DNA of 55,806 nt from Fibrobacter succinogenes (GTDB lineage Bacteria; Fibrobacterota; Fibrobacteria; Fibrobacterales; Fibrobacteraceae), in assembly GCA_902768715.1 (NCBI GenBank), contig CACXMH010000037.1:1-55806 (forward strand), in the 5' to 3' direction. The translations under genes were made by a program, and so were the position numbers. Below are positions 1 through 55,806 of the stretch, piece after piece (position 1 is the first letter of the stretch; each line of letters starts with the position of its first letter). The notes below the pieces were generated by a model, which saw only the letters and a list, made by a program, of their open reading frames with translations, searched no databases and was not told the DNA's origin.

Positions 1-1
1 G

Positions 2-196
2 CTTATCCTCGACTCCAAGAAGCCGACGATCCCGGTTGCAGAATACATCTACACCGAAAACCGCTACAAGCAGCTCACCCGTAACAATCCGGAAGTGGCA
101 AAGAAGCTCGCCGACGACCTCCAGAAGGAAGTGGACGCCCGCTACGCATTCTATGATGCCATGTCCAAGGATACGGAAGGGCTGATCAGCCTGTAA
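2..196 (+). CDS. Pyruvate:ferredoxin (flavodoxin) oxidoreductase, C-terminal end (partial)
   Basis: Only the last 64 codons are in the window, ending at TAA 194-196. The tail (LDSKKPT, then ENRYKQL, then NNPEVAKKLADDLQKEV and RYAFY) matches the extreme C-terminus of NifJ/PFOR-type homodimeric 2-oxoacid oxidoreductases, where an LDSK-P motif is followed by a ..RY..L....P..A..L helix. In the family this enzyme oxidises pyruvate to acetyl-CoA and CO2 and reduces ferredoxin, in the cytoplasm. The identification rests on the tail alone; cofactor and CoA domains lie outside the window. A strong hairpin terminator follows about 70 nt downstream, so the gene ends its transcription unit. Confidence 0.7.
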   Translation, partial: LILDSKKPTIPVAEYIYTENRYKQLTRNNPEVAKKLADDLQKEVDARYAFYDAMSKDTEGLISL

Positions 197-197
197 G

Positions 198-256
198 AGG
201 TTTGAGGACGCGACTTCGTCGCTTTGAGCGATGAGGTCGGCCTTACGGCCTTTGAG
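198..256. repeat. TTTGAGG-type intergenic palindromic repeat, copy 1
   Basis: Alternating TTTGAG and GATGAGGTCG blocks are separated by small self-complementary cores (for example GGCC-TTAC-GGCC). The same blocks recur at about 7501-7561 and 8444-8580 with different cores. Confidence 0.55.
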
Positions 257-265
257 ATTATTAGT

Positions 266-305
266 AAGACGAGAGTCGAAGAAACTTCGGCTCTCGTCTT
301 TTTTT
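266..305 (+). terminator. Rho-independent terminator after the PFOR gene
   Basis: A long stem AAGACGAGAGTCGAAG pairs with CTTCGGCTCTCGTCTT (one wobble/mismatch) around an AAA loop and is followed by a T-run. Confidence 0.85.
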
Positions 306-323
306 GTCAAGAAAAAATTGAAG

Positions 324-770
324 CTAGTCGTCCATTCCAACGAGCTGGAACTGTTCGTTGAATTTCAGTTCCAGGTCATTGGCGAGTTCTACGTCGTAAC
401 CGTAGCGTTCCTTGTCCACCTTGATGACAGGAGTCGTGGCGTAGTTCGCCTTTACATAGTCGGCGATTCCCTTGGGAACAAAGCTTGCGGGCACGCCCTT
501 CTGCTTATTCTCCACCTTGTTCCAGGTGCCGTCCTTGAAAAGCTCAATCTTGGTGCCGTCATCCAGGCGGACTTCGTACTTGGTCTTTTCGAAGAATCCG
601 GAATCCTTTTCGGCAAAGAGAATCTTCTGGGCGGGGAACTTTTGTGCCACGAAGGTCTTGACGGCGGCGGGCAACTGGTCCACGGCAATAGGAGTGTCGT
701 CGGCATAGGCGGCAACCGACAGGAACAGGGCACAAACAATAGCCATAACGAACTTGTGGGCGTACGACAT
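324..770 (-). CDS. Periplasmic PepSY-like (DUF2874-type) protein
   Basis: 148 aa, starting at ATG 770 behind a good AAGGAG site. Residues 1-23 form a Sec signal peptide ending near AYA-DD. The mature part contains two related units: LPAAVKTFVAQKFP...YEVRLDDGTKIELFKDGTW (about 33-85) and VPKGIADYVKANY...YDVELANDLELKFNEQF (about 96-145). This is the layout of PepSY-like proteins of the putative beta-lactamase-inhibitor-like group, which are small secreted proteins of unknown ligand. It is monocistronic, with its own consensus promoter at 812-840. The role is unknown; family-level assignment only. Confidence 0.75.
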   Translation of the reverse strand: MSYAHKFVMAIVCALFLSVAAYADDTPIAVDQLPAAVKTFVAQKFPAQKILFAEKDSGFFEKTKYEVRLDDGTKIELFKDGTWNKVENKQKGVPASFVPKGIADYVKANYATTPVIKVDKERYGYDVELANDLELKFNEQFQLVGMDD

Positions 771-811
771 GATAAACTCCTTGGTTAAAGTGTTTTCTCG
801 TTTACATCCAT

Positions 812-840
812 AATATACATCAAAAATTCAATAATGTCAA
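812..840 (-). promoter_or_regulatory. Sigma-70-type promoter of the PepSY-like gene
   Basis: On the reverse strand TTGACA (840-835), a 17-nt spacer and TATATT (817-812) lie about 41 nt upstream of the ATG. The region 841-945 is AT-rich with no gene. Confidence 0.75.
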
Positions 841-944
841 ATATATAATTTTCATTATTTTAATCAAAAATTTTTATCAATGATTAAAAACCGATTATAT
901 ACTACGCTCATGTAAAAAATACAAATTTATCTATAACATGGAAA

Positions 945-970
945 GAAAAATGCCCCGTCAAGCGGGGCAT
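945..970 (-). terminator. Terminator downstream of the carboxyltransferase gene
   Basis: Reverse strand: TGCCCCG, a TTGA-type loop, CGGGGCA, then five Ts. Confidence 0.75.
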
Positions 971-1007
971 AAAAGGATTTACTCCTATTTTTAGCGGATT
1001 CGGTCAA

Positions 1008-1171
1008 GCCGAGCAGCCATTACCCGTGAACCGCAGGCGACTCGTATTGACGAGTCGTCGAAGGCGAGCTTTGGACACTTGCGCTTTAGCGCTTAGTGTA
1101 CATGGCCACCTTTAGGTGGGCGCGAGGCGATTCCGGAGACTCTGCTACAAGAATGAGCCGAGCAGCCATTA
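1008..1171. repeat. 15-bp direct repeat bracketing a hairpin-rich spacer
   Basis: GCCGAGCAGCCATTA occurs at 1008-1022 and again at 1157-1171, where it spans the last codons and stop of the carboxyltransferase gene. The 134 bp between hold small hairpins such as GACTCGT/ACGAGTC and an ACACTTGCGC...GCGCTTAGTGT arm pair. It looks like an insertion with a target duplication. Confidence 0.55.
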
Positions 1172-2713
1172 TAGCGGTACGTTGCCGTGTTTCTTGCATT
1201 CCGTAGGAATGGGATTGTTGGCCTCGAGGCTGTTGAAAGCCGCGATAATACGAGCACGGGTTTCCGTCGGGGACACCACCTCGTCGATAGAGCCCGTGCT
1301 TGCCGCAATATAGGGGTTCAGGTGCTCGTTTTCGTACTTGGCGATAAAGTCCGCACGGGCCTGCTTGGGGTCGGCGGCGGCGGCGATTTCCTTCTTGTGG
1401 ATAATATCTACCGCACCTTCGGCTCCCATCACCGCAATCTGGGCGATAGGCCAGGCCAGCACGTAATCGGAGCCCAGATGCTTGGAGTCCATGGCGATGT
1501 AGGCGCCGCCGAAGGCCTTGCGCATGATGAGCGTAATCTTCGGGACGGTGGCTTCGGCATAGGCGTAGAGCAACTTGGCACCGTGACGGATGATGCCGTT
1601 GTATTCCTGTTTCTTGCCGGGCATGTACCCCGGAACGTCGGCCATGGTGAGGAGCGGAATGTTGAAGCAGTCGCAGAAGCGGATAAAGCGGGCGGCCTTG
1701 TCGCTGGCGTCGATATCCAAAGTGCCTGCCAGGTACTGGGGCTGGCTGGCCACGATACCCACGGCCTTGCCTTCGATGCGGGCAAAGCCCACCACCACGT
1801 TCTTCGCGAAATCGGGCTGGACTTCGAAGAAGCTGTCTTCATCTACCAGGATAGAGATGGGCTGGCGCACGTCAAAGACCCGCTTTGCGTTTTCGGGAAC
1901 CAGGTCCTGAATCTGGGAGGAACGGTCCTTGTAGTTGAACTTGGTGACCGGGCTTCTTTCGAAAGCGCTCTGGGGCAAGTATCCCAGGAGCTTGCGGACA
2001 CCGTCCAGGCAGGACTTGTCGTCGCTGTAGGCAAAATGAACCACGCCGGAGGTGGCCTTGTGAACCTGGGCTCCGCCCAAGTCCATGGCAGAAATCTGCT
2101 CACCGGTAACAGCCTTCACCACACCCGGGCCCGTAATGAACATCTGGGCGGTGTTTTCCACCATGAAGATGAAGTCGGTAATGGCCGGAGAATAGCAGGC
2201 ACCGCCTGCGCAGGGGCCGAGCACCACGGAAATCTGGGGAATGAGGCCGGAGGCGTGGGTGTTGCGCTTGAAAATTTCGGCATAGCCGTCAAGAGCGTGG
2301 ACGCCTTCTTCGATACGGGCTCCACCGCCGTCATTGATGCAAATAAAAGGAGCGCGGGACTTGACCGCCAGGTCCATGGCGTGGCAAATCTTCTGGGCAT
2401 GAACTGCACCGAGGGTTCCGCCGTTCACGGTGAAATCCTGGGAACTGGCATAGACCAGACGGCCATTGATCTTGCCGTAGCCGGTCACCACGCCGTCGCC
2501 CGGAAGGCGTTTCTTTTCGGGCAGGTAGGCGGCTTCGGACTGCTGGAAAGCACCGATCTCTACGAAGGTGCCCTTGTCGAACAGGTATTCGACACGCTCG
2601 CGGGCGGTCATCTTGCCCTGTTCGTGCTGACGGGCCACACGGGCTTCGCCGCCGGCAGCGTCGCGGACAGCGTTACGGTTTTCCAGTTCCTTGATATACT
2701 TTTGGTCCCACAT
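1169..2713 (-). CDS. mmdA: Carboxyltransferase subunit of a biotin-dependent acyl-CoA carboxylase/decarboxylase (MmdA/PccB type)
   Basis: 514 aa, the usual length for the family. Two crotonase-like carboxyltransferase domains are visible: the N-terminal half with GGARIEEGVHAL and GPCAGGACYSPA, and the C-terminal half with DVPGYMPGKKQEYNGIIRHGAKLLYAYAEA-type sequence and KAFGGAYIAM. Known relatives are methylmalonyl-CoA decarboxylase alpha and propionyl-CoA carboxylase beta, which move CO2 between biotin and methylmalonyl-/propionyl-CoA. In a succinate/propionate fermenter either direction is plausible. The biotin carrier and partner subunits are not adjacent, so decarboxylase and carboxylase cannot be separated from this window. 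Confidence 0.85.
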   Translation of the reverse strand: MWDQKYIKELENRNAVRDAAGGEARVARQHEQGKMTARERVEYLFDKGTFVEIGAFQQSEAAYLPEKKRLPGDGVVTGYGKINGRLVYASSQDFTVNGGTLGAVHAQKICHAMDLAVKSRAPFICINDGGGARIEEGVHALDGYAEIFKRNTHASGLIPQISVVLGPCAGGACYSPAITDFIFMVENTAQMFITGPGVVKAVTGEQISAMDLGGAQVHKATSGVVHFAYSDDKSCLDGVRKLLGYLPQSAFERSPVTKFNYKDRSSQIQDLVPENAKRVFDVRQPISILVDEDSFFEVQPDFAKNVVVGFARIEGKAVGIVASQPQYLAGTLDIDASDKAARFIRFCDCFNIPLLTMADVPGYMPGKKQEYNGIIRHGAKLLYAYAEATVPKITLIMRKAFGGAYIAMDSKHLGSDYVLAWPIAQIAVMGAEGAVDIIHKKEIAAAADPKQARADFIAKYENEHLNPYIAASTGSIDEVVSPTETRARIIAAFNSLEANNPIPTECKKHGNVPL

Positions 2714-3020
2714 GTTTTGTTCCTTTTGTTTAAAAATCTAGGTTCGGGGCTCGAGGTTCGGGGTTCGTGTTTGCGAGTTTTAGGACTTGTCATCCTCACG
2801 AAAGTGAGGATCCGCTAGATTGCAGTAAGCGGATGTTCGCATTCGCGAACATGACGAATTCACTACACATTCCACATCCCTCATTCTTCTCACAACCGTG
2901 AAACGGGGGCGTTGCGGGGGTGTCCCCCGCAGAGGGGGTAGCGGATGCGGCTAGGAGATCCCCGCCTTCGCGGGGATGACAAGTCGCAGGAGCGAGGGGG
3001 AGTCCTCCCCCACCCTTGGA
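2714..3020. repeat. Intergenic region with three palindromic GGAT...ATGAC elements
   Basis: No gene seen. It holds a low-complexity AGGTTCGGGG tract (about 2741-2768) and three hairpins of one family: 2788-2816 (arms CCTCAC/GTGAGG), about 2830-2857 (arms GTTCGC/GCGAAC) and 2953-2981 (arms CCCCGC/GCGGGG). Each has a GGAT-type left flank and an ATGAC right flank. A further CGGGGG-rich inverted repeat lies near 2905-2935. Confidence 0.6.
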
Positions 3021-3671
3021 TTACTTCTTCTTGGCCTTCTTAGCAGGAGCCTTCTTGCAAGCCTTGGAGCACTTGCAAGCGCTCTTGCAGAACTTCACGT
3101 AGGCGGCGAGGGTGTCGCAGAAGACTTCGTCGGGGGTGTTGTCGCCGTTGATGCGGCTGATGATGGACTTGCTGTACTTGCCCAGCACCTTGGCGGTGGA
3201 TTCCTTATAGACCTTGAGGCGGTTCTTGATGACGGCTTCGTCGGCGTCGTCCTTGCGGCCTTCGATTTTTGCGCGGTTCAGGAGGCGGGCAACGATGGTC
3301 TTCTCGTCCTTGATGTCCAGCACAAAGATGTGCTTCACGTCAACCACGGATTCGATGAGCTTGACCTGGGCGACAGTGCGAGGAATGCCGTCGAGGAGGA
3401 GGGTGTCCTTGTCCGGATTCACCTTGTTGGTGTTCACCAGGCCTTCGATGAAGCGGCCGAAGATTTCAACAGTGGCTTCGTCGGGAACCAGGAGGCCCTT
3501 GCTGGAGTAAGAAGCGAGAAGCTTGCCGGATTCGCTGGAAGGAGCGATGCCGCGGAAGATGTCGCCCGTGGAGATGTGCTTGAGGGCGGTGGTAGCAGCG
3601 AGCTTTGCGCCGACGGTGCCCTTGCCGGAACCGGGTGCGCCAAAGATGAGAACTGCAGGAATTTTAGCCAT
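3021..3671 (-). CDS. adk: Adenylate kinase with a Cys/Lys-rich tail
   Basis: 216 aa. I place the start at ATG 3671 (MAKIPAVLIFGAPGSGKG) because an AGAGGTT ribosome site precedes it; a longer reading from 3710 adds a non-homologous leader. The P-loop GAPGSGKG (about residues 10-17), the STGD motif, DGIPRT and the LLNRAKIEGRKDD region identify adenylate kinase with a short lid; it interconverts AMP+ATP and 2 ADP in the cytoplasm. The C-terminus is unusual: after YVKFCKSA there is a tail with several cysteines and then a Lys/Ala run (KKAPAKKAKKK) not typical of the family. Confidence 0.85.
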   Translation of the reverse strand: MAKIPAVLIFGAPGSGKGTVGAKLAATTALKHISTGDIFRGIAPSSESGKLLASYSSKGLLVPDEATVEIFGRFIEGLVNTNKVNPDKDTLLLDGIPRTVAQVKLIESVVDVKHIFVLDIKDEKTIVARLLNRAKIEGRKDDADEAVIKNRLKVYKESTAKVLGKYSKSIISRINGDNTPDEVFCDTLAAYVKFCKSACKCSKACKKAPAKKAKKK

Positions 3672-3771
3672 TGTTGAACCTCTTGGGTTGATTGTTAAAT
3701 TTCGGCCCAAAAGATAGAAAATGGCAGTGCCTGCAAGATGTTGATTTTATTACTTTCCGCTTGCTAAAGGG

Positions 3772-3810
3772 CAAAAAAGAAAATTCCGTGGAAAGTCCAC
3801 GGATTTTCTG
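3772..3810 (-). terminator. Terminator downstream of clpC
   Basis: Reverse strand: the AGAAAATCCGTGGA arm pairs with TCCACGGAATTTTCT and six Ts follow. Confidence 0.8.
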
Positions 3811-3835
3811 TTACGTGCAAGACCCGGACCAAATT

Positions 3836-6361
3836 CTAGCCGGAATTCGTGCCGTCTTCGGGAATCTTTTCGCAGGCGAAGGACAGCTTGCCGTCCTTGA
3901 CTCCGATGGTGATGGTGGAAAAGTCCGTCATGGTCTCGAGAAGGAGGCCTTCGGCAATTTCGTCTTCTACCAGGTTCTGGATGGTGCGGCGGATGGGGCG
4001 AGCCCCCAGGGCGGAATCGTAGTTGTGGTTCACGATGAATTCCTTCGCTTCCTGGGTCACCTCCAGCAGGATTCCCCTTTCGGAGAGGTTCTTCTGCAAG
4101 AAGGAAAGCTGGATATCCACCACAGACACTAGGTCTGCCTTGGACAGTGGGCGGAACACGATCTGCTCGTCAATACGGTTCAAGAACTCCGGCGAGAAGA
4201 CGCGCTTCACCTCTTCGCGGATGGCGGTTTCCATGCGCTCGTAGTCGTCGGTCTCCCCCATCTTGGTGAATCCCATGCCAGAGCTGTGGCGGACTTCGCG
4301 GGCGCCGGCGTTGCTGGTCATGATGATGATGGTGTTCTTGAAGTTGATCTTTCGGCCGTAGCTGTCGGTCAGAATACCGTCGTCCAGAATCTGCAAAAGC
4401 AGGTTGTAGATGTCGGGGTGAGCCTTCTCGATTTCGTCCAGAAGCACCACGCTGTAGGGGCGCTTGCGGACCTTCTCGCTGAGCTGGCCGCCGCTTTCCT
4501 CGAAGCCCACGTATCCCGGAGGCGCTCCGATGAGGCGGCTGATGCTGTGCTTTTCCATGTATTCGCTCATGTCGATACGGATCATGGAATCTTCGCTGCC
4601 GAAAAGGGAAAGGCTTAGCACCTTCGCAAGTTCCGTCTTGCCCACACCGGTGGGACCCAGGAACAGGAAACTCCCCATGGGGCGCTTGGTGTCGCGGATG
4701 CCTGCGCGGGTGCGACGTATTGCCTTGACCACGGCATCTACCGCCTGGTCCTGCCCGATGACGCGTTCCTTGATTTCGTCGCCCAGGTGCAAAAGTTTCT
4801 TGGCTTCTTCGCCGGCGAGGCGGCTTACGGGAATGCCCGTCATCTTGCTGATGCAGTCACGAATGGCGTTTTCATCTACCACGGGAATGGTTTCGGATTC
4901 CTTGTCGGCGGACAGGGCGTCGCGACGTTCCATCACCTGCTTTTCCAGTTCTTCGGTCTTGTCCCTGAGGGAGGCGGCCGTCTCGAAATTCTGGTTGGCC
5001 ACGGCGTCGTCCAGCTGCCGCTTGGTTTCTGCCAGTTCGTCTTCCAGGTCCTTCAGATCCTGAGGAATACAGATGGAATCTAGGCGCACGCGGGCGCCGG
5101 TTTCGTCCAGCACGTCGATGGCCTTGTCCGGCAAGAAACGTTCGCTGATGTAGCGTTCCGCCAACAGGACCGCCGCACGGACAGCGTCGGGTGTGTAATG
5201 CACCTTGTGGTGGGCTTCGTACTTGGCACGGAGCCCGTCCAAAATCAGAATGGAATCTTCGGCGTTGGGCGGGTTCACCACGATGGTCTGAAAACGGCGT
5301 TCCAGGGCCGCATCCTTCTCGATGTACTTGCGGTATTCATCGATGGTGGTAGCACCTATGCACTGGAGCTCGCCTCGGGCCAGCGCCGGCTTGAAAATGT
5401 TGGAGGCGTCCAGGCTGCCTTCGGAGCCACCTGCGCCAACGATAGTGTGGAGTTCGTCGATGAACAAAATGACGGAGCTGTCCACACGCTGAAGCTCCAT
5501 AATGAGCCCCTTCACACGTTCCTCGAACTGGCCGCGGTACTTGGTGCCCGCCACCATGGCGGCCACATCCAGAGTCACCACACGCTTGTTCATAAGGAGT
5601 TCCGGAATCTTCTTCTGCACAATCTTCTGGGCCAGGCCTTCCACGATGGCGGTCTTGCCTACGCCGGGCTCGCCGATAAGGGCGGGATTGTTCTTCTTGC
5701 GGCGGCAAAGAATCTGGATAAGCCGTTCGATTTCCTGCTCGCGGCCGATGATGGGGTCCAGCTTGCCTTGGCGGGCCAGGGCCGTCAGGTCGCGGCCGAA
5801 ATGATCCAGGATAGGCGTCTTGGACTTGGTGCCGGGACGCCCCTGGGGGCCGCCCTGTCTCGGGCTGGAAATGGGTTCGTCGGGCTGGTCGTCGGCACTG
5901 CCCCGCTTGAGCTGGTCCAGGGCCTGCTGGAAACTTTCGAAGGTCACGTTGTAGGTGGAAAGGGTGGCCGCCGCCGGAGAATCGCTCTGCTGGAGTATGG
6001 CAAGCATCAAGTGCTCGGGACCGATATACTGGTCACCCTCTTCTTTTGCAATCTTTGCGGCGTTGAACATGACCGCCTTGGTGCGGGCGGTAAAGGCCAG
6101 GAGGCCTCCGCGGTTGTCGCCGCCGATGGTCATGAGGCCGCCGTCGTTGGTGAGGGCCCGCTGGACAACCTCCCCCAGTTCCGCAAGGTTCACCTTCAGG
6201 GCCTTCAGGGTCTCGGAGGCATAGCCAGAATCTTCGCGGACAAGGCCCAGAAGAAGATGTTCCACCGTAATGCTGTCGCTTCCCAGGTTACGGGCCGCCA
6301 TACGGGCCGCCTGGAGGACTGCCTTTGCCTTTGCAGAAAAAATACCGTTATTCTCAGACAT
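3836..6361 (-). CDS. clpC: ATP-dependent Clp protease ATP-binding subunit ClpC
   Basis: 841 aa. Order: Clp N-domain repeats (1-150), a Gly/Pro/Gln-rich linker, AAA1 with Walker A GEPGVGKT (230-237) and [10 protein letters not shown], a middle domain with a UVR-like motif ([19 protein letters not shown] region), AAA2 with GPTGVGKT (about 570) and [13 protein letters not shown], and a ClpB_D2-like C-terminal domain. The UVR motif and length make this ClpC rather than ClpA or ClpB. It unfolds substrates for ClpP in the cytoplasm; clpP is not in the window. The gene is monocistronic, bounded upstream by a repeat-rich AT-rich spacer. Confidence 0.92.
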
Positions 6362-6505
6362 AAACAGGTGTTAGGTAATAGGTTGTAGGTTATAGGTTAC
6401 ATCCATCAGATTTAGGAAAAATGGAAAATCACACATACAATAAATATATATAACAATCCGCGCAAGATTTTTTCCCTAATTCCTAAGACCTGTAACCTAA
6501 AACCT
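6362..6505. repeat. Low-complexity AGGTTATAGGTT-type inverted repeat between clpC and lolD
   Basis: Near 6366-6400 the block TAGGT(T/A)ATAGGTTGTAGGT is reiterated. The complementary block GTAACCTAAAACCT lies at 6492-6505, giving an imperfect inverted repeat around an AT-rich core. No gene; the clpC promoter is probably in the core (TATATATATT stretch near 6445). Confidence 0.45.
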
Positions 6506-7180
6506 CTATTGAATGATGCCGCCGTGCATCACGACCCTACGTTTGGCGAAACTCGCCAATTTTTCGTCGTGGGTCACGATGAGGAAGGCCTGGTTGAACT
6601 TTTCGTTCAGCTCGCCAATCAGCTCGTTGAGCATCTGGGAATTGGCCTCGTCCAGGTTGCCGCTGGGCTCGTCGGCCAGCACCAAATCCGGATGGTTCAT
6701 GAGGGCACGGGCGATGGCCACCCGCTGGCGTTCGCCGCCACTGAGTTCCCTGGGCAAATGTTTCAGGCGGTCCTTGAGACCCACCGTCTCCAACAGCATG
6801 GCGGCTCGTTCCTTGCATTCCGCCTCAGAGGTTCCCAGGATGCGGCCCGGAACGCAGACGTTCTCGATGGCCGTAAATTCGCTGAGCAGGTGGTGGAACT
6901 GGAAAACGAACCCTACCTGCACCCGATGGTACATGTCACGCTCCTGGCTGCTGAACTTGGAAAGAGGCTTGCCCTTGAAAAGGATTTCGCCGGAAGTGGG
7001 CGTGTCCAGCATGCCCACCAGGTTCAAGAAGGTGGACTTGCCCGACCCCGAAGAGCCGGTGAGAGCCACCAGCTCTCCCGCTTCCATGGAAAAGTTTACG
7101 CCCTTGAGGATTTCAAGTTCTTCACCAGTTTCGGAGAACACCCGCCGGAGATCAATAGTTTGCAAAAGTTTATCAGACAT
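6506..7180 (-). CDS. lolD: ABC transporter ATP-binding protein, LolD/MacB type
   Basis: 224 aa from ATG 7180 (MSDKLLQ); a TTG nine bases upstream is less likely. Walker A GSSGSGKS, Q-loop FVFQFHHLL, signature LSGGERQRVAIARAL, Walker B LVLADEPSGNLD and H-switch VTHDEKLA are all intact. The FQFHHLL...EFTAIENV and SGNLD wording is typical of LolD, which powers lipoprotein release from the inner membrane with LolC/E. No permease gene is adjacent, so a MacB/FtsE-like role cannot be excluded. It begins 9 nt after a small zinc-ribbon membrane protein and is probably co-transcribed with it. Confidence 0.82.
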   Translation of the reverse strand: MSDKLLQTIDLRRVFSETGEELEILKGVNFSMEAGELVALTGSSGSGKSTFLNLVGMLDTPTSGEILFKGKPLSKFSSQERDMYHRVQVGFVFQFHHLLSEFTAIENVCVPGRILGTSEAECKERAAMLLETVGLKDRLKHLPRELSGGERQRVAIARALMNHPDLVLADEPSGNLDEANSQMLNELIGELNEKFNQAFLIVTHDEKLASFAKRRVVMHGGIIQ

Positions 7181-7189
7181 AAAAAACAA

Positions 7190-7456
7190 TCACAGAACAA
7201 ATAAAGCCAAGAAAACAATCAATGCCAAAAAGGGGACGGCAAAAAGCGACAGAAACAATACACAGTAAAAGGAAACCTTCAAGTTCCAAAAGAACAAGCG
7301 CCACGATCCCCGTTTTGTCTTGCAAATTTCATTTTGACAGTCCTTGCAAATATTCCCCACCCTGTTCCGCACTCGAATGGCAAGGTTGCTCTGAAGGGGG
7401 GACATGCCCACCTTGTCGTTGAAATCCTTACCGCATTTTGAACATTTGCACTGCAT
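7190..7456 (-). CDS. Small zinc-ribbon membrane protein
   Basis: 88 aa. The N-terminus has a CKCSKCGKDF pair and a second CKDCQNEIC pair (about residue 38), a four-plus-cysteine treble-clef/zinc-ribbon pattern. A C-terminal hydrophobic hairpin follows (about 53-88, very Leu/Phe/Val-rich). Unknown function; the stop is 9 nt from the lolD start, implying co-expression. Confidence 0.7.
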   Translation of the reverse strand: MQCKCSKCGKDFNDKVGMSPLQSNLAIRVRNRVGNICKDCQNEICKTKRGSWRLFFWNLKVSFYCVLFLSLFAVPFLALIVFLALFVL

Positions 7457-7500
7457 GGCGAGAATATAGTAAATAGTGGGTAGAATCTAGGGGCTAGGGG

Positions 7501-7561
7501 GTATGAGGTGTGAGGTCGGGCCGGAGTTTACCCTGAGTTTTATCGAAGGGGCCCTTTGAGG
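7501..7561. repeat. TTTGAGG-type repeat, copy 2, with a CCCTGAG...CGAAGGG element
   Basis: TATGAGG and GTGAGGTCG blocks are followed by CCCTGAGTTTTATCGAAGGG (7533-7552) and a closing CCCTTTGAGG. The inner element is related to CCCTTCGGCAGGCTCAGGG at 12250-12269. Confidence 0.5.
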
Positions 7562-7582
7562 CGCGGGGCACGGAAATCGCGA

Positions 7583-8518
7583 TTAAGAACGCTTTGCGGC
7601 GATAAGAACCACGGAACCGAGAATCAGGGCAATTCCGATTCCAAGGCGTACAGTGAGGATTTCTCCAAAGACAAGTACACCGATGGACACGGCGGTTACG
7701 GGTTCGAGAGCCCCGAGAATTGCCGTAGGCGTAGAACCTATAATCTTTACGGCCTTCACCATGAATATAAGCGAAAGAACCGTCGGTACAGCACCCAGCA
7801 TAAAGCCCCAGCCCCAGGAACTGGCCTGCATAAACACCGGCGGAAGCCCGGAGCCCAGCGTCACCGAATAGAGCAACAAAAACACCATGCAGAAACTGAT
7901 GGCGTAAAAGGTCATCTTTACGGAGCCCATCTGCAGCTTGATGCGGTTCGCCATCACCATATAGATGGCATAGGATATAGAAGAGATAAACACCAGCACA
8001 AGCCCTACCGTGCTCAGGGGCGCTCCATCTCCGCCGCGGTACAAGAGGGCAATTCCCGCCATGGAAACGGCGATGGAAACAATGGTCCAGACCTTGATTT
8101 TTTCCTTGAAGAATACGGCCATCAGCACAGAAACTTCCAGCGGGTAAAGGAACAGGAGCGTAGAGGCTAGCCCCGCGTCCATGAACTTGAAGGAGGCGTA
8201 ATAGGTCAGGGAACTCACCGCAAAGAGGAACCCGAACGCAACAAGCGCGCCGAATTCGCGAAACGAAATTTTAAAGTGCGAACCCTTCGCAATGACAACA
8301 ACAAAAAGGAGGAGCGCCGCCGTAAAGAATCGGTAAAAGAGGACCGTTTCCGGAGAATACCCCTGGGCGTACAAATGCAGGGCCCCAAGGGGGTTCGTGC
8401 CGTAACAGATGGCGGAAAGGGCCGCAAAGACGAAGCCTTTTATAGCGGTGAGGTCGCTTCGCTTTGAGGTTTGAGTTCGCTCGCATTGCTCGCTTTGAGT
8501 TTTTTTAATTAAAAACAT
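7583..8518 (-). CDS. EamA/DMT-family transporter with a repeat-derived N-terminus
   Basis: 311 aa, ten hydrophobic segments in two five-helix halves, each with the EamA pattern (AALSAICYGTNPLGA... and VFISSISYAIYMVMA...). DMT transporters export or import metabolites across the inner membrane; the substrate is unknown. The first ~26 residues (MFLIKKTQSEQCERTQTS...) lie in a TTTGAGG-type repeat rather than in family-conserved sequence, and the repeat's own TTTGAGG sits 5-6 nt before ATG 8518 where a Shine-Dalgarno site would be. No ATG occurs between there and the first conserved helix, so either the repeat supplies the start or a non-ATG start is used. Confidence 0.82.
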   Translation of the reverse strand: MFLIKKTQSEQCERTQTSKRSDLTAIKGFVFAALSAICYGTNPLGALHLYAQGYSPETVLFYRFFTAALLLFVVVIAKGSHFKISFREFGALVAFGFLFAVSSLTYYASFKFMDAGLASTLLFLYPLEVSVLMAVFFKEKIKVWTIVSIAVSMAGIALLYRGGDGAPLSTVGLVLVFISSISYAIYMVMANRIKLQMGSVKMTFYAISFCMVFLLLYSVTLGSGLPPVFMQASSWGWGFMLGAVPTVLSLIFMVKAVKIIGSTPTAILGALEPVTAVSIGVLVFGEILTVRLGIGIALILGSVVLIAAKRS

Positions 8519-8580
8519 ATTGCCTCAAAGGGCAAAGCCCGACCTCATACCTCAAAGTGCCCCAGGCACGACCTCATAGC
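8444..8580. repeat. TTTGAGG-type repeat cluster, copies 3-5
   Basis: Forward strand units GTGAGGTCG-CTTCG-CTTTGAGG and TTTGAGTTCGCTCGC...CTTTGAG at 8444-8500, and reverse-complement units CCTCAAAGGGCAAAGCCCGACCTC-type at 8522-8580. The cores differ but remain self-complementary (GGGC/GCCC; GTGCC/GGCAC). Confidence 0.55.
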
Positions 8581-8582
8581 TA

Positions 8583-11500
8583 TTATATCGCGAACTTGGT
8601 GGCGTCGGCCAACTGCACGCTGGCGATGCGGGAAATGCCCTTGATTTCCTGGGTTACGCCGTAGAGCATGTCGGCTTCGGCCATGGTGCGCTTGTTATGG
8701 GTCACCACGATGAACAGGGTCTGCTTGCTGAATTCGCGGAGCAGCGCCATGAAGCGGCCCACGTTGGCATCGTCAAGCGGGCCGTCCACTTCGTCCAGCA
8801 CGCAGTAAGGCGAGGGCTTTTCCATGTAGATGGCAAAGAGCAGGGCCGTGGCCGTCAGGGCATGAGGGCATGTTCACCGCCGGAGAGGGCCTTGATGCCG
8901 CGCATCTTCTTGCCGGTGGGTCGAACGTTGATTTCGATGTCGGCGTCCAGAATGTCGCCGGGCTTGCCGTTTTCGTCCAGCTTTTCCACCAGGCTCATCT
9001 TGGTCTCGCCGTTCAGGAACAGCTTGCTGAACACGAACTGAAAGTTCTTCTGGATCCGTTCGAAGGTTTCCAGGTAGCGGCTGCGGGCGATATCGTCCAG
9101 CTTGGTGATGGTGCGGTCCAGCGAGGCGCGGGCACGGTCCAAATCGTTGAACTGGATTTCCACTTCTTCCAGACGCTTCTTTTCGTCTTCGTAGTCCTCC
9201 ATCACGTTCACGTTGATGGGGCCAAGTTCCTTGATTTTCCCGCGGAGTTCGCGAATTTCCTTGTCCGCCTCGGGCTGGCTGTATTCCACACGCTCGAATT
9301 CTTCGGGAGCCTGCAGGTCGAAGGACCATTCGTTCTGGAGGCGTTCCTGAAGGCGATCCAGGTTGGACTGGAGTGCCTCTTGCTTGCGGCCCACCTCGTT
9401 CAGTTCCTTCATCTTGTCAATCATGTCGTCGCGGATGGTGTCCAGTTCGCTCCGCCAGCTGTCCAGATCGCCGCTGACCACTTCGTAGCGTTCACGGGCG
9501 GCGTCACGCCGACCTTCCAACTCGCGAAGGGCAGAATCCTTTTCCTGGACGGAGGATCCCAGGTCATCGATATCCCGGGCGGCCTTTTCCATAGAAATCT
9601 TGTTGGTCTCCATATCCCGCTTGCGGGACTCGATGGAATCCCCGAGGAACTGGACCTGGTCGGCGATGTTTCTCAGGCGGTCCGTATTCTGGGAGAGCTT
9701 CGCGGACTTGTCCTGGGATGTCCTTTCCAGGTCGCGGACTTCTTCGTCCTTTTCGCGGAACAGGGTTTCCTGTTCTACAAGCTCGTCATTCACCCGGGCG
9801 TATTCCGCCTCGGCGCTTTCCATGGCGGCCTTGGCCTCGTTCAGGTCCGCATCGCTAGACTTCTGGGATTCGGCGGTGGCTATCCGGCCTTCGCTTTCGG
9901 AAATGTCCGCTTCCAGCTTTTCAAGTCGGGAGGACACCGATTCCAGGGTGTTCTTCTGGATCGAAATGCCAGCCTCCCCTGCCCGGAGTGCATTGTTCTT
10001 TTCGAGAATCTCGTCGGAGGCAGAAGCCAGAATCTGCCTGGTTTCATCAATTTCTGCCTGGAGGGATTCCAGAGCGCCCTGTTTCTGGGCGAGCTGCCCC
10101 TGTACAGCAGCCAGACGCTCCGTGGCCTGGGCAATCTCGTTCTTGCGGCTGAGCGCGCCGGCGGTATTGGCCCCCTGGCTCACCAGGCCGTTGGTCTTTA
10201 CGATAACCTTGTCCGCCACGAAGCAGAAATCGGAATTCCTGTGCTCACGGGCCAGGTCCAGAGCCGTATCCAGAGAATCCACCAAGAAATAGCGGCTCAG
10301 AAGATTCTGTACAAAAGTCCGTGTGGTGTCGTCGCAAGTGACAAAGCTGCTCAAGGCACCCCTGATTCCGGGGTGATTCAGTTCCGGCACAGGAGCTAGT
10401 TCCAGGGAATCCATCAGGGCGAGCACCGCCTTGCCGGCGTTCTCGCTACGGAGTCCTTCTACAATTTCACGGAGGCCATCGCGGCTTTCCACCACGGCAC
10501 TGTCCAGACAATCGCCCAGGGCTGCCTCTACCTGGGAGGCGTATTCCGGAGCGGCGCTGATGTGTTCCGAAAGGAACCCGCGGACAAGACCCGCCTTGTT
10601 TTCGCGAATCCACTTGCCGGCATCCGTTCCCTCGTCACTGACGCTCTGCAGCACCTCAATCCGGGATTCCAGGGCGGCACACTCGTTCTGCAAAGCCTGC
10701 AGTTCCTGCTGGGCATTGGCCAGGTCGGCATTCTTGCCTTCTAGCGTGGATTCCAGGGAGGCCTTGCGCTCGTTCAAAATTTCCAGTTCACGGGCGGTAG
10801 CTTCCATGCCCGCTTCCATGTCGCGGATGGCGGACTCCGTTTCGGACTTGCGGTTTCGCAATTCGCCCGCTTCGTCGTTCCAGCGGGAAACGCTTCCCCG
10901 GAGCATGTCGGATTCGGCATCCAGACGCTGGAAACGCCCCTGGAGGGAGGCTACGCGGTTGGCGGCGGTCAGGCGTTCGTTGGACAGTTCCCTGGACTGG
11001 CCGCGCAGGTCGTCCAGCTTGTCCCGCATCACCTGCAGAATTTCCTTTTCCCGCTCCAAGCGGGCGTTCAGTTCCTCGATGCCGCTGTCGCTTTTCAGGA
11101 CCTCGTTTTCTTCTTCAAGACGGGCCCGCTCTTCTTGTAGTTCCCGGGTCTTGCCTTCGCTGATTTCAATTTCGGCAGCGGCCTTCTGGTTTGCCGCTTC
11201 TAGCGAAGAAACGGAATCCCGGAGGCGTATAATCTGGTTGTTCAGGTCGTTCAGGGCCAAGGTGGCCTGCTGCACCTGCTGTTCCAGCTCGCGGTAGTTG
11301 TTCTCGTCCTCGCTGATGGCAAGCTTCTTTTCTTCGATACGGGTCTGGAGTTCCATGGCCTTGGTCTTGGCCGATTCCACCTCGTGGTTCATGCGGCGGC
11401 TGGTGGTATCCAGGGTCGTGAGGCTTTCCTTGAAATCTTCGTACTTGTCCAGGCTTACAGAAAGGTCCAGGCTTTTCAGGCGGTTACTCAGCCACTTGAA

Positions 11501-12145
11501 CTCCTTGACCTTTTCGGCCTGGGTCTCGTAAAGGCGCACGGAACGGCGCACGGAGCGGAGGTTATCCTCTACGCGGGCCATGTCCATCTGGACACGTTCC
11601 AGCTGGCGGGTGGCCTCCTTGCGCTGCTGGCGGTACTTGCTCACGCCGGCGGCTTCTTCAAAAAGCACGCGACGGTCGTCGGCCTTGTCGGAAAGTACGG
11701 CCTTGATCATGTCGGCGTTCATCTGGGAATAGGTGCTGGAACCCAGGCCCGAATCAAAAAGCAGGGCGTGGACGTCCCTCAACCGGCACTCCTGGTTGTT
11801 AATCAGGTATTCGCCGGTGCCGTCCCTATGGACGCGACGGGTGACAATAATTTCGGAATATTCGGAACTCAGGGCACCGTCGCTGTTGTCGATAACGATG
11901 GATACTTCGGCAAGACTCATGGCGGCACGCTCTTCGGTACCGCTGAAAATCACGTCTTGCATCTTGCTCATACGGAGCGTGGCGGCGCGCTGCTCGCCCA
12001 AGACCCAACGGATGGCGTCGGTAATGTTGGACTTGCCGCAGCCGTTAGGGCCCACCACCGCCGTAAGGCCCTTGGTGGGGAAATTGATTTCGGTCCTTTG
12101 GGCAAAGGACTTGAAACCGAATATTTTGAGCTTTGTAATCTGCAC
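8583..12145 (-). pseudogene. smc: Chromosome segregation protein SMC, frameshifted by an 8-bp tandem duplication
   Basis: Reads as two pieces: 8855-12145 (GTG start, 1096 aa) and 8583-8825. The first has the N-terminal ATPase half (Walker A GPNGCGKS, residues 32-39), a long coiled coil, a hinge (about 510-670), a second coiled coil and the signature LSGGE; it then stops. The second carries Walker B CVLDEVDGPLDD and the D-loop/H-loop. At 8857-8872 the 8-mer AGGGCATG is repeated in tandem; removing one copy restores HALTATALLFAIYME and an open frame of 1184 aa, the normal SMC length. Without that, the protein lacks Walker B and cannot form the ATPase head. It could be a true mutation, a phase-variable repeat or an assembly error. 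Confidence 0.85.
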
Positions 12146-12634
12146 TATAGATTAATGTAGTAAAAAAGTAGGAAGTGGACAGAGGATAGTGGTTAGTGTA
12201 CCGGCACGGAGGCCGGGATGACAATGGTTGGTTCGTGTGGCCCCGGGACACCCTTCGGCAGGCTCAGGGACCTTGTCGGGGTGACAGGGGTAGCTGCAAG
12301 CGGATCCTCGCCTGCGCGAGGATGACGAAGAGAGGGAGGCATCTCGGGGGAAACTCGCAGGGACTAACAGTCACAAGAGTTTCCGCATGCGGTAACAGGT
12401 CTTGCCAGTAGTAAATGTTCTCATCTGCATAAAACTCGTAATCCAGAACCACCGTTAGTTTTTTGACCGAGATGTGTGCTTCCTGAGAGAGCAGTCGAAC
12501 AAAGTGAATCTGCTCTCGAGGGAAGGAATACATCGAGGGAAAGACTTGTTAAAAGAGACGTAAAGTCAAGATGAAAGCGGATCCTCGCCTGCGCGAGGAT
12601 GACGAGGGAGGGAGCCGGGGTGACAGCGGGAAAA
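12146..12634. repeat. Repeat-rich intergenic region, smc to lipoprotein gene
   Basis: Two identical 29-bp GGAT...ATGAC palindromes (arms CCTCGC/GCGAGG) at 12300-12328 and 12577-12605, plus CCCTTCGGCAGGCTCAGGG at 12250-12269 and a degenerate GGGATGACA at about 12215. Between the palindromes a reverse-strand reading (about 12264-12533) encodes VVLDYEFYADENIYYWQDLL and then runs into the repeat, where it reads VILAQARIR. It may be a gene fragment, but I would not call it a gene. Confidence 0.55.
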
Positions 12635-13138
12635 CTACCGCGATTCGAAATGGAGGGTTCCGTCGGGGTTACGCGTGAACACAAGATACAGGCTGCCACC
12701 GGAAAGGCTTATGTCGAGCCATCCCTTTTCGACACGGGAATCCGTGCAGGTGCAGTTCTTCTCAGTGGGCTCAGGCCAAGTCGTGAGCGAATCTGAAGCG
12801 GCAGATTCTCCCGATTTAGAAGCATCGGACCTTGTCAATCCACATGAACACGGATACACGAAATTCGTATAAAGTATCCGTCCCTTGAAATCCCCTACCC
12901 AGTCCTCTTCATAGACTCGGCTCACCGAACTGTCCTTGATGGTATCCTGAATCCAGGGGCGGACGGTCCGTTCATCTTCGGAGACAATATCGATTTCGAT
13001 TATGTCTGCTCCGGTCCGGTTTTCAATTTGCAGGCGGGTAGTAGAATCCTCGAACCAATGGCTGATACAGCCGGACAGAACAAAACAGCAAGCCACAACT
13101 GCAGCAATCAACGACAATCGCAAAGTTTTAGACTTCAT
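12635..13138 (-). CDS. Lipoprotein of unknown function
   Basis: 167 aa from ATG 13138, which overlaps the upstream stop as TGATG. Signal peptide with a clear lipobox LSGC at about 21-24. The mature protein starts with a beta-rich stretch (TTRLQIENRTGADIIEIDIV) and has CSC and CTC cysteine pairs in the second half. No family recognised. Translationally coupled to the upstream envelope protein gene (13138-14337), so both probably serve the same envelope function. Confidence 0.7.
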   Translation of the reverse strand: MKSKTLRLSLIAAVVACCFVLSGCISHWFEDSTTRLQIENRTGADIIEIDIVSEDERTVRPWIQDTIKDSSVSRVYEEDWVGDFKGRILYTNFVYPCSCGLTRSDASKSGESAASDSLTTWPEPTEKNCTCTDSRVEKGWLDISLSGGSLYLVFTRNPDGTLHFESR

Positions 13139-14337
13139 CACTTGCCTCCTTCGCTGCCGGACTTTTCGTAGCGGATACCCGTGGCTTCTAGCGTCTTGGG
13201 TTCGCTCTTTGCGCCACTCATCAGGTCAAGACCCTTGCTGTCCCTGCTCTCGAAATTTTTCTTCCTTTCGATGTTCAGGGTCTCCATGGGGGCAGAGCGT
13301 GTCCCGCCCCGGGCGAACAACAACCCGTCGATGGTAGCCAAGTTGAACTGGAATTCCACCAGGAACGTTCCCTTGGCATGGAAGAAGGTCTCGTAGTCAT
13401 AGCTGGAGTTATAGGCAAACCGCACAAAGGGCAGTTCGATACCGCCGCCCCAGAGAAGGTCCTTGGCGCCATGCCGCACGTTACGGCGCAGGCAGGTCGC
13501 TTCGATGGCCACCATGCGGGAGGGGTCCGGGTAATACTTCAGGGCCGCCGAATGGAATTCCTTGCGGGGGAAATCGAAGGCAACCTCGCCGTAGAGCACC
13601 TGGGCAAACAGGTTCTGCTCCCAGAAAACACGGACGGAATCGTCGTCGCCCTTGCCATTATAAAGAGCCATTTCCAGGTTGGGCAAATAGGTCAGAGGGC
13701 CACGCCCCCTACCGCCATAAATGGCCCTGGATTCCAGATCCATGGAAATTCTCAGGGACTGCCAGTGTGCCTTGTGAAAATTCGCCTGAACGCTGGTCTT
13801 GCCCCAACGGACAAGTCCCCAGGAATAAAGCAGGGAATCGTTCTCGTGAGGATAAACATCCCCCACATATTCCACGTTCTGATGCTGCATACCCCCCGCC
13901 ATGGTAAAATTCATGGCCGACTGGGTGTAAGTAAGGCCCCAGGTAGTCACGGAACGGGCGATAGAAAAATCATTGTACATGGGCCAGAAGAAAAAGTCTT
14001 CGCCGTCCCAACCGGAACGTTCGAACCAGAGCAAGAAACCCAGATGGTTGTTCTTTGTCACTTCGCCACTGCCAAAGCCAGCAAAATGGTGCTTAAAAGC
14101 GTACCCTTCATGTTCGCCATAGGGGCTTTCCAGCGGAGTCTGGGTCCTGAAGGGCAGATAGTTGAAACCCAGGTCGATATAGCCGCCACGGCCACCACGC
14201 ATAATATCGCGGATTTCGCGCAACTGCTGGTCGCGGGTCACGGCACCGCCTGTCGCAAGAGCGCTCGCGGGGATAGCGTCGGCCAAGGCAATGCCTGCAA
14301 AAAACAAAAGGCAGAATAAGGTTCTTATAAACCGCAT
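13138..14337 (-). CDS. Secreted/outer-membrane protein of unknown function
   Basis: 399 aa with a signal peptide (MRFIRTLFCLLFFAGIALA). The body is rich in aromatic residues and alternating beta-strand patterns (YIDLGFNYLPF, HLGFLLWFERSGW, MNFTMAGGMQH, GEVAFDFPRKEF, PFVRFAYNSSYDYETF), as in small beta-barrel or beta-sheet outer-membrane proteins. No named family recognised. The C-terminal ~50 residues are charged and look disordered. It precedes the lipoprotein gene with a one-base overlap. Confidence 0.65.
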   Translation of the reverse strand: MRFIRTLFCLLFFAGIALADAIPASALATGGAVTRDQQLREIRDIMRGGRGGYIDLGFNYLPFRTQTPLESPYGEHEGYAFKHHFAGFGSGEVTKNNHLGFLLWFERSGWDGEDFFFWPMYNDFSIARSVTTWGLTYTQSAMNFTMAGGMQHQNVEYVGDVYPHENDSLLYSWGLVRWGKTSVQANFHKAHWQSLRISMDLESRAIYGGRGRGPLTYLPNLEMALYNGKGDDDSVRVFWEQNLFAQVLYGEVAFDFPRKEFHSAALKYYPDPSRMVAIEATCLRRNVRHGAKDLLWGGGIELPFVRFAYNSSYDYETFFHAKGTFLVEFQFNLATIDGLLFARGGTRSAPMETLNIERKKNFESRDSKGLDLMSGAKSEPKTLEATGIRYEKSGSEGGK

Positions 14338-14365
14338 ACAACAAAGATATAAAATATGAACAAAA

Positions 14366-14396
14366 AAAACGCCCCGACCGTAAGATCGGGACGTTT
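14366..14396 (-). terminator. Terminator of tRNA-Asn
   Basis: Reverse strand: AACGTCCCGATC, TTAC loop, GGTCGGGGCGTT, then eight Ts. Confidence 0.85.
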
Positions 14397-14399
14397 AAG

Positions 14400-14472
14400 C
14401 TGCTTCACTTGGACTCGAACCAAGGACAACGCGATTAACAGTCGCGGGCTCTACCAACTGAGCTATGAAGCA
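14400..14472 (-). tRNA. tRNA-Asn (anticodon GTT)
   Basis: 73 nt. Acceptor TGCTTCA/TGAAGCA, D-stem GCTC/GAGC, anticodon stem CGCGA/TCGCG with loop CTGTTAA, T-stem CTTGG/CCAAG with TTCGAGT. CCA is not encoded. Promoter at 14492-14519. Confidence 0.95.
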
Positions 14473-14491
14473 CCGTCGAATGACGCACCCA

Positions 14492-14519
14492 AATATAGAT
14501 AAAACGATTGCCTTGTCAA
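14492..14519 (-). promoter_or_regulatory. Promoter of tRNA-Asn
   Basis: Reverse strand TTGACA (14519-14514), 16-nt spacer, TATATT (14497-14492), about 20 nt before the tRNA. Confidence 0.8.
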
Positions 14520-14578
14520 GGGATTTTTATAAAAATTTCGGCTTTTTTATAAAAAAAGACCAATTCCCAGGTAATTTT

Positions 14579-15025
14579 TTAGAAAAACATCCACACGGCA
14601 ATCCAATAGACCATAAGCAAAAATTCCATTTCCCGACCGATGTGGGAAAGGAAAGCCCCTCCAAAAGCGCCCGCACCGATTGCGACAATCCGGGTCCAGG
14701 GCATGTCAAGCCCGTGATACACGAAGGTAAGCCCGCCAAAAAATTCCACCCACAGCCAAAGGACCTGGGAAAGCACAAGGTAGCGGGTCTTGTGGCTTGT
14801 CAGGGACGTCGTGGAAAAACAGATACACAGGGCGAGCATCCGGAAAGGCATGTATTCCAGAGTAGGCTCAGCAAGGTCCATCGTGAGGTAGGAGAACAGG
14901 CCAAAAACCACCAAGGAAAGGGCAAGAATACCCGTCTCCTTGAAGATACCGACAGGACGACGCCAAAGGAACATGGAGGTTCCGAGAGCCATAAGGCAGC
15001 ACAGGGCGTTCAGGATAGCATCCAT
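14579..15025 (-). CDS. Small membrane protein, last gene of the cytochrome operon
   Basis: 148 aa, about five hydrophobic segments, few charged residues. ATG 15025 overlaps the stop of the NrfD-cytochrome gene by one base (TAATG), so the two are translationally coupled. No family recognised; by position it could be an accessory membrane subunit of the quinone:cytochrome complex, but nothing in the sequence shows catalysis. Confidence 0.65.
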   Translation of the reverse strand: MDAILNALCCLMALGTSMFLWRRPVGIFKETGILALSLVVFGLFSYLTMDLAEPTLEYMPFRMLALCICFSTTSLTSHKTRYLVLSQVLWLWVEFFGGLTFVYHGLDMPWTRIVAIGAGAFGGAFLSHIGREMEFLLMVYWIAVWMFF

Positions 15026-16701
15026 TATTCACCCTCCCCTGCCAAATGGCGCATGTAGCGGACCAGCCCCCGCGCTTCGTCTTCGGAGACCCGGCCCCGA
15101 TAGGGGTTCATGTTCACCCGGCCATCCAGAATGACCTTCACGAGAGAGTCATCTCCCAAGGTATCCAGCCGCACGGGCGTAAGCTTCTGGGGCAGCGGGT
15201 AGAATTCCCGCACAAACTTTTCGTTGAACTTGCCGTCTTGACCGTGGCAACCGGCGCACCTGGACGACCAGATGAATTCTACCGTCTTGGGCGAATCGAC
15301 TTCCTGCACGGATACGGCTCCCGAGGGAACATCTGAACTGCCCCCGGCCCAGAACGCCCCTGCAAGGCAACCCAGGATTCCAGCAAGCACCGCGCAAAAA
15401 ACCTTTACCCGTTTTCCAGAAATACCCCACAGGGGTCTTGCGCACAAAATAAAGCTTGCCACCAGTACAAGCAAGGGCAGGCACAAGGGGGCTACATTCA
15501 CCACCGAAAGGGGCGCAAGGTTCGTATTCTCTACAGAAACGGCCCAGACCACGTACAGCAGGGTAACAAGGACGCCCAGCAAAAGGGGCAGTCGCAAAAT
15601 GGAAAAGTCTTTTTTCTCAGGGAGGGAAACCTTTTCTGACTCCTTGTCCGACTCGTCCTGCTGCAGGACAATCTCCCCCATCACCACGTCTTCGCCCTCC
15701 AGCAAAGAGCTGAACTTGGCGCGGAAAACAAAGAACAAGGTAGTGAACAGGCCCAAGGAGAACGAAACCAGCCCAAGGTCAGTCCAGCTGAAATAGTCCG
15801 CAGGATTGTATTCCGACGGTGTGACCAGGATGTAGCGTTCAAGCCCCAGCGAAACCAAGACGGAAAACGCCACCAGGAGACGCCCGAAGGCATTTTCCCG
15901 GATAACCCGGAGCCACATCAGCTGCGGCACAACCGCCCCGAGGAACACCACCTCAAAAGAGAAAGTGCCTTTCAGCAGGAATTCCCACAGCCAGAAAACC
16001 GCCATGAACCAGGAAAGGCCAAGCATGAGCTTTTCCAGCACCCGTACGCGGCAGTGCTCCGCCGTAAGGAGGATAATGACCAGGGCAAGGCCAGAATAGA
16101 TAGCCCCCGCGATAAAGTAAAGCGGGAAAAACGCCCCGCGCCACTGGGGCACGAAGGTCACCGCAAAGTCAAGGCTCACGACGGTGTGCACCCACAGCAC
16201 CAGCGGAAAGAGCAGCCAGGCCATGGGGCGAATCAGCTTTTTCAGGTCGGGGAACTTTTCGCTAAAGAGGTGTGTCCCGAAAAACAGCAGGGACACAAGC
16301 CCATATACAGAAATACAGCAGAAATCCCAGACCAGGGGCGACCGCAGGTTCGAAAAGTTACCGCGGGCATCGAGAAACGGGACAACCATGTAGAAGTTTT
16401 CGATAATTCCCAGATGAATCAATGGGAACAAGGCCGCCACCGCCAGGGAACACAGGGTGGAAAGTTCCGCCACCATAGACGTGCGGCGACCGAGAGGGTA
16501 ACCCAGCGCAAGGAATATGGCCGAGATCAGCGTTCCTGCATGGGCAAGTCCAATCCACAGCACAAAGAGGGAAATGGGAATGCCCCAGAAGGTGCGCGCA
16601 TCCGTATGCCACGCGGTCGGGCCTTCCCACAGGGAAACCCCGAAGGCGAAAGCCCCCAGAAGCAAAAGTGCAGCGCCTATGTACACGAGAATCTTGTACA
16701 C
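15025..16701 (-). CDS. NrfD/ActC-type quinone-site membrane protein fused to a cytochrome c domain
   Basis: 558 aa with a GTG start overlapping the upstream TAG. Residues ~1-350 carry about nine to ten transmembrane helices with the NrfD/PsrC pattern (FWGIPISLFVLWIGLAHAG, then WLLFPLVLWVHTVVSLDF). A charged loop, three more helices and a periplasmic C-terminal domain follow, with one heme site CAGCH at 482-486 and a candidate Met ligand in GRVNMNPYRG. In ACIII/Qrc/Psr complexes NrfD proteins bind the quinone. The fusion puts a mobile cytochrome c head on the quinone subunit, as ActC plus ActE would do if joined. Confidence 0.82.
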   Translation of the reverse strand: MYKILVYIGAALLLLGAFAFGVSLWEGPTAWHTDARTFWGIPISLFVLWIGLAHAGTLISAIFLALGYPLGRRTSMVAELSTLCSLAVAALFPLIHLGIIENFYMVVPFLDARGNFSNLRSPLVWDFCCISVYGLVSLLFFGTHLFSEKFPDLKKLIRPMAWLLFPLVLWVHTVVSLDFAVTFVPQWRGAFFPLYFIAGAIYSGLALVIILLTAEHCRVRVLEKLMLGLSWFMAVFWLWEFLLKGTFSFEVVFLGAVVPQLMWLRVIRENAFGRLLVAFSVLVSLGLERYILVTPSEYNPADYFSWTDLGLVSFSLGLFTTLFFVFRAKFSSLLEGEDVVMGEIVLQQDESDKESEKVSLPEKKDFSILRLPLLLGVLVTLLYVVWAVSVENTNLAPLSVVNVAPLCLPLLVLVASFILCARPLWGISGKRVKVFCAVLAGILGCLAGAFWAGGSSDVPSGAVSVQEVDSPKTVEFIWSSRCAGCHGQDGKFNEKFVREFYPLPQKLTPVRLDTLGDDSLVKVILDGRVNMNPYRGRVSEDEARGLVRYMRHLAGEGE

Positions 16702-17567
16702 TAACGCCTCCCCCGCATGTACACCACAGAAGGATCGAGACTCGCTATTTCCCGAGGCACGTAAAGATTCCTGTGCTTGGCTTCTTGAACCAGGGGGGAT
16801 TCCTGGTCCAGCCAGTTCCCGAAGATAATGGCATTCTTGGGGCAGGCCTCGCTACAGGCGGTCCTGAGACCACTCCCCCGCCATTCCACACCGGGCCTTG
16901 TAGCCATCTGGGTGTGCTTGTGGTCTTGCAAGCGCTGCAGGCACAGGGAGCATTTTTCCATGACGCCCTTGGAGCGCAGGGGAACTTCGGGATTAAACTT
17001 GCGGGCAAGACCTTCCTTGACGCTATCCACATAGTTGAACTTGCGGGCACCCACAGGACAGTTCGCCCCGCAGAACCTGGAACCGGTGCAGCGCTTGTAC
17101 ATCATGGTGCTGAGTCCGTCGGGAGTGTGGCTTGCCGCGCCTGTGGGGCAAACCTTTTCGCAAGGGGCGTTCCCGCAGTGGAAACACATGGCAGGAGCGC
17201 CGCCGTGCATCTCGATCCAGTGCATGAACCGCCCGGCATCACGCTCTCCCTTGGAACTCAGGGGAATGTTATTTTCTTGCATGCAGGCCAGAATGCACTT
17301 GCCGCAACCGTCGCAGGCGTCCAAATCGATAGCCATGCCGAAACGGTTCAGCGGTGAAGCCCCGTGGACCTCAAGAGGGCCTGGCATGGGGACCTGCACC
17401 AGGTCAAAAGCCCCCTTGGCGCGTGACAGGGCCAGACGGACTTCTTTTTCGAACTCGGCGATTTCTGGAACTTTCGCCCCGGAAAGGTAAGGCAAGCGAC
17501 GGCAGCCCCACAGGACCTGCATTAAAGCCACCACCGAACACGCCTTGATAAATTCTCGCCTATCCAT
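16701..17567 (-). CDS. Periplasmic iron-sulfur protein with four [4Fe-4S] sites (ActB/QrcC/HmcB-like)
   Basis: 288 aa from ATG 17567, 11 nt after the pentaheme gene. The N-terminus MDRREFIKACSVV...LWGC has a twin-arginine RREFIK pattern and a possible lipobox, suggesting Tat export and lipid anchoring. Cysteine groups: CDGCGKC/C (85-95), CFHCGNAPCEKVC (128-140), CTGSRFCGANC (160-170), CSLC with C238/C242 (206-242), enough for four [4Fe-4S] clusters. In relatives this wire links the quinone site or Mo subunit to hemes. No Mo-bisPGD subunit is encoded beside it. Confidence 0.85.
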   Translation of the reverse strand: MDRREFIKACSVVALMQVLWGCRRLPYLSGAKVPEIAEFEKEVRLALSRAKGAFDLVQVPMPGPLEVHGASPLNRFGMAIDLDACDGCGKCILACMQENNIPLSSKGERDAGRFMHWIEMHGGAPAMCFHCGNAPCEKVCPTGAASHTPDGLSTMMYKRCTGSRFCGANCPVGARKFNYVDSVKEGLARKFNPEVPLRSKGVMEKCSLCLQRLQDHKHTQMATRPGVEWRGSGLRTACSEACPKNAIIFGNWLDQESPLVQEAKHRNLYVPREIASLDPSVVYMRGRR

Positions 17568-17578
17568 AAAACAAAACC

Positions 17579-18106
17579 CTAACGATGGCACGCCCCGCAA
17601 TGGATGGCGGCCTTCTTGAAACCCCGACCTTCGAAGGACTTTCCGCTATGGCAGTCCAGGCAGCTCTGCATGGTAAAGCGCTCCCCTCCGTAGCGGTTCT
17701 TTTGAATCTTTTCCGTAGAACCATGACAGTCGCTGCATTGCACGCCTGCCGCAAAATGAAGCCCGTGGTGGAACACCACGTGTTCGGGCAAGACTCTCTT
17801 GTGCAACCAGGGGAATTCCTCGGCACGGCTCAGGGCGGAATCCAGTTTCTCGATTCCCGGATTTTCGGTCAAGGGCAGCCTATGGCAGTCCATGCAGTCC
17901 GTCTTGGAAGGCAGGTAGGCGTGAGCCTGGTAAGTCACACCTGTATGACAATGGGAACAATCCAGCCCGATGGAATCCCCGTGAAGAGCGTGGTCAAAGG
18001 GAATATTTCCCGGAGTCTTGACTTCGGAAGCCTGCTGACGGAACAGGAAATCGGCCAGGAAGAACCCGCACAAAAGTGCCAACAATCCCGCCATCAGGTA
18101 TTTCAT
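17579..18106 (-). CDS. Pentaheme cytochrome c (ActA/QrcA-like)
   Basis: 175 aa. An N-terminal signal anchor (1-22) is followed by five CxxCH heme sites: CSHCH 50-54, CMDCH 71-75, CSDCH 124-128, CLDCH 149-153, CGACH 170-174; extra His residues such as FDHALH and FHHGLH can be distal ligands. Class III-like multiheme cytochromes of this size are the A subunit of alternative complex III. It sits between the monoheme cytochrome (12-nt gap) and the FeS protein. Confidence 0.87.
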   Translation of the reverse strand: MKYLMAGLLALLCGFFLADFLFRQQASEVKTPGNIPFDHALHGDSIGLDCSHCHTGVTYQAHAYLPSKTDCMDCHRLPLTENPGIEKLDSALSRAEEFPWLHKRVLPEHVVFHHGLHFAAGVQCSDCHGSTEKIQKNRYGGERFTMQSCLDCHSGKSFEGRGFKKAAIHCGACHR

Positions 18107-18118
18107 TCCCGCTCCCAG

Positions 18119-18493
18119 TTACTTAGGCCTGCCCGGATCCTCCGGATTATCCAAAATGTACAAAAGCCAAGCCGTCATCATCTTCGCCTGGTCTTCGGTA
18201 AGGGGCGTTATTTCCATCGCAGGCCAAATGTCCGGGTGTTTCGGCGTAGGGTGCATCAGGTACTTGACCATCTCTTCGGGCTTTTCGGTGTACTGGGCCA
18301 CATTCTCCTTCATGGGAGGGGCGGCAAACTTGCGACCCCAGCGGTGGCAGGCCTTGCATTCGTTGTTGTAGTATTCCTGGGCACCCGCCTTGAGTTCCGG
18401 AGTCACCTTGGGCAAGGAAAATACTTCTACGGCAAATAAAGCTGTTGCAAGAATCACAAAAATGGATAACGTAATTTTGAAAGTTTTTCCCAT
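18119..18493 (-). CDS. Monoheme cytochrome c
   Basis: 124 aa: signal peptide (1-25) and a single CKACH site at 46-50, with Met candidates (WPAME) downstream as axial ligand. A c-type cytochrome of ~100 mature residues fits the ActE or mobile carrier role in the complex. It follows the FISUMP lipoprotein by 9 nt. Confidence 0.82.
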   Translation of the reverse strand: MGKTFKITLSIFVILATALFAVEVFSLPKVTPELKAGAQEYYNNECKACHRWGRKFAAPPMKENVAQYTEKPEEMVKYLMHPTPKHPDIWPAMEITPLTEDQAKMMTAWLLYILDNPEDPGRPK

Positions 18494-18502
18494 ACACGCC
18501 CC

Positions 18503-19600
18503 CTACTTCTTGATACAGCGTACCGAGAAAGCAAATGTTTTAAGGTTCTTGAACTCACCGCTAAAGGTCTGGTTGGCGTAATACAAATTCCAATGGGGAG
18601 CCTGGGTCCCGTTAGAGGTTTCTTCAGCAACCCAGAAATCGGCCTCTTCGCCAAGGAAGGCAAATGAACCGTTGGCATCGCGGTAACCCGCAGGAACGGC
18701 CCCAAAGCCGTAGCGGTTGGTACCCAAAATTTCCTCGTCATTTTCTTCCCAGCCGCTCTCTTTACGCAGGCTCGTTCCCACATCTTCGGTGGCTAGCCCT
18801 GCGGCCTTGTTGGATTCTACCACATAATGGGCCAGCGTTTCCATATCCTTATCGGTCGGGATATACCATCCATCCGGACATATTCCCTGGTGTTTTTCGC
18901 CTAGCAGGTCTCCTGCCGCAGAATGACCGTAGGCATTGTCCAGCGCCATGGCGGCAGTCCACTGGTAGAGCCTACCATAGTTGGAGCAGTTCTCAAGGCT
19001 GTTCATATAGCACCAGCTGTTCTCTACGGCATGATTCAAGTTTTGGGCCATCCAGACCTGGCTGCCGATACGGACGGTCCTGTACATCTGGCCGTCCCTC
19101 TTGTCGCAAAGTACTGCGGCCGGAGCGTCTGCACAAAGGGATGTATCCTTGGGAGCTTCGGGCATAACCGTATCTGCCATAGCGGTATCGGGAGTCGTTT
19201 CAGGCTGGGGTTCTTCCAGGGCAACCTCCTGAACGGAGGAATCCACGGTTGCCTGCGGAACTGAATCTACAGGCGTTACAGAAGAACTGGACAGCTCCGC
19301 CTCTGCAGAAGAACTGGAGCTTTCGGAGGAACTGGACTGGACGAGGGTGTCCGCTACCGCCGTATCGTTTATAGCCGTATCAACCACAACCGTATCGACA
19401 ACAGCGGTGTCGGCAATTGCCGTGTCAGAAACGACAGAATCTACGGCTGCCGAATCGACAACAGCTACCGCCTCGCTAGAAGAGGAAGGAACGGGCCGAC
19501 TTTGGGTTTCGGTCTTGCACCCGGTCAACAGAACAACGGACAGTCCTAGCGCCGTCAAAACAATAGGACCTATCCCGTGTAAAGTAACCCTCTTCAGCAT
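18503..19600 (-). CDS. FISUMP-domain lipoprotein with Ser-rich and Asp-Thr-Ala/Val repeat linker
   Basis: 365 aa from ATG 19600, chosen because it gives a signal peptide ending in lipobox LTGC (about 25-28). A low-complexity region follows with repeated VVDTAV/INDTAV units and Ser runs (SSSSESSSSS). The C-terminal ~190 residues are a FISUMP/Fib_succ_major domain: DGQMYRTVRIGSQVWMAQNL, YGRLYQWTAAM, CPDGWYIPTDKDMETL, GYGAVPAGYRD-type and FSVRCIKK ending. These proteins are abundant in Fibrobacter and are thought to be surface-located. It is only 9 nt from the cytochrome genes, so it appears to be the first gene of that operon, which is unexpected. Confidence 0.88.
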   Translation of the reverse strand: MLKRVTLHGIGPIVLTALGLSVVLLTGCKTETQSRPVPSSSSEAVAVVDSAAVDSVVSDTAIADTAVVDTVVVDTAINDTAVADTLVQSSSSESSSSSAEAELSSSSVTPVDSVPQATVDSSVQEVALEEPQPETTPDTAMADTVMPEAPKDTSLCADAPAAVLCDKRDGQMYRTVRIGSQVWMAQNLNHAVENSWCYMNSLENCSNYGRLYQWTAAMALDNAYGHSAAGDLLGEKHQGICPDGWYIPTDKDMETLAHYVVESNKAAGLATEDVGTSLRKESGWEENDEEILGTNRYGFGAVPAGYRDANGSFAFLGEEADFWVAEETSNGTQAPHWNLYYANQTFSGEFKNLKTFAFSVRCIKK

Positions 19601-19694
19601 AAGCAGAAATATATCCAAATTTTGGCCAAAAAACCGAAAAAATGGGTAAAAAAACAAAAATATATTTTAGGTTTTTGCTATATTTGGGCACCGA

Positions 19695-19768
19695 CGGGGT
19701 GTAGCTCAGCCTGGTAGAGCGTCTGCTTTGGGAGCAGAATGTCGTCAGTTCGAATCTGGCTACCCCGA
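19695..19768 (+). tRNA. tRNA-Pro (anticodon TGG)
   Basis: 74 nt. Acceptor CGGGGTG/TACCCCG, D-stem GCTC/GAGC, anticodon stem TCTGC/GCAGA with loop TTTGGGA, T-stem GTCAG/CTGGC with TTCGAAT. TATATT at 19679-19684 is a likely -10. Confidence 0.95.
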
Positions 19769-19772
19769 TACA

Positions 19773-19797
19773 AAAAAGCCCCCATCAGGGGGTTTGC
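19773..19797. terminator. Hairpin after tRNA-Pro, possibly bidirectional
   Basis: GCCCCC-ATCA-GGGGG with TTT on the forward side and a longer T-run on the reverse side. It lies only ~20 nt before the GH2 start, so that gene may be read through from the tRNA. Confidence 0.55.
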
Positions 19798-19817
19798 CGT
19801 ATAAAAGGAAAGCCCGA

Positions 19818-22646
19818 ATGAACAAAATCATGAGCCTTGACGGCGACTGGCAGATGAAGTGGGATACGGAAGATTCCGGAATTTCCAACCGCTGGTACGC
19901 AACCAACCCCTCCGATACCGAAACCGTGAATGTTCCCCACGTCTGGGAACGTAGCTTCGACAAGCTGCTCATGTCCCAGGACTGCGCCTTCTATTTCAAG
20001 CGTTTTACCCTGGACGACGACAAGCTGGTGGCCAAGCGCATATTCCTTCGGTTTGAACGGATCGCCACCCACGCCACGGTCTGGCTCAACGGCATCCGCC
20101 TGGGAACCCACTTCGGGGCTTATACGCCTTTTACCATCGAAACGCAAAAAGCTATCAAGATTGGCGAAGAAAACGTCCTGTGCGTCCGTGTGGCCAACAT
20201 GGGGGCATCTAACAGCCGTATCGACTTCGGCCGTGAAAGCGCCGACGGTGCAGACGACCGCTACGCCCACCCCGGAGAAATGCCTGTGGGCCTCCCCTGG
20301 AACCAGTACCCCTTCGGCGGTATCTTCGGGCATGTAGATTTGATTCTCGGCAGTTCTGCCTACATTGCAGACCTGCATGTAGAGCCCGACATGGACCAGG
20401 AACGCGTGGCCGCAGAAATCACCTTCAACAACCCCCGCGGGTTCCAGACCCGTATCCGTTTCCTCATGAGAAACGCCGTGGGCGACGTGTATGAATGGTA
20501 TAAGGAAGTCAAGCTGGACAAGGAGAACATGACCCAACGGTTTGCCTTCCAGATCAAGGACTGGAAAAAAGACAAATGCGTCTGGAGCTTGGACAAGCCC
20601 AACCTGTTCGCCCTGGAAGTGCAGCTGGAAATCAAGACCGGCAAGAACAAACCGCCTGAGTACAGCTTCCCTGTGGTCAAGACATTCGGATTCCGCAAGT
20701 TCGACTGCATCAAGGGCGACTACTACCTGAACGACTCCATCCTCAAGATTCAGGGCGTAAGCTACAACCAGCAGTGGAGCGAAGGCGGCCTCTGGACCGA
20801 CAAGAACCCCGCCCTCAAGAAAGACCTACAGGCCGTCAAGGACGCAGGATTCAACGCCATCCGCAGCTGCGGAGCGCCGCTGACCAACGAAGCTCTGGAC
20901 ATCTGTGACGAGATTGGCCTTTTGGTGTTCCAGGAATTTCCCATCCACACCATGCGTTCTACGCCCCAGGGCCTAGAAATTGCAAAAAAACTGATTACGG
21001 ACCTCGTTCGCGACCAGCACAACCACCCCTCCATCGCCGTGTGGATTCTCGGTGCGGAAAACGGGACATTCATGCTGCAGAACGGAAACAAGCTGCTGAA
21101 CGCCATCGGCCCTATCGATATGCTTAGGCCCGCCATCAGCAACTTTGACAGTATTTATTTGGACAACGAAGGCGTGTTCCACAAGGACACCGGCAAGCTC
21201 CTTCCCGTCTCTGTAGATCATATCTCCCAGTACGCAAGCCTGCGCATCAACCCGCGTCTTTGCCCCAGTGCCAATTATTCTCACTACCTCGCCCACTGCT
21301 TTGACCGCGAAGACGAAGAGCTTTCAGTCCCCGATGCAGGTCTTGGCGACAGCGTTTTCCAGGACGAAGACGAAAGAGTGGACCTGGACTTGAACAACAA
21401 GATGTTGGTCACCCTGAAAAACCACACCTTGCTCCCCGCCAAGCCCACCAACCTGCGCGGGCCCAGGAGCGTCAAGAACCAGAAGGCCATCAAGAACGCC
21501 TACAAGGCAATCGAGGATTTCCTCGCCACCGCCGATATGACCGACTGGAAAAAATTCGACACCTTCTGCAAGGATGCCAACAGCATCGCCATCAAGAGCA
21601 AGCTGGACCAAATTACCGCATTCCAGAGCAACCCGCAAATCGCCGGATTTTTCCTGGACCAGTGGGCCGACTACGGTATCGATTTCAGCGGTCTCAACGA
21701 CGAGAACCGCAAGAGCAAGGGTTTTACAGACTTTGCAAAAGAGATCTCCACCCCGAGCCGTATCCTGGTAAGCGAGCTGGAACATGTGGTCACGCCGCAA
21801 AGCGAAGTTAGCTTCCAGCTGACCCTGTTGAACAACAGCCGTCTTGAAAATGTGGGGATTGAAATTTCACTGCTAGACGAAAAGGGCAAGGTCGTAAGTA
21901 CCAAGACCCAATCTCCCGAAGAACCTGTGGGCAAGACCAGCCTTACCCAGCTTGGAATCTGCTCCCTCATGGCTCCTCGAAGTGTGGGCAAGTACCAGAT
22001 CAAGTTCACCCTCAAGGATGGCGGAAAAGAGGTCCATTCCTCTACAGAAGACCTAATCGTCATCGAACAGGCCGACGTAAAGTCCGCCATGAAGAAGGTC
22101 TGCTTCTTGGACAACAGCGAAGAGTCCAGCGACGCTCTTGCCGCACTCTCCGGCCCTGAAAAGATTATCTTCACGGCAAACCTCAGTTCTTGGCCCGACG
22201 AAATTTTGGATAAAATAGTCGATGTCACCAAGAATGGCGGCAAGACCCTGCTGCTTTCGGACATGACCCAGGACGACGTGGATTTCTTGAACCAGAGCCA
22301 CCAATTCGACTGCACCCTGGAATCCCACTGGACCACCGGTGCCAACGGTATCAGCCTGCACTACATTCCCGACGGTTCTGAGCTCTTGAAAGTCTTCGGC
22401 ACAAACGTCCTTGACCATACGGCAGCCTCCGTGATGCCGAGCCTTTCTATGAGCAAGCTGGAAGGGGCAAAGGTATATGCCCAGTCCCTTTCCATCAAGG
22501 ATGGCGAAATCAAGGGCGGCGTGGATTTGCAGACTCTTCCCTTCGGCAAGGGCAAGATCGTGTTCAACCAGTTCAACATCTTCGAAGGCCTAGAAACCAA
22601 CGCCCTGGCGGACGCCCTCTTCACAGCCATCGTAGATATTATCTAG
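19818..22646 (+). CDS. Glycoside hydrolase family 2-like protein (beta-galactosidase/glucuronidase clan), cytoplasmic
   Basis: 942 aa from ATG 19818 (AAAGGAAAG upstream); no signal peptide. N-terminal jelly-roll sugar-binding domain (MSLDGDWQMKWD, VPHVWERSF, FLRFERIATHATVWLNG), Ig-like domain, then a TIM barrel (KIQGVSYNQQW, DAGFNAIRSCGAP, LDICDEIGLLVFQEFP, NHPSIAVWILGAEN). The putative acid/base is Glu414, but the residue before it is Ala, where GH2 enzymes normally have Asn (NE motif). I could not identify the nucleophile with confidence. The C-terminal ~250 residues are beta-rich. The substrate is unknown and activity may be altered or lost. Confidence 0.78.
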   Translation: MNKIMSLDGDWQMKWDTEDSGISNRWYATNPSDTETVNVPHVWERSFDKLLMSQDCAFYFKRFTLDDDKLVAKRIFLRFERIATHATVWLNGIRLGTHFGAYTPFTIETQKAIKIGEENVLCVRVANMGASNSRIDFGRESADGADDRYAHPGEMPVGLPWNQYPFGGIFGHVDLILGSSAYIADLHVEPDMDQERVAAEITFNNPRGFQTRIRFLMRNAVGDVYEWYKEVKLDKENMTQRFAFQIKDWKKDKCVWSLDKPNLFALEVQLEIKTGKNKPPEYSFPVVKTFGFRKFDCIKGDYYLNDSILKIQGVSYNQQWSEGGLWTDKNPALKKDLQAVKDAGFNAIRSCGAPLTNEALDICDEIGLLVFQEFPIHTMRSTPQGLEIAKKLITDLVRDQHNHPSIAVWILGAENGTFMLQNGNKLLNAIGPIDMLRPAISNFDSIYLDNEGVFHKDTGKLLPVSVDHISQYASLRINPRLCPSANYSHYLAHCFDREDEELSVPDAGLGDSVFQDEDERVDLDLNNKMLVTLKNHTLLPAKPTNLRGPRSVKNQKAIKNAYKAIEDFLATADMTDWKKFDTFCKDANSIAIKSKLDQITAFQSNPQIAGFFLDQWADYGIDFSGLNDENRKSKGFTDFAKEISTPSRILVSELEHVVTPQSEVSFQLTLLNNSRLENVGIEISLLDEKGKVVSTKTQSPEEPVGKTSLTQLGICSLMAPRSVGKYQIKFTLKDGGKEVHSSTEDLIVIEQADVKSAMKKVCFLDNSEESSDALAALSGPEKIIFTANLSSWPDEILDKIVDVTKNGGKTLLLSDMTQDDVDFLNQSHQFDCTLESHWTTGANGISLHYIPDGSELLKVFGTNVLDHTAASVMPSLSMSKLEGAKVYAQSLSIKDGEIKGGVDLQTLPFGKGKIVFNQFNIFEGLETNALADALFTAIVDII

Positions 22647-22672
22647 GCCGGCAATCAAGTCAATTTATAAAA

Positions 22673-22698
22673 GTGCCCCTTCGGGGGCATTTTTTTTG
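22673..22698 (+). terminator. Terminator after the GH2 gene
   Basis: GTGCCCC-TTCG-GGGGCAT followed by eight Ts. Confidence 0.85.
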
Positions 22699-22741
22699 TC
22701 ACCCTTAAAAAACGCCGTTCCATTAAATATATATTTGAAGT

Positions 22742-23332
22742 ATGAATTTTCTGAAGTTTATCCCGCTTTTTGTAGCCCCGATTATCCTGGCTGGATGTGC
22801 CGGTTCTTCCAACGGCGATGACCTTGAAGTCCCAACCAATCTCCCCCCCATCTGTCGCGACATCGACTTTGTAGCCAATCCCGACATGCGTGAAATGTGC
22901 GGAGTCCGCAGAGTCCACAACAAGGCTTACAAGAACATACCCCAGCAGCGTTACCTGATTAACCCCAACGGGACTTCCATCGTGAAAACAGACGGACAGC
23001 TGGAACTCCGTTTCCAGAACTCCCTACCGCTGTACCTGGATGGCCCGATTACCAGGGAACTCCAGTTCAACCAGGAAAAGAGGCTGGAAAAGGTCCAGAA
23101 CACTTACGACTACCACGAAATCTACAGCGGCAAAGAACGCATTAGAATTTTCAAGATGGGTATCCCTACCGACATGGGTAATACCTACGATTTCTGCTTC
23201 CGGATTCCCGAGAAAAAAGGCAACGCCAGAACTCGCAGTGTGGCCATGGGTAACCATATCGAAGCCATGACATGCGACGACTTTGATTTTCTTGTAACAC
23301 AAGACAACGAAAGAAAAGCAGCGAAGAAGTAA
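22742..23332 (+). CDS. Lipoprotein of unknown function
   Basis: 196 aa with lipobox LAGC (about 16-19) and mature start CAGSSNGDD. Beta-rich body; the cysteines CRDI, MCG, FCFRI and TCDD could form two disulfides. No family recognised. TATATT at 22730-22735 ends only 6 nt before the ATG, so the transcript may be leaderless. It is followed after 5 nt by the RNase Z-like gene. Confidence 0.68.
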   Translation: MNFLKFIPLFVAPIILAGCAGSSNGDDLEVPTNLPPICRDIDFVANPDMREMCGVRRVHNKAYKNIPQQRYLINPNGTSIVKTDGQLELRFQNSLPLYLDGPITRELQFNQEKRLEKVQNTYDYHEIYSGKERIRIFKMGIPTDMGNTYDFCFRIPEKKGNARTRSVAMGNHIEAMTCDDFDFLVTQDNERKAAKK

Positions 23333-23337
23333 ATTGC

Positions 23338-24228
23338 GTGTCCGGCGAAAGCAAGTACATCCATAACGCCCTCAAGCAAGTCCACCTGGAAACATCCTGT
23401 ACCTCCATCAACGGATTTTCCATTTCTGGACTTGCTACCTATTTGCAGTTTCCCGAACTGGACTTCGTGGTAGATATGGGCGAATGCCCTCTTTCGGCCA
23501 CATCCATAAACCATGTCTTTTTGACCCACGCCCACGGAGACCACGCCCGTTGCCTCATGCGGCATCACAGCCTCCGCAAGATGATGGGCGTCGAGCGTGA
23601 CAGCATTTACTATATGCCAGCCTCCATCGCCAAAGGGGCAAAGGAATGGATTCGTGCCGAGGCCATGTTCGAGGGAGTCCCCGAAACCAAGTTCCGGCTA
23701 CCCGAAATTTGTGCCGTAGAAGCGGGAGCGATGATTCCGCTGCGGTACCGCAAGGACCTGGTGCTGAAACCCTTTGACGTGAAGCATTCCGTGCCTGCCA
23801 TGGGAGCGACCCTGTTCCTGCACAAGCGTAAGCTAAAAGACGAATACCTGGGAAAAACTCCAGGCGAAATCATCGAACTCCGCAAGTCCGGCGTAGAGAT
23901 TACCCGTGAAGTCTATGAGCCCCTGATAAGTTTCATGGGCGACTGCCTGGGCGAGAGCCTCAAGGAGAATCCGGAAATTTTCAAGTCCAAAATCCTCGTG
24001 ACGGAATGCACCTTTTTGGACGACGAGGACGAACCCATGAGCCGCAAGAAGGGCCACACCCACCTGCAGCACATCGTCAATACCCTGGAAAAATTCGACG
24101 GCGAAATCGCCTGCGAAAAAATCATCCTCACCCACTTTTCCATGAAGTATTCCGAAAGGCATATCCGCGAAATGCTGGACAAGAAAATGCCTGAAAAGTT
24201 CAAGGAAAGAATTATCCCCTTTATCTAA
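23338..24228 (+). CDS. Metallo-beta-lactamase-fold hydrolase, RNase Z-like
   Basis: 296 aa with a GTG start 5 nt after the preceding stop. The Zn motif HAHGDH is at 64-69; further metal ligands are likely H in DVKHSV, D in SFMGDC and H in ILTHFSMKYS. The MGDC and THFS motifs match RNase Z/ElaC-type enzymes that mature tRNA 3' ends, but this one lacks an obvious flexible arm and is shorter, so the substrate is uncertain. It sits one base ahead of trmB. Confidence 0.78.
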   Translation: MSGESKYIHNALKQVHLETSCTSINGFSISGLATYLQFPELDFVVDMGECPLSATSINHVFLTHAHGDHARCLMRHHSLRKMMGVERDSIYYMPASIAKGAKEWIRAEAMFEGVPETKFRLPEICAVEAGAMIPLRYRKDLVLKPFDVKHSVPAMGATLFLHKRKLKDEYLGKTPGEIIELRKSGVEITREVYEPLISFMGDCLGESLKENPEIFKSKILVTECTFLDDEDEPMSRKKGHTHLQHIVNTLEKFDGEIACEKIILTHFSMKYSERHIREMLDKKMPEKFKERIIPFI

Positions 24229-24229
24229 G

Positions 24230-24943
24230 ATGGAAAAAGAAGAAAAAGAAATTGTCGTTCCTGAGTTTTACAGGGACTTAAGCGAAGACTCCGAAAAGAA
24301 GGGGCTCTGGCACTACGTGTTCCGGAGCGACGACGGACGAAAGCCCATCCGCACACCCGACGGCAAGCCCCACAAGCTCCCCTTCCAGTGGAAGGACATG
24401 TTCCCGAACGAAAACGGCCACATCGAAGTGGAAATCGGCAGCGGCAAGGGGACCTTCATGATCGAATACGCCCAGAAGCATCCGGATTACTTTATCATGG
24501 GAAGCGAATGGGACTACACCTGGGCGGCATTTGCCCATACGCGAATGGAAAGCCGCAAGGTTCTGAACAATGCTGCCATGCTCCGGGGAGACGTGTTCTA
24601 CTTTTTGCGGGATGCCGTCAAGGACAATACCGTTGACGCCTTCCACATGTACTTTCCAGACCCATGGCCCAAGGAACGCCACCACAAGAACAGGCTTCTG
24701 CGACCGGATTTCTTGGCAGAAGTAGCCAGAGTTTTAAAACCCGGCAAGAGGATTTTCTACTGGGGTACCGACCACAAGGAATACAACGAAATCGCCCTGG
24801 AAACTTTTGACGCATTCCCTGGCTGCAAGGTGATTGTACGCAATACTGCAGAACCTACCGAAGGTATTTCTACCGGCTTTGAACGCAAGTACAAGAAAGA
24901 AGGCCGTCCCATCTACCGAAGCGTCATTGAATTCGAGAAATAG
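24230..24943 (+). CDS. trmB: tRNA (guanine-N7-)-methyltransferase
   Basis: 237 aa. SAM site VEIGSGKGTFM, then EWDYTWAAFAHTRM, and the diagnostic motif MYFPDPWPKERHHKNRLL; the late GTDHKEY motif is also present. TrmB methylates G46 in the variable loop of tRNAs, in the cytoplasm. An N-terminal ~45-residue extension precedes the methyltransferase fold. It begins one base after the RNase Z-like gene, a coherent tRNA-processing pair. Confidence 0.92.
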   Translation: MEKEEKEIVVPEFYRDLSEDSEKKGLWHYVFRSDDGRKPIRTPDGKPHKLPFQWKDMFPNENGHIEVEIGSGKGTFMIEYAQKHPDYFIMGSEWDYTWAAFAHTRMESRKVLNNAAMLRGDVFYFLRDAVKDNTVDAFHMYFPDPWPKERHHKNRLLRPDFLAEVARVLKPGKRIFYWGTDHKEYNEIALETFDAFPGCKVIVRNTAEPTEGISTGFERKYKKEGRPIYRSVIEFEK

Positions 24944-24965
24944 AATTTTCTAATTTGTATCCGCC

Positions 24966-26615
24966 ATGTTGAAGTCCCTGAGTATAAACGGTTTCACGCT
25001 AATTGCCAAGCAAGAGGTTCCTTTCCACGAAGGCTTTACCGCCATCACCGGCGAAACCGGTGCTGGCAAGTCCGTGCTGATGAAGGCCCTGCGGCTCATT
25101 TGCGGTGACCGCGGGCAGTCTTCTATGGTCCGTGCAGGCGAAGAAAAAGCCGTCATCGAAGGAATCTTCGACATCAAGAACCTCCCCCAGGTCAAGGAAC
25201 TGCTCGCCACCCTCGAAATCGACGGGGACGACGAACTCATTATCCGCAGGGAGATTCTCGAAAACGGCAAGGGCAGGGCCCGGGTCAACGGAGCCGTAGT
25301 AAGCCTTTCCGATCTGGAAAAGATTGGAGACCTGCTCATCCAGATGCACGGCCAGAGCGAACAGCTGCTGTTGCGGGACGTGCGAACCCACACCCAGATG
25401 CTGGACGACTACGCCGGCAACGGCGAACTTTTGAAGAACTACTCCAAGCTCTGGAGCGAATGGAATTCTATACGCAACAAGATTTCCGAAACGGAATCCA
25501 GGGCCAAGGAACTGGCCGCCCAGAAAGACTTTCTGAAATTCCAGTTCGACGAACTTTCCAAGGCAAACCTGAAACTGGGCGAAGAAGAAGAACTGGAAGA
25601 AAAGGTCAGCCGCGGAAGCAAGGGCGAAGTCGAGCAGAATTACCTGATGGAAATCCAGGCTCTTTTGGGTAACGAAAACGGCATTCTGGACCAGACCCAA
25701 AATCTTCTCTCTAAGCTGAAAGGGCTTGCACAGAAAATCCCCCACTACGAAGAGGAGCTGCAGGCCCTTATAGAAGTTTCGGACCCCTTCGAAAGCATCT
25801 GCAAAGACCTGATGCGCCGGACACCGGAAAAGTCCCTCAGCGCCGCCGAGCTGGACCGGGCCAACGGGCGCATCGCCGAAATCCAGAAGCTCAAACGCAA
25901 GTACCGCACCGATGTCGCAGGCCTTCTGGAGCTCACCGAAAAACGCAAAGAAGAGCTGGGCTGCATCGAGAACCTGGACAGCGACCTGGAAGAACTGAAC
26001 AGGCTGCTCAGGGCCTGCTCTGACAAGCTGGAAAAAGCCGCGACGGATCTTTCCGAAAGCCGCAAGAAGGCGGCGGCAATCTTTGACAAGACGGTAGAAA
26101 GCAACCTTCAGAGCCTCGGCATGCCCAAGGCCGTATTCAAGACCCAGATTGCCGAACAGGCCCTTTCGTCTAACGGAAAGGACCGTATCGAGTTCCTGCT
26201 GGCCCCGAACCCGGGCGAAGGCGAAAAGAGCCTGCAGAAGGCGGTCTCCGGCGGTGAACTTTCCCGCGTACTGCTAGCCATCAAGACTGTCATGGCCGAA
26301 CTGGACGCCGTACCGCTCCTGATTTTCGACGAAGTGGATTCCGGCATCAGCGGAGAGGTAGGAAATCGCATCGGCGAATCCCTACGGAACTTGGGCAAGC
26401 ACCACCAGGTATTGACCATCACCCACCTGCACCAGGTGGCAAGCCGAGCCAATCACCAGATTTCTGTCAGCAAGGCCGAAACAGACGGTCGTACATTTAC
26501 TAGCGTTAAGGACCTGGATTACGAAGGTCGCATTGAAGAATTGGTCCGCATGCTGGGCGAAAATTCCGACATCACCCGTGAGCACGCCAGACAACTTTTG
26601 GAGAACAACCGATGA
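24966..26615 (+). CDS. recN: DNA repair protein RecN
   Basis: 549 aa, the normal length. SMC-like: N-terminal Walker A GETGAGKS (29-36) after LKSLSINGFTLIAKQ, a central antiparallel coiled coil (about 155-370), then signature VSGGELSRVLLAIK, Walker B LLIFDEVDSGISG and ITHLHQVA. RecN aids double-strand-break repair with RecA. It overlaps the next gene by 4 nt (ATGA). Confidence 0.93.
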   Translation: MLKSLSINGFTLIAKQEVPFHEGFTAITGETGAGKSVLMKALRLICGDRGQSSMVRAGEEKAVIEGIFDIKNLPQVKELLATLEIDGDDELIIRREILENGKGRARVNGAVVSLSDLEKIGDLLIQMHGQSEQLLLRDVRTHTQMLDDYAGNGELLKNYSKLWSEWNSIRNKISETESRAKELAAQKDFLKFQFDELSKANLKLGEEEELEEKVSRGSKGEVEQNYLMEIQALLGNENGILDQTQNLLSKLKGLAQKIPHYEEELQALIEVSDPFESICKDLMRRTPEKSLSAAELDRANGRIAEIQKLKRKYRTDVAGLLELTEKRKEELGCIENLDSDLEELNRLLRACSDKLEKAATDLSESRKKAAAIFDKTVESNLQSLGMPKAVFKTQIAEQALSSNGKDRIEFLLAPNPGEGEKSLQKAVSGGELSRVLLAIKTVMAELDAVPLLIFDEVDSGISGEVGNRIGESLRNLGKHHQVLTITHLHQVASRANHQISVSKAETDGRTFTSVKDLDYEGRIEELVRMLGENSDITREHARQLLENNR

Positions 26616-27769
26616 ACGAGACCACAAAATCAGGGGTTCGTTTCCGCAACCGCCTCTGGAGCGCACTCAGGGCAATCGTCTTTGTCTGTGTCATCGTCTT
26701 CATTTGGCAAGGCATGGCCAAGACAGCCACCGCCTTTGTGGCCATCGCCCTGATTATGGGCTGGTTCAAGCTGTACCAGCTCCGCGGGCAGGACATCGAA
26801 AAGCCCTATTACAGGCTGTGGCTCAACTTTATTGACGGTTTTCTCTCCTTTGCGGTCATGACCAGCATCTTTTTGCGGGAACTGGTCTATACCGAAAGCG
26901 TCGAAAAAATTCTCGGCGTGGGCTGCGCCCTGCTCCTCGCCCGCCTTATCGCCCACACCCTGTTCTCCCTGGGCGTTCTCCGCGAAGGCAAGAAACTCCC
27001 CCACAAGAGGCGCTGGAGCAAACTGGCAAACCTTGCCACCACCATCACCATGGGCGTTTACCTGCTGAACCTTGAAGAATACCAGCAGATATGCATGGTG
27101 GCCACCATCCTCTTGATTCTCGCCTCTACAGTCGCCTACGCCTACTGGTACTACCGCGATCCCGCCCACCGAAAGCCCCTTTCTATCGCAAGCCAGCTTA
27201 CCATGAGCCGTATCGTGCTCACGCCATTCTTCTTGTGGGTGTTCTTCTACGACAACGATTTGGACTACAGCAACAACAGCCTGGTGTTCAAGGTGCTCGC
27301 CCTGGTCATGGTTCTCGGTTTTATGCTCACGGATTTCCTGGACGGAAAGCTCGCCCGTGCCATGGGCGAAGTCAGCACCCTGGGCAAATACCTGGACCCA
27401 TTCAGCGACAAGATTTCCAACATGACCATCTTCATGTGCTTTATCGCCACAGGCTACGCTCCTGTTTGGATGGTTGCACTTATCTACTTCAGGGAATCCA
27501 GCGTCGAGACCCTCCGGACACTTGCCGCCAGCGAAGGCATGATCATGCCCGCCCGCCGTAGCGGTAAGTGGAAAACCGCCCTCCAGGGAATCGGCATCGT
27601 GGCTATACTTCTTGGGGCAATCGACCCCGTGCAGAAGCTGATTCCGAATTTCGAATCCATCTGGAATGTTTTCCCTCAGGCTGTCATGGGAGTCATTACC
27701 GCCATCACCATCATCAGCGGTATCGACTATTTCGTGTCCAGCAAGCATATATTGAAAAAATTCGTCTAG
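26612..27769 (+). CDS. CDP-alcohol phosphatidyltransferase (PgsA-like) with an extra N-terminal membrane domain
   Basis: 385 aa. The C-terminal ~200 residues hold the CDP-alcohol phosphotransferase motif D-G-x2-A-R-x8-G-x3-D-x3-D (DGKLARAMGEVSTLGKYLDP and then FSD) and ISNMTIF helices, as in phosphatidylglycerophosphate synthase. An N-terminal ~180 residues with about five hydrophobic helices is not part of the usual ~185-aa enzyme. Likely makes PGP from CDP-diacylglycerol and glycerol-3-phosphate at the inner membrane; another head-group acceptor is possible. Confidence 0.8.
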   Translation: MNETTKSGVRFRNRLWSALRAIVFVCVIVFIWQGMAKTATAFVAIALIMGWFKLYQLRGQDIEKPYYRLWLNFIDGFLSFAVMTSIFLRELVYTESVEKILGVGCALLLARLIAHTLFSLGVLREGKKLPHKRRWSKLANLATTITMGVYLLNLEEYQQICMVATILLILASTVAYAYWYYRDPAHRKPLSIASQLTMSRIVLTPFFLWVFFYDNDLDYSNNSLVFKVLALVMVLGFMLTDFLDGKLARAMGEVSTLGKYLDPFSDKISNMTIFMCFIATGYAPVWMVALIYFRESSVETLRTLAASEGMIMPARRSGKWKTALQGIGIVAILLGAIDPVQKLIPNFESIWNVFPQAVMGVITAITIISGIDYFVSSKHILKKFV

Positions 27770-27796
27770 CCCGGCCGCAAATCGCCCTGGACTACC

Positions 27797-28588
27797 ATGT
27801 GGCAGAATCTCAATTTCAACTTTGAACCCTACGACTGGTTGCTCATCTTTATGGTGACGGCCCTGGGTACAGCCAGTGCCTACATGAAGGACCCGCAGCT
27901 CAAGGCGGTGGCGGCCACCATCCCGATTCCTTGCGGATTTGCCTACATTGCGGTTGGCCTCCCCATGGGAGCGGCCAACGCCATTTCGGCCCTGCTCTGC
28001 CTCATGTATGTTCATGTGGTACGCATCGGGCACAACAAGCTGCATATCCCTATCGTTCCCGCCATCATTATCGGGCTTGCCATTTTTGTACTTATCGGCA
28101 CAACGCTCCAGCCAATCGTTCCCGACAGCGAACCAGTATTTTACGGGGTCTGCCTCTTCGATTTCCTGCTAGGGATTCTCATTTTCATCAAGCAGCCCTA
28201 CAAGTCGGGAGTGCCCTACAAGACTCCCCTGCCGGTCTATATCAAGGCTCCGGCCATCGCCTTCGTGGTAGCGGGGCTCATGGTCATCAAGCGGCTCATG
28301 GGAGGGTTCTGCACCAGTTTTCCCATGATGAACTCCATCGTGAGTTACGAATCCCGCTATTCCCTGGGTGACCAGTGCCGGCAGCTGCCGTTGTTCCTGA
28401 TTGCAGGCCCAATCATGTTTATCGAGATGCGGCTTCTGGAAACACGGCTAGGGCTGAACCACTGGATTGTCCTTTTGTGCGGGTATATCCTTTTCGCCTT
28501 CATTTACTGGCCCTTGAACAAGCGGTTGAAACTGAAAAACGCCAAGGCGGATAGGGCCTACCGGCATTGGGTACGGCACCATGGATGA
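27797..28588 (+). CDS. Polytopic membrane protein of unknown function
   Basis: 263 aa with about eight hydrophobic segments, a conserved-looking GGFCTSFPMMN stretch near the middle and a basic C-terminus. No family recognised. It overlaps trmO by 8 nt and follows the phosphatidyltransferase by 27 nt, so it belongs to the same operon; a lipid or envelope role is only a guess. Confidence 0.6.
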   Translation: MWQNLNFNFEPYDWLLIFMVTALGTASAYMKDPQLKAVAATIPIPCGFAYIAVGLPMGAANAISALLCLMYVHVVRIGHNKLHIPIVPAIIIGLAIFVLIGTTLQPIVPDSEPVFYGVCLFDFLLGILIFIKQPYKSGVPYKTPLPVYIKAPAIAFVVAGLMVIKRLMGGFCTSFPMMNSIVSYESRYSLGDQCRQLPLFLIAGPIMFIEMRLLETRLGLNHWIVLLCGYILFAFIYWPLNKRLKLKNAKADRAYRHWVRHHG

Positions 28589-29261
28589 ATTCAATTTCAA
28601 GACCGTCGCCCGAATCAGGAGCGATTTCCCCGAAAAGTTCGGGATTCCAAGGCAGAGCGGAATCCTGAAGGAGCTCCGGTCGCAAATCGTCTTCGAAAAG
28701 GAGTTCCGCAATCCTGACGCCATACGCGGTCTAGAAGGATTCAGCCACCTGTGGCTCCTGTGGATTTTTTCCGAAAATGTCCGGGACACCTGGAAACCTA
28801 CGGTCCGGCCGCCCCGCCTGGGCGGCAACACCCGTCTGGGAGTGTTCGCCACACGGTCTAGCTTTCGGCCAAACCCGTTGGCCATGTCCTGCGTAAAGAT
28901 CGAAGAAATCCGTAACGACAAGGAAAACGGCCCTGTCATCGTAGTAAGCGGGGCAGACCTGATGGACGGCACGCCCATCGTGGATATCAAGCCCTACCTC
29001 CCCTACGCCGACAGCATCCCCGACGCCGTCGGGGGCTTTGCGGCAACCGCTCCGGAATCCAGGCTGCAGGTGGAAATCCCTGATGCCGAACTCCAGAAAA
29101 TTCCGGCGGAAAAACGCATCGCCCTGATAGAACTGTTGCGGCAGGACCCGCGCCCCCATTACCAGGACGACCCCTCACGAATCTATGGATTGAAATTCGC
29201 CGGGCACGAAATCAAGTTCCGCGTGCAAGGCGAATCCCTTACCGTCATTGATATAATATGA
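28581..29261 (+). CDS. trmO: tRNA (N6-threonylcarbamoyladenosine-37 N6)-methyltransferase TrmO
   Basis: 226 aa. TsaA/YaeB fold motifs: ARIRSDFPEKFGIPRQSG, GLEGFSHLWLLW, LGVFATRSSFRPNP, and LMDGTPIVDIKPYLPYAD with DPSRIYGLKF near the end. In E. coli TrmO methylates t6A37 of tRNA-Thr. It is the third tRNA-modification or processing gene in this stretch. Confidence 0.9.
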   Translation: MDEFNFKTVARIRSDFPEKFGIPRQSGILKELRSQIVFEKEFRNPDAIRGLEGFSHLWLLWIFSENVRDTWKPTVRPPRLGGNTRLGVFATRSSFRPNPLAMSCVKIEEIRNDKENGPVIVVSGADLMDGTPIVDIKPYLPYADSIPDAVGGFAATAPESRLQVEIPDAELQKIPAEKRIALIELLRQDPRPHYQDDPSRIYGLKFAGHEIKFRVQGESLTVIDII

Positions 29262-29276
29262 AAAATATTCTATCTT
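29248..29276 (+). promoter_or_regulatory. Promoter of the ABC-F gene, apparently giving a leaderless mRNA
   Basis: TTGATA (29248-29253), 17-nt spacer, TATCTT (29271-29276). The ATG is at 29283, where transcription should start. Confidence 0.5.
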
Positions 29277-29282
29277 TGGCCC

Positions 29283-30875
29283 ATGCTTAACGTTTCTAAT
29301 GTCAGTCTTCAATACGGTAGCCGCGTCCTCTTCAAAGAGGTGAACCTTTCTTTTAAGCGCGGCAACTGCTACGGAGTCATCGGCGCGAACGGCGCCGGAA
29401 AATCTACCTTCCTGAAAATCCTTTCGGGCGAACTCGAACCCAACACCGGCGAGGTCACCAAGGACCCGGGCGAACGCATCGCAGTCCTCAAGCAGGACCA
29501 CTTCGCCTACGAACAGAACACCGTTCTCGAAACCGTCATGATGGGCTTCCCCGAACTCTACGAGCTGGGCAAGAAGCGCGACGAACTCTATGCGCTCCCC
29601 GAAATGACCGAAGAACAGGGCATGCAGGCCATGGAAATCGAGACCCGCTTCGGTGAAATCGGCGGTTACGAAGCCGACTCCAACGCGGCCGTGCTTCTGA
29701 AGGGCCTCGGCATTCCCGAAGAATTCCACTACAGCCTCATGGCAGACTTGGACGCCGGCCTCAAGGTGCGCGTGCTCCTCGCCCAGGCTCTGTTTGGCAA
29801 CCCGGACATTTTGCTCTTGGACGAACCGACGAACCACTTGGATTTGGAAACCGTCGGCTGGCTCGAAGACTACCTCGAACGCTTCGAGAACATCGTGATC
29901 GTGGTGAGCCACGACCGTCACTTCCTCAATGCGGTCTGCACCCACACCTGCGACATTGACTACGGCAAGATCAACATTTACGGCGGTAACTACGAATTCT
30001 GGTATGCAGCTAGCCAGCTCGCCCAGAAGCAGCGCAAGGACCAGAACCGCCGCGCCGAAGAAAAGATCGAAGAACTCAAGGCGTTCATCCGCCGTTTCGC
30101 CTCTAACGCCGCCAAGGCCAAGCAGGCAACCTCCCGTAAGAAGCTCCTCGACAAGATGACCGTTGAAGAAATGCCGGCATCGAGCCGTAAGTTCCCGTGG
30201 GTCAACTTCAAGATGGACCGCGAACCGGGCAAGATCGTGCTCGAAGTCAAGAACGCCACCATCGATGGCGGCGACGGCATTATCTGCAAGAACTTTGACT
30301 TTAGTCTGAACAGCGGCGACAAAGTTGCCCTCGTCGGTGAATACGACACCCTGAAGACCGCATTCTTCCAGCTCATCGCCGAAGAAACCAAGGCTCCCGA
30401 AGGCGTGCTCAAGTGGGGCAACACCATCAGCTACAGCTATTTCCCGAAAAACAACGACGCCTACTTCGGTACGGACCTCTCCCTGGTGGATTGGCTGCGC
30501 CAGTACAGCAAGGAACAGGACGAAACCTTCATCCGCGGGTTCCTCGGCCGCATGCTCTTTACCGGCGAAGAAGCATTGAAGAGCGCAAACGTGCTCAGCG
30601 GTGGCGAGAAGGTGCGCTGCATGCTCAGCCGCATGATGCTCAGCAACGCGAACTGCCTCCTGCTCGACGAACCGACCGCCCACCTCGACCTGGAAGCCAT
30701 CACCGCCCTCAACAACGGCCTCACCGCCTTCCAGGGCCCAATCATCTTCTGCTCTCAGGACCACGAATTCGTGCAGACGGTGGCAAACCGCGTCTTGGAA
30801 CTCACGCCGAACGGTGTGCTTGACCGCAGCATCACCTTCGACGAATGGCTGGAGTCCAAAAAAAAGAAAAAATAG
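29283..30875 (+). CDS. ABC-F ATPase, YbiT type
   Basis: 530 aa. NBD1 has Walker A GANGAGKS (34-41), Walker B DILLLDEPTNHLD and VVSHDRHF; the P-site-tRNA-interaction linker with KIEELKAFIRRF...ATSRKKLLDK follows. NBD2 keeps LSGGEKVRC and LLLDEPTAHLD, but its Walker A reads GEYDTLKT without the GxGKS glycines, and its switch motif reads SQDHEF, so site 2 probably binds or hydrolyses ATP poorly. The overall order and the ALPEM segment match E. coli YbiT/EttA-like ribosome-associated factors. Confidence 0.87.
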   Translation: MLNVSNVSLQYGSRVLFKEVNLSFKRGNCYGVIGANGAGKSTFLKILSGELEPNTGEVTKDPGERIAVLKQDHFAYEQNTVLETVMMGFPELYELGKKRDELYALPEMTEEQGMQAMEIETRFGEIGGYEADSNAAVLLKGLGIPEEFHYSLMADLDAGLKVRVLLAQALFGNPDILLLDEPTNHLDLETVGWLEDYLERFENIVIVVSHDRHFLNAVCTHTCDIDYGKINIYGGNYEFWYAASQLAQKQRKDQNRRAEEKIEELKAFIRRFASNAAKAKQATSRKKLLDKMTVEEMPASSRKFPWVNFKMDREPGKIVLEVKNATIDGGDGIICKNFDFSLNSGDKVALVGEYDTLKTAFFQLIAEETKAPEGVLKWGNTISYSYFPKNNDAYFGTDLSLVDWLRQYSKEQDETFIRGFLGRMLFTGEEALKSANVLSGGEKVRCMLSRMMLSNANCLLLDEPTAHLDLEAITALNNGLTAFQGPIIFCSQDHEFVQTVANRVLELTPNGVLDRSITFDEWLESKKKKK

Positions 30876-30906
30876 CCTATTTTGTCAAAAATAGCCCCTT
30901 TTTCCC

Positions 30907-30935
30907 TTGACAGAGTGAATCTACATTTATATATT
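30907..30935 (+). promoter_or_regulatory. Promoter of tRNA-Asp
   Basis: TTGACA (30907-30912), 17-nt spacer, TATATT (30930-30935), 35 nt before the tRNA. Confidence 0.8.
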
Positions 30936-30970
30936 TGCTCCGTTGCTTGGGAAACCGGGCAAACCACAAT

Positions 30971-31046
30971 GGGGTGGTAGCTCAATTTTGGTTAGAGCAC
31001 CGGCCTGTCACGCCGGAGGTTGCGAGTTCAAGCCTCGTCTATCCCG
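30971..31046 (+). tRNA. tRNA-Asp (anticodon GTC)
   Basis: 76 nt. Acceptor GGGGTGG/CTATCCC (with G-T pairs), D-arm GCTC/GAGC, anticodon stem CCGGC/GCCGG with loop CTGTCAC, T-arm GCGAG/CTCGT with TTCAAGC. The accessory island begins directly after it, but I found no repeat of its 3' end that would mark an integrase site. Confidence 0.93.
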
Positions 31047-31049
31047 CGA

Positions 31050-31077
31050 AAGCCCTCTCAAAAGAGAGGGCTTTTCT
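31050..31077 (+). terminator. Terminator of tRNA-Asp
   Basis: AAGCCCTCT, CAAAAG-type loop, AGAGGGCTT, then a T-rich tail. Confidence 0.85.
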
Positions 31078-31089
31078 TATATTTCCACC

Positions 31090-31151
31090 TAGAGGGCCGA
31101 GCGCGGGACACCAGCGGCCCTCCCGGCCCTTCGGGCTTCGATCCCTAACGC
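31090..31151 (+). repeat. ~62-bp direct repeat, left copy
   Basis: Shares AGGGCCGAGC, then GCGGCCCTCCCGGCCCTTCG, GGGCTTCGATC and CTAACGCA with 33688-33750, in the same orientation. The two copies bracket the three-gene cassette 31247-33619. The remaining sequence to 31246 shows nothing recognisable. Confidence 0.75.
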
Positions 31152-31246
31152 AAAATTCACACAGCAGTCCTTACAAACCGTTCTAAGCGATATACATCAT
31201 CAAAAGAACTTCTTTGTGAATCCTACGCCGTTCAAACAACAGTAAT

Positions 31247-31711
31247 CTACAGCGAATATGATGCAGGAGTATTTACAACAATCAATTTCGCATTCAGTGC
31301 ACTGATTTTCTTCATGCCCTTTTGAATCAGTGGCGAAGATACAGGGAAATGGTTCTTACCTACAACAAACGCAAGTTTTTGTTGATCACAATCAGGATTC
31401 AGTCGAGGATCCGCAAGAGAAGTCTCAAGTTGTTTGATAGCGTGTCCAATATTACCACCCTTCAATTCTACAAAACAAAATAGCGGACTCGATCTTTCTA
31501 CAAGCAGCTTATCACAGCGCAAGCTGCTCTCTGCAGACGGGATAACACTCCCATCGACATTTACCTTCAGGCAAGACTTCTTTGACTTATTAACAAAAGT
31601 AATGCTGCTTTTCTGTTCTTCGAACTTGATGTTAGAATCCCTAGTCGAACAACAAGAGCCTTTGGGCAACAAACCCGCCCATTCCTTCAATGCCGATTCA
31701 AACTTTTTCAT
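31247..31711 (-). CDS. Putative PD-(D/E)xK nuclease-like partner of the AAA ATPase
   Basis: 154 aa. The centre reads LRCDKLLVE...FCFVELKGGNIGHAIKQLETSL: an acidic residue, a strand, then E-L-K and a helix, the usual order of a PD-(D/E)xK core (D87-region, E..K). It overlaps the ATPase gene by 4 nt (ATGA), so both are made together. A small nuclease-like protein coupled to an AAA_15/21 ATPase is a common defence-module layout, but I do not recognise this pair by name. Catalysis is inferred from the motif only. Confidence 0.6.
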   Translation of the reverse strand: MKKFESALKEWAGLLPKGSCCSTRDSNIKFEEQKSSITFVNKSKKSCLKVNVDGSVIPSAESSLRCDKLLVERSSPLFCFVELKGGNIGHAIKQLETSLADPRLNPDCDQQKLAFVVGKNHFPVSSPLIQKGMKKISALNAKLIVVNTPASYSL

Positions 31712-32877
31712 AGATCAAGCAGCCGGCTAAATTCGTTCGAAATATCCAGTGATGCAGAATCCAGGAACGACTGCGCAATCAGCCGGTTTTCCTTGTCCAT
31801 CAAGTTCTTTACGCGCCCGTTGCTTACACCATAAACGCGAACATCGTCAAAATCAACAAAATCCTTTTGACCCACAATCTTCTCAGCACTCTGCCTAGCA
31901 GCATCTCTCTTCGCTGCAGAATCGTGCGCCTGAATCAAATTATTCAACGAAGACAGTATATATGGGCTATGGGTACTTACAAACAAGGAATTGTTCGAAT
32001 TCCCGTTCAGCTTCTGGGCGAACCACTTAACAAGCCCGTACTGTGCCTTCGGGAATAGATTCTGTTCAGGTTCTTCAAGGAAAACCTTGACACCGCAATT
32101 TTTCAGGTAGTTATCGGCAATCCCCATATTTTTCAGTTTTGGGTCTTGCTCAATAATATCCTTAAGCATCAGGTCTGTCTGCATTTTCCGGAGACTCGCC
32201 GGCTCGGACACAAGCGAGATATCGAACAGATATGACAAAAGGGCATACTGCGGAATCAAAGACTGCAGGCCGCTTGAAGCATTAGAGAACTTCAACTGTT
32301 TCCCGTTCAATGCTACATGGTCCGACTTGTCCGCATCATCATAGAAATACGACACGCCCATATTCAGAATATCCAACTTGTGCCGGTTGTCAAAATTTCG
32401 GCGTGCCACATCCCATTCCGCCATATAGTTGCGAATGTTGTTGAACTTGTCAAAGTTTACATCGAGCCAATTTGGGATAGACGCAACAATGTTACGCTCT
32501 GCAGGGATATAGGTGTTTTTTGTACGCCTATAATTCCAACGCTTATTTGTCCATTCAAAATGCGTTCCAATGAGCAGATTCTTATCAAAGTTTATCTTGA
32601 ACTGTAAAGTCTCCGACTTATAGGAAATTTCAGAACCCGGATAGGCATAACCATCCAGTTTATGGAATAAAACCAAATGGTACTTTACCACGTCTGGATT
32701 TACCCAATCGCCCGGGGACTGAGTCAATTGAATATGTTTTTCAATCCAATTGCAGAAACTGGCAATTTTAAGGATAGTGCTCTTGCCCGAGCTCTGCGGC
32801 CCGACAAGGACATTAATCCTCTTGAAATCCACCACAGCCTGTTTGACAGGTCCAAAATTCTTAATTGACAGCTTCAT
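31708..32877 (-). CDS. SMC/OLD-like AAA ATPase (AAA_15/AAA_21 type)
   Basis: 389 aa from ATG 32877 (MKLSIKNFGPVKQAVVDFKR); a longer reading from 32916 adds a poorly conserved leader. Walker A GPQSSGKST (26-34), ABC-like signature NASSGLQSLIP, Walker B VKVFLEEPEQNLFP and VSTHSPYIL. No TOPRIM domain after it. It lies between a membrane-anchored protein gene (upstream, 40 nt) and the nuclease-like gene (downstream, overlapping), so it is likely the sensor or motor of a three-gene defence operon. Confidence 0.82.
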   Translation of the reverse strand: MKLSIKNFGPVKQAVVDFKRINVLVGPQSSGKSTILKIASFCNWIEKHIQLTQSPGDWVNPDVVKYHLVLFHKLDGYAYPGSEISYKSETLQFKINFDKNLLIGTHFEWTNKRWNYRRTKNTYIPAERNIVASIPNWLDVNFDKFNNIRNYMAEWDVARRNFDNRHKLDILNMGVSYFYDDADKSDHVALNGKQLKFSNASSGLQSLIPQYALLSYLFDISLVSEPASLRKMQTDLMLKDIIEQDPKLKNMGIADNYLKNCGVKVFLEEPEQNLFPKAQYGLVKWFAQKLNGNSNNSLFVSTHSPYILSSLNNLIQAHDSAAKRDAARQSAEKIVGQKDFVDFDDVRVYGVSNGRVKNLMDKENRLIAQSFLDSASLDISNEFSRLLDL

Positions 32878-32917
32878 ACCACAAAAATACAAATTCATCT
32901 TGTCACAAAGTGACAAA

Positions 32918-33619
32918 TCATGAGATTTTGGCGGATTTTTTGCCGTTCTTCGGAATTTTGCTTATATACGGTTCGAAATACTTATCGAAATTCTCATCGG
33001 AGAGTTCGTTGTTCCAGAAGGCCTCTATATCTCGTTCTAGCTCAATAACGTCTTGGGTGTTGGCCAACTTGTTCAGCATATCGAGCGCTTCCTGATTCAG
33101 CCAGACATCTTGCAAGGTGGCAACGCCCTTATCTGCGAAAGCTGCCCTCACCTGCTCAAAAGCCTTCATGAACACTTCCCTTTGCGTAAGGATAACCTGG
33201 AGTTCCCTTGAATTCAGTTCAAGGAATCTTTTCATAATCTTTTCTAATTGGCCTATAATCACCGGATCAGACTTAAAAATCAGTTTCGCCATGCCAAACG
33301 TATTGCAGACTAGACTTCTATGTTCCTGCTGTTTTTTCACGTTTGATTCATTCTGCAAAATTCCCAACTTGAGATTTACACTCGGGTATTTCGTAATAAA
33401 AACTCGCCCGCAATCAGCAAAAACCTTGTAGATATCAAGGATTCTGTTTTCTCGATCCAGCAGAAGTTTCTGCTCATGGCTGTTTTTTTGGAAACGATAT
33501 TGATACCAGGCAATCAAGATTGTCGCCACAACTAACAAAAGGGAGAACAAACCTAACACGCAGGTGTTAAGGAATGTAGAGTTGAGAAATTGGTCGGTAG
33601 CGAGCTCACAATAATCCAT
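32918..33619 (-). CDS. Single-pass membrane protein, first gene of the AAA operon
   Basis: 233 aa. One transmembrane helix (about 17-40, LGLFSLLLVVATILIAWYQY) and a long, helical, charged cytoplasmic part. No family recognised. TATATT ends 7 nt before ATG 33619, so the mRNA may be leaderless. Forty nt ahead of the ATPase gene, same strand. Confidence 0.62.
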   Translation of the reverse strand: MDYCELATDQFLNSTFLNTCVLGLFSLLLVVATILIAWYQYRFQKNSHEQKLLLDRENRILDIYKVFADCGRVFITKYPSVNLKLGILQNESNVKKQQEHRSLVCNTFGMAKLIFKSDPVIIGQLEKIMKRFLELNSRELQVILTQREVFMKAFEQVRAAFADKGVATLQDVWLNQEALDMLNKLANTQDVIELERDIEAFWNNELSDENFDKYFEPYISKIPKNGKKSAKIS

Positions 33620-33687
33620 ACATGGTAATATAATAACTTCTTTATTTAAAAAAGAGCAATCCCCGCTGCGCAGCCCCTTATACCCGC

Positions 33688-33750
33688 CTAAGGGCCGAGC
33701 ACAATATACGGGCGGCCCTCCCGGCCCTTCGGGCTTCGATCACTAACGCA
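33688..33750 (+). repeat. ~62-bp direct repeat, right copy
   Basis: Partner of 31090-31151; differs mainly in a ~12-bp inner stretch. It lies in the 164-bp gap between two gene modules. Confidence 0.75.
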
Positions 33751-33783
33751 GAAAGCGGAAAGCAAGATTCCCAAACGCCTATC

Positions 33784-34611
33784 TTATGGCGTACTCGCAT
33801 CCGAATTCTTCAATGTAATTACAAGCCTTATGATATTTCCTGTAGCGTACATAATGTATTCAAGAACATTTGATGTCGCTCTATCATGATGTTTTGCAAA
33901 ATCGTTATTGAAATGTGTATATGCTTCTAAAAGTTTTCTAAAATCATCAGAGATTTCAGATGGTATACCATGCTCCTTCAAAAAAGAGCAATACTCATTT
34001 ATTAAATTCTCTAGTGCTTTATCGGATCTAAATACTTCCTGGAAGAATCTCTCCAAAGCTTTGCGGAAACCATCCGCAACCTTACTAGGATTATCCGATT
34101 TTTCTGAATAATCCCGCAACGCTTCAGACCACGCCTTTTCAGCATCAGGATATTCTTTAAGCCACGACAAAGGTGCGGAAACTAGATTATCGTCAAATTC
34201 AGGGACTCCTTTCGGGAAAATAAAAATCCCATCTTTGTCAGAAATTAGTTCATATGGAATATTTAATTCCCCTAAACTTTTTTCAATAAAAGACCAAATT
34301 GCTTTTTTATAATTTATTCGACCACGATTAGAGTTTCCAGGCGTATAAGAATTATACAATGCAACGGCATTAACAACCACCTCTTTCAACGAAGCGCATT
34401 CTTGAAAAGAATTAGATACCTGATAAGACGAGTCATAACTTGTATTCCATGGTTTACCAATGGTAATAAAATACTCACAACAATCATTATCAGAGTATTG
34501 CACGCAATCTAAATTAGAAGTAAAATTACAAAACCTGTTTTTCAAAGCCTCAAACTTTGACTTATCATCAAAACCCAAGCCCAATCGTTCTCTATAGTCC
34601 GCCCATTTCAT
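33784..34611 (-). CDS. Protein of unknown function with an abortive-infection-like helical C-terminus
   Basis: 275 aa with a strong AGGAGG-type ribosome site before ATG 34611. The N-terminal ~100 residues are mixed; the C-terminal ~130 are helical (GFRKALERFFQEVF, EISDDFRKLLEAYTHFNNDF, AKHHDRATSNVLEYIMYATG). This tail is reminiscent of Abi-type C-terminal or HEPN-like bundles, but I do not see an Rx4-6H catalytic motif. It follows the cyclase-like gene by 27 nt and is probably its partner. Confidence 0.55.
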   Translation of the reverse strand: MKWADYRERLGLGFDDKSKFEALKNRFCNFTSNLDCVQYSDNDCCEYFITIGKPWNTSYDSSYQVSNSFQECASLKEVVVNAVALYNSYTPGNSNRGRINYKKAIWSFIEKSLGELNIPYELISDKDGIFIFPKGVPEFDDNLVSAPLSWLKEYPDAEKAWSEALRDYSEKSDNPSKVADGFRKALERFFQEVFRSDKALENLINEYCSFLKEHGIPSEISDDFRKLLEAYTHFNNDFAKHHDRATSNVLEYIMYATGNIIRLVITLKNSDASTP

Positions 34612-34638
34612 TGTTTTATTTCCTCCTTTTTTCGGCTT

Positions 34639-35640
34639 TTAACTATTTTCCGCATCAACTGAAGTATCTGCTGGTATTCGGAGTACGTCCTTCATTATTC
34701 GTTCATCGTATGTTACATTCAAATTCAAGACGAGGTCTTTCCTATTCACTTGAGCGCACTTGGTATTGTGATACACCCATGCCCATTTGTACTTCATGAT
34801 AATCTTCTCTCGTTCAAGAATCTTCTTTTCATCACGGAAATCAATATCGTCGTAATTACAGTACACCGCTATCTGCTTTTTAAGGACCGCCTTATGCAAG
34901 TTCAGCACCCTGCATTGAGCATCGTCCCTATCTTGATTCAAATGCCGCTGGATTTGCGCGGCATCCCCATTGTATTGGTCAGATAAAGCATTAATCAGCT
35001 GTTCCTCGTTACCCCTGATAAAAGGCCAAATGTCCTGAACAGTAATATAGTTCAAATAATCCAGGGTTTTGTAGGCAATCCCTTCAAAACGGATGAAGAC
35101 GCTTTTAATCCATGTTATAAAATACTGCAAAGACTGGTCATCAGCATATTTAGCAGTTAACGAGGTCAGAATATCCATTACGGCATCGTCTATCGCAATG
35201 AATGGATACTTGACAGCATGTTCCATTGCAACAACCTTGATCAAGACCTCGCCCACAAGATGCGATTCATCGATATAAAGGGGTCCCACAGAAATTCCGC
35301 CCCGTAGCAAGATTCCATGCTCTAGAACAAATTTTCTTTGAATGTCGATGATAGTCTGCAAAAATGTCAATATGCGAATAGGTTCAAGAGATGTATCGCC
35401 CTTCTTAAGGCAAACGAGAACATTATCAGAAAAAATCCGTTGATGAAAATCAATTTGTGCCAATTTCAGTATTTTGGATGATTGCATATTGTTGACAACC
35501 GCAATTGAATCATCTATTGCGGAGCACAAATCATCAATAAATTTTTGCGCAACTTCCCTGCCTTTGTTAAAGTTTTCCTTGTAGCCAAGGACATCGAAGT
35601 AGGCTGCGTAGTGATCTGATAATTCAATACACTTTATCAT
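34639..35640 (-). CDS. Class III nucleotidyl cyclase-like protein
   Basis: 333 aa. I choose ATG 35640 (MIKCIELSDHYAAYFDVLGY) because a consensus promoter predicts transcription starting there. Cyclase-fold signs: AAYFDVLGYKE with the first metal Asp, FSDNVLVCL with the second, then LLRGGISVGPLYIDE and VLIKVVAMEHAVKYPFIAID, the order seen in class III cyclases. The remaining C-terminal ~130 residues are of unknown kind. Such enzymes make cyclic nucleotides (cAMP/cGMP, or cCMP/cUMP in Pycsar defence). Product specificity cannot be read from the sequence. Confidence 0.6.
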   Translation of the reverse strand: MIKCIELSDHYAAYFDVLGYKENFNKGREVAQKFIDDLCSAIDDSIAVVNNMQSSKILKLAQIDFHQRIFSDNVLVCLKKGDTSLEPIRILTFLQTIIDIQRKFVLEHGILLRGGISVGPLYIDESHLVGEVLIKVVAMEHAVKYPFIAIDDAVMDILTSLTAKYADDQSLQYFITWIKSVFIRFEGIAYKTLDYLNYITVQDIWPFIRGNEEQLINALSDQYNGDAAQIQRHLNQDRDDAQCRVLNLHKAVLKKQIAVYCNYDDIDFRDEKKILEREKIIMKYKWAWVYHNTKCAQVNRKDLVLNLNVTYDERIMKDVLRIPADTSVDAENS

Positions 35641-35647
35641 ATGAAAC

Positions 35648-35676
35648 ATTCTAGCAAATAGATAAGATTCTGTCAA
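35648..35676 (-). promoter_or_regulatory. Promoter of the cyclase-like gene
   Basis: Reverse strand TTGACA (35676-35671), 17-nt spacer, TAGAAT (35653-35648); ATG 35640 begins 7 nt after the -10 box. The rest of 35677-35953 is AT-rich with no gene. Confidence 0.7.
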
Positions 35677-35953
35677 ATAACAAACATAATGTACTTGAAC
35701 CAAAGATGGATGTTTATTCCGAACAGTTTATCCCATCTTTTGACAGCCGATCCTAATATTTCAGTGTAGCCATTACAAGTGCATCCATCCTAAAAAATTG
35801 ATTAATCTCAGGTATTTTCAATTAATTCATTCTAATAAAGCTCGTCCTCTCCTTCCAAAGGAGGGCCAATCATATAAGCATCTACGGATAATAATAAAAT
35901 TTTAGTACTAAAAAATACTACAATTATAAAAACTTAATCCAATAGGAATATTT

Positions 35954-37657
35954 ATGTGCATAAAAAGCTTCTTTTCTAGGAAGGAAAAAACGGAAGAAAA
36001 GGGACCTAATCAAAATCACTTTGTTTCCGAAATTATTTTCAACAACAACAGTAAACTTGTACTAAATGACGGCGACATAGTTGTTTTCGTTGGAGCCAAT
36101 AATGTTGGTAAAAGCCAAGCATTAAACGACCTATATAGAAATCTTTATACATACGAGAAAGGAATCATCCTCAACTCCATAAAAATCAACAAGGAAAAAA
36201 TCAAAGAATTTTTTGACAAAAATTTTAAAACTATACGAGACAGGCACCAAAGACTCGTTTATAACGTTCCAATGTCCAATGGAATTTCAGATAATGAAAT
36301 AGAAATATATAACAAAAATTCATCTTACGGTCTCTGTAGAGAGGCATTTGTTGCAAATATAAACACAGAATCTCGATTATCTATATGCAAACCCATTGAC
36401 ATCCTTGATGATCACGAGATTGCTACCGCGCCACAACAACTGCTTACAACAGATAATAACAGAAAAGAGACCTTATCAAATAAATTTTTTAGAGCTTTTA
36501 AGAAAAGGATATTTTTGAATTATTACAACTCCAAAAAGATTAAACTTTGCATGGGAGACGACATCGTAATTGAAGGAGATGTTTGCGAGCAAACAATTGA
36601 CTCATTTGCAAAGAAACTAGATAATTACAAACTCATCAGCGAACAAGGTGATGGAATAAAGAGTTTTGCAGGTATTTTACTTTTTCTAGCTCTTGATTTT
36701 TATAGAATATTCCTAATTGATGAACCTGAAGCCTTTTTACATCCTCCTCAAGCACAAATAATGGGAAACATTATAGGTGAATCCATAAAAAATGACCAAC
36801 AAGCATTTATCTCAACACATAGCGAAAATTTTCTAAAAGGCTTGCTAGATACATGTCCAAATCGAGTAAAGATTGTTCGAATATCACGTATTGATGATAA
36901 GAACGATTTTGCGATACTAAATAACGAAGACTTAAAAACAGTTTGGAATGATTCTTTATTGAGGCATTCTAATATATTACAGGGACTTTTCTACAAAACC
37001 GTCATTCTTTGTGAAAGCGATTCCGATTGCAAAATGTATTCAATTATAGACAAATTTTTAAAAGAAAAGAATGGTATCTTACCAGAGACAATGTTTATCC
37101 ATTGTGGAGGTAAATCGCGTCTTTCAAAAGTCATCCCTATTTTCAAAGCCTTAAAAGTCAATTTAAGAATTATTACAGATATAGACATTTTAGATGACAG
37201 AAAAAACTTTGCAAGTTTTGCTCAGTCTATTGGAATCGAATGGAGCGATTTAAAGGAGGATTGGTTAACAATTTCTGATAGTATATCAAATATATACAAA
37301 TCTGTTAAGCGATTAACCATTAAAGAAATGGTGAAATGTGGGGAACCAGATTTGTCACAAAACGAAATTTCCGATTTAAAAAAATTACTTGATACGGAAT
37401 GTGGATGGAGCCAAATAAAAAAAGGCGGCTTTAAAATGCTCGGTAATGCTAAAGCCCAAGACGCATTTATTACCATTAATAAAAAACTTAACGAAAAAGG
37501 AGCATTTATTGTTCCCGCCGGCGAATTAGAAAGTCTCATAATTGGTTGTCAGGGCCATGGTCCTACTTGGGTTAATGCCGTACTAGAAAAATATCCAAAT
37601 CTAGAAGATAATATTTACGAAGAAATAAAAAAGTTTGTACAATCTTGGAATATCTAG
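35954..37657 (+). CDS. OLD-family endonuclease: ATPase fused to TOPRIM
   Basis: 567 aa. ATPase with Walker A GANNVGKS (47-54), signature-like QGDGIKSFAGIL, Walker B IFLIDEPEAFLHP and ISTHSENFL. TOPRIM follows: VILCESDSDCKMY (Glu), then RIITDIDILDD (DxD-type) about 65 residues on. OLD nucleases cut DNA in an ATP-controlled way and act in phage defence alone or with a helicase (Gabija); no UvrD-like helicase is adjacent, so this looks solitary. ATAGGAATA lies before the ATG. Confidence 0.83.
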   Translation: MCIKSFFSRKEKTEEKGPNQNHFVSEIIFNNNSKLVLNDGDIVVFVGANNVGKSQALNDLYRNLYTYEKGIILNSIKINKEKIKEFFDKNFKTIRDRHQRLVYNVPMSNGISDNEIEIYNKNSSYGLCREAFVANINTESRLSICKPIDILDDHEIATAPQQLLTTDNNRKETLSNKFFRAFKKRIFLNYYNSKKIKLCMGDDIVIEGDVCEQTIDSFAKKLDNYKLISEQGDGIKSFAGILLFLALDFYRIFLIDEPEAFLHPPQAQIMGNIIGESIKNDQQAFISTHSENFLKGLLDTCPNRVKIVRISRIDDKNDFAILNNEDLKTVWNDSLLRHSNILQGLFYKTVILCESDSDCKMYSIIDKFLKEKNGILPETMFIHCGGKSRLSKVIPIFKALKVNLRIITDIDILDDRKNFASFAQSIGIEWSDLKEDWLTISDSISNIYKSVKRLTIKEMVKCGEPDLSQNEISDLKKLLDTECGWSQIKKGGFKMLGNAKAQDAFITINKKLNEKGAFIVPAGELESLIIGCQGHGPTWVNAVLEKYPNLEDNIYEEIKKFVQSWNI

Positions 37658-37808
37658 CTGTACTTTTCATTTTGTTCTATATTCAATCTAAACATGCGAA
37701 AAAAGTATGCACAATTATTTAATGTATTAAAAATTTTAATATGTACACTGTAAGCTTCCCCATAATTGTCAGCTACCCATTTTTAGGACTGGTTTAAAGT
37801 ATACAAAA

Positions 37809-37910
37809 TTACCCAGTTCTCATCAACCGATACTCCATTGGAGCGAGGTTGTTTAAGGAGTCGTGGGGTCTTTCGTTGTTGTAGTAATCCGTCCACTTTT
37901 CGGTACGGAG
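37809..37910 (-). pseudogene. IS3-family transposase (OrfB) C-terminal remnant
   Basis: Reverse strand reads TEKWTDYYNNERPHDSLNNL and then APMEYRLMRTG before a stop; the YNNERPHDSL motif is the hallmark of IS3-group DDE transposases. Upstream of it the frame is lost in a GC-rich patch (37911-38028). No terminal repeats were recognised. Confidence 0.8.
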
Positions 37911-38029
37911 CCCTGCCGGAGGTCAGCGACGGTTTCGACTTGATCGAGGCCATGAAGGGGTAAGGGCGTTCCCTGCTACGCAGGGCGGGCTCTCGCGGCA
38001 CGAAGCTGTGGCGTCACCCCACGCCGAAT

Positions 38030-39232
38030 TCAAGGTGTTGTTTGCTCAGACATATTCAAACAATCAAACAGCGCATCTAAAGATTCTTTTTGAATTTTTT
38101 CCTGCAAAATACCGTAAATTCCTTCGGTCGTAAAACCATCATATTTCTTTTTATCGTCCTCGCCTAAAGATTTAACAAAGGTTTCGTCTTTAACAATCTG
38201 AATTTTACCTGTTTGAGAGAGTTCAACACCAACCTTAGTCGGTAAAATGACGTAAGCATTATATGAGTCATCTTGATATAATCTTCCGTAGGTTTGTATT
38301 TCATCAACAACCATTAATAAGCAAGCCAAGAAATCCTTTTCAACATTGATTTTATCTTTTACATTAAAGTCATGGAGTAAAACAGCTTTGATAATTTCAA
38401 TAAAATCAGTTTTCTCAGTATTTTGCGAAGCAATAGCATCTTGCAATGTCAATGTATTAGAAAAAAATTCCACGCTCCTTACAAATCTATACAGAAGAAC
38501 AGCACTTTCATAAGAATGATGTTTTCTTAAAATTTTTGGACTATTTGAAATTCCAAATTTTTCTCGTATAATCCACCCATCAGTATAATTGATTGGTCCC
38601 TTCCAAATTTCAGAAAGTTCTTCTCCCTTTGACAATTCACAGACAATTTCCTTCTCTTGTTGAATATTCAAAATTTTACATATTCGAATAATCTTATAAT
38701 CAAAAACTGAATTCTCTTCCATTTCAACACCAATCAGCCACGATCTTATTGTATTGTTTATTCGATCACTATCCTCGCTAAAATACAAATAGCCCAAATC
38801 ATGATAAATAAACAAAGAAAAGAAAGTTGTCGTTAACAAGTCTTTTTTAGCATTTTTTTCGTGATTCAAAAATGCTGGTAATTGAGCATATAAAGAAAGC
38901 CCCAATAAAAAACATTGAATTGAATGATAATAATGATCTCTATACTTTACTTTAGCAATTCGCCTGTTATCCTGATATTGTTTCAAAAGATCAAAAGCCT
39001 CAGCTAAATTCAAATATAATTTATCAGAAAAACAATTAAACAAACTCGTTATCAACGCATTAATAGCATATGAATTATCCTCAATATGTTTTTCATAATC
39101 ATCGTTGACATTTTTATTCAATAAATTATTCAGTTCATTACAAATTTGAAAAACATCAGACGTAAAATCAGGAACATCCAATAAATTATACGCGGTAATT
39201 CCTTTTTCTATGAAGGTAAAAACATCAGTCAT
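38030..39232 (-). CDS. HD-domain phosphohydrolase-like protein, gene 4 of the candidate system
   Basis: 400 aa from ATG 39232, which overlaps the upstream gene by 8 nt. HD-superfamily ligands in order: H103 (DHYYHSIQ), H144-D145 (FIYHDLGY), H238/H239 (RKHHSYESA), H287-D288 (LLHDFN) and D310 (LMVVDEIQ). This matches a metal-dependent phosphohydrolase that could attack a nucleotide or a phosphodiester. The N- and C-terminal parts are unrecognised. It is the last gene of a four-gene overlapping operon from 42184. Confidence 0.68.
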   Translation of the reverse strand: MTDVFTFIEKGITAYNLLDVPDFTSDVFQICNELNNLLNKNVNDDYEKHIEDNSYAINALITSLFNCFSDKLYLNLAEAFDLLKQYQDNRRIAKVKYRDHYYHSIQCFLLGLSLYAQLPAFLNHEKNAKKDLLTTTFFSLFIYHDLGYLYFSEDSDRINNTIRSWLIGVEMEENSVFDYKIIRICKILNIQQEKEIVCELSKGEELSEIWKGPINYTDGWIIREKFGISNSPKILRKHHSYESAVLLYRFVRSVEFFSNTLTLQDAIASQNTEKTDFIEIIKAVLLHDFNVKDKINVEKDFLACLLMVVDEIQTYGRLYQDDSYNAYVILPTKVGVELSQTGKIQIVKDETFVKSLGEDDKKKYDGFTTEGIYGILQEKIQKESLDALFDCLNMSEQTTP

Positions 39233-40820
39233 TGCTATGTTCCTCCACAAGTTCATCAGAGGCATGCTGGTTATCGGAATCTTCTTTCAATATTAATGAA
39301 TTAAGATATTTACGATTTTCCCCAGGATTCAGCATAGACGCAAATTGTTTTTTTTCATTTTCCAATAAGAAAGAGACATATATCTCTATTATTTTCTGCG
39401 ACAAGCCATAGAAATCATTCTGACGCTTATTTAACAAGCATGGCATATACCATTGAATAGAACTTATCTCTTTTGAAACGTCTACGCCATCTTTTTTTAG
39501 ATGCTTTAACGCATGCAAGACAATTAAAAGAATATAGCTATCAAATTCATCTGTGGGATAATTGCTCAACTCAAAAATGTAGTCAGGATGGATATCATAT
39601 CTGAAAACAATTTTATTAAGCATATGTGGACATTTTTTTATTTGATTACACAAAATGCTTCCCAGATACGGTATATGGGAAATATACTTTCTGACATCAA
39701 CAATACTTTTCGAAATCCTTTGAGAAGGCAAATAACCAAACAAATCTTTATCAACATTTTTTTCTAGCAATTCAAACAACTTTCTACTAGGCAATGAATT
39801 TAACGCATTAAGTAAAAAAAGCATTTGGAGATCATCTTTAAGCTCTGGAATCCGATTAACAAACTTTTCATATTGAGGAAAATCGATTTCATATGAAGTC
39901 AAAAATGCTTTCATTGCAAAAATAATCAAGCATTTCTTATTATTGACATAACGAGTGAATATAAATTCATCAATAATATCTTTATGATTCTGCAACGAAG
40001 TTTTCTGAGCAAATATTTGTTCAGTATATAAATTTGCAAGAATCACTACAAAATTTTCAGCCTCAATCTCTAAATCACATAAAAGATTCAAACGGTCTTT
40101 TAACGACATTTCATCTTTTTTGTGCAAAATCCATTGTGCAATAAGCACCTTACAATAACAATCTTGAGTTTTGTTAGCAAACGCAACCCATTCTTGCAAA
40201 GTCCAATCAGGGAATTCATATAGAAGTCCTGAAACCATACAAGAAACAAGATGCAAAGAAACATAATATTTATGGTTTTCTATAGTACATATTTCTTTCT
40301 CTTTTTCAACAAGAGTATTGATTACCACAGCAGGGGCCACTGCAAAAACAGCCTTTAAAATTATGTAAAGACGGTAATCAATTTTCAAATCGCGAACAGA
40401 AATATCTCCATAATAATACTTTTCAGAAACAAGCCTTATACACTCATTAATTTCGCCGACATTCTCCAGCGATAACCCTTGTAGTATTTTTTGTTCAGAA
40501 GAAAAAACAGCCTTTTGCGATTCTAGAATTTTTACAACAATTAAATTAGCAAACTCATTTAATCCATCAACATATTTTATTTTTGAAAATAATAAAGAGA
40601 AAAATGATTCATTTTCAAGTAAATCGCATTCTTCATATTCTGCTTGAATCAAATTACAAATTCGTTTTTCAAAAATTTCATTATCAACTTTTTCATTTAA
40701 TTCTTTAAGCCAAAGAAGATCTTCTTGTATATTATCTTTAGATTTTTGAATTTCATCTTTAGAAATAGTAGGAACTGTTTTAACCTTTCTAATAGGGATA
40801 TTTTTTTTGCAAATATTCAT
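39225..40820 (-). CDS. Large helical protein of unknown function, gene 3 of the candidate system
   Basis: 531 aa, almost entirely helical in appearance, with Leu/Ile-rich segments and no recognisable motif, as in repeat-type scaffolds or sensors. ATG 40820 lies within the last 32 nt of the PLD-like gene, and an A8 tract sits just after the start. It ends 8 nt inside the HD gene. No homologue recognised. Confidence 0.62.
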   Translation of the reverse strand: MNICKKNIPIRKVKTVPTISKDEIQKSKDNIQEDLLWLKELNEKVDNEIFEKRICNLIQAEYEECDLLENESFFSLLFSKIKYVDGLNEFANLIVVKILESQKAVFSSEQKILQGLSLENVGEINECIRLVSEKYYYGDISVRDLKIDYRLYIILKAVFAVAPAVVINTLVEKEKEICTIENHKYYVSLHLVSCMVSGLLYEFPDWTLQEWVAFANKTQDCYCKVLIAQWILHKKDEMSLKDRLNLLCDLEIEAENFVVILANLYTEQIFAQKTSLQNHKDIIDEFIFTRYVNNKKCLIIFAMKAFLTSYEIDFPQYEKFVNRIPELKDDLQMLFLLNALNSLPSRKLFELLEKNVDKDLFGYLPSQRISKSIVDVRKYISHIPYLGSILCNQIKKCPHMLNKIVFRYDIHPDYIFELSNYPTDEFDSYILLIVLHALKHLKKDGVDVSKEISSIQWYMPCLLNKRQNDFYGLSQKIIEIYVSFLLENEKKQFASMLNPGENRKYLNSLILKEDSDNQHASDELVEEHSND

Positions 40821-41256
40821 CTACAAGATATTTCGAGTAAACGTCTTTAACTTGTAACGCAATCGGAAGTTCAAGTTCTTGAATAAAAAGGCTATAATTA
40901 TTAACAGTCCCATTCCAAGAATTGCTTAAACAATAGTAAATAGAATCATGACCATCATCAATGATCAGATATCTATCATGTAATTTATCTCTTTTGAGGT
41001 AATACACTTGAGCGTTTGAAAATGAATGATAAATTTCATTTAATAAATCAATTGATTCCGTTTTAGATTTAGAAGCAGAGTCTCTTGGGCACTCTGAAGG
41101 GTCGGTTGTTAAAATAGTCAAGCTAAAATATGTAGTCACACATGAATTAAAATCGTTTAACCCATTGAAATCAAAAAAAGGATCTATGATACATACATCT
41201 TTTGCTCTTTGCAATACATTTCTAGTCCAATCTAAAAAATTCTTTCTTGTAATCAA
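40789..41256 (-). CDS. PLD-like (single HxD motif) protein, gene 2 of the candidate system
   Basis: 155 aa. VCIIDPFFDF (21-30), then KLHDRYLIIDD (91-101) and SNSWNG (111-116) follow the pattern of a minimal phospholipase D/nuclease-like half-domain (H93...D100, with the K of HKD replaced). Two copies would be needed for the classical active site, so it may dimerise. Only a TTG at 41256 is available as start; it overlaps gene 1 by 35 nt and a T6 run lies in the overlap, so coupling or slippage is likely. Confidence 0.62.
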   Translation of the reverse strand: MITRKNFLDWTRNVLQRAKDVCIIDPFFDFNGLNDFNSCVTTYFSLTILTTDPSECPRDSASKSKTESIDLLNEIYHSFSNAQVYYLKRDKLHDRYLIIDDGHDSIYYCLSNSWNGTVNNYSLFIQELELPIALQVKDVYSKYLVDEYLQKKYPY

Positions 41257-42184
41257 GTTCTATATCAAAAACATCCTTCTTTCCATCAATAACAAAATTT
41301 GAATAGTCATTTAATGCAATCTCTTCTTTTTTCTTGCTAAGAAATCTATTTTGAATGATTTTATGATTTCCGCCACCGACATTCAACCCTATTGAAATAG
41401 ACCTGATTAAAGCGCCTCGTTCCTCAAAAACAATACTTGTTCTCCCTGTAGGATCTTTTTTGTATATAGAGAAATGTGTTCGGCCAAAATTTTCAAGTTC
41501 TTCTAATCCTGGGAGATTGATATTCTGGTCCGGCTCAAGATTATGAATTTCCTTGTATAGAATCTTGCCGTCATCATCAGGAATTTCAAGATCCAGCAAA
41601 TATGAACAATCCTTTTCTTTGTCAAAAGAATACGCTATATAGCGGCCACCTTTTTCCACATTAAAATTATATTTAAGAGAAAATCTAGGCAATCGCCTAT
41701 AAATAGCAATACTTCCGGGAAGTGATCCATGTTCTAAAATATCTAATCCAATTATTTTTTTTATTTCAGAAATCACATCACGCTGGATTTGCAACTTATC
41801 ATACTCAGAATAACAAGAATTTGATATTTTCTCAATCTTTTGGAGAAATACCGCGTATTTTTTTAGAAAATCAGCGTCATAATAGTTCTCTAAAAAAGAG
41901 CAAGCTGATTGATATGGAGATCCTTTTGTATGGCCGCAATCTATCGAAAGAAAAACAGGATTTCGTCTTTGATATTTTGAACCAATTTTTTCATCAAACT
42001 TTTTAAATTCTGTTTTCAGATCTATATCGTTGTTCACAGAAACATCATCAAAATTTGATCCCAAAAATTTTGTATCAACTTTTTCGACATCTGTCTCTAA
42101 CACGCTAGACCAAAACACAAGCGTATTATTTGGATCATTCTTCGCAGAAAGATTAAATTGTATTAAGACCTGATTTTTTGCCAT
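41222..42184 (-). CDS. Protein of unknown function, gene 1 of the candidate system
   Basis: 320 aa with a TAGGAAA ribosome site before ATG 42184. Beta-rich start (VLIQFNLSA), a FLSIDCGHTKGSPYQ segment near 80-95 and a late Gly-rich SIGLNVGGGNHKI (about 271-284). I do not recognise the family. It is the first gene of the operon and has its own promoter at 42223-42251. Confidence 0.6.
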   Translation of the reverse strand: MAKNQVLIQFNLSAKNDPNNTLVFWSSVLETDVEKVDTKFLGSNFDDVSVNNDIDLKTEFKKFDEKIGSKYQRRNPVFLSIDCGHTKGSPYQSACSFLENYYDADFLKKYAVFLQKIEKISNSCYSEYDKLQIQRDVISEIKKIIGLDILEHGSLPGSIAIYRRLPRFSLKYNFNVEKGGRYIAYSFDKEKDCSYLLDLEIPDDDGKILYKEIHNLEPDQNINLPGLEELENFGRTHFSIYKKDPTGRTSIVFEERGALIRSISIGLNVGGGNHKIIQNRFLSKKKEEIALNDYSNFVIDGKKDVFDIELDYKKEFFRLD

Positions 42185-42222
42185 GATATTTCCTAAAGAA
42201 TTTTAAACGACCATTATCAATA

Positions 42223-42251
42223 ACAATAATAAGATTAGTCCCATTTGTCAA
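42223..42251 (-). promoter_or_regulatory. Promoter of the four-gene operon
   Basis: Reverse strand TTGACA (42251-42246), 17-nt spacer, TATTGT (42228-42223), 38 nt before the ATG. Confidence 0.7.
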
Positions 42252-42404
42252 TGCAAAATAATAAGCATAGTCCGTGCCCTTCCGGTAAGGGAACAGGTTG
42301 GCGAACATTCCAGGCTCAAGGAGTTGTCCGCCGGACTTGCCCTGGACAACAGGATTCTCCGGAAGGTCCTCGGGAAGAGAATCTAGCCGTTTCAGCCTTA
42401 AAAA
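42252..42404. other. Intergenic region with inverted repeats
   Basis: CCCTTCCGGTAAGGG and an outer GTTGTCC/GGACAAC pair around 42321-42350. No gene seen. Confidence 0.4.
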
Positions 42405-43907
42405 CTATCGTTTCTTCACAAGACGAGAGAAATTCTTGAAATAAAACAGCAAGTTCATAGCACCTATTGTCAACACGCCTAACACAGTCGTCTTTATCGC
42501 CAAAAAACCCCACTCAAGATAGGATGACGCCTTCAATTCTTGGATTGGTCCCAGGACATAATACACCATGCCGACAAACAAAGCAATCGAGACAGCATCA
42601 AAGCAGAGATGTTTCACAAAAGCCCAAAGGCTGCGGTTAATCACATTCCAGGAAATGTACCACGCAAGGTAACAGGTCCGGTAAATCATCGCAACCAAGG
42701 ATCCAACAGCGACGCCGACCAAGCCGAATTTCAGGACGAGGGCGACTGCGGTCACAAGGTTAAGGACCGCCTCGATAATCGCACTCACCTGGGTCTGCTT
42801 GTAATGCCCGACAGCCAAAACAACGATATTGTAGGGAAGTCGAATGCAATACATCCCCCACGCCGCAGTCAACATGATTCCGAATACTGGAACAATGTAG
42901 TTTGCGTCAGTTATCCCATGCGTATAGACTCCAACAAACGGAACAATCAGCACAGCTGTAGATGTAAAAACAAGCGAGACGACAAGGTGCAACTTCCACT
43001 CGAATGATTCAAAATTACTTTTAAATGCGGGCATATCCCCTTTGGCAAATAAATTTCCCAAATACGCCTGAACACCATTCGTTATAGACATAGTGATACT
43101 ACGAACACCATTCACAACAAGAAAATAAATAGAATATATAGAAACATTCTCTAATGTTGAAAATAATGTTAAAACAGTTATGCCTGAACTTTGCAAAACA
43201 ACCGAGGCTACATGTTGCGCAATGCCATTCCATTTTTGCGGAATTGTATCCTTCCCAATTTTTACCTTCTTGTCAATTTGATACCATCTTTGTGCAATAA
43301 AAGAAACTGTTAATGGTTGTATAACAAAAATCAAGGACGAAACAAACTTGACAATATGAATGGTGCAACCATTAACAATAAGTATAACGCTCATCACCAA
43401 ATTCATAAGAAGTGCAGAAATTTGTATTAGAATAGGAACAAAGCCAAATTGATCAGACGCAAGCAAGACCTTATAAGTTATACCAAAATAATATTGCGCA
43501 AAAGAACTAAAAGAAATAATAAGAATAAGAGAAGATGTATAGAAATAATCAAATTTTTCAATGATTATAAAAGGGTAAATGGCAAATAAAATTATAGTGT
43601 ATACAAATAAAATTTTAGCTATATTTCTATAGAAATGTTCTGCAGAAACAATAATTCTAGAGACGCCTAAATAATCATTACAGGATAAAGGCTTATACAA
43701 AGCAGATTGAACAACAGCACCTATCCCACATTCTGCAAGGGTTATAAATCCTAAAAATTGAGTTATAGAAGAAATAAGCCCATTTACAGCAGAACCGTAA
43801 TATTGTAACAAGAATTTAGGAAGAATAAACCCACAAACAATTGTAACTATTTGCAAACTAATTGCAGATACCGATGTAAAATGTAATTTCTGTTTTTGAC
43901 TTAACAT
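42405..43907 (-). CDS. Wzx-type polysaccharide flippase (MOP superfamily)
   Basis: 500 aa, about 12-14 hydrophobic helices with charged loops. The N-terminus (VCGFILPKFLLQYYGSAVNG) and the mid-segment GVRSITMSITNGVQAYLGN match O-antigen/capsule exporters, which flip lipid-linked repeat units across the inner membrane. It is the last gene of the polysaccharide cluster. Confidence 0.85.
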   Translation of the reverse strand: MLSQKQKLHFTSVSAISLQIVTIVCGFILPKFLLQYYGSAVNGLISSITQFLGFITLAECGIGAVVQSALYKPLSCNDYLGVSRIIVSAEHFYRNIAKILFVYTIILFAIYPFIIIEKFDYFYTSSLILIISFSSFAQYYFGITYKVLLASDQFGFVPILIQISALLMNLVMSVILIVNGCTIHIVKFVSSLIFVIQPLTVSFIAQRWYQIDKKVKIGKDTIPQKWNGIAQHVASVVLQSSGITVLTLFSTLENVSIYSIYFLVVNGVRSITMSITNGVQAYLGNLFAKGDMPAFKSNFESFEWKLHLVVSLVFTSTAVLIVPFVGVYTHGITDANYIVPVFGIMLTAAWGMYCIRLPYNIVVLAVGHYKQTQVSAIIEAVLNLVTAVALVLKFGLVGVAVGSLVAMIYRTCYLAWYISWNVINRSLWAFVKHLCFDAVSIALFVGMVYYVLGPIQELKASSYLEWGFLAIKTTVLGVLTIGAMNLLFYFKNFSRLVKKR

Positions 43908-43947
43908 TCAAATAGTTTCACAAGAAAATTATGAAAACACATAAAAA

Positions 43948-44493
43948 TTATTTTCTACCAAGATAAACTATTTTTCCATCAATTTCATCATTAAACTTTT
44001 TTCGTTCTTTATTATCAAGGCTTAAGCGATCAACGTTCCAATAAACAATTGTTTTATCAAGCATTTTCGCCCTATGCTTGGTTACAAATTCTTCAATTGT
44101 GCATATTTTTCGAGCAGGATTTCCAGCATAAACCATCCCATCAGGCACATCTTTCGTAACAACACTTCCTGCTCCTACTATTACATTATTTCCAATACGA
44201 ACATTTGGTAATATTAGGGTTTGTGTGCCAACAAACACATTATTTCCAATTACAACACGTCCTATTCTATTAATTCCATTCCCTAAAAAACGTTTTGTAG
44301 AAGCGTCGTGTGTAAGTATTTTCACACCAGTCAAAGTGACATGATTACCTATTTCCAGGCATGTAGCATCAGTAGATGTAATTGTAACACTGTAAAGTTC
44401 TACATCTTCACCTATAATTGCTCCCTTTTTTCTTAACTTCTTTACCGAATAATTTGAAGTCATAAAAGACATGAGTATTTTTTTTAAATTCAT
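43948..44493 (-). CDS. Left-handed beta-helix acyltransferase
   Basis: 181 aa. Hexapeptide repeats (VVIGNNVFVGTQTLILPNVRIGNNVIVGAGSV, in register) followed by TKDVPDGMVYAGNPARKI, the standard end of CysE/MaaA-type O-acetyltransferases. A charged C-terminal extension follows. Likely acylates a sugar of the repeat unit. Confidence 0.87.
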   Translation of the reverse strand: MNLKKILMSFMTSNYSVKKLRKKGAIIGEDVELYSVTITSTDATCLEIGNHVTLTGVKILTHDASTKRFLGNGINRIGRVVIGNNVFVGTQTLILPNVRIGNNVIVGAGSVVTKDVPDGMVYAGNPARKICTIEEFVTKHRAKMLDKTIVYWNVDRLSLDNKERKKFNDEIDGKIVYLGRK

Positions 44494-44516
44494 ACAACCT
44501 CTGTATATGTAGTGTA

Positions 44517-45635
44517 TTATTCAAAATAAAAAGAATATGGTTCAACGCCATTCCAATTAGGTCTATATACCATTACAATCTGAAATTGAAGAATGAAGAA
44601 AAATATTACAATCAAAAAAAGAAGAAACGCCCCATATTTGTTGGATATCTTTAAAAAAGCTTTCGGAAGTAAATATAGCCATGCAAACATAAAATAGCCA
44701 GACAATCTATTCATAATAGCGTTATTTAATCCTATAATATCTAAACATAAAATTAAAACAATAGACCAATTACAAATGAAATCCATCGAGAGATGGTGGG
44801 GAGAGGAGAAAGAAAGCATTTTTTCATCCAGTCTATTTACTTTATATGTTACAGCATTGTTTGCAAGCCACACAAACAATGACAAAACTAAATCTATAAA
44901 AAATTGGATGTAAATCGCAATATTGTCTTGAACATCAAAATATTTTCCATCTAAATATCCCTGATAAGAATAAAAAAATTGTGTCAAATAAGAGAAAAAT
45001 GTTTTACCAAGCCCCAATATAATAAACGAGAGTATTATTAGAGTAAAAATGCTTTTTTTATTCAATTTTACATTCAACAAAAAAAGTAGCGGAAAAAAAA
45101 TCAAAGCAGATAGATGAAATTGACTAGCTATTATCACGCAAATAGAAAAAAGTAATTTTTTATTCTTTTCCAACAAAAACAAAGCGAAAAGTAAAATAGA
45201 CAATGCAATCCACATTCGAACAACCACCATTGGCCCCAGCATAAACCGCAACGTTAGAAAAACAAAACAACTTAAGCTTATGTTTTTTGAATATCGGCAC
45301 AAAAAGAAAAAAAGCGCAGCATAAACAAACAAAGATATCCAAAATTGCATGCAATAGTAACTTTGATTAGCATGAGAAAAAACATAATTTAATAAAACAT
45401 ATCCAGCTTCCATTCTTGAATATTTAATAGCATCTAAGACATTTTCAAAATGAGCTACATAATCAAATGCTCGAAAGTATGTAATAGTGTCATTACCCAC
45501 ACTAACATCTCTAAAAGCCGTCAAAAAGAAAGCAGGAAAAAGACAAACAAAGCACAAAAGTTTACGATGATTTGTCTTTAATGACATTTCATTAAAGCCT
45601 ACAAACGCATAAATTAAAGAGAGAACCAAAAACAT
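44517..45635 (-). CDS. EpsG-family (Wzy-like) polysaccharide polymerase
   Basis: 372 aa, ten or more helices. FRDVSVGNDTITYFRAF at about 42-58 is the EpsG hallmark, with a periplasmic loop before the final helices. It joins repeat units in the periplasm. Very AT-rich compared with the chromosomal genes. Confidence 0.82.
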   Translation of the reverse strand: MFLVLSLIYAFVGFNEMSLKTNHRKLLCFVCLFPAFFLTAFRDVSVGNDTITYFRAFDYVAHFENVLDAIKYSRMEAGYVLLNYVFSHANQSYYCMQFWISLFVYAALFFFLCRYSKNISLSCFVFLTLRFMLGPMVVVRMWIALSILLFALFLLEKNKKLLFSICVIIASQFHLSALIFFPLLFLLNVKLNKKSIFTLIILSFIILGLGKTFFSYLTQFFYSYQGYLDGKYFDVQDNIAIYIQFFIDLVLSLFVWLANNAVTYKVNRLDEKMLSFSSPHHLSMDFICNWSIVLILCLDIIGLNNAIMNRLSGYFMFAWLYLLPKAFLKISNKYGAFLLFLIVIFFFILQFQIVMVYRPNWNGVEPYSFYFE

Positions 45636-45638
45636 TTA

Positions 45639-46499
45639 TCAAACTTTGTTTAATTTTAACCAGGAACCTAAAATTTCATCCCATAAACGAGGCTGAAACG
45701 GAGTCAAGCCACTTCTATTATAAAAAGTCATCTCACCAAAATACACTTTGCAATCTACTTCATAAAAATCAACTCTAACATGCGGTATACCCTTAGATAA
45801 AGTCTCAGCCAAAGCAACCATTAAATCAAATGACTTCGGCTTAGATGGGCACTTAGGCGCATGAGGGTGACCATTACTCAATTCTAAACGTTTGAAATTT
45901 TCGTCAAAATAGTCAAAATACGTTTCTTCATCTTTTTTTTGTCTATTCGATGCAATAAAAAGTAATTTAACTTTACCATTAAAACAAAAAAATTTGTAAT
46001 CAGGCAAATCATTTGTCGAAGAGTCTACTAAATAAGGTTCTGCAATAATACATGGTTTAACATTTTTATACGGCCATTCACGACCATACCAATAAGCATT
46101 ATGATCTTCATAACCATCAATCTTGCTCCTAGCATCTTCATAATTTAATTTTGATTTGTCTTTACAAATCAAAACACTGCCCGAATCATGGTTCCATTTC
46201 AACACGAACTGGTTAGGCAATTCGTTAAAGTCAATTTCAGAGGCATGATTCCATACACCTAATGTTGGAATAACATATTCCTTACCTATTTTAGAAGCAA
46301 CATACTCCTTAACAAGGTGCTTGTCAACTAAAGTTGTATATTCGGGTTTACGATTGTATATTTTCAACCATTGTATTTTTTCATTAAATGTTCTAGGTTT
46401 TTTAAAATTTATTAAACGATGAAAATGCTTAAAGAAAAGCATCTGTAAATATACTTTGTCTGGCAAAATACGTAGTAATTTAAAGAAAATATGCTCCAT
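45639..46499 (-). CDS. TupA-like ATP-grasp protein (polysaccharide cluster), copy 1
   Basis: 286 aa. FNEKIQWLKIYNR, FVLKWNHDSG, EPYLVDSS, DYKFFCFNGK and HVRVDFYEVD...YFGEMTF match the TupA-like ATP-grasp family of cell-surface polysaccharide loci, thought to attach amino or other acids to glycans. It is paralogous to the gene at 47592-48482. Confidence 0.8.
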   Translation of the reverse strand: MEHIFFKLLRILPDKVYLQMLFFKHFHRLINFKKPRTFNEKIQWLKIYNRKPEYTTLVDKHLVKEYVASKIGKEYVIPTLGVWNHASEIDFNELPNQFVLKWNHDSGSVLICKDKSKLNYEDARSKIDGYEDHNAYWYGREWPYKNVKPCIIAEPYLVDSSTNDLPDYKFFCFNGKVKLLFIASNRQKKDEETYFDYFDENFKRLELSNGHPHAPKCPSKPKSFDLMVALAETLSKGIPHVRVDFYEVDCKVYFGEMTFYNRSGLTPFQPRLWDEILGSWLKLNKV

Positions 46500-46502
46500 A
46501 AA

Positions 46503-47588
46503 TCACCCTAGAATTCTTTCATAACATTGACTAGTGTCTTTCGCTATAGTATCCCAAGAAAAATTTTCAGCCAATTGTAGTGCATTTTTGCCTTTTGAAG
46601 TAAAATCTCGTCTAAAAATAACGGACCTTAAAGCATTTTTCACAGATTCAACATTATTTTCGGCAATCCAGCCTGCATTAAAATCATTTATTTCTTTTGT
46701 GAAGTTTGTGCCTGTTGTTGCCAAACAAGGAACACCATAGCTTAGAGCCTCAATCATTCCCATTGGCATCCCTTCAAATCGGGATGTCATTATAAACACA
46801 TCTGTTTGCAGCAAAACCTTCGCTTTTTCTAAACCAAACACAGCTTCTTCAAAACTTATCAAGTCTTCAAGCAAATGCTTTTTAATTTTTTCCTGTAACA
46901 ATTCTTGCGAACCTTCCCTATTAGGACCATAAATGGTCAAATGAAAATTGTTATTCGTCAAATCATCTTTCATACCCGAAATGGCATCAACTAGAATATC
47001 TAGACCCTTTTGATAGATGTCTATACGACCAATATACGATGCAACAATCTGATCATTAGAATATGTTCTCATTTCGACATTGGGAAGATTAATCCCATTT
47101 GGTATAACAAAGCCTTTTGTTTTCCACTGTTTTTCCGATTCTTTTTTTTCGTTCTCAGTTAAATACTCAATTGCAGCCGCATGTTTCGCTAAAGAATTAA
47201 AATATAAAAGATTACCTATTTTCTTTTTCAAAAATTTATTTTTTTGTGCTAGACAAGTCATTTCACTTCGCGGAATAATGACATAGGGAATATTTCTTTT
47301 TTTTACATCTTTAAGAATTTTACAAAACGGAAAACAATAAAATTCTTCGACAACAACAATATCCGGACGATTGAACGGAGCTGGCAAGTCCTTTAGTCTG
47401 CCACTTGGGAAATCATCAAGATTTTTGCAATCTAATCCATTTTGAGTCCATTCTTTTCTTTTGTTATGGTTAATGTTAAACCAAAAAACATTGTCAATTT
47501 TTGCCTGCGCCCTTATCTGAGCAGGAACACTATTGTTCGGCCCTGCCCACAAATTTCCTGAAAGATTTGATATATACAGAATATTCAT
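46503..47588 (-). CDS. GT4-type glycosyltransferase
   Basis: 361 aa, two Rossmann halves. The C-terminal half has SYIGRIDIYQKGLDILVDA, TIYGPNREG, and the nucleotide-sugar EX7E region FEGMPMGMIEALSYGVPCLA. Donor and acceptor unknown. It starts 3 nt after the upstream TupA-like gene. Confidence 0.88.
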   Translation of the reverse strand: MNILYISNLSGNLWAGPNNSVPAQIRAQAKIDNVFWFNINHNKRKEWTQNGLDCKNLDDFPSGRLKDLPAPFNRPDIVVVEEFYCFPFCKILKDVKKRNIPYVIIPRSEMTCLAQKNKFLKKKIGNLLYFNSLAKHAAAIEYLTENEKKESEKQWKTKGFVIPNGINLPNVEMRTYSNDQIVASYIGRIDIYQKGLDILVDAISGMKDDLTNNNFHLTIYGPNREGSQELLQEKIKKHLLEDLISFEEAVFGLEKAKVLLQTDVFIMTSRFEGMPMGMIEALSYGVPCLATTGTNFTKEINDFNAGWIAENNVESVKNALRSVIFRRDFTSKGKNALQLAENFSWDTIAKDTSQCYERILG

Positions 47589-47591
47589 TTT

Positions 47592-48482
47592 CTACTTATT
47601 CTTTAACGATTCTATATCTAGCATCTGTCCCCATTCCAAATCATACTTATCAGGATTAAAGGGCATCATACATGCACTTGGCGTAAATGTAAGCTCAGCA
47701 AAATAGTACTTTCCATTTGCGATAAAGAAATCAACACGAACAAAGGGGAATTTCTGACACAACGTCTTTGCCATTTCTGTCATTTCATTAAAGAAGGAAG
47801 GTAATTCCACAGACGGAATATCCGTATAGTCATCCCTCCTTAGAGGCATTTTAGAGCCATCTAGATAGAAGAAGCCTATTTGAGCCTGCCTGTCATGGAC
47901 AAGATCGGTCGATACATAAATAAACTTCGGTTCCCCATTAAAGCAAAAATACTTATAATCTGTTATGTTATCGCCAAGGTATTCTTCGCAAGTAATATGC
48001 GGTTCAATCTTGGAATAATGACGTTCAATATTAAACGCACCGAAATCCTCTTTCATCCAAGCATTGAGTTGCTTTACAGCATTATTCTTGTCAAAGGTTT
48101 CTTTATCTGCGCAAAGAATATTGTAGGCACAGCCATGATTACACTTCAAAACAAATTTTTTCGGAAGTTTAGACCAGTCGATTTTGCGAGCATCATCCCA
48201 ATCACCCAATAGCGGTACTAATTTATCTTCGAACCCTTTTTGCTTAATAAATTCACGAACTCTGTACTTGTCGGCACACTGAATAGCAAGCAGATTCTTC
48301 GGCAGATAATTCAATTTAAGCCATTGAAGTTTCTCGTTAAATGTCTGCGGATTTTTCAAATTCAATTTTTTTCCGAGAACAACCTTAAAATAAAATTTCG
48401 ACATAACGGAATCAGGCATGACTTTGCTAGCCATAACCTGCATTTTTCTGCGAATTTTGTATGCAAGGGAATCTCTTTCCAT
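47592..48482 (-). CDS. TupA-like ATP-grasp protein, copy 2
   Basis: 296 aa with the same landmarks as copy 1: TFNEKLQWLKLN, FVLKCNHGCAYN, CEEYLGDNITDYKYFCFNGE, FVRVDFFIANGKYYFAELTF. Two copies in one cluster suggest two different substituents or glycan positions. Confidence 0.82.
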   Translation of the reverse strand: MERDSLAYKIRRKMQVMASKVMPDSVMSKFYFKVVLGKKLNLKNPQTFNEKLQWLKLNYLPKNLLAIQCADKYRVREFIKQKGFEDKLVPLLGDWDDARKIDWSKLPKKFVLKCNHGCAYNILCADKETFDKNNAVKQLNAWMKEDFGAFNIERHYSKIEPHITCEEYLGDNITDYKYFCFNGEPKFIYVSTDLVHDRQAQIGFFYLDGSKMPLRRDDYTDIPSVELPSFFNEMTEMAKTLCQKFPFVRVDFFIANGKYYFAELTFTPSACMMPFNPDKYDLEWGQMLDIESLKNK

Positions 48483-48489
48483 AAAAACC

Positions 48490-49239
48490 TCAATTTTTCA
48501 CATATCTAAATTTTTTCCATATCCCAAAGCACAGATTCCTCGCCGTAATCCAGAGTGAACTTATCGGATTCAAGCCTTCTGCTTCGCGATAGAGTTTGTA
48601 GTGCCACTTGATAAGGGCTACATAGCTGTGATTGCTGATTGAGCCGCCCCTTTTGCGGTAACTTGCCAGCGTTTCAGGGAGCAAGTAGCAATCCGCCTTG
48701 CGGCATGCTTTGAGCCAGATGGCGTAATCGTTGTTCTTGCGGATGTCGGCAATCTGAATGTCGCCCACGATTTCGCGGTTATACATCACGGTTAGGCAAC
48801 CTGGCCAGCAGTAGTTGAACATTCCCGTCTTTGTGATGCGTCTTGGGCCACCCACGAGCGTTCCTGTCGGGTGGTTGCCGTTTTCGTCAATTTCTTCGTA
48901 GCGGGTGTAACTGAAGGCATAGCCGTTTTCGGCCATGAACTTGAGTTGTTTTTCGAGTTTTTCGGGGGCCCAGAGGTCGTCGCTGTCAAGGAAGGCTATC
49001 CATTTGCCTTTTGCCTGTGCGAGGGCGCGGTTGCGGGAGACGGCAGCCCCGCTGTTTTGGGCGTTTTTGAGGTAATGGATTTTTGATGACAGGAGATCCC
49101 CGCCTTCGCGGGGATGACAATAGTCAACGATAATCAGTTCCCAGTTCGTGTAGGTCTGAGCCAATACGGAATTGATGGATTCCGCAATGTATTTGCCGGT
49201 ATTATAACTCGGCATGATTATGGAGACAAGACCGTGCAT
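48490..49239 (-). CDS. GT2 glycosyltransferase carrying a palindromic repeat in its coding sequence
   Basis: 249 aa. GT-A fold: VSIIMPSYNTGKYIAESINS, TYTNWELIIVD, then GAAVSRNRALAQAKGKWIAF and LDSDDLW (DxD). Between them the usual VDDCSTD loop is replaced by YCHPREGGDLLSS, which is encoded by a 29-bp intergenic-type palindrome (49091-49119) identical to 2953-2981. The frame is open through it, but a uridine-binding loop may be damaged. Confidence 0.85.
   Translation of the reverse strand: MHGLVSIIMPSYNTGKYIAESINSVLAQTYTNWELIIVDYCHPREGGDLLSSKIHYLKNAQNSGAAVSRNRALAQAKGKWIAFLDSDDLWAPEKLEKQLKFMAENGYAFSYTRYEEIDENGNHPTGTLVGGPRRITKTGMFNYCWPGCLTVMYNREIVGDIQIADIRKNNDYAIWLKACRKADCYLLPETLASYRKRGGSISNHSYVALIKWHYKLYREAEGLNPISSLWITARNLCFGIWKKFRYVKN
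49091..49119 (-). repeat. GGAT...ATGAC palindromic repeat inside the GT2 gene
   Basis: Arms CCCCGC/GCGGGG, identical over 29 bp to the intergenic copy at 2953-2981; translated in frame as CHPREGGD. Confidence 0.85.
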
Positions 49240-49241
49240 TT

Positions 49242-49928
49242 TTACGCCATAGCCTCCGCGATGAGGCGCCTGGCCTCCTGTTGCCCGCGGTCGTACTGTT
49301 CGCGGGTGATCTTGCCGCTTGCGAGCAGGTAGTCGCCGAGGTCGGTGGCGGTGTCGGAACCTTCTTCGGTGATTCCGTCGCGCTTGAACACCTTGCCGAG
49401 CGTGGTGAGGATTATCCTGATGTCGCCGAGGAGTGTGATTTTCTCGATGTACTGCAGGTCGTAGGCGATTTTCGATTCCCAGGTGACGGCGTTGCGCCCG
49501 TTCACCTGCGCAAGCCCGCTGAGTCCCTGCCGCACGGTGTGCCGCCTGCGCTGTTCGGCCGTCATGAATACCATGTCGCGCACGAGCTGGGGCCTCGGCC
49601 CGATTACGGCCATGTCGCCCTTGAGGATGTTGAAGAGTTCGGGCAGCTCGTCGAGGCTGGTGGAGCGGAGGAACTTGCCGTAGGCGTTCAGCCGCACGTC
49701 GTCGGGGAGCAGGTTCCCCTGGGCGTCACGCTCGTTGGTCATGGTGCGGAACTTGACGAGCCTGAATATCCTCTCGCCCTTGCCCGGGCGGGGCTGCGTG
49801 AAGAAGGGATTGCCATGCATCTTGACGGCGCCGAGGACGGTGAGCACGAGCAGCAGCGGGCTCAGGGCGAGAATCGCGGCCAGCGCGCAGCAGAAGTCCA
49901 GGGGTCGTTTGAGGAAGCGGGCGTACAT
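49242..49928 (-). CDS. Initiating sugar-1-phosphate transferase (WcaJ/WbaP catalytic-domain type)
   Basis: 228 aa. One N-terminal hairpin helix (YARFLKRPLDFCCALAAILA), then FRLVKFRTMTNERD, STSLDELPELFNILKGDM, VIGPRPQLV, RHTVRQGLSGLAQVNGRN. It moves a sugar-1-phosphate to undecaprenyl phosphate to start repeat-unit synthesis. The last ~45 residues (LGDYLLASGKITREQYDRGQ) are an extra element resembling the N-domain of type II secretion ATPases. First gene of the cluster. Confidence 0.9.
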   Translation of the reverse strand: MYARFLKRPLDFCCALAAILALSPLLLVLTVLGAVKMHGNPFFTQPRPGKGERIFRLVKFRTMTNERDAQGNLLPDDVRLNAYGKFLRSTSLDELPELFNILKGDMAVIGPRPQLVRDMVFMTAEQRRRHTVRQGLSGLAQVNGRNAVTWESKIAYDLQYIEKITLLGDIRIILTTLGKVFKRDGITEEGSDTATDLGDYLLASGKITREQYDRGQQEARRLIAEAMA

Positions 49929-50003
49929 ATTCCCTACAATATAGTTTTCGGGGGAATTACGGACAACCTATGGGGGTGGAACGGGGGGTGGATTCGGCCC
50001 TTT

Positions 50004-50032
50004 TTGACAAATATTGTTATATTATGTATATT
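50004..50032 (+). promoter_or_regulatory. Promoter of the BrnA-like gene
   Basis: TTGACA (50004-50009), 17-nt spacer, TATATT (50027-50032), 26 nt before the ATG with GAGGAT as ribosome site. Confidence 0.75.
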
Positions 50033-50057
50033 TTATGTATATAAATGAGGATATGGC

Positions 50058-50351
50058 ATGAAAAAAACGAATTCAAAATTCATAGATGAGCCTATCGACG
50101 ACGAGGAACGCGCCTTGATGGAAGCCGTCGAGAACGATGAGTTAGTTCCGCTCCCAAAAGGGGAAGAAGAGCGTATCCGGGCGGACATCATGTCCGCCTC
50201 GGCGAAGAACATCACCATCCGTATGCAGCTGGACGACCTGGACGGCATCAAGAAGATGGCGAAGGCCGCCGGCATGCCCTACCAGACGCTCATCAACTCC
50301 GTCATCCACCGCTACGTGACCGGTGGAATCATCTTCAAGGTAGCCGTGTAG
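50058..50351 (+). CDS. BrnA/CopG-type ribbon-helix-helix antitoxin, orphan
   Basis: 97 aa. The C-terminal half ITIRMQLDDLDGIKKMAKAA then GMPYQTLINSVIHRYVTG is the RHH motif of BrnA and related antitoxins, which bind DNA as dimers and neutralise a BrnT toxin normally encoded just upstream. No BrnT reading frame precedes it here, so it is an orphan regulator or an anti-addiction remnant. Confidence 0.78.
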   Translation: MKKTNSKFIDEPIDDEERALMEAVENDELVPLPKGEEERIRADIMSASAKNITIRMQLDDLDGIKKMAKAAGMPYQTLINSVIHRYVTGGIIFKVAV

Positions 50352-50352
50352 G

Positions 50353-50409
50353 GCCTTCAAGAGAACAACGTGCTGTTCCTCGACGAGATTCACCGGCTAA
50401 ACCGAGGTG
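50353..50409 (+). pseudogene. RuvB-like scrap (Walker B region)
   Basis: Reads LQENNVLFLDEIHRLNR, the Walker B strand of RuvB, then leaves the family. Only ~17 codons remain. The 140 bp after it hold no gene. Confidence 0.6.
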
Positions 50410-50548
50410 GAGTATATTTTGGTTTGTAAAGCCGCATAATATAAATTTAATTGATTAATTATATAGAAATTATGTATTTGACTTGATGGATTTTTGAGGA
50501 TATATTGTTGGAGTAAAAAACGATAAACCCTGAAAAAAGGAGTCCATC

Positions 50549-50794
50549 ATGAAGCACTTAATCATTACACTGGCTTTGGCCGCAGCTACTTTTGGCTTTG
50601 CCCAGGAATTTCCGCCCCTGTATGAATGCCCGACACCGGATCCGTCGCAGCCGTATCGACCTGTAGATGTTAACAAGTCCAACCCCACTCCTCTAGACCC
50701 GTGCCTCCTTCAGCAGTTGGCTAAGAAGCTTGGAATTGAGCCACCACCGCCGGAGGACCAGAGACCTCAATGGTATCCTGTGGATACTAAGTAA
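50549..50794 (+). CDS. Small secreted Pro-rich protein
   Basis: 81 aa with an AAAAGGAG ribosome site and a signal peptide cleaved after GFA (about 18). The mature part is Pro-rich (FPPLYECPTPDPSQPYRP, IEPPPPEDQ) with two cysteines. Unknown function. Confidence 0.6.
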   Translation: MKHLIITLALAAATFGFAQEFPPLYECPTPDPSQPYRPVDVNKSNPTPLDPCLLQQLAKKLGIEPPPPEDQRPQWYPVDTK

Positions 50795-50820
50795 ATCTTG
50801 CTAGGCGGCGTTGTTGAAGA

Positions 50821-50957
50821 AGCAATTTGCATTTTTTGCAAATTGCTGTTTAGAACAACTAAGTCAACCTGTGCAAAAATTGCACAGGTTCGCATGAGAA
50901 ACATTCGCAAAAAATCGGAAATTCCGATTTTTTTTTCAGTATGTAAGGATTCCTTAC
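50821..50957. repeat. Cluster of four palindromes; one lies in a RhuM-like scrap
   Basis: Palindromes: 50821-50847 (AGCAATTTGCA/TGCAAATTGCT), 50866-50890 (AACCTGTGCAA/TTGCACAGGTT, 25 nt), 50909-50933 (AAAAAATCGGAA/TTCCGATTTTTT, 25 nt), 50943-50957 (GTAAGGA/TCCTTAC). Around the second the frame reads STCAKIAQVR, as in RhuM-family proteins, so this is probably a decayed RhuM gene. Confidence 0.55.
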
Positions 50958-51005
50958 GAACTCCCACTCTGCCGCCGTGAATTCGGAGTTTTTAAGCGAG
51001 ACCCC

Positions 51006-51034
51006 TTGACTCCTGCAACTGATTAGTGTATATT
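51006..51034 (+). promoter_or_regulatory. Promoter of the first RhuM-family gene
   Basis: TTGACT (51006-51011), 17-nt spacer, TATATT (51029-51034); ATG at 51043, 8 nt later, with no ribosome site. Confidence 0.75.
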
Positions 51035-51042
51035 TGTGCAGT

Positions 51043-52035
51043 ATGAACGAGATTTTACTGTACAAAACCGACAATGCAGAAGTCAAGGTTGAGATCCTGC
51101 TGCAAAATGAGAATCTCTGGCTAACCCAGGCCAAGATGGCCGAGCTTTTCGATGTGCAGAAGGCGGCCATTTCAAAGCATCTGAAGAACATCTTTGCCGA
51201 TGGCGAATTGCAGGAGTCATCAGTTGTTTCCAAAATGGAAACAACTGCTTCTGACGGCAAGAACTATCAAACCAACATCTACAATCTCGACGCCATTATC
51301 GCAGTGGGCTACCGCATCAACTCCAAAAAGGCGACCATGTTCCGCATATGGGCTACACAAGTCCTAAAGGAATACATAATTAAGGGCTTCGCCATGAACG
51401 ACGAACGCCTGAAAGAGCCGCAGAATTTCTTCGGCAAGGACTACTTCGAGGAGCAACTCGAACGTATTCGCGAAATCAGGGCGAGCGAGCGCCGTTTTTA
51501 CCAGAAAATCACGGACATCTACGCCAGATGCAGCGCCGACTACAGTCCAGACAGCCAGATTACGCAAGATTTCTTCGCAACGGTGCAGAACAAAATGCAC
51601 TATGCCGTAACGCACCAGACCGCAGCCGAAATCATATACTCCCGCGCAGACAGCAAAAAGGTGAATATGGGGCTCACGACATGGAAAAATGCCCCCAACG
51701 GCGACATCCGCAAGCCAGACGTTTCCATCGCCAAGAACTACCTGTCGCAGGATGAAATCGACACCCTAAACAGGATTGTCACCATGTATCTGGACTACGC
51801 TGAGTTGCAGGCGAAACGCGGCCAGGTCATGTACATGAAGGACTGGGTGGAAAAGCTAAACGCATTCCTCCAATTCAACGAGCGCGATATCCTTGAAGAC
51901 AAGGGAAAGGTCACACACGAAATAGCGAAGGCCTTCGCAGAAGGCGAATATGACAAGTTCAGGGTAATCCGCGACGCCAATTACAAGAGCGATTTTGACA
52001 AGTTGATGGAGTCTATCGCAGAATACAAGGCGTAA
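51043..52035 (+). CDS. RhuM-family protein, copy A
   Basis: 330 aa from ATG 51043. RhuM signature: ENLWLTQAKMAELFDVQKAA, ISKHLKNIF, SVVSKMETTASDGKNYQT, YNLDAIIAVGYRINS, FRIWATQVLKEYIIKGFAM and the C-terminal ADSKKVNMGLTTW and LNRIVTMYLDYAE. The N-terminus is a phage-antirepressor-like DNA-binding domain; the role of the family is not established. The codons for VVSKMETT form a 25-nt palindrome (51222-51246). Confidence 0.87.
   Translation: MNEILLYKTDNAEVKVEILLQNENLWLTQAKMAELFDVQKAAISKHLKNIFADGELQESSVVSKMETTASDGKNYQTNIYNLDAIIAVGYRINSKKATMFRIWATQVLKEYIIKGFAMNDERLKEPQNFFGKDYFEEQLERIREIRASERRFYQKITDIYARCSADYSPDSQITQDFFATVQNKMHYAVTHQTAAEIIYSRADSKKVNMGLTTWKNAPNGDIRKPDVSIAKNYLSQDEIDTLNRIVTMYLDYAELQAKRGQVMYMKDWVEKLNAFLQFNERDILEDKGKVTHEIAKAFAEGEYDKFRVIRDANYKSDFDKLMESIAEYKA
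51222..51246. repeat. 25-nt palindrome within RhuM copy A
   Basis: Arms AGTTGTTTCCA/TGGAAACAACT around AAA; begins on the third base of a TCA (Ser) codon, as in copy B. Confidence 0.9.
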
Positions 52036-52260
52036 GAGAAAAGCTCACCGAAGCAAGCTACGCGTTGCCGCAATCGAACAAAAACAATCTCAGGCGGCCT
52101 CCCCCAAAGTTTCGCGGCAACGATCGTGACCCGTAGGGGCGGAGACGGGGGCCGCGAGCAATGCGAGCGATGCCTGGCTCCGTTTTACGAGGTGCGCGGG
52201 GTGGCAAAGCCGCGACGCGAGCCCGTAAAATAGAGCGTGACGGCGCGGGAGCGCCGGGCC

Positions 52261-52304
52261 GCAGCAGAAGTCCAGGGGTCGCTTGAGGAAGCGGGCGTAC
52301 ATAT
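52261..52304 (-). pseudogene. Duplicated 5' end of the sugar transferase gene
   Basis: 44 bp matching 49887-49930 with one mismatch; reverse strand reads MYARFLKRPLDFCC and then diverges. The rest of 52036-52390 is GC-rich and inverted-repeat-rich with no gene. Confidence 0.75.
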
Positions 52305-52390
52305 AGAACAAATCTAGTTAATGTGCGTCCACCCCCACCCCAAGGCGTCAAGACAAAATAACGAAATCGTTGATTTTTTCACAAAATCTC

Positions 52391-52419
52391 TTGACTTTTC
52401 CATCCCAGGTTTGTATATT
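52391..52419 (+). promoter_or_regulatory. Promoter of the second RhuM-family gene
   Basis: TTGACT (52391-52396), 17-nt spacer, TATATT (52414-52419); a ~70-nt leader with GGAAAGGAG before the ATG. Confidence 0.75.
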
Positions 52420-52495
52420 TTGTAGTGCACAAGAGTGCAGGCACAACAAGTCAAGTTCCGCTTTTTCAGGCTTGTAGGCGGAAAGGAGTCGAAAA

Positions 52496-53386
52496 ATGAG
52501 CGAAAAAGAGTCGTTGCCGGTTGCCGAGAAGAACGAGATTATCGTTTACCAGCCGGAAGGCGGGGAATTCCACATCGAGGTCCGAGTTGAAAACGAGACC
52601 GTCTGGCTCACGCAGGCGCAGATGGCGGAGTTGTTTGGCACTTCAAGAACAAACATCGTCGAGCACATTGGCCATATCTACGAAGAAAACGAGTTAGACC
52701 TGGAGTCAACCTGTCGGAAATTCCGACAGGTTCAAATAGAAGGGTCACGTAGGGTTAAACGTCAGATTCCATTCTACAATCTAGACATGATTCTGTCACT
52801 CGGCTATCGGGTCAAATCAGCCGTAGCGACAAAATTTCGCCGTTGGGCTAATCAAGTTTTGAAAGAGCACCTGCTCCGAGGTTGCAGCGTCAATCAAAGG
52901 CTCATTTCGCACGAAAATAGGCTGGAAAATCTAGATTCCCGAGTCATTTATCTCGAAAAGCAGGTAGACTTCTTCGTGAAGGCAAGCCTTCCGCCAAGCG
53001 AAGGATTGCTGCCCGCCCATGCACAGTGGAGCGGTTACGAGTTTGCCGTTCAACTAGTGCGTTCCGCTAAAAAAGAACTCGTCATCATCGATCCGTATGC
53101 CAACGACGTGGTTCTATCCCTTATGGCAAAACGCGCCGAGGGGGTAAACGCAACCATCTATTCCGCCAGAATTACCCATGCCATGAGGGAGGAAGAAGCC
53201 CGTCTGAACAGGCAATTTCCGACAGTACATCTAGAAAATATGCGCGAGGTCCACGACCGTTTCGTCATCGTCGACGACGTGGTTTATCATGTGGGGGCGT
53301 CGTTCAAGGACCTCGGGAGCCAAATGACGGCGTTCTCGATACTGAATTTTGTTACCAAGGAACAAGTACTTGCAATGGTGAAGTGA
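52496..53386 (+). CDS. RhuM-type DNA-binding domain fused to a PLD-like domain, copy B
   Basis: 296 aa. N-terminal RhuM part: ETVWLTQAQMAELFGTSRTN, STCRKFRQVQ, FYNLDMILSLGYRVKS, RRWANQVLKEHLLRG. A short coiled coil (about 142-160) leads to a PLD-like module: ELVIIDPYANDVV, then REVHDRFVIVDDVVYHVGAS, and FKDLG. The same half-site pattern (IIDP...HDRx4D) occurs in gene 2 of the four-gene operon. Residues STCRKFRQV are encoded by a 25-nt palindrome (52708-52732). Confidence 0.83.
   Translation: MSEKESLPVAEKNEIIVYQPEGGEFHIEVRVENETVWLTQAQMAELFGTSRTNIVEHIGHIYEENELDLESTCRKFRQVQIEGSRRVKRQIPFYNLDMILSLGYRVKSAVATKFRRWANQVLKEHLLRGCSVNQRLISHENRLENLDSRVIYLEKQVDFFVKASLPPSEGLLPAHAQWSGYEFAVQLVRSAKKELVIIDPYANDVVLSLMAKRAEGVNATIYSARITHAMREEEARLNRQFPTVHLENMREVHDRFVIVDDVVYHVGASFKDLGSQMTAFSILNFVTKEQVLAMVK
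52708..52732. repeat. 25-nt palindrome within RhuM copy B
   Basis: Arms AACCTGTCGGAA/TTCCGACAGGTT around one A; same codon register as in copy A. Confidence 0.9.
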
Positions 53387-53390
53387 GAGC

Positions 53391-53477
53391 GAAAAAGAGG
53401 CAAAGCGACTTGAAGCCGACCCAAAGACCAAGCGCTACACGGACATGGATGAAATGTGGGCGGACTTGGATAAATGA
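53391..53477 (+). pseudogene. RelB/DinJ-type antitoxin C-terminal remnant
   Basis: Reads EAKRLEADPKTKRYTDMDEM then WADLDK and stop; the K-YTDxDEMxxDL tail is that of RelB/DinJ antitoxins. The N-terminal DNA-binding half is missing. Its stop overlaps the toxin start as ATGA. Confidence 0.65.
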
Positions 53478-53551
53478 TTTACGAAGTTATTTGGACTAGC
53501 CGCTTTAAAAAGAGGCGTAAGCCCCGTAAACCTCCCCCACTATTCACTTGA
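53474..53551 (+). pseudogene. YafQ/RelE-type toxin N-terminal remnant
   Basis: MIYEVIWTSRFKKR is a RelE/YafQ start (strand, then FKKD helix), after which the frame runs into unrelated sequence and stops after 25 codons. Confidence 0.6.
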
Positions 53552-53594
53552 CGCATAGCGGATTTATTATATTCTCCCCTAAAAGGGGCTTTTT

Positions 53595-54401
53595 ATGTTT
53601 GTCGAGACCTACATTTTGCGATTGCTGGCCGGATTCCTGGAATATGGGACGCTTTCTGCCGTTGCGGACAAGCTCTACACTTCGCAGCCGGCGGTGAGCC
53701 GCGCGTTCAAGAAGCTGGAAGACGAAATCGGTGCTCCGCTCTTCGAGCGCAAAAAGAACCGCATCGAGCTGAACGAGAAGGGACGCACGGTCGCCGAATA
53801 CGCAAAGCGCATCATGGATTTGCAGAGCGAGATGATGGAAAAGGTAAGCCCGCAGGGAGCGGGTACGCGCACGTTCTCCATCGCGTCGGTGGCCATCCTC
53901 CCCGCCATGCGGATGGTGCAGGAGCTGCAGGAGAAATACCCCGGTGCGCAGGTCACTTACGAGATTATCGACAACGAGGCGGGCGTGCTGAAGGCGCTGA
54001 ACGAAGGCACGGCGGATATCGGCATCACGCTTAAGGCCCCCCGTGCAAAGAAATACCGTGCCGAAAAATACATGCAGGAGCGGCTTTCGATTGCGCTCCC
54101 GAAAAAGCACCCGCTTGCCAAGCGAAAGTCCATCCGGCTCCGGGAACTCAAGGGCGAAACCATCATCCAGCGCAACAACGTGGGGTTCTGGGAGCAGGTC
54201 AAGCGCAAGAAGATTCCCGACGCCACCTTCATCAAGCACGACAGCGTGAAGGGCATTTCAAAGCTTATCGAGCAGTCTTCGCTGTTGACGTTCGTTTCGA
54301 ACCACCAGTTCGATTACGAAATTCCCAAGGACCGCAAGGTTGTGCCGCTCGCCGACCGCGAAATGAACGTGGAATTTTTCAAGGTTAAGTTAATGAAATA
54401 G
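53595..54401 (+). CDS. LysR-family transcriptional regulator
   Basis: 268 aa, slightly short for the family. N-terminal winged helix (FLEYGTLSAVADKLYTSQPAVSRAFKKLEDEIGAPLFER region, residues ~14-50), then a linker helix and a periplasmic-binding-like effector domain starting at TFSIASVAILPAM. AAAGGGGC precedes the ATG. It is convergent with the secreted monooxygenase-like gene, whose promoter region has LysR-box-like palindromes. Confidence 0.88.
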   Translation: MFVETYILRLLAGFLEYGTLSAVADKLYTSQPAVSRAFKKLEDEIGAPLFERKKNRIELNEKGRTVAEYAKRIMDLQSEMMEKVSPQGAGTRTFSIASVAILPAMRMVQELQEKYPGAQVTYEIIDNEAGVLKALNEGTADIGITLKAPRAKKYRAEKYMQERLSIALPKKHPLAKRKSIRLRELKGETIIQRNNVGFWEQVKRKKIPDATFIKHDSVKGISKLIEQSSLLTFVSNHQFDYEIPKDRKVVPLADREMNVEFFKVKLMK

Positions 54402-54426
54402 CGCGTGGGCATTGCATTGTCGCGAC

Positions 54427-54828
54427 TTATTTCCTGATGAACTTTTCGTCAGTCTTGGGCATGGTGTTGTCGGGCGTGTAGCGTTCGACAGTCATTTTCA
54501 AGTCGTACTTGTCGCGGAGCTTCGCAATCGTCTTCATCATGGGCGAAGCGTGGTGCACGTCGATGGCCGCCTGGCTTTCCCACGCGTCAATCAGCAAGAT
54601 GGTCTCGGGATCGTCCAGCGACTGGAAATATTCGTAACGGATGTTTCCCTTCTCGGCACGGATTTTCGCCACCGTCCCGCTAGAAACCATCTCTTCGGCG
54701 AACTTCTTTGCCGCCCCGTTCTTACCCGTATAGCGCAGGTTTACCGTAATGTTGCTCATGGCACTCTCCGCAAACACGCTCGCAGCGAGCGCAAGGATTG
54801 AAAATAGTGTTAAAAATTTGAGTTTCAT
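54427..54828 (-). CDS. Secreted ABM/YgiN-like monooxygenase-fold protein
   Basis: 133 aa with a signal peptide ending FAESA (about 20). The core NITVNLRYTGKNG, IRYEYFQSLDDPETILLIDA, WESQAAIDVHHASPMMK matches the dimeric ferredoxin-like antibiotic biosynthesis monooxygenase/YgiN fold. A secreted version is unusual for quinol monooxygenases, which are cytoplasmic. Role unknown. Confidence 0.82.
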   Translation of the reverse strand: MKLKFLTLFSILALAASVFAESAMSNITVNLRYTGKNGAAKKFAEEMVSSGTVAKIRAEKGNIRYEYFQSLDDPETILLIDAWESQAAIDVHHASPMMKTIAKLRDKYDLKMTVERYTPDNTMPKTDEKFIRK

Positions 54829-54835
54829 TTTGCCA

Positions 54836-54922
54836 CTCCGAAATGTTTCATATATAATATAAATATTTTCGGAGCATGCGCAAAATGCTTAATTTTCATG
54901 CTCAGTATGCGCGAGACGCATA
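54836..54922. promoter_or_regulatory. Promoter region of the ABM-like gene with LysR-type operator candidates
   Basis: Inverted repeat CTCCGAAA (54836-54843)/TTTCGGAG (54867-54874) around AT-rich -10-like sequence, and TATGCG-CGAGA-CGCATA at 54906-54922, an ATGC-N7-GCAT (T-N11-A) pattern typical of LysR sites. Confidence 0.45.
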
Positions 54923-54969
54923 GTGGAAACAAACGCTTTATGGTTTGCTGTCGGAAAAATCTTCGGTGA

Positions 54970-55074
54970 TTATTTCTTGAAGATATCGCTGTGCGTTCCC
55001 GTATCGACCAAGGTCAGCACAAGTACACCATTGTCCTTCAAGTAAAGTAAAAGCCATGTTGATTTACGTTCGGT
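54970..55074 (-). pseudogene. YafQ/RelE-type toxin C-terminal remnant
   Basis: Reverse strand reads ERKSTWLLLYLKDNG, VLVLTLVDTGTHSDIFKK and stop; the TGTHSDIF end is characteristic of YafQ-like toxins. The N-terminal half is absent here. Confidence 0.7.
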
Positions 55075-55154
55075 TAAGATTTATGGCTATTTGTTTCCTT
55101 TACTTCCATTATACAACAGCAAACCGTTTGTTTGACATAACCACATAAAAACGA

Positions 55155-55460
55155 CAGGTCCCTAATCATTTCGATTGATTAGAGACCTTTTCCCATATTG
55201 CAATGTTATTTGAACAAGATAGGGTTTTGTTCATTTTTTGGATTTTTCGTCAAAAAATTTTATTTGGTAAAACCAAAAATTTTTAAAGAAAATTATTTTG
55301 ACCCATAACCCCCTGCTATTACTGGCTCTGTAAGGTTTTGTTCATTTTAAATAAAATCTACAAAACAGTAATATACACCTATACAATATTGTAATAGTTT
55401 TGTTTGTTTTTACAGTAAAATATGTCATAAGTGGTAGATAAATGGTTTATTTCAAATTTG
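55155..55460. other. AT-rich intergenic region with a hairpin and short direct repeats
   Basis: A hairpin AGGTC-CTAATCA/TGATTAG-GACCT at 55155-55192 with a T tail may be a terminator. GGTTTTGTTCATTT occurs near 55223 and near 55337. The rest is AT-rich and shows no gene. Confidence 0.45.
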
Positions 55461-55805
55461 CTAATCCAATACTCCCCTTATCGAATCATCGAAGCTTTCT
55501 GTGATTAGAGTGATCTGTTCTCCGTTAGATTGGTACCCCTCTATGATTTGGTGGTTATCTTGTTTCAGTTGCTCAGCTGAACAATTAGAATCATCAAGCC
55601 TTGTTTCGATATCAGAGCCATGTGATTTTATTTCTTCAAAATGCGAATCTATATATTCATCTGACATAGCAAGGCAGATGAATCTTATCGACTGAAGATA
55701 CTGCTCCCCAAAACTATTCCTCCAATCAAAAGGTATATAGCAGCCTTCAACAATAAGGTTCTGCTCATTCTCAATAGCAGTCTTTATTATCTCTCGAACG
55801 ATTGG
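55461..55805 (-). CDS. P-loop kinase-like protein, C-terminal part (truncated at window edge)
   Basis: 114 codons in frame to the window edge, stop TAG at 55461-55463. Reads NLIVEGCYIPFDW, then FGEQYLQSIRFICLAMSDEY, and RLDDSNCSAEQLKQDN. The EGxYIPFDW strand and the following ICL-MS strand resemble small P-loop (adenylate kinase/zeta-like) kinases. The P-loop itself is outside the window, so the substrate is unknown. Confidence 0.55.
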   Translation of the reverse strand, partial: PIVREIIKTAIENEQNLIVEGCYIPFDWRNSFGEQYLQSIRFICLAMSDEYIDSHFEEIKSHGSDIETRLDDSNCSAEQLKQDNHQIIEGYQSNGEQITLITESFDDSIRGVLD

Positions 55806-55806
55806 C

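Follow-up and report, generated by a model that had tools for sequence, protein, structure and literature searches.

The window, that is the whole stretch of DNA analysed here, comprises 55,806 nt of the contig CACXMH010000037.1 of the rumen bacterium Fibrobacter, and all coordinates count from its first letter. Two adjacent open reading frames (ORFs) were identified on its minus strand: a gene of 275 aa (33784–34611), referred to as the partner, and, upstream of it, a gene of 333 aa (34639–35640), the product of which is predicted to adopt a cyclase fold over residues 1–197, followed by a helical C-terminal extension. The frame of the cyclase-fold gene ends with a stop at 34639 and is open upstream as far as a TTG at 35703; the ATG at 35640 is the best start, since the N-termini of its relatives (MEFSEYYVAYFDVLGY) place the beginning of the protein at or near this position. 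The two genes are separated by 27 nt on the same strand, and a GGAGG ribosome-binding site (34622–34626, minus strand) is located 10 nt before the ATG of the partner; on the basis of this spacing and the GGAGG, the genes probably constitute one operon that is read as a single transcript. A promoter-like site (TTGACA-17-TAGAAT with TG; 35648–35676, minus strand) matches at 11 of 12 positions and ends 8 nt before the ATG at 35640, and is not evidence by itself because 17 such sites were found versus 12.8 in shuffled sequences. The transcription start predicted from this best site (window 35640–35676) falls about at the ATG, and the mRNA of the cyclase-fold gene would then possibly lack a leader.

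The pair is located in a low-GC defence island that lies behind a tRNA-Asp gene (30971–31047), and the GC content drops from about 0.55 to 0.29–0.43 over 32–48 kb of the window. A gene for an OLD-family ATPase-TOPRIM protein (35954–37657, plus strand; Pfam OLD-like_TOPRIM, E 4.8e-8) is arranged divergently from the cyclase-fold gene. In addition, a four-gene cluster is found at 38030–42184 (minus strand), in which a VPA1262-like/NsnC-like protein is split over the ORFs 40789–41256 and 41222–42184; the two other proteins of this cluster have no significant family match. On its 3′ side the pair is bounded by a copy of a repeat of about 70 bp (33684–33764, plus strand), of which a second copy is positioned behind the tRNA-Asp (31085–31158, plus strand); no copy was detectable on the upstream side of the pair, and none is present between the cyclase-fold and partner genes.

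This direct repeat contains an AGGGCCG...CGGCCCT stem and a GCCCTTCGGGC hairpin, and ends in CCCTAACGC. At a threshold of E 0.001 it was detected in 37 of the 80 Fibrobacter genomes, in some of them through short partial matches; ten contigs carry three to six copies each, 46 in total, in one orientation per contig and at spacings from 0.5 to 11 kb. The modules that it bounds include AbiE, Gabija-like, AbiL-like and SIR2 genes, and the repeat delimits defence modules across Fibrobacter in integron-like arrays, a likeness that comes without an identified recombinase. Besides the window, loci that carry it include L007, L077–L079, L082, L085 and L100–L105. Integron attC sites carry the boxes RYYYAAC and GTTRRRY; the ends of the repeat do not fit these boxes, and its identification as an attC site was therefore rejected. 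An Rfam search gave no match for the repeat in the window stretch.

The neighbouring cassette in the window (31247–33619, minus strand) consists of three genes, which encode a protein of 154 aa, a PDC-M29A-like ATPase of 402 aa (E 2.6e-58) and a membrane protein of 233 aa. The same trio is also located between two copies of the repeat in L101, and parts of it recur in L100 and L078. Because it recurs between repeats in L101, it is regarded as a separate cassette and not as a part of the pair; for the same reason the 233-aa membrane protein (32918–33619), which had been considered as a PycTM-like effector, was discarded. A flank composed of a 226-aa gene, an ABC-F-like gene, the tRNA-Asp and the repeat is common to the window (28581–31158) and to L103 (158–2877) in another genome (G016), which points to the tRNA-Asp as an insertion site for different modules.

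Searches of Pfam, PADLOC and NCBIfam assigned no family above chance to the cyclase-fold protein, and only scattered near-chance matches were obtained from the same three collections for 20 of its aligned relatives; neither this protein nor the partner had a usable match in sequence searches of the PDB. The fold was recognised from a structural model. The AlphaFold2 model, computed from 16 sequences, has a pLDDT of 81.6 and a pTM of 0.84; a Foldseek search of the PDB returned 32 matches at E ≤0.001, all of them class III cyclases (best E 3.8e-5), and VIA-align superposed residues 1–197 on class III cyclases with a Z-score of 15.1 (3.2 Å over 163 residues). The assignment of this region of the modelled protein to the class III cyclase fold, which the initial annotation had set beforehand as a test of its proposal, is as secure as a prediction can make it. 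The highest hydropathy over 19 residues is 1.41.

To assess residue conservation, 34 relatives found in Fibrobacter, in spirochaetes and on plasmids were aligned. The motifs noted at the outset are all in frame: YFDVLGY (35581–35601), with the first metal aspartate D16; FSDNVLV (35413–35433), with the second, D72; and RGGISVGPLY (35275–35304), with R113 (all minus strand). D16, D72, R113, G19 and G119 are invariant in the 34 relatives, and E140 is conserved in 33 of them; the motifs are therefore no product of chance, and metal binding looks conserved in the family, as judged from the alignment. For catalysis, class III cyclases use the metal aspartates together with an asparagine and an arginine in a GDxVNxAxR segment. 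The structures 7yz9, 5o5k and 3mr7 share with the window protein the fold of residues 1–197 and both metal aspartates, and the RGG and GpA segments align with those of 3mr7; the positions of the class III asparagine and arginine, in contrast, appear to be occupied by I134 and A138, as read from a profile alignment with 3mr7 that is itself weak (E 0.12). Of the 34 relatives, five have an asparagine at position 134 and one has an arginine at position 138. The family also differs from class III cyclases by its own conserved E140, a PRI motif and the helical C-terminal extension, and by having no Pfam cyclase match. The arginine of the PRI motif is found in 27 of 34 relatives, whereas the window protein reads PFI (35197–35205, minus strand), and F147 occurs in it alone. 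Ordinary cyclase catalysis is therefore uncertain for the family on the evidence of its residues, and more so for the window copy, in which both the putative Asn/Arg positions and the family arginine are replaced. The replacements at the Asn/Arg positions weaken the putative cyclic-nucleotide part of the earlier interpretation; the retention of both metal aspartates in all of the very divergent relatives points to nucleotide chemistry.

The partner matches the PADLOC model PDC-S32, a phage defence candidate (E 1.9e-24), over profile positions 106–233 of 237. This match corresponds to its C-terminal half only (residues 140–268; 33808–34194, minus strand) and leaves the N-terminal half of PDC-S32 unmatched, whereas proteins from a spirochaete (L049) and a Lactobacillus plasmid (L050) match the model over its length. 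An AlphaFold2 model of the partner from two sequences has an overall pLDDT of 56.7 and is good only for residues 141–272, with residues 1–140 poorly modelled, and Foldseek returned no match for it under E 0.001. With VIA-align the best rows were mostly HEPN entries, led by 4z30, 8oz7 (AbiA), 2hsb, 2q00, 4nqf, 8xeh and others with Z-scores from 9.9 to 7.6, although values of 8–10 between helical bundles are suggestive only. The proteins at the head of this list are the HEPN-like Roquin ROQ region, AbiA, which has a C-terminal HEPN domain, AF_0298, HEPN-MNT and HepT. The model thus suggests that the C-terminal half of the partner has a helical, HEPN-like fold, in keeping with the abortive-infection-like helical end first attributed to this protein. 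The likeness to HEPN effectors, such as the C-terminus of AbiA (8oz7), HEPN-MNT (8xeh) and HepT (7bxo), is limited to a suggestive resemblance of the helical C-terminal fold. At the place where HEPN RNases carry Rx4-6H, the partner has NDFAKH (33889–33906, minus strand; N236, K240 and H241), so that the motif reads N236-x4-H241, with an asparagine in place of the arginine; the N, K and H of this NxxAKH motif are invariant in the three aligned PDC-S32 members. No TIR, cyclic-nucleotide-binding or other Pfam domain was detected in the partner, and no membrane segment was found (highest 19-residue hydropathy, 1.35), which agrees with the original description of a protein lacking TIR and membrane effectors.

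The distribution of both families was surveyed in Fibrobacterota, one spirochaete class and plasmids, with neighbouring genes called from ORF lists and checked with Pfam for L008, L080, the Treponema locus L039 and one NTPase. The cyclase family occupies 17 places in 15 of the 80 Fibrobacter genomes. Eight of these places adjoin hsdS of a type I restriction system, usually near hsdM: the order is hsdM-cyclase-hsdS at three and hsdS-cyclase-hsdM at two, and at the other three the cyclase has the same position relative to hsdS and is preceded by a DUF1016-like gene (two places) or an ATPase gene (one). Between the cyclase genes and hsdM or hsdS there is an overlap or almost no gap. At two further places the neighbour is a STAND/NACHT-type NTPase (L082 and L083; one of them Pfam-checked), at two it is a protein of 184 or 195 aa, and at two a protein of 222 aa, one copy of which is broken off; the rest are a truncated copy that follows a PDC-M29-like pair, a fragment and the window itself. 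In L082 (2506–9163), an Apea-like HEPN gene, a cyclase-fold gene and a gene for a STAND/NACHT-type NTPase of 1289 aa lie between two copies of the repeat. The 222-aa protein of L079 was considered as HEPN-like on account of an AYNKIKHER stretch, and this was rejected, as the profile comparison with PDC-S32 gave a probability of 0.1 and Pfam gave nothing; a PDB sequence search with it yielded nothing usable. Outside Fibrobacter, the order hsdM-cyclase-hsdS is found in a Treponema genome (L039), where a ThsB-like TIR gene comes next, and in another Treponema genome the cyclase precedes a gene that was judged by eye to be DNA methyltransferase-like. The restriction-linked loci (L008–L011, L039, L080, L081, L086 and L087) represent two Fibrobacter operon orders in addition to Treponema. 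Distant members of the family are found among metal-resistance, replication or unremarkable genes, which speaks against a link to defence as a general rule, and others adjoin AbiE or AAA/UvrD genes. In a tree of 34 relatives, which has long branches and an unsure deeper order, the restriction label needs two changes among the labelled groups and three over all rows, and the restriction-linked cyclases may have a single origin.

The partner family is distributed differently. Among 100 relatives PDC-S32 was found only in the window genome, and it was present in one of 297 spirochaete genomes, which had no cyclase hit. Without a cyclase gene in the stretches read, it is located near a type I restriction-modification operon (L049) and between methyltransferase and helicase genes (L050). 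A phage search yielded one match to the partner, on an Enterococcus phage contig (L076; E 4e-7), and none to the cyclase. No close relatives were found by exact-peptide scans of genome contigs with the window protein alone, or of viral contigs with the cyclase alignment, the partner and the partner alignment. Across everything searched, the window is the only place that has both families. The cyclase turns up often in defence operons; its pairing with this partner is unique to the window within the sample and is not conserved, and a fixed new pair of cyclase and Abi-like genes is not supported. Of the new cyclic-nucleotide defence pair that the initial annotation envisaged, the cyclase fold has held up, while the co-occurrence of the two genes has failed and the cyclase is found with varying genes, mostly those of type I restriction operons.

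With somewhat less than even confidence, we favour the tentative reading that the two genes form an abortive-infection module and that the HEPN-like protein is under the control of the cyclase-fold protein by way of nucleotide chemistry. As a putative metal-binding enzyme or sensor of nucleotides, the cyclase-fold protein would react to infection and switch on the HEPN-like effector by a nucleotide signal or a bound nucleotide; the partner would then harm RNA or growth, and the pair would act against phage. This reading rests on the fold, the metal aspartates, the likely operon, the HEPN-like C-terminus, the island, the repeat boundary and the defence operons of the relatives, and the support for a putative role in defence comes from the gene neighbourhood. 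It is opposed by the single occurrence of the exact pair, the replaced Asn/Arg positions, F147, the missing HEPN RNase arginine of the partner and the location of several distant cyclase members beside ordinary genes. The likelihoods given to this reading and to its rivals overlap in part and do not sum to one.

A doubtful yet serious alternative is that the cyclase-fold protein produces no diffusible messenger. It would instead bind a nucleotide and regulate its neighbour by direct contact, restraining or licensing it in the manner of an antitoxin or a sensor subunit; this neighbour would be the HEPN protein, HsdM/HsdS or the STAND NTPase. The replacement of the class III Asn/Arg in nearly all relatives is consistent with direct contact, as are the structurally unrelated partners, none of which, among those scanned, has a cyclic-nucleotide-binding domain, and the overlap or near-touch with hsdM and hsdS, as for subunits of one complex; the universal metal aspartates argue against it. 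It is unlikely that the two genes are chance neighbours with separate jobs in a gene-swapping island: the partner family does occur without a cyclase at L049, L050 and on the phage contig L076, and the cyclase without the partner in 16 other Fibrobacter places, but in the window the genes share a strand with a gap of 27 nt and no repeat between them, though repeats separate modules in the same island.

In Pycsar systems PycC is accompanied by PycTIR or PycTM; the present pair shares with them a protein of class III cyclase fold that has a putative effector next to it within a defence island. According to PMC11224242, the corresponding residues of EaPycC are F100, R142 and Q144; the aromatic Y14 (two residues before the first aspartate) and R68 (four before the second) of the window protein would take the places of F100 and R142, whereas position 70 is a phenylalanine where EaPycC has Q144. 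No PycC entry is among the PDB profile and fold matches listed, which says nothing either way. By the measure applied to Pycsar effectors, the partner has neither a Pfam domain nor a hydrophobic segment. It is quite improbable that the pair is a Pycsar system with a new effector, with cUMP or cCMP as the product of the cyclase and the HEPN-like protein as its receptor: the fold class, the metal aspartates, Y14 and R68 agree with it, but PADLOC and NCBIfam models gave no match above chance to the cyclase or to those of its relatives that were aligned, the partner has no detected cyclic-nucleotide-binding, TIR or membrane domain, and position 70 differs from EaPycC. The likeness of the pair to cyclase-effector defence is one of analogy at most.

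Beyond the preferred two-gene module, the occurrence of cyclase relatives inside other defence operons indicates that the protein may be a reusable part of several antiviral systems. A general form of this idea, which we consider rather unlikely, is that the cyclase-fold protein is a plug-in unit for nucleotide signals, inserted into otherwise self-sufficient defence machines. Its hosts would be type I restriction systems, between hsdM and hsdS, STAND/NACHT-type NTPases and HEPN effectors; restriction and other defences would thereby be coupled to a nucleotide messenger or sensor, and the window pair, which unlike the restriction operons has no restriction genes beside it, would be the smallest form, with one unit and one effector. 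Among the papers listed by literature searches, none was seen to report a link between a cyclase and restriction, HEPN or hsdS/hsdM, nor to deal with PDC-S32 or with integron-like cassettes or defence in Fibrobacter. Those of the plasmid records listed that name a member of the cyclase family call it a "hypothetical protein" or "hypothetical conserved protein", and no Pfam or NCBIfam model exceeds chance in the members scanned; for these reasons surveys of defence genes may have missed the family. If the proposal is correct, nucleotide signalling would reach restriction-modification and STAND-type systems, beyond CBASS, Pycsar, Thoeris and type III CRISPR.
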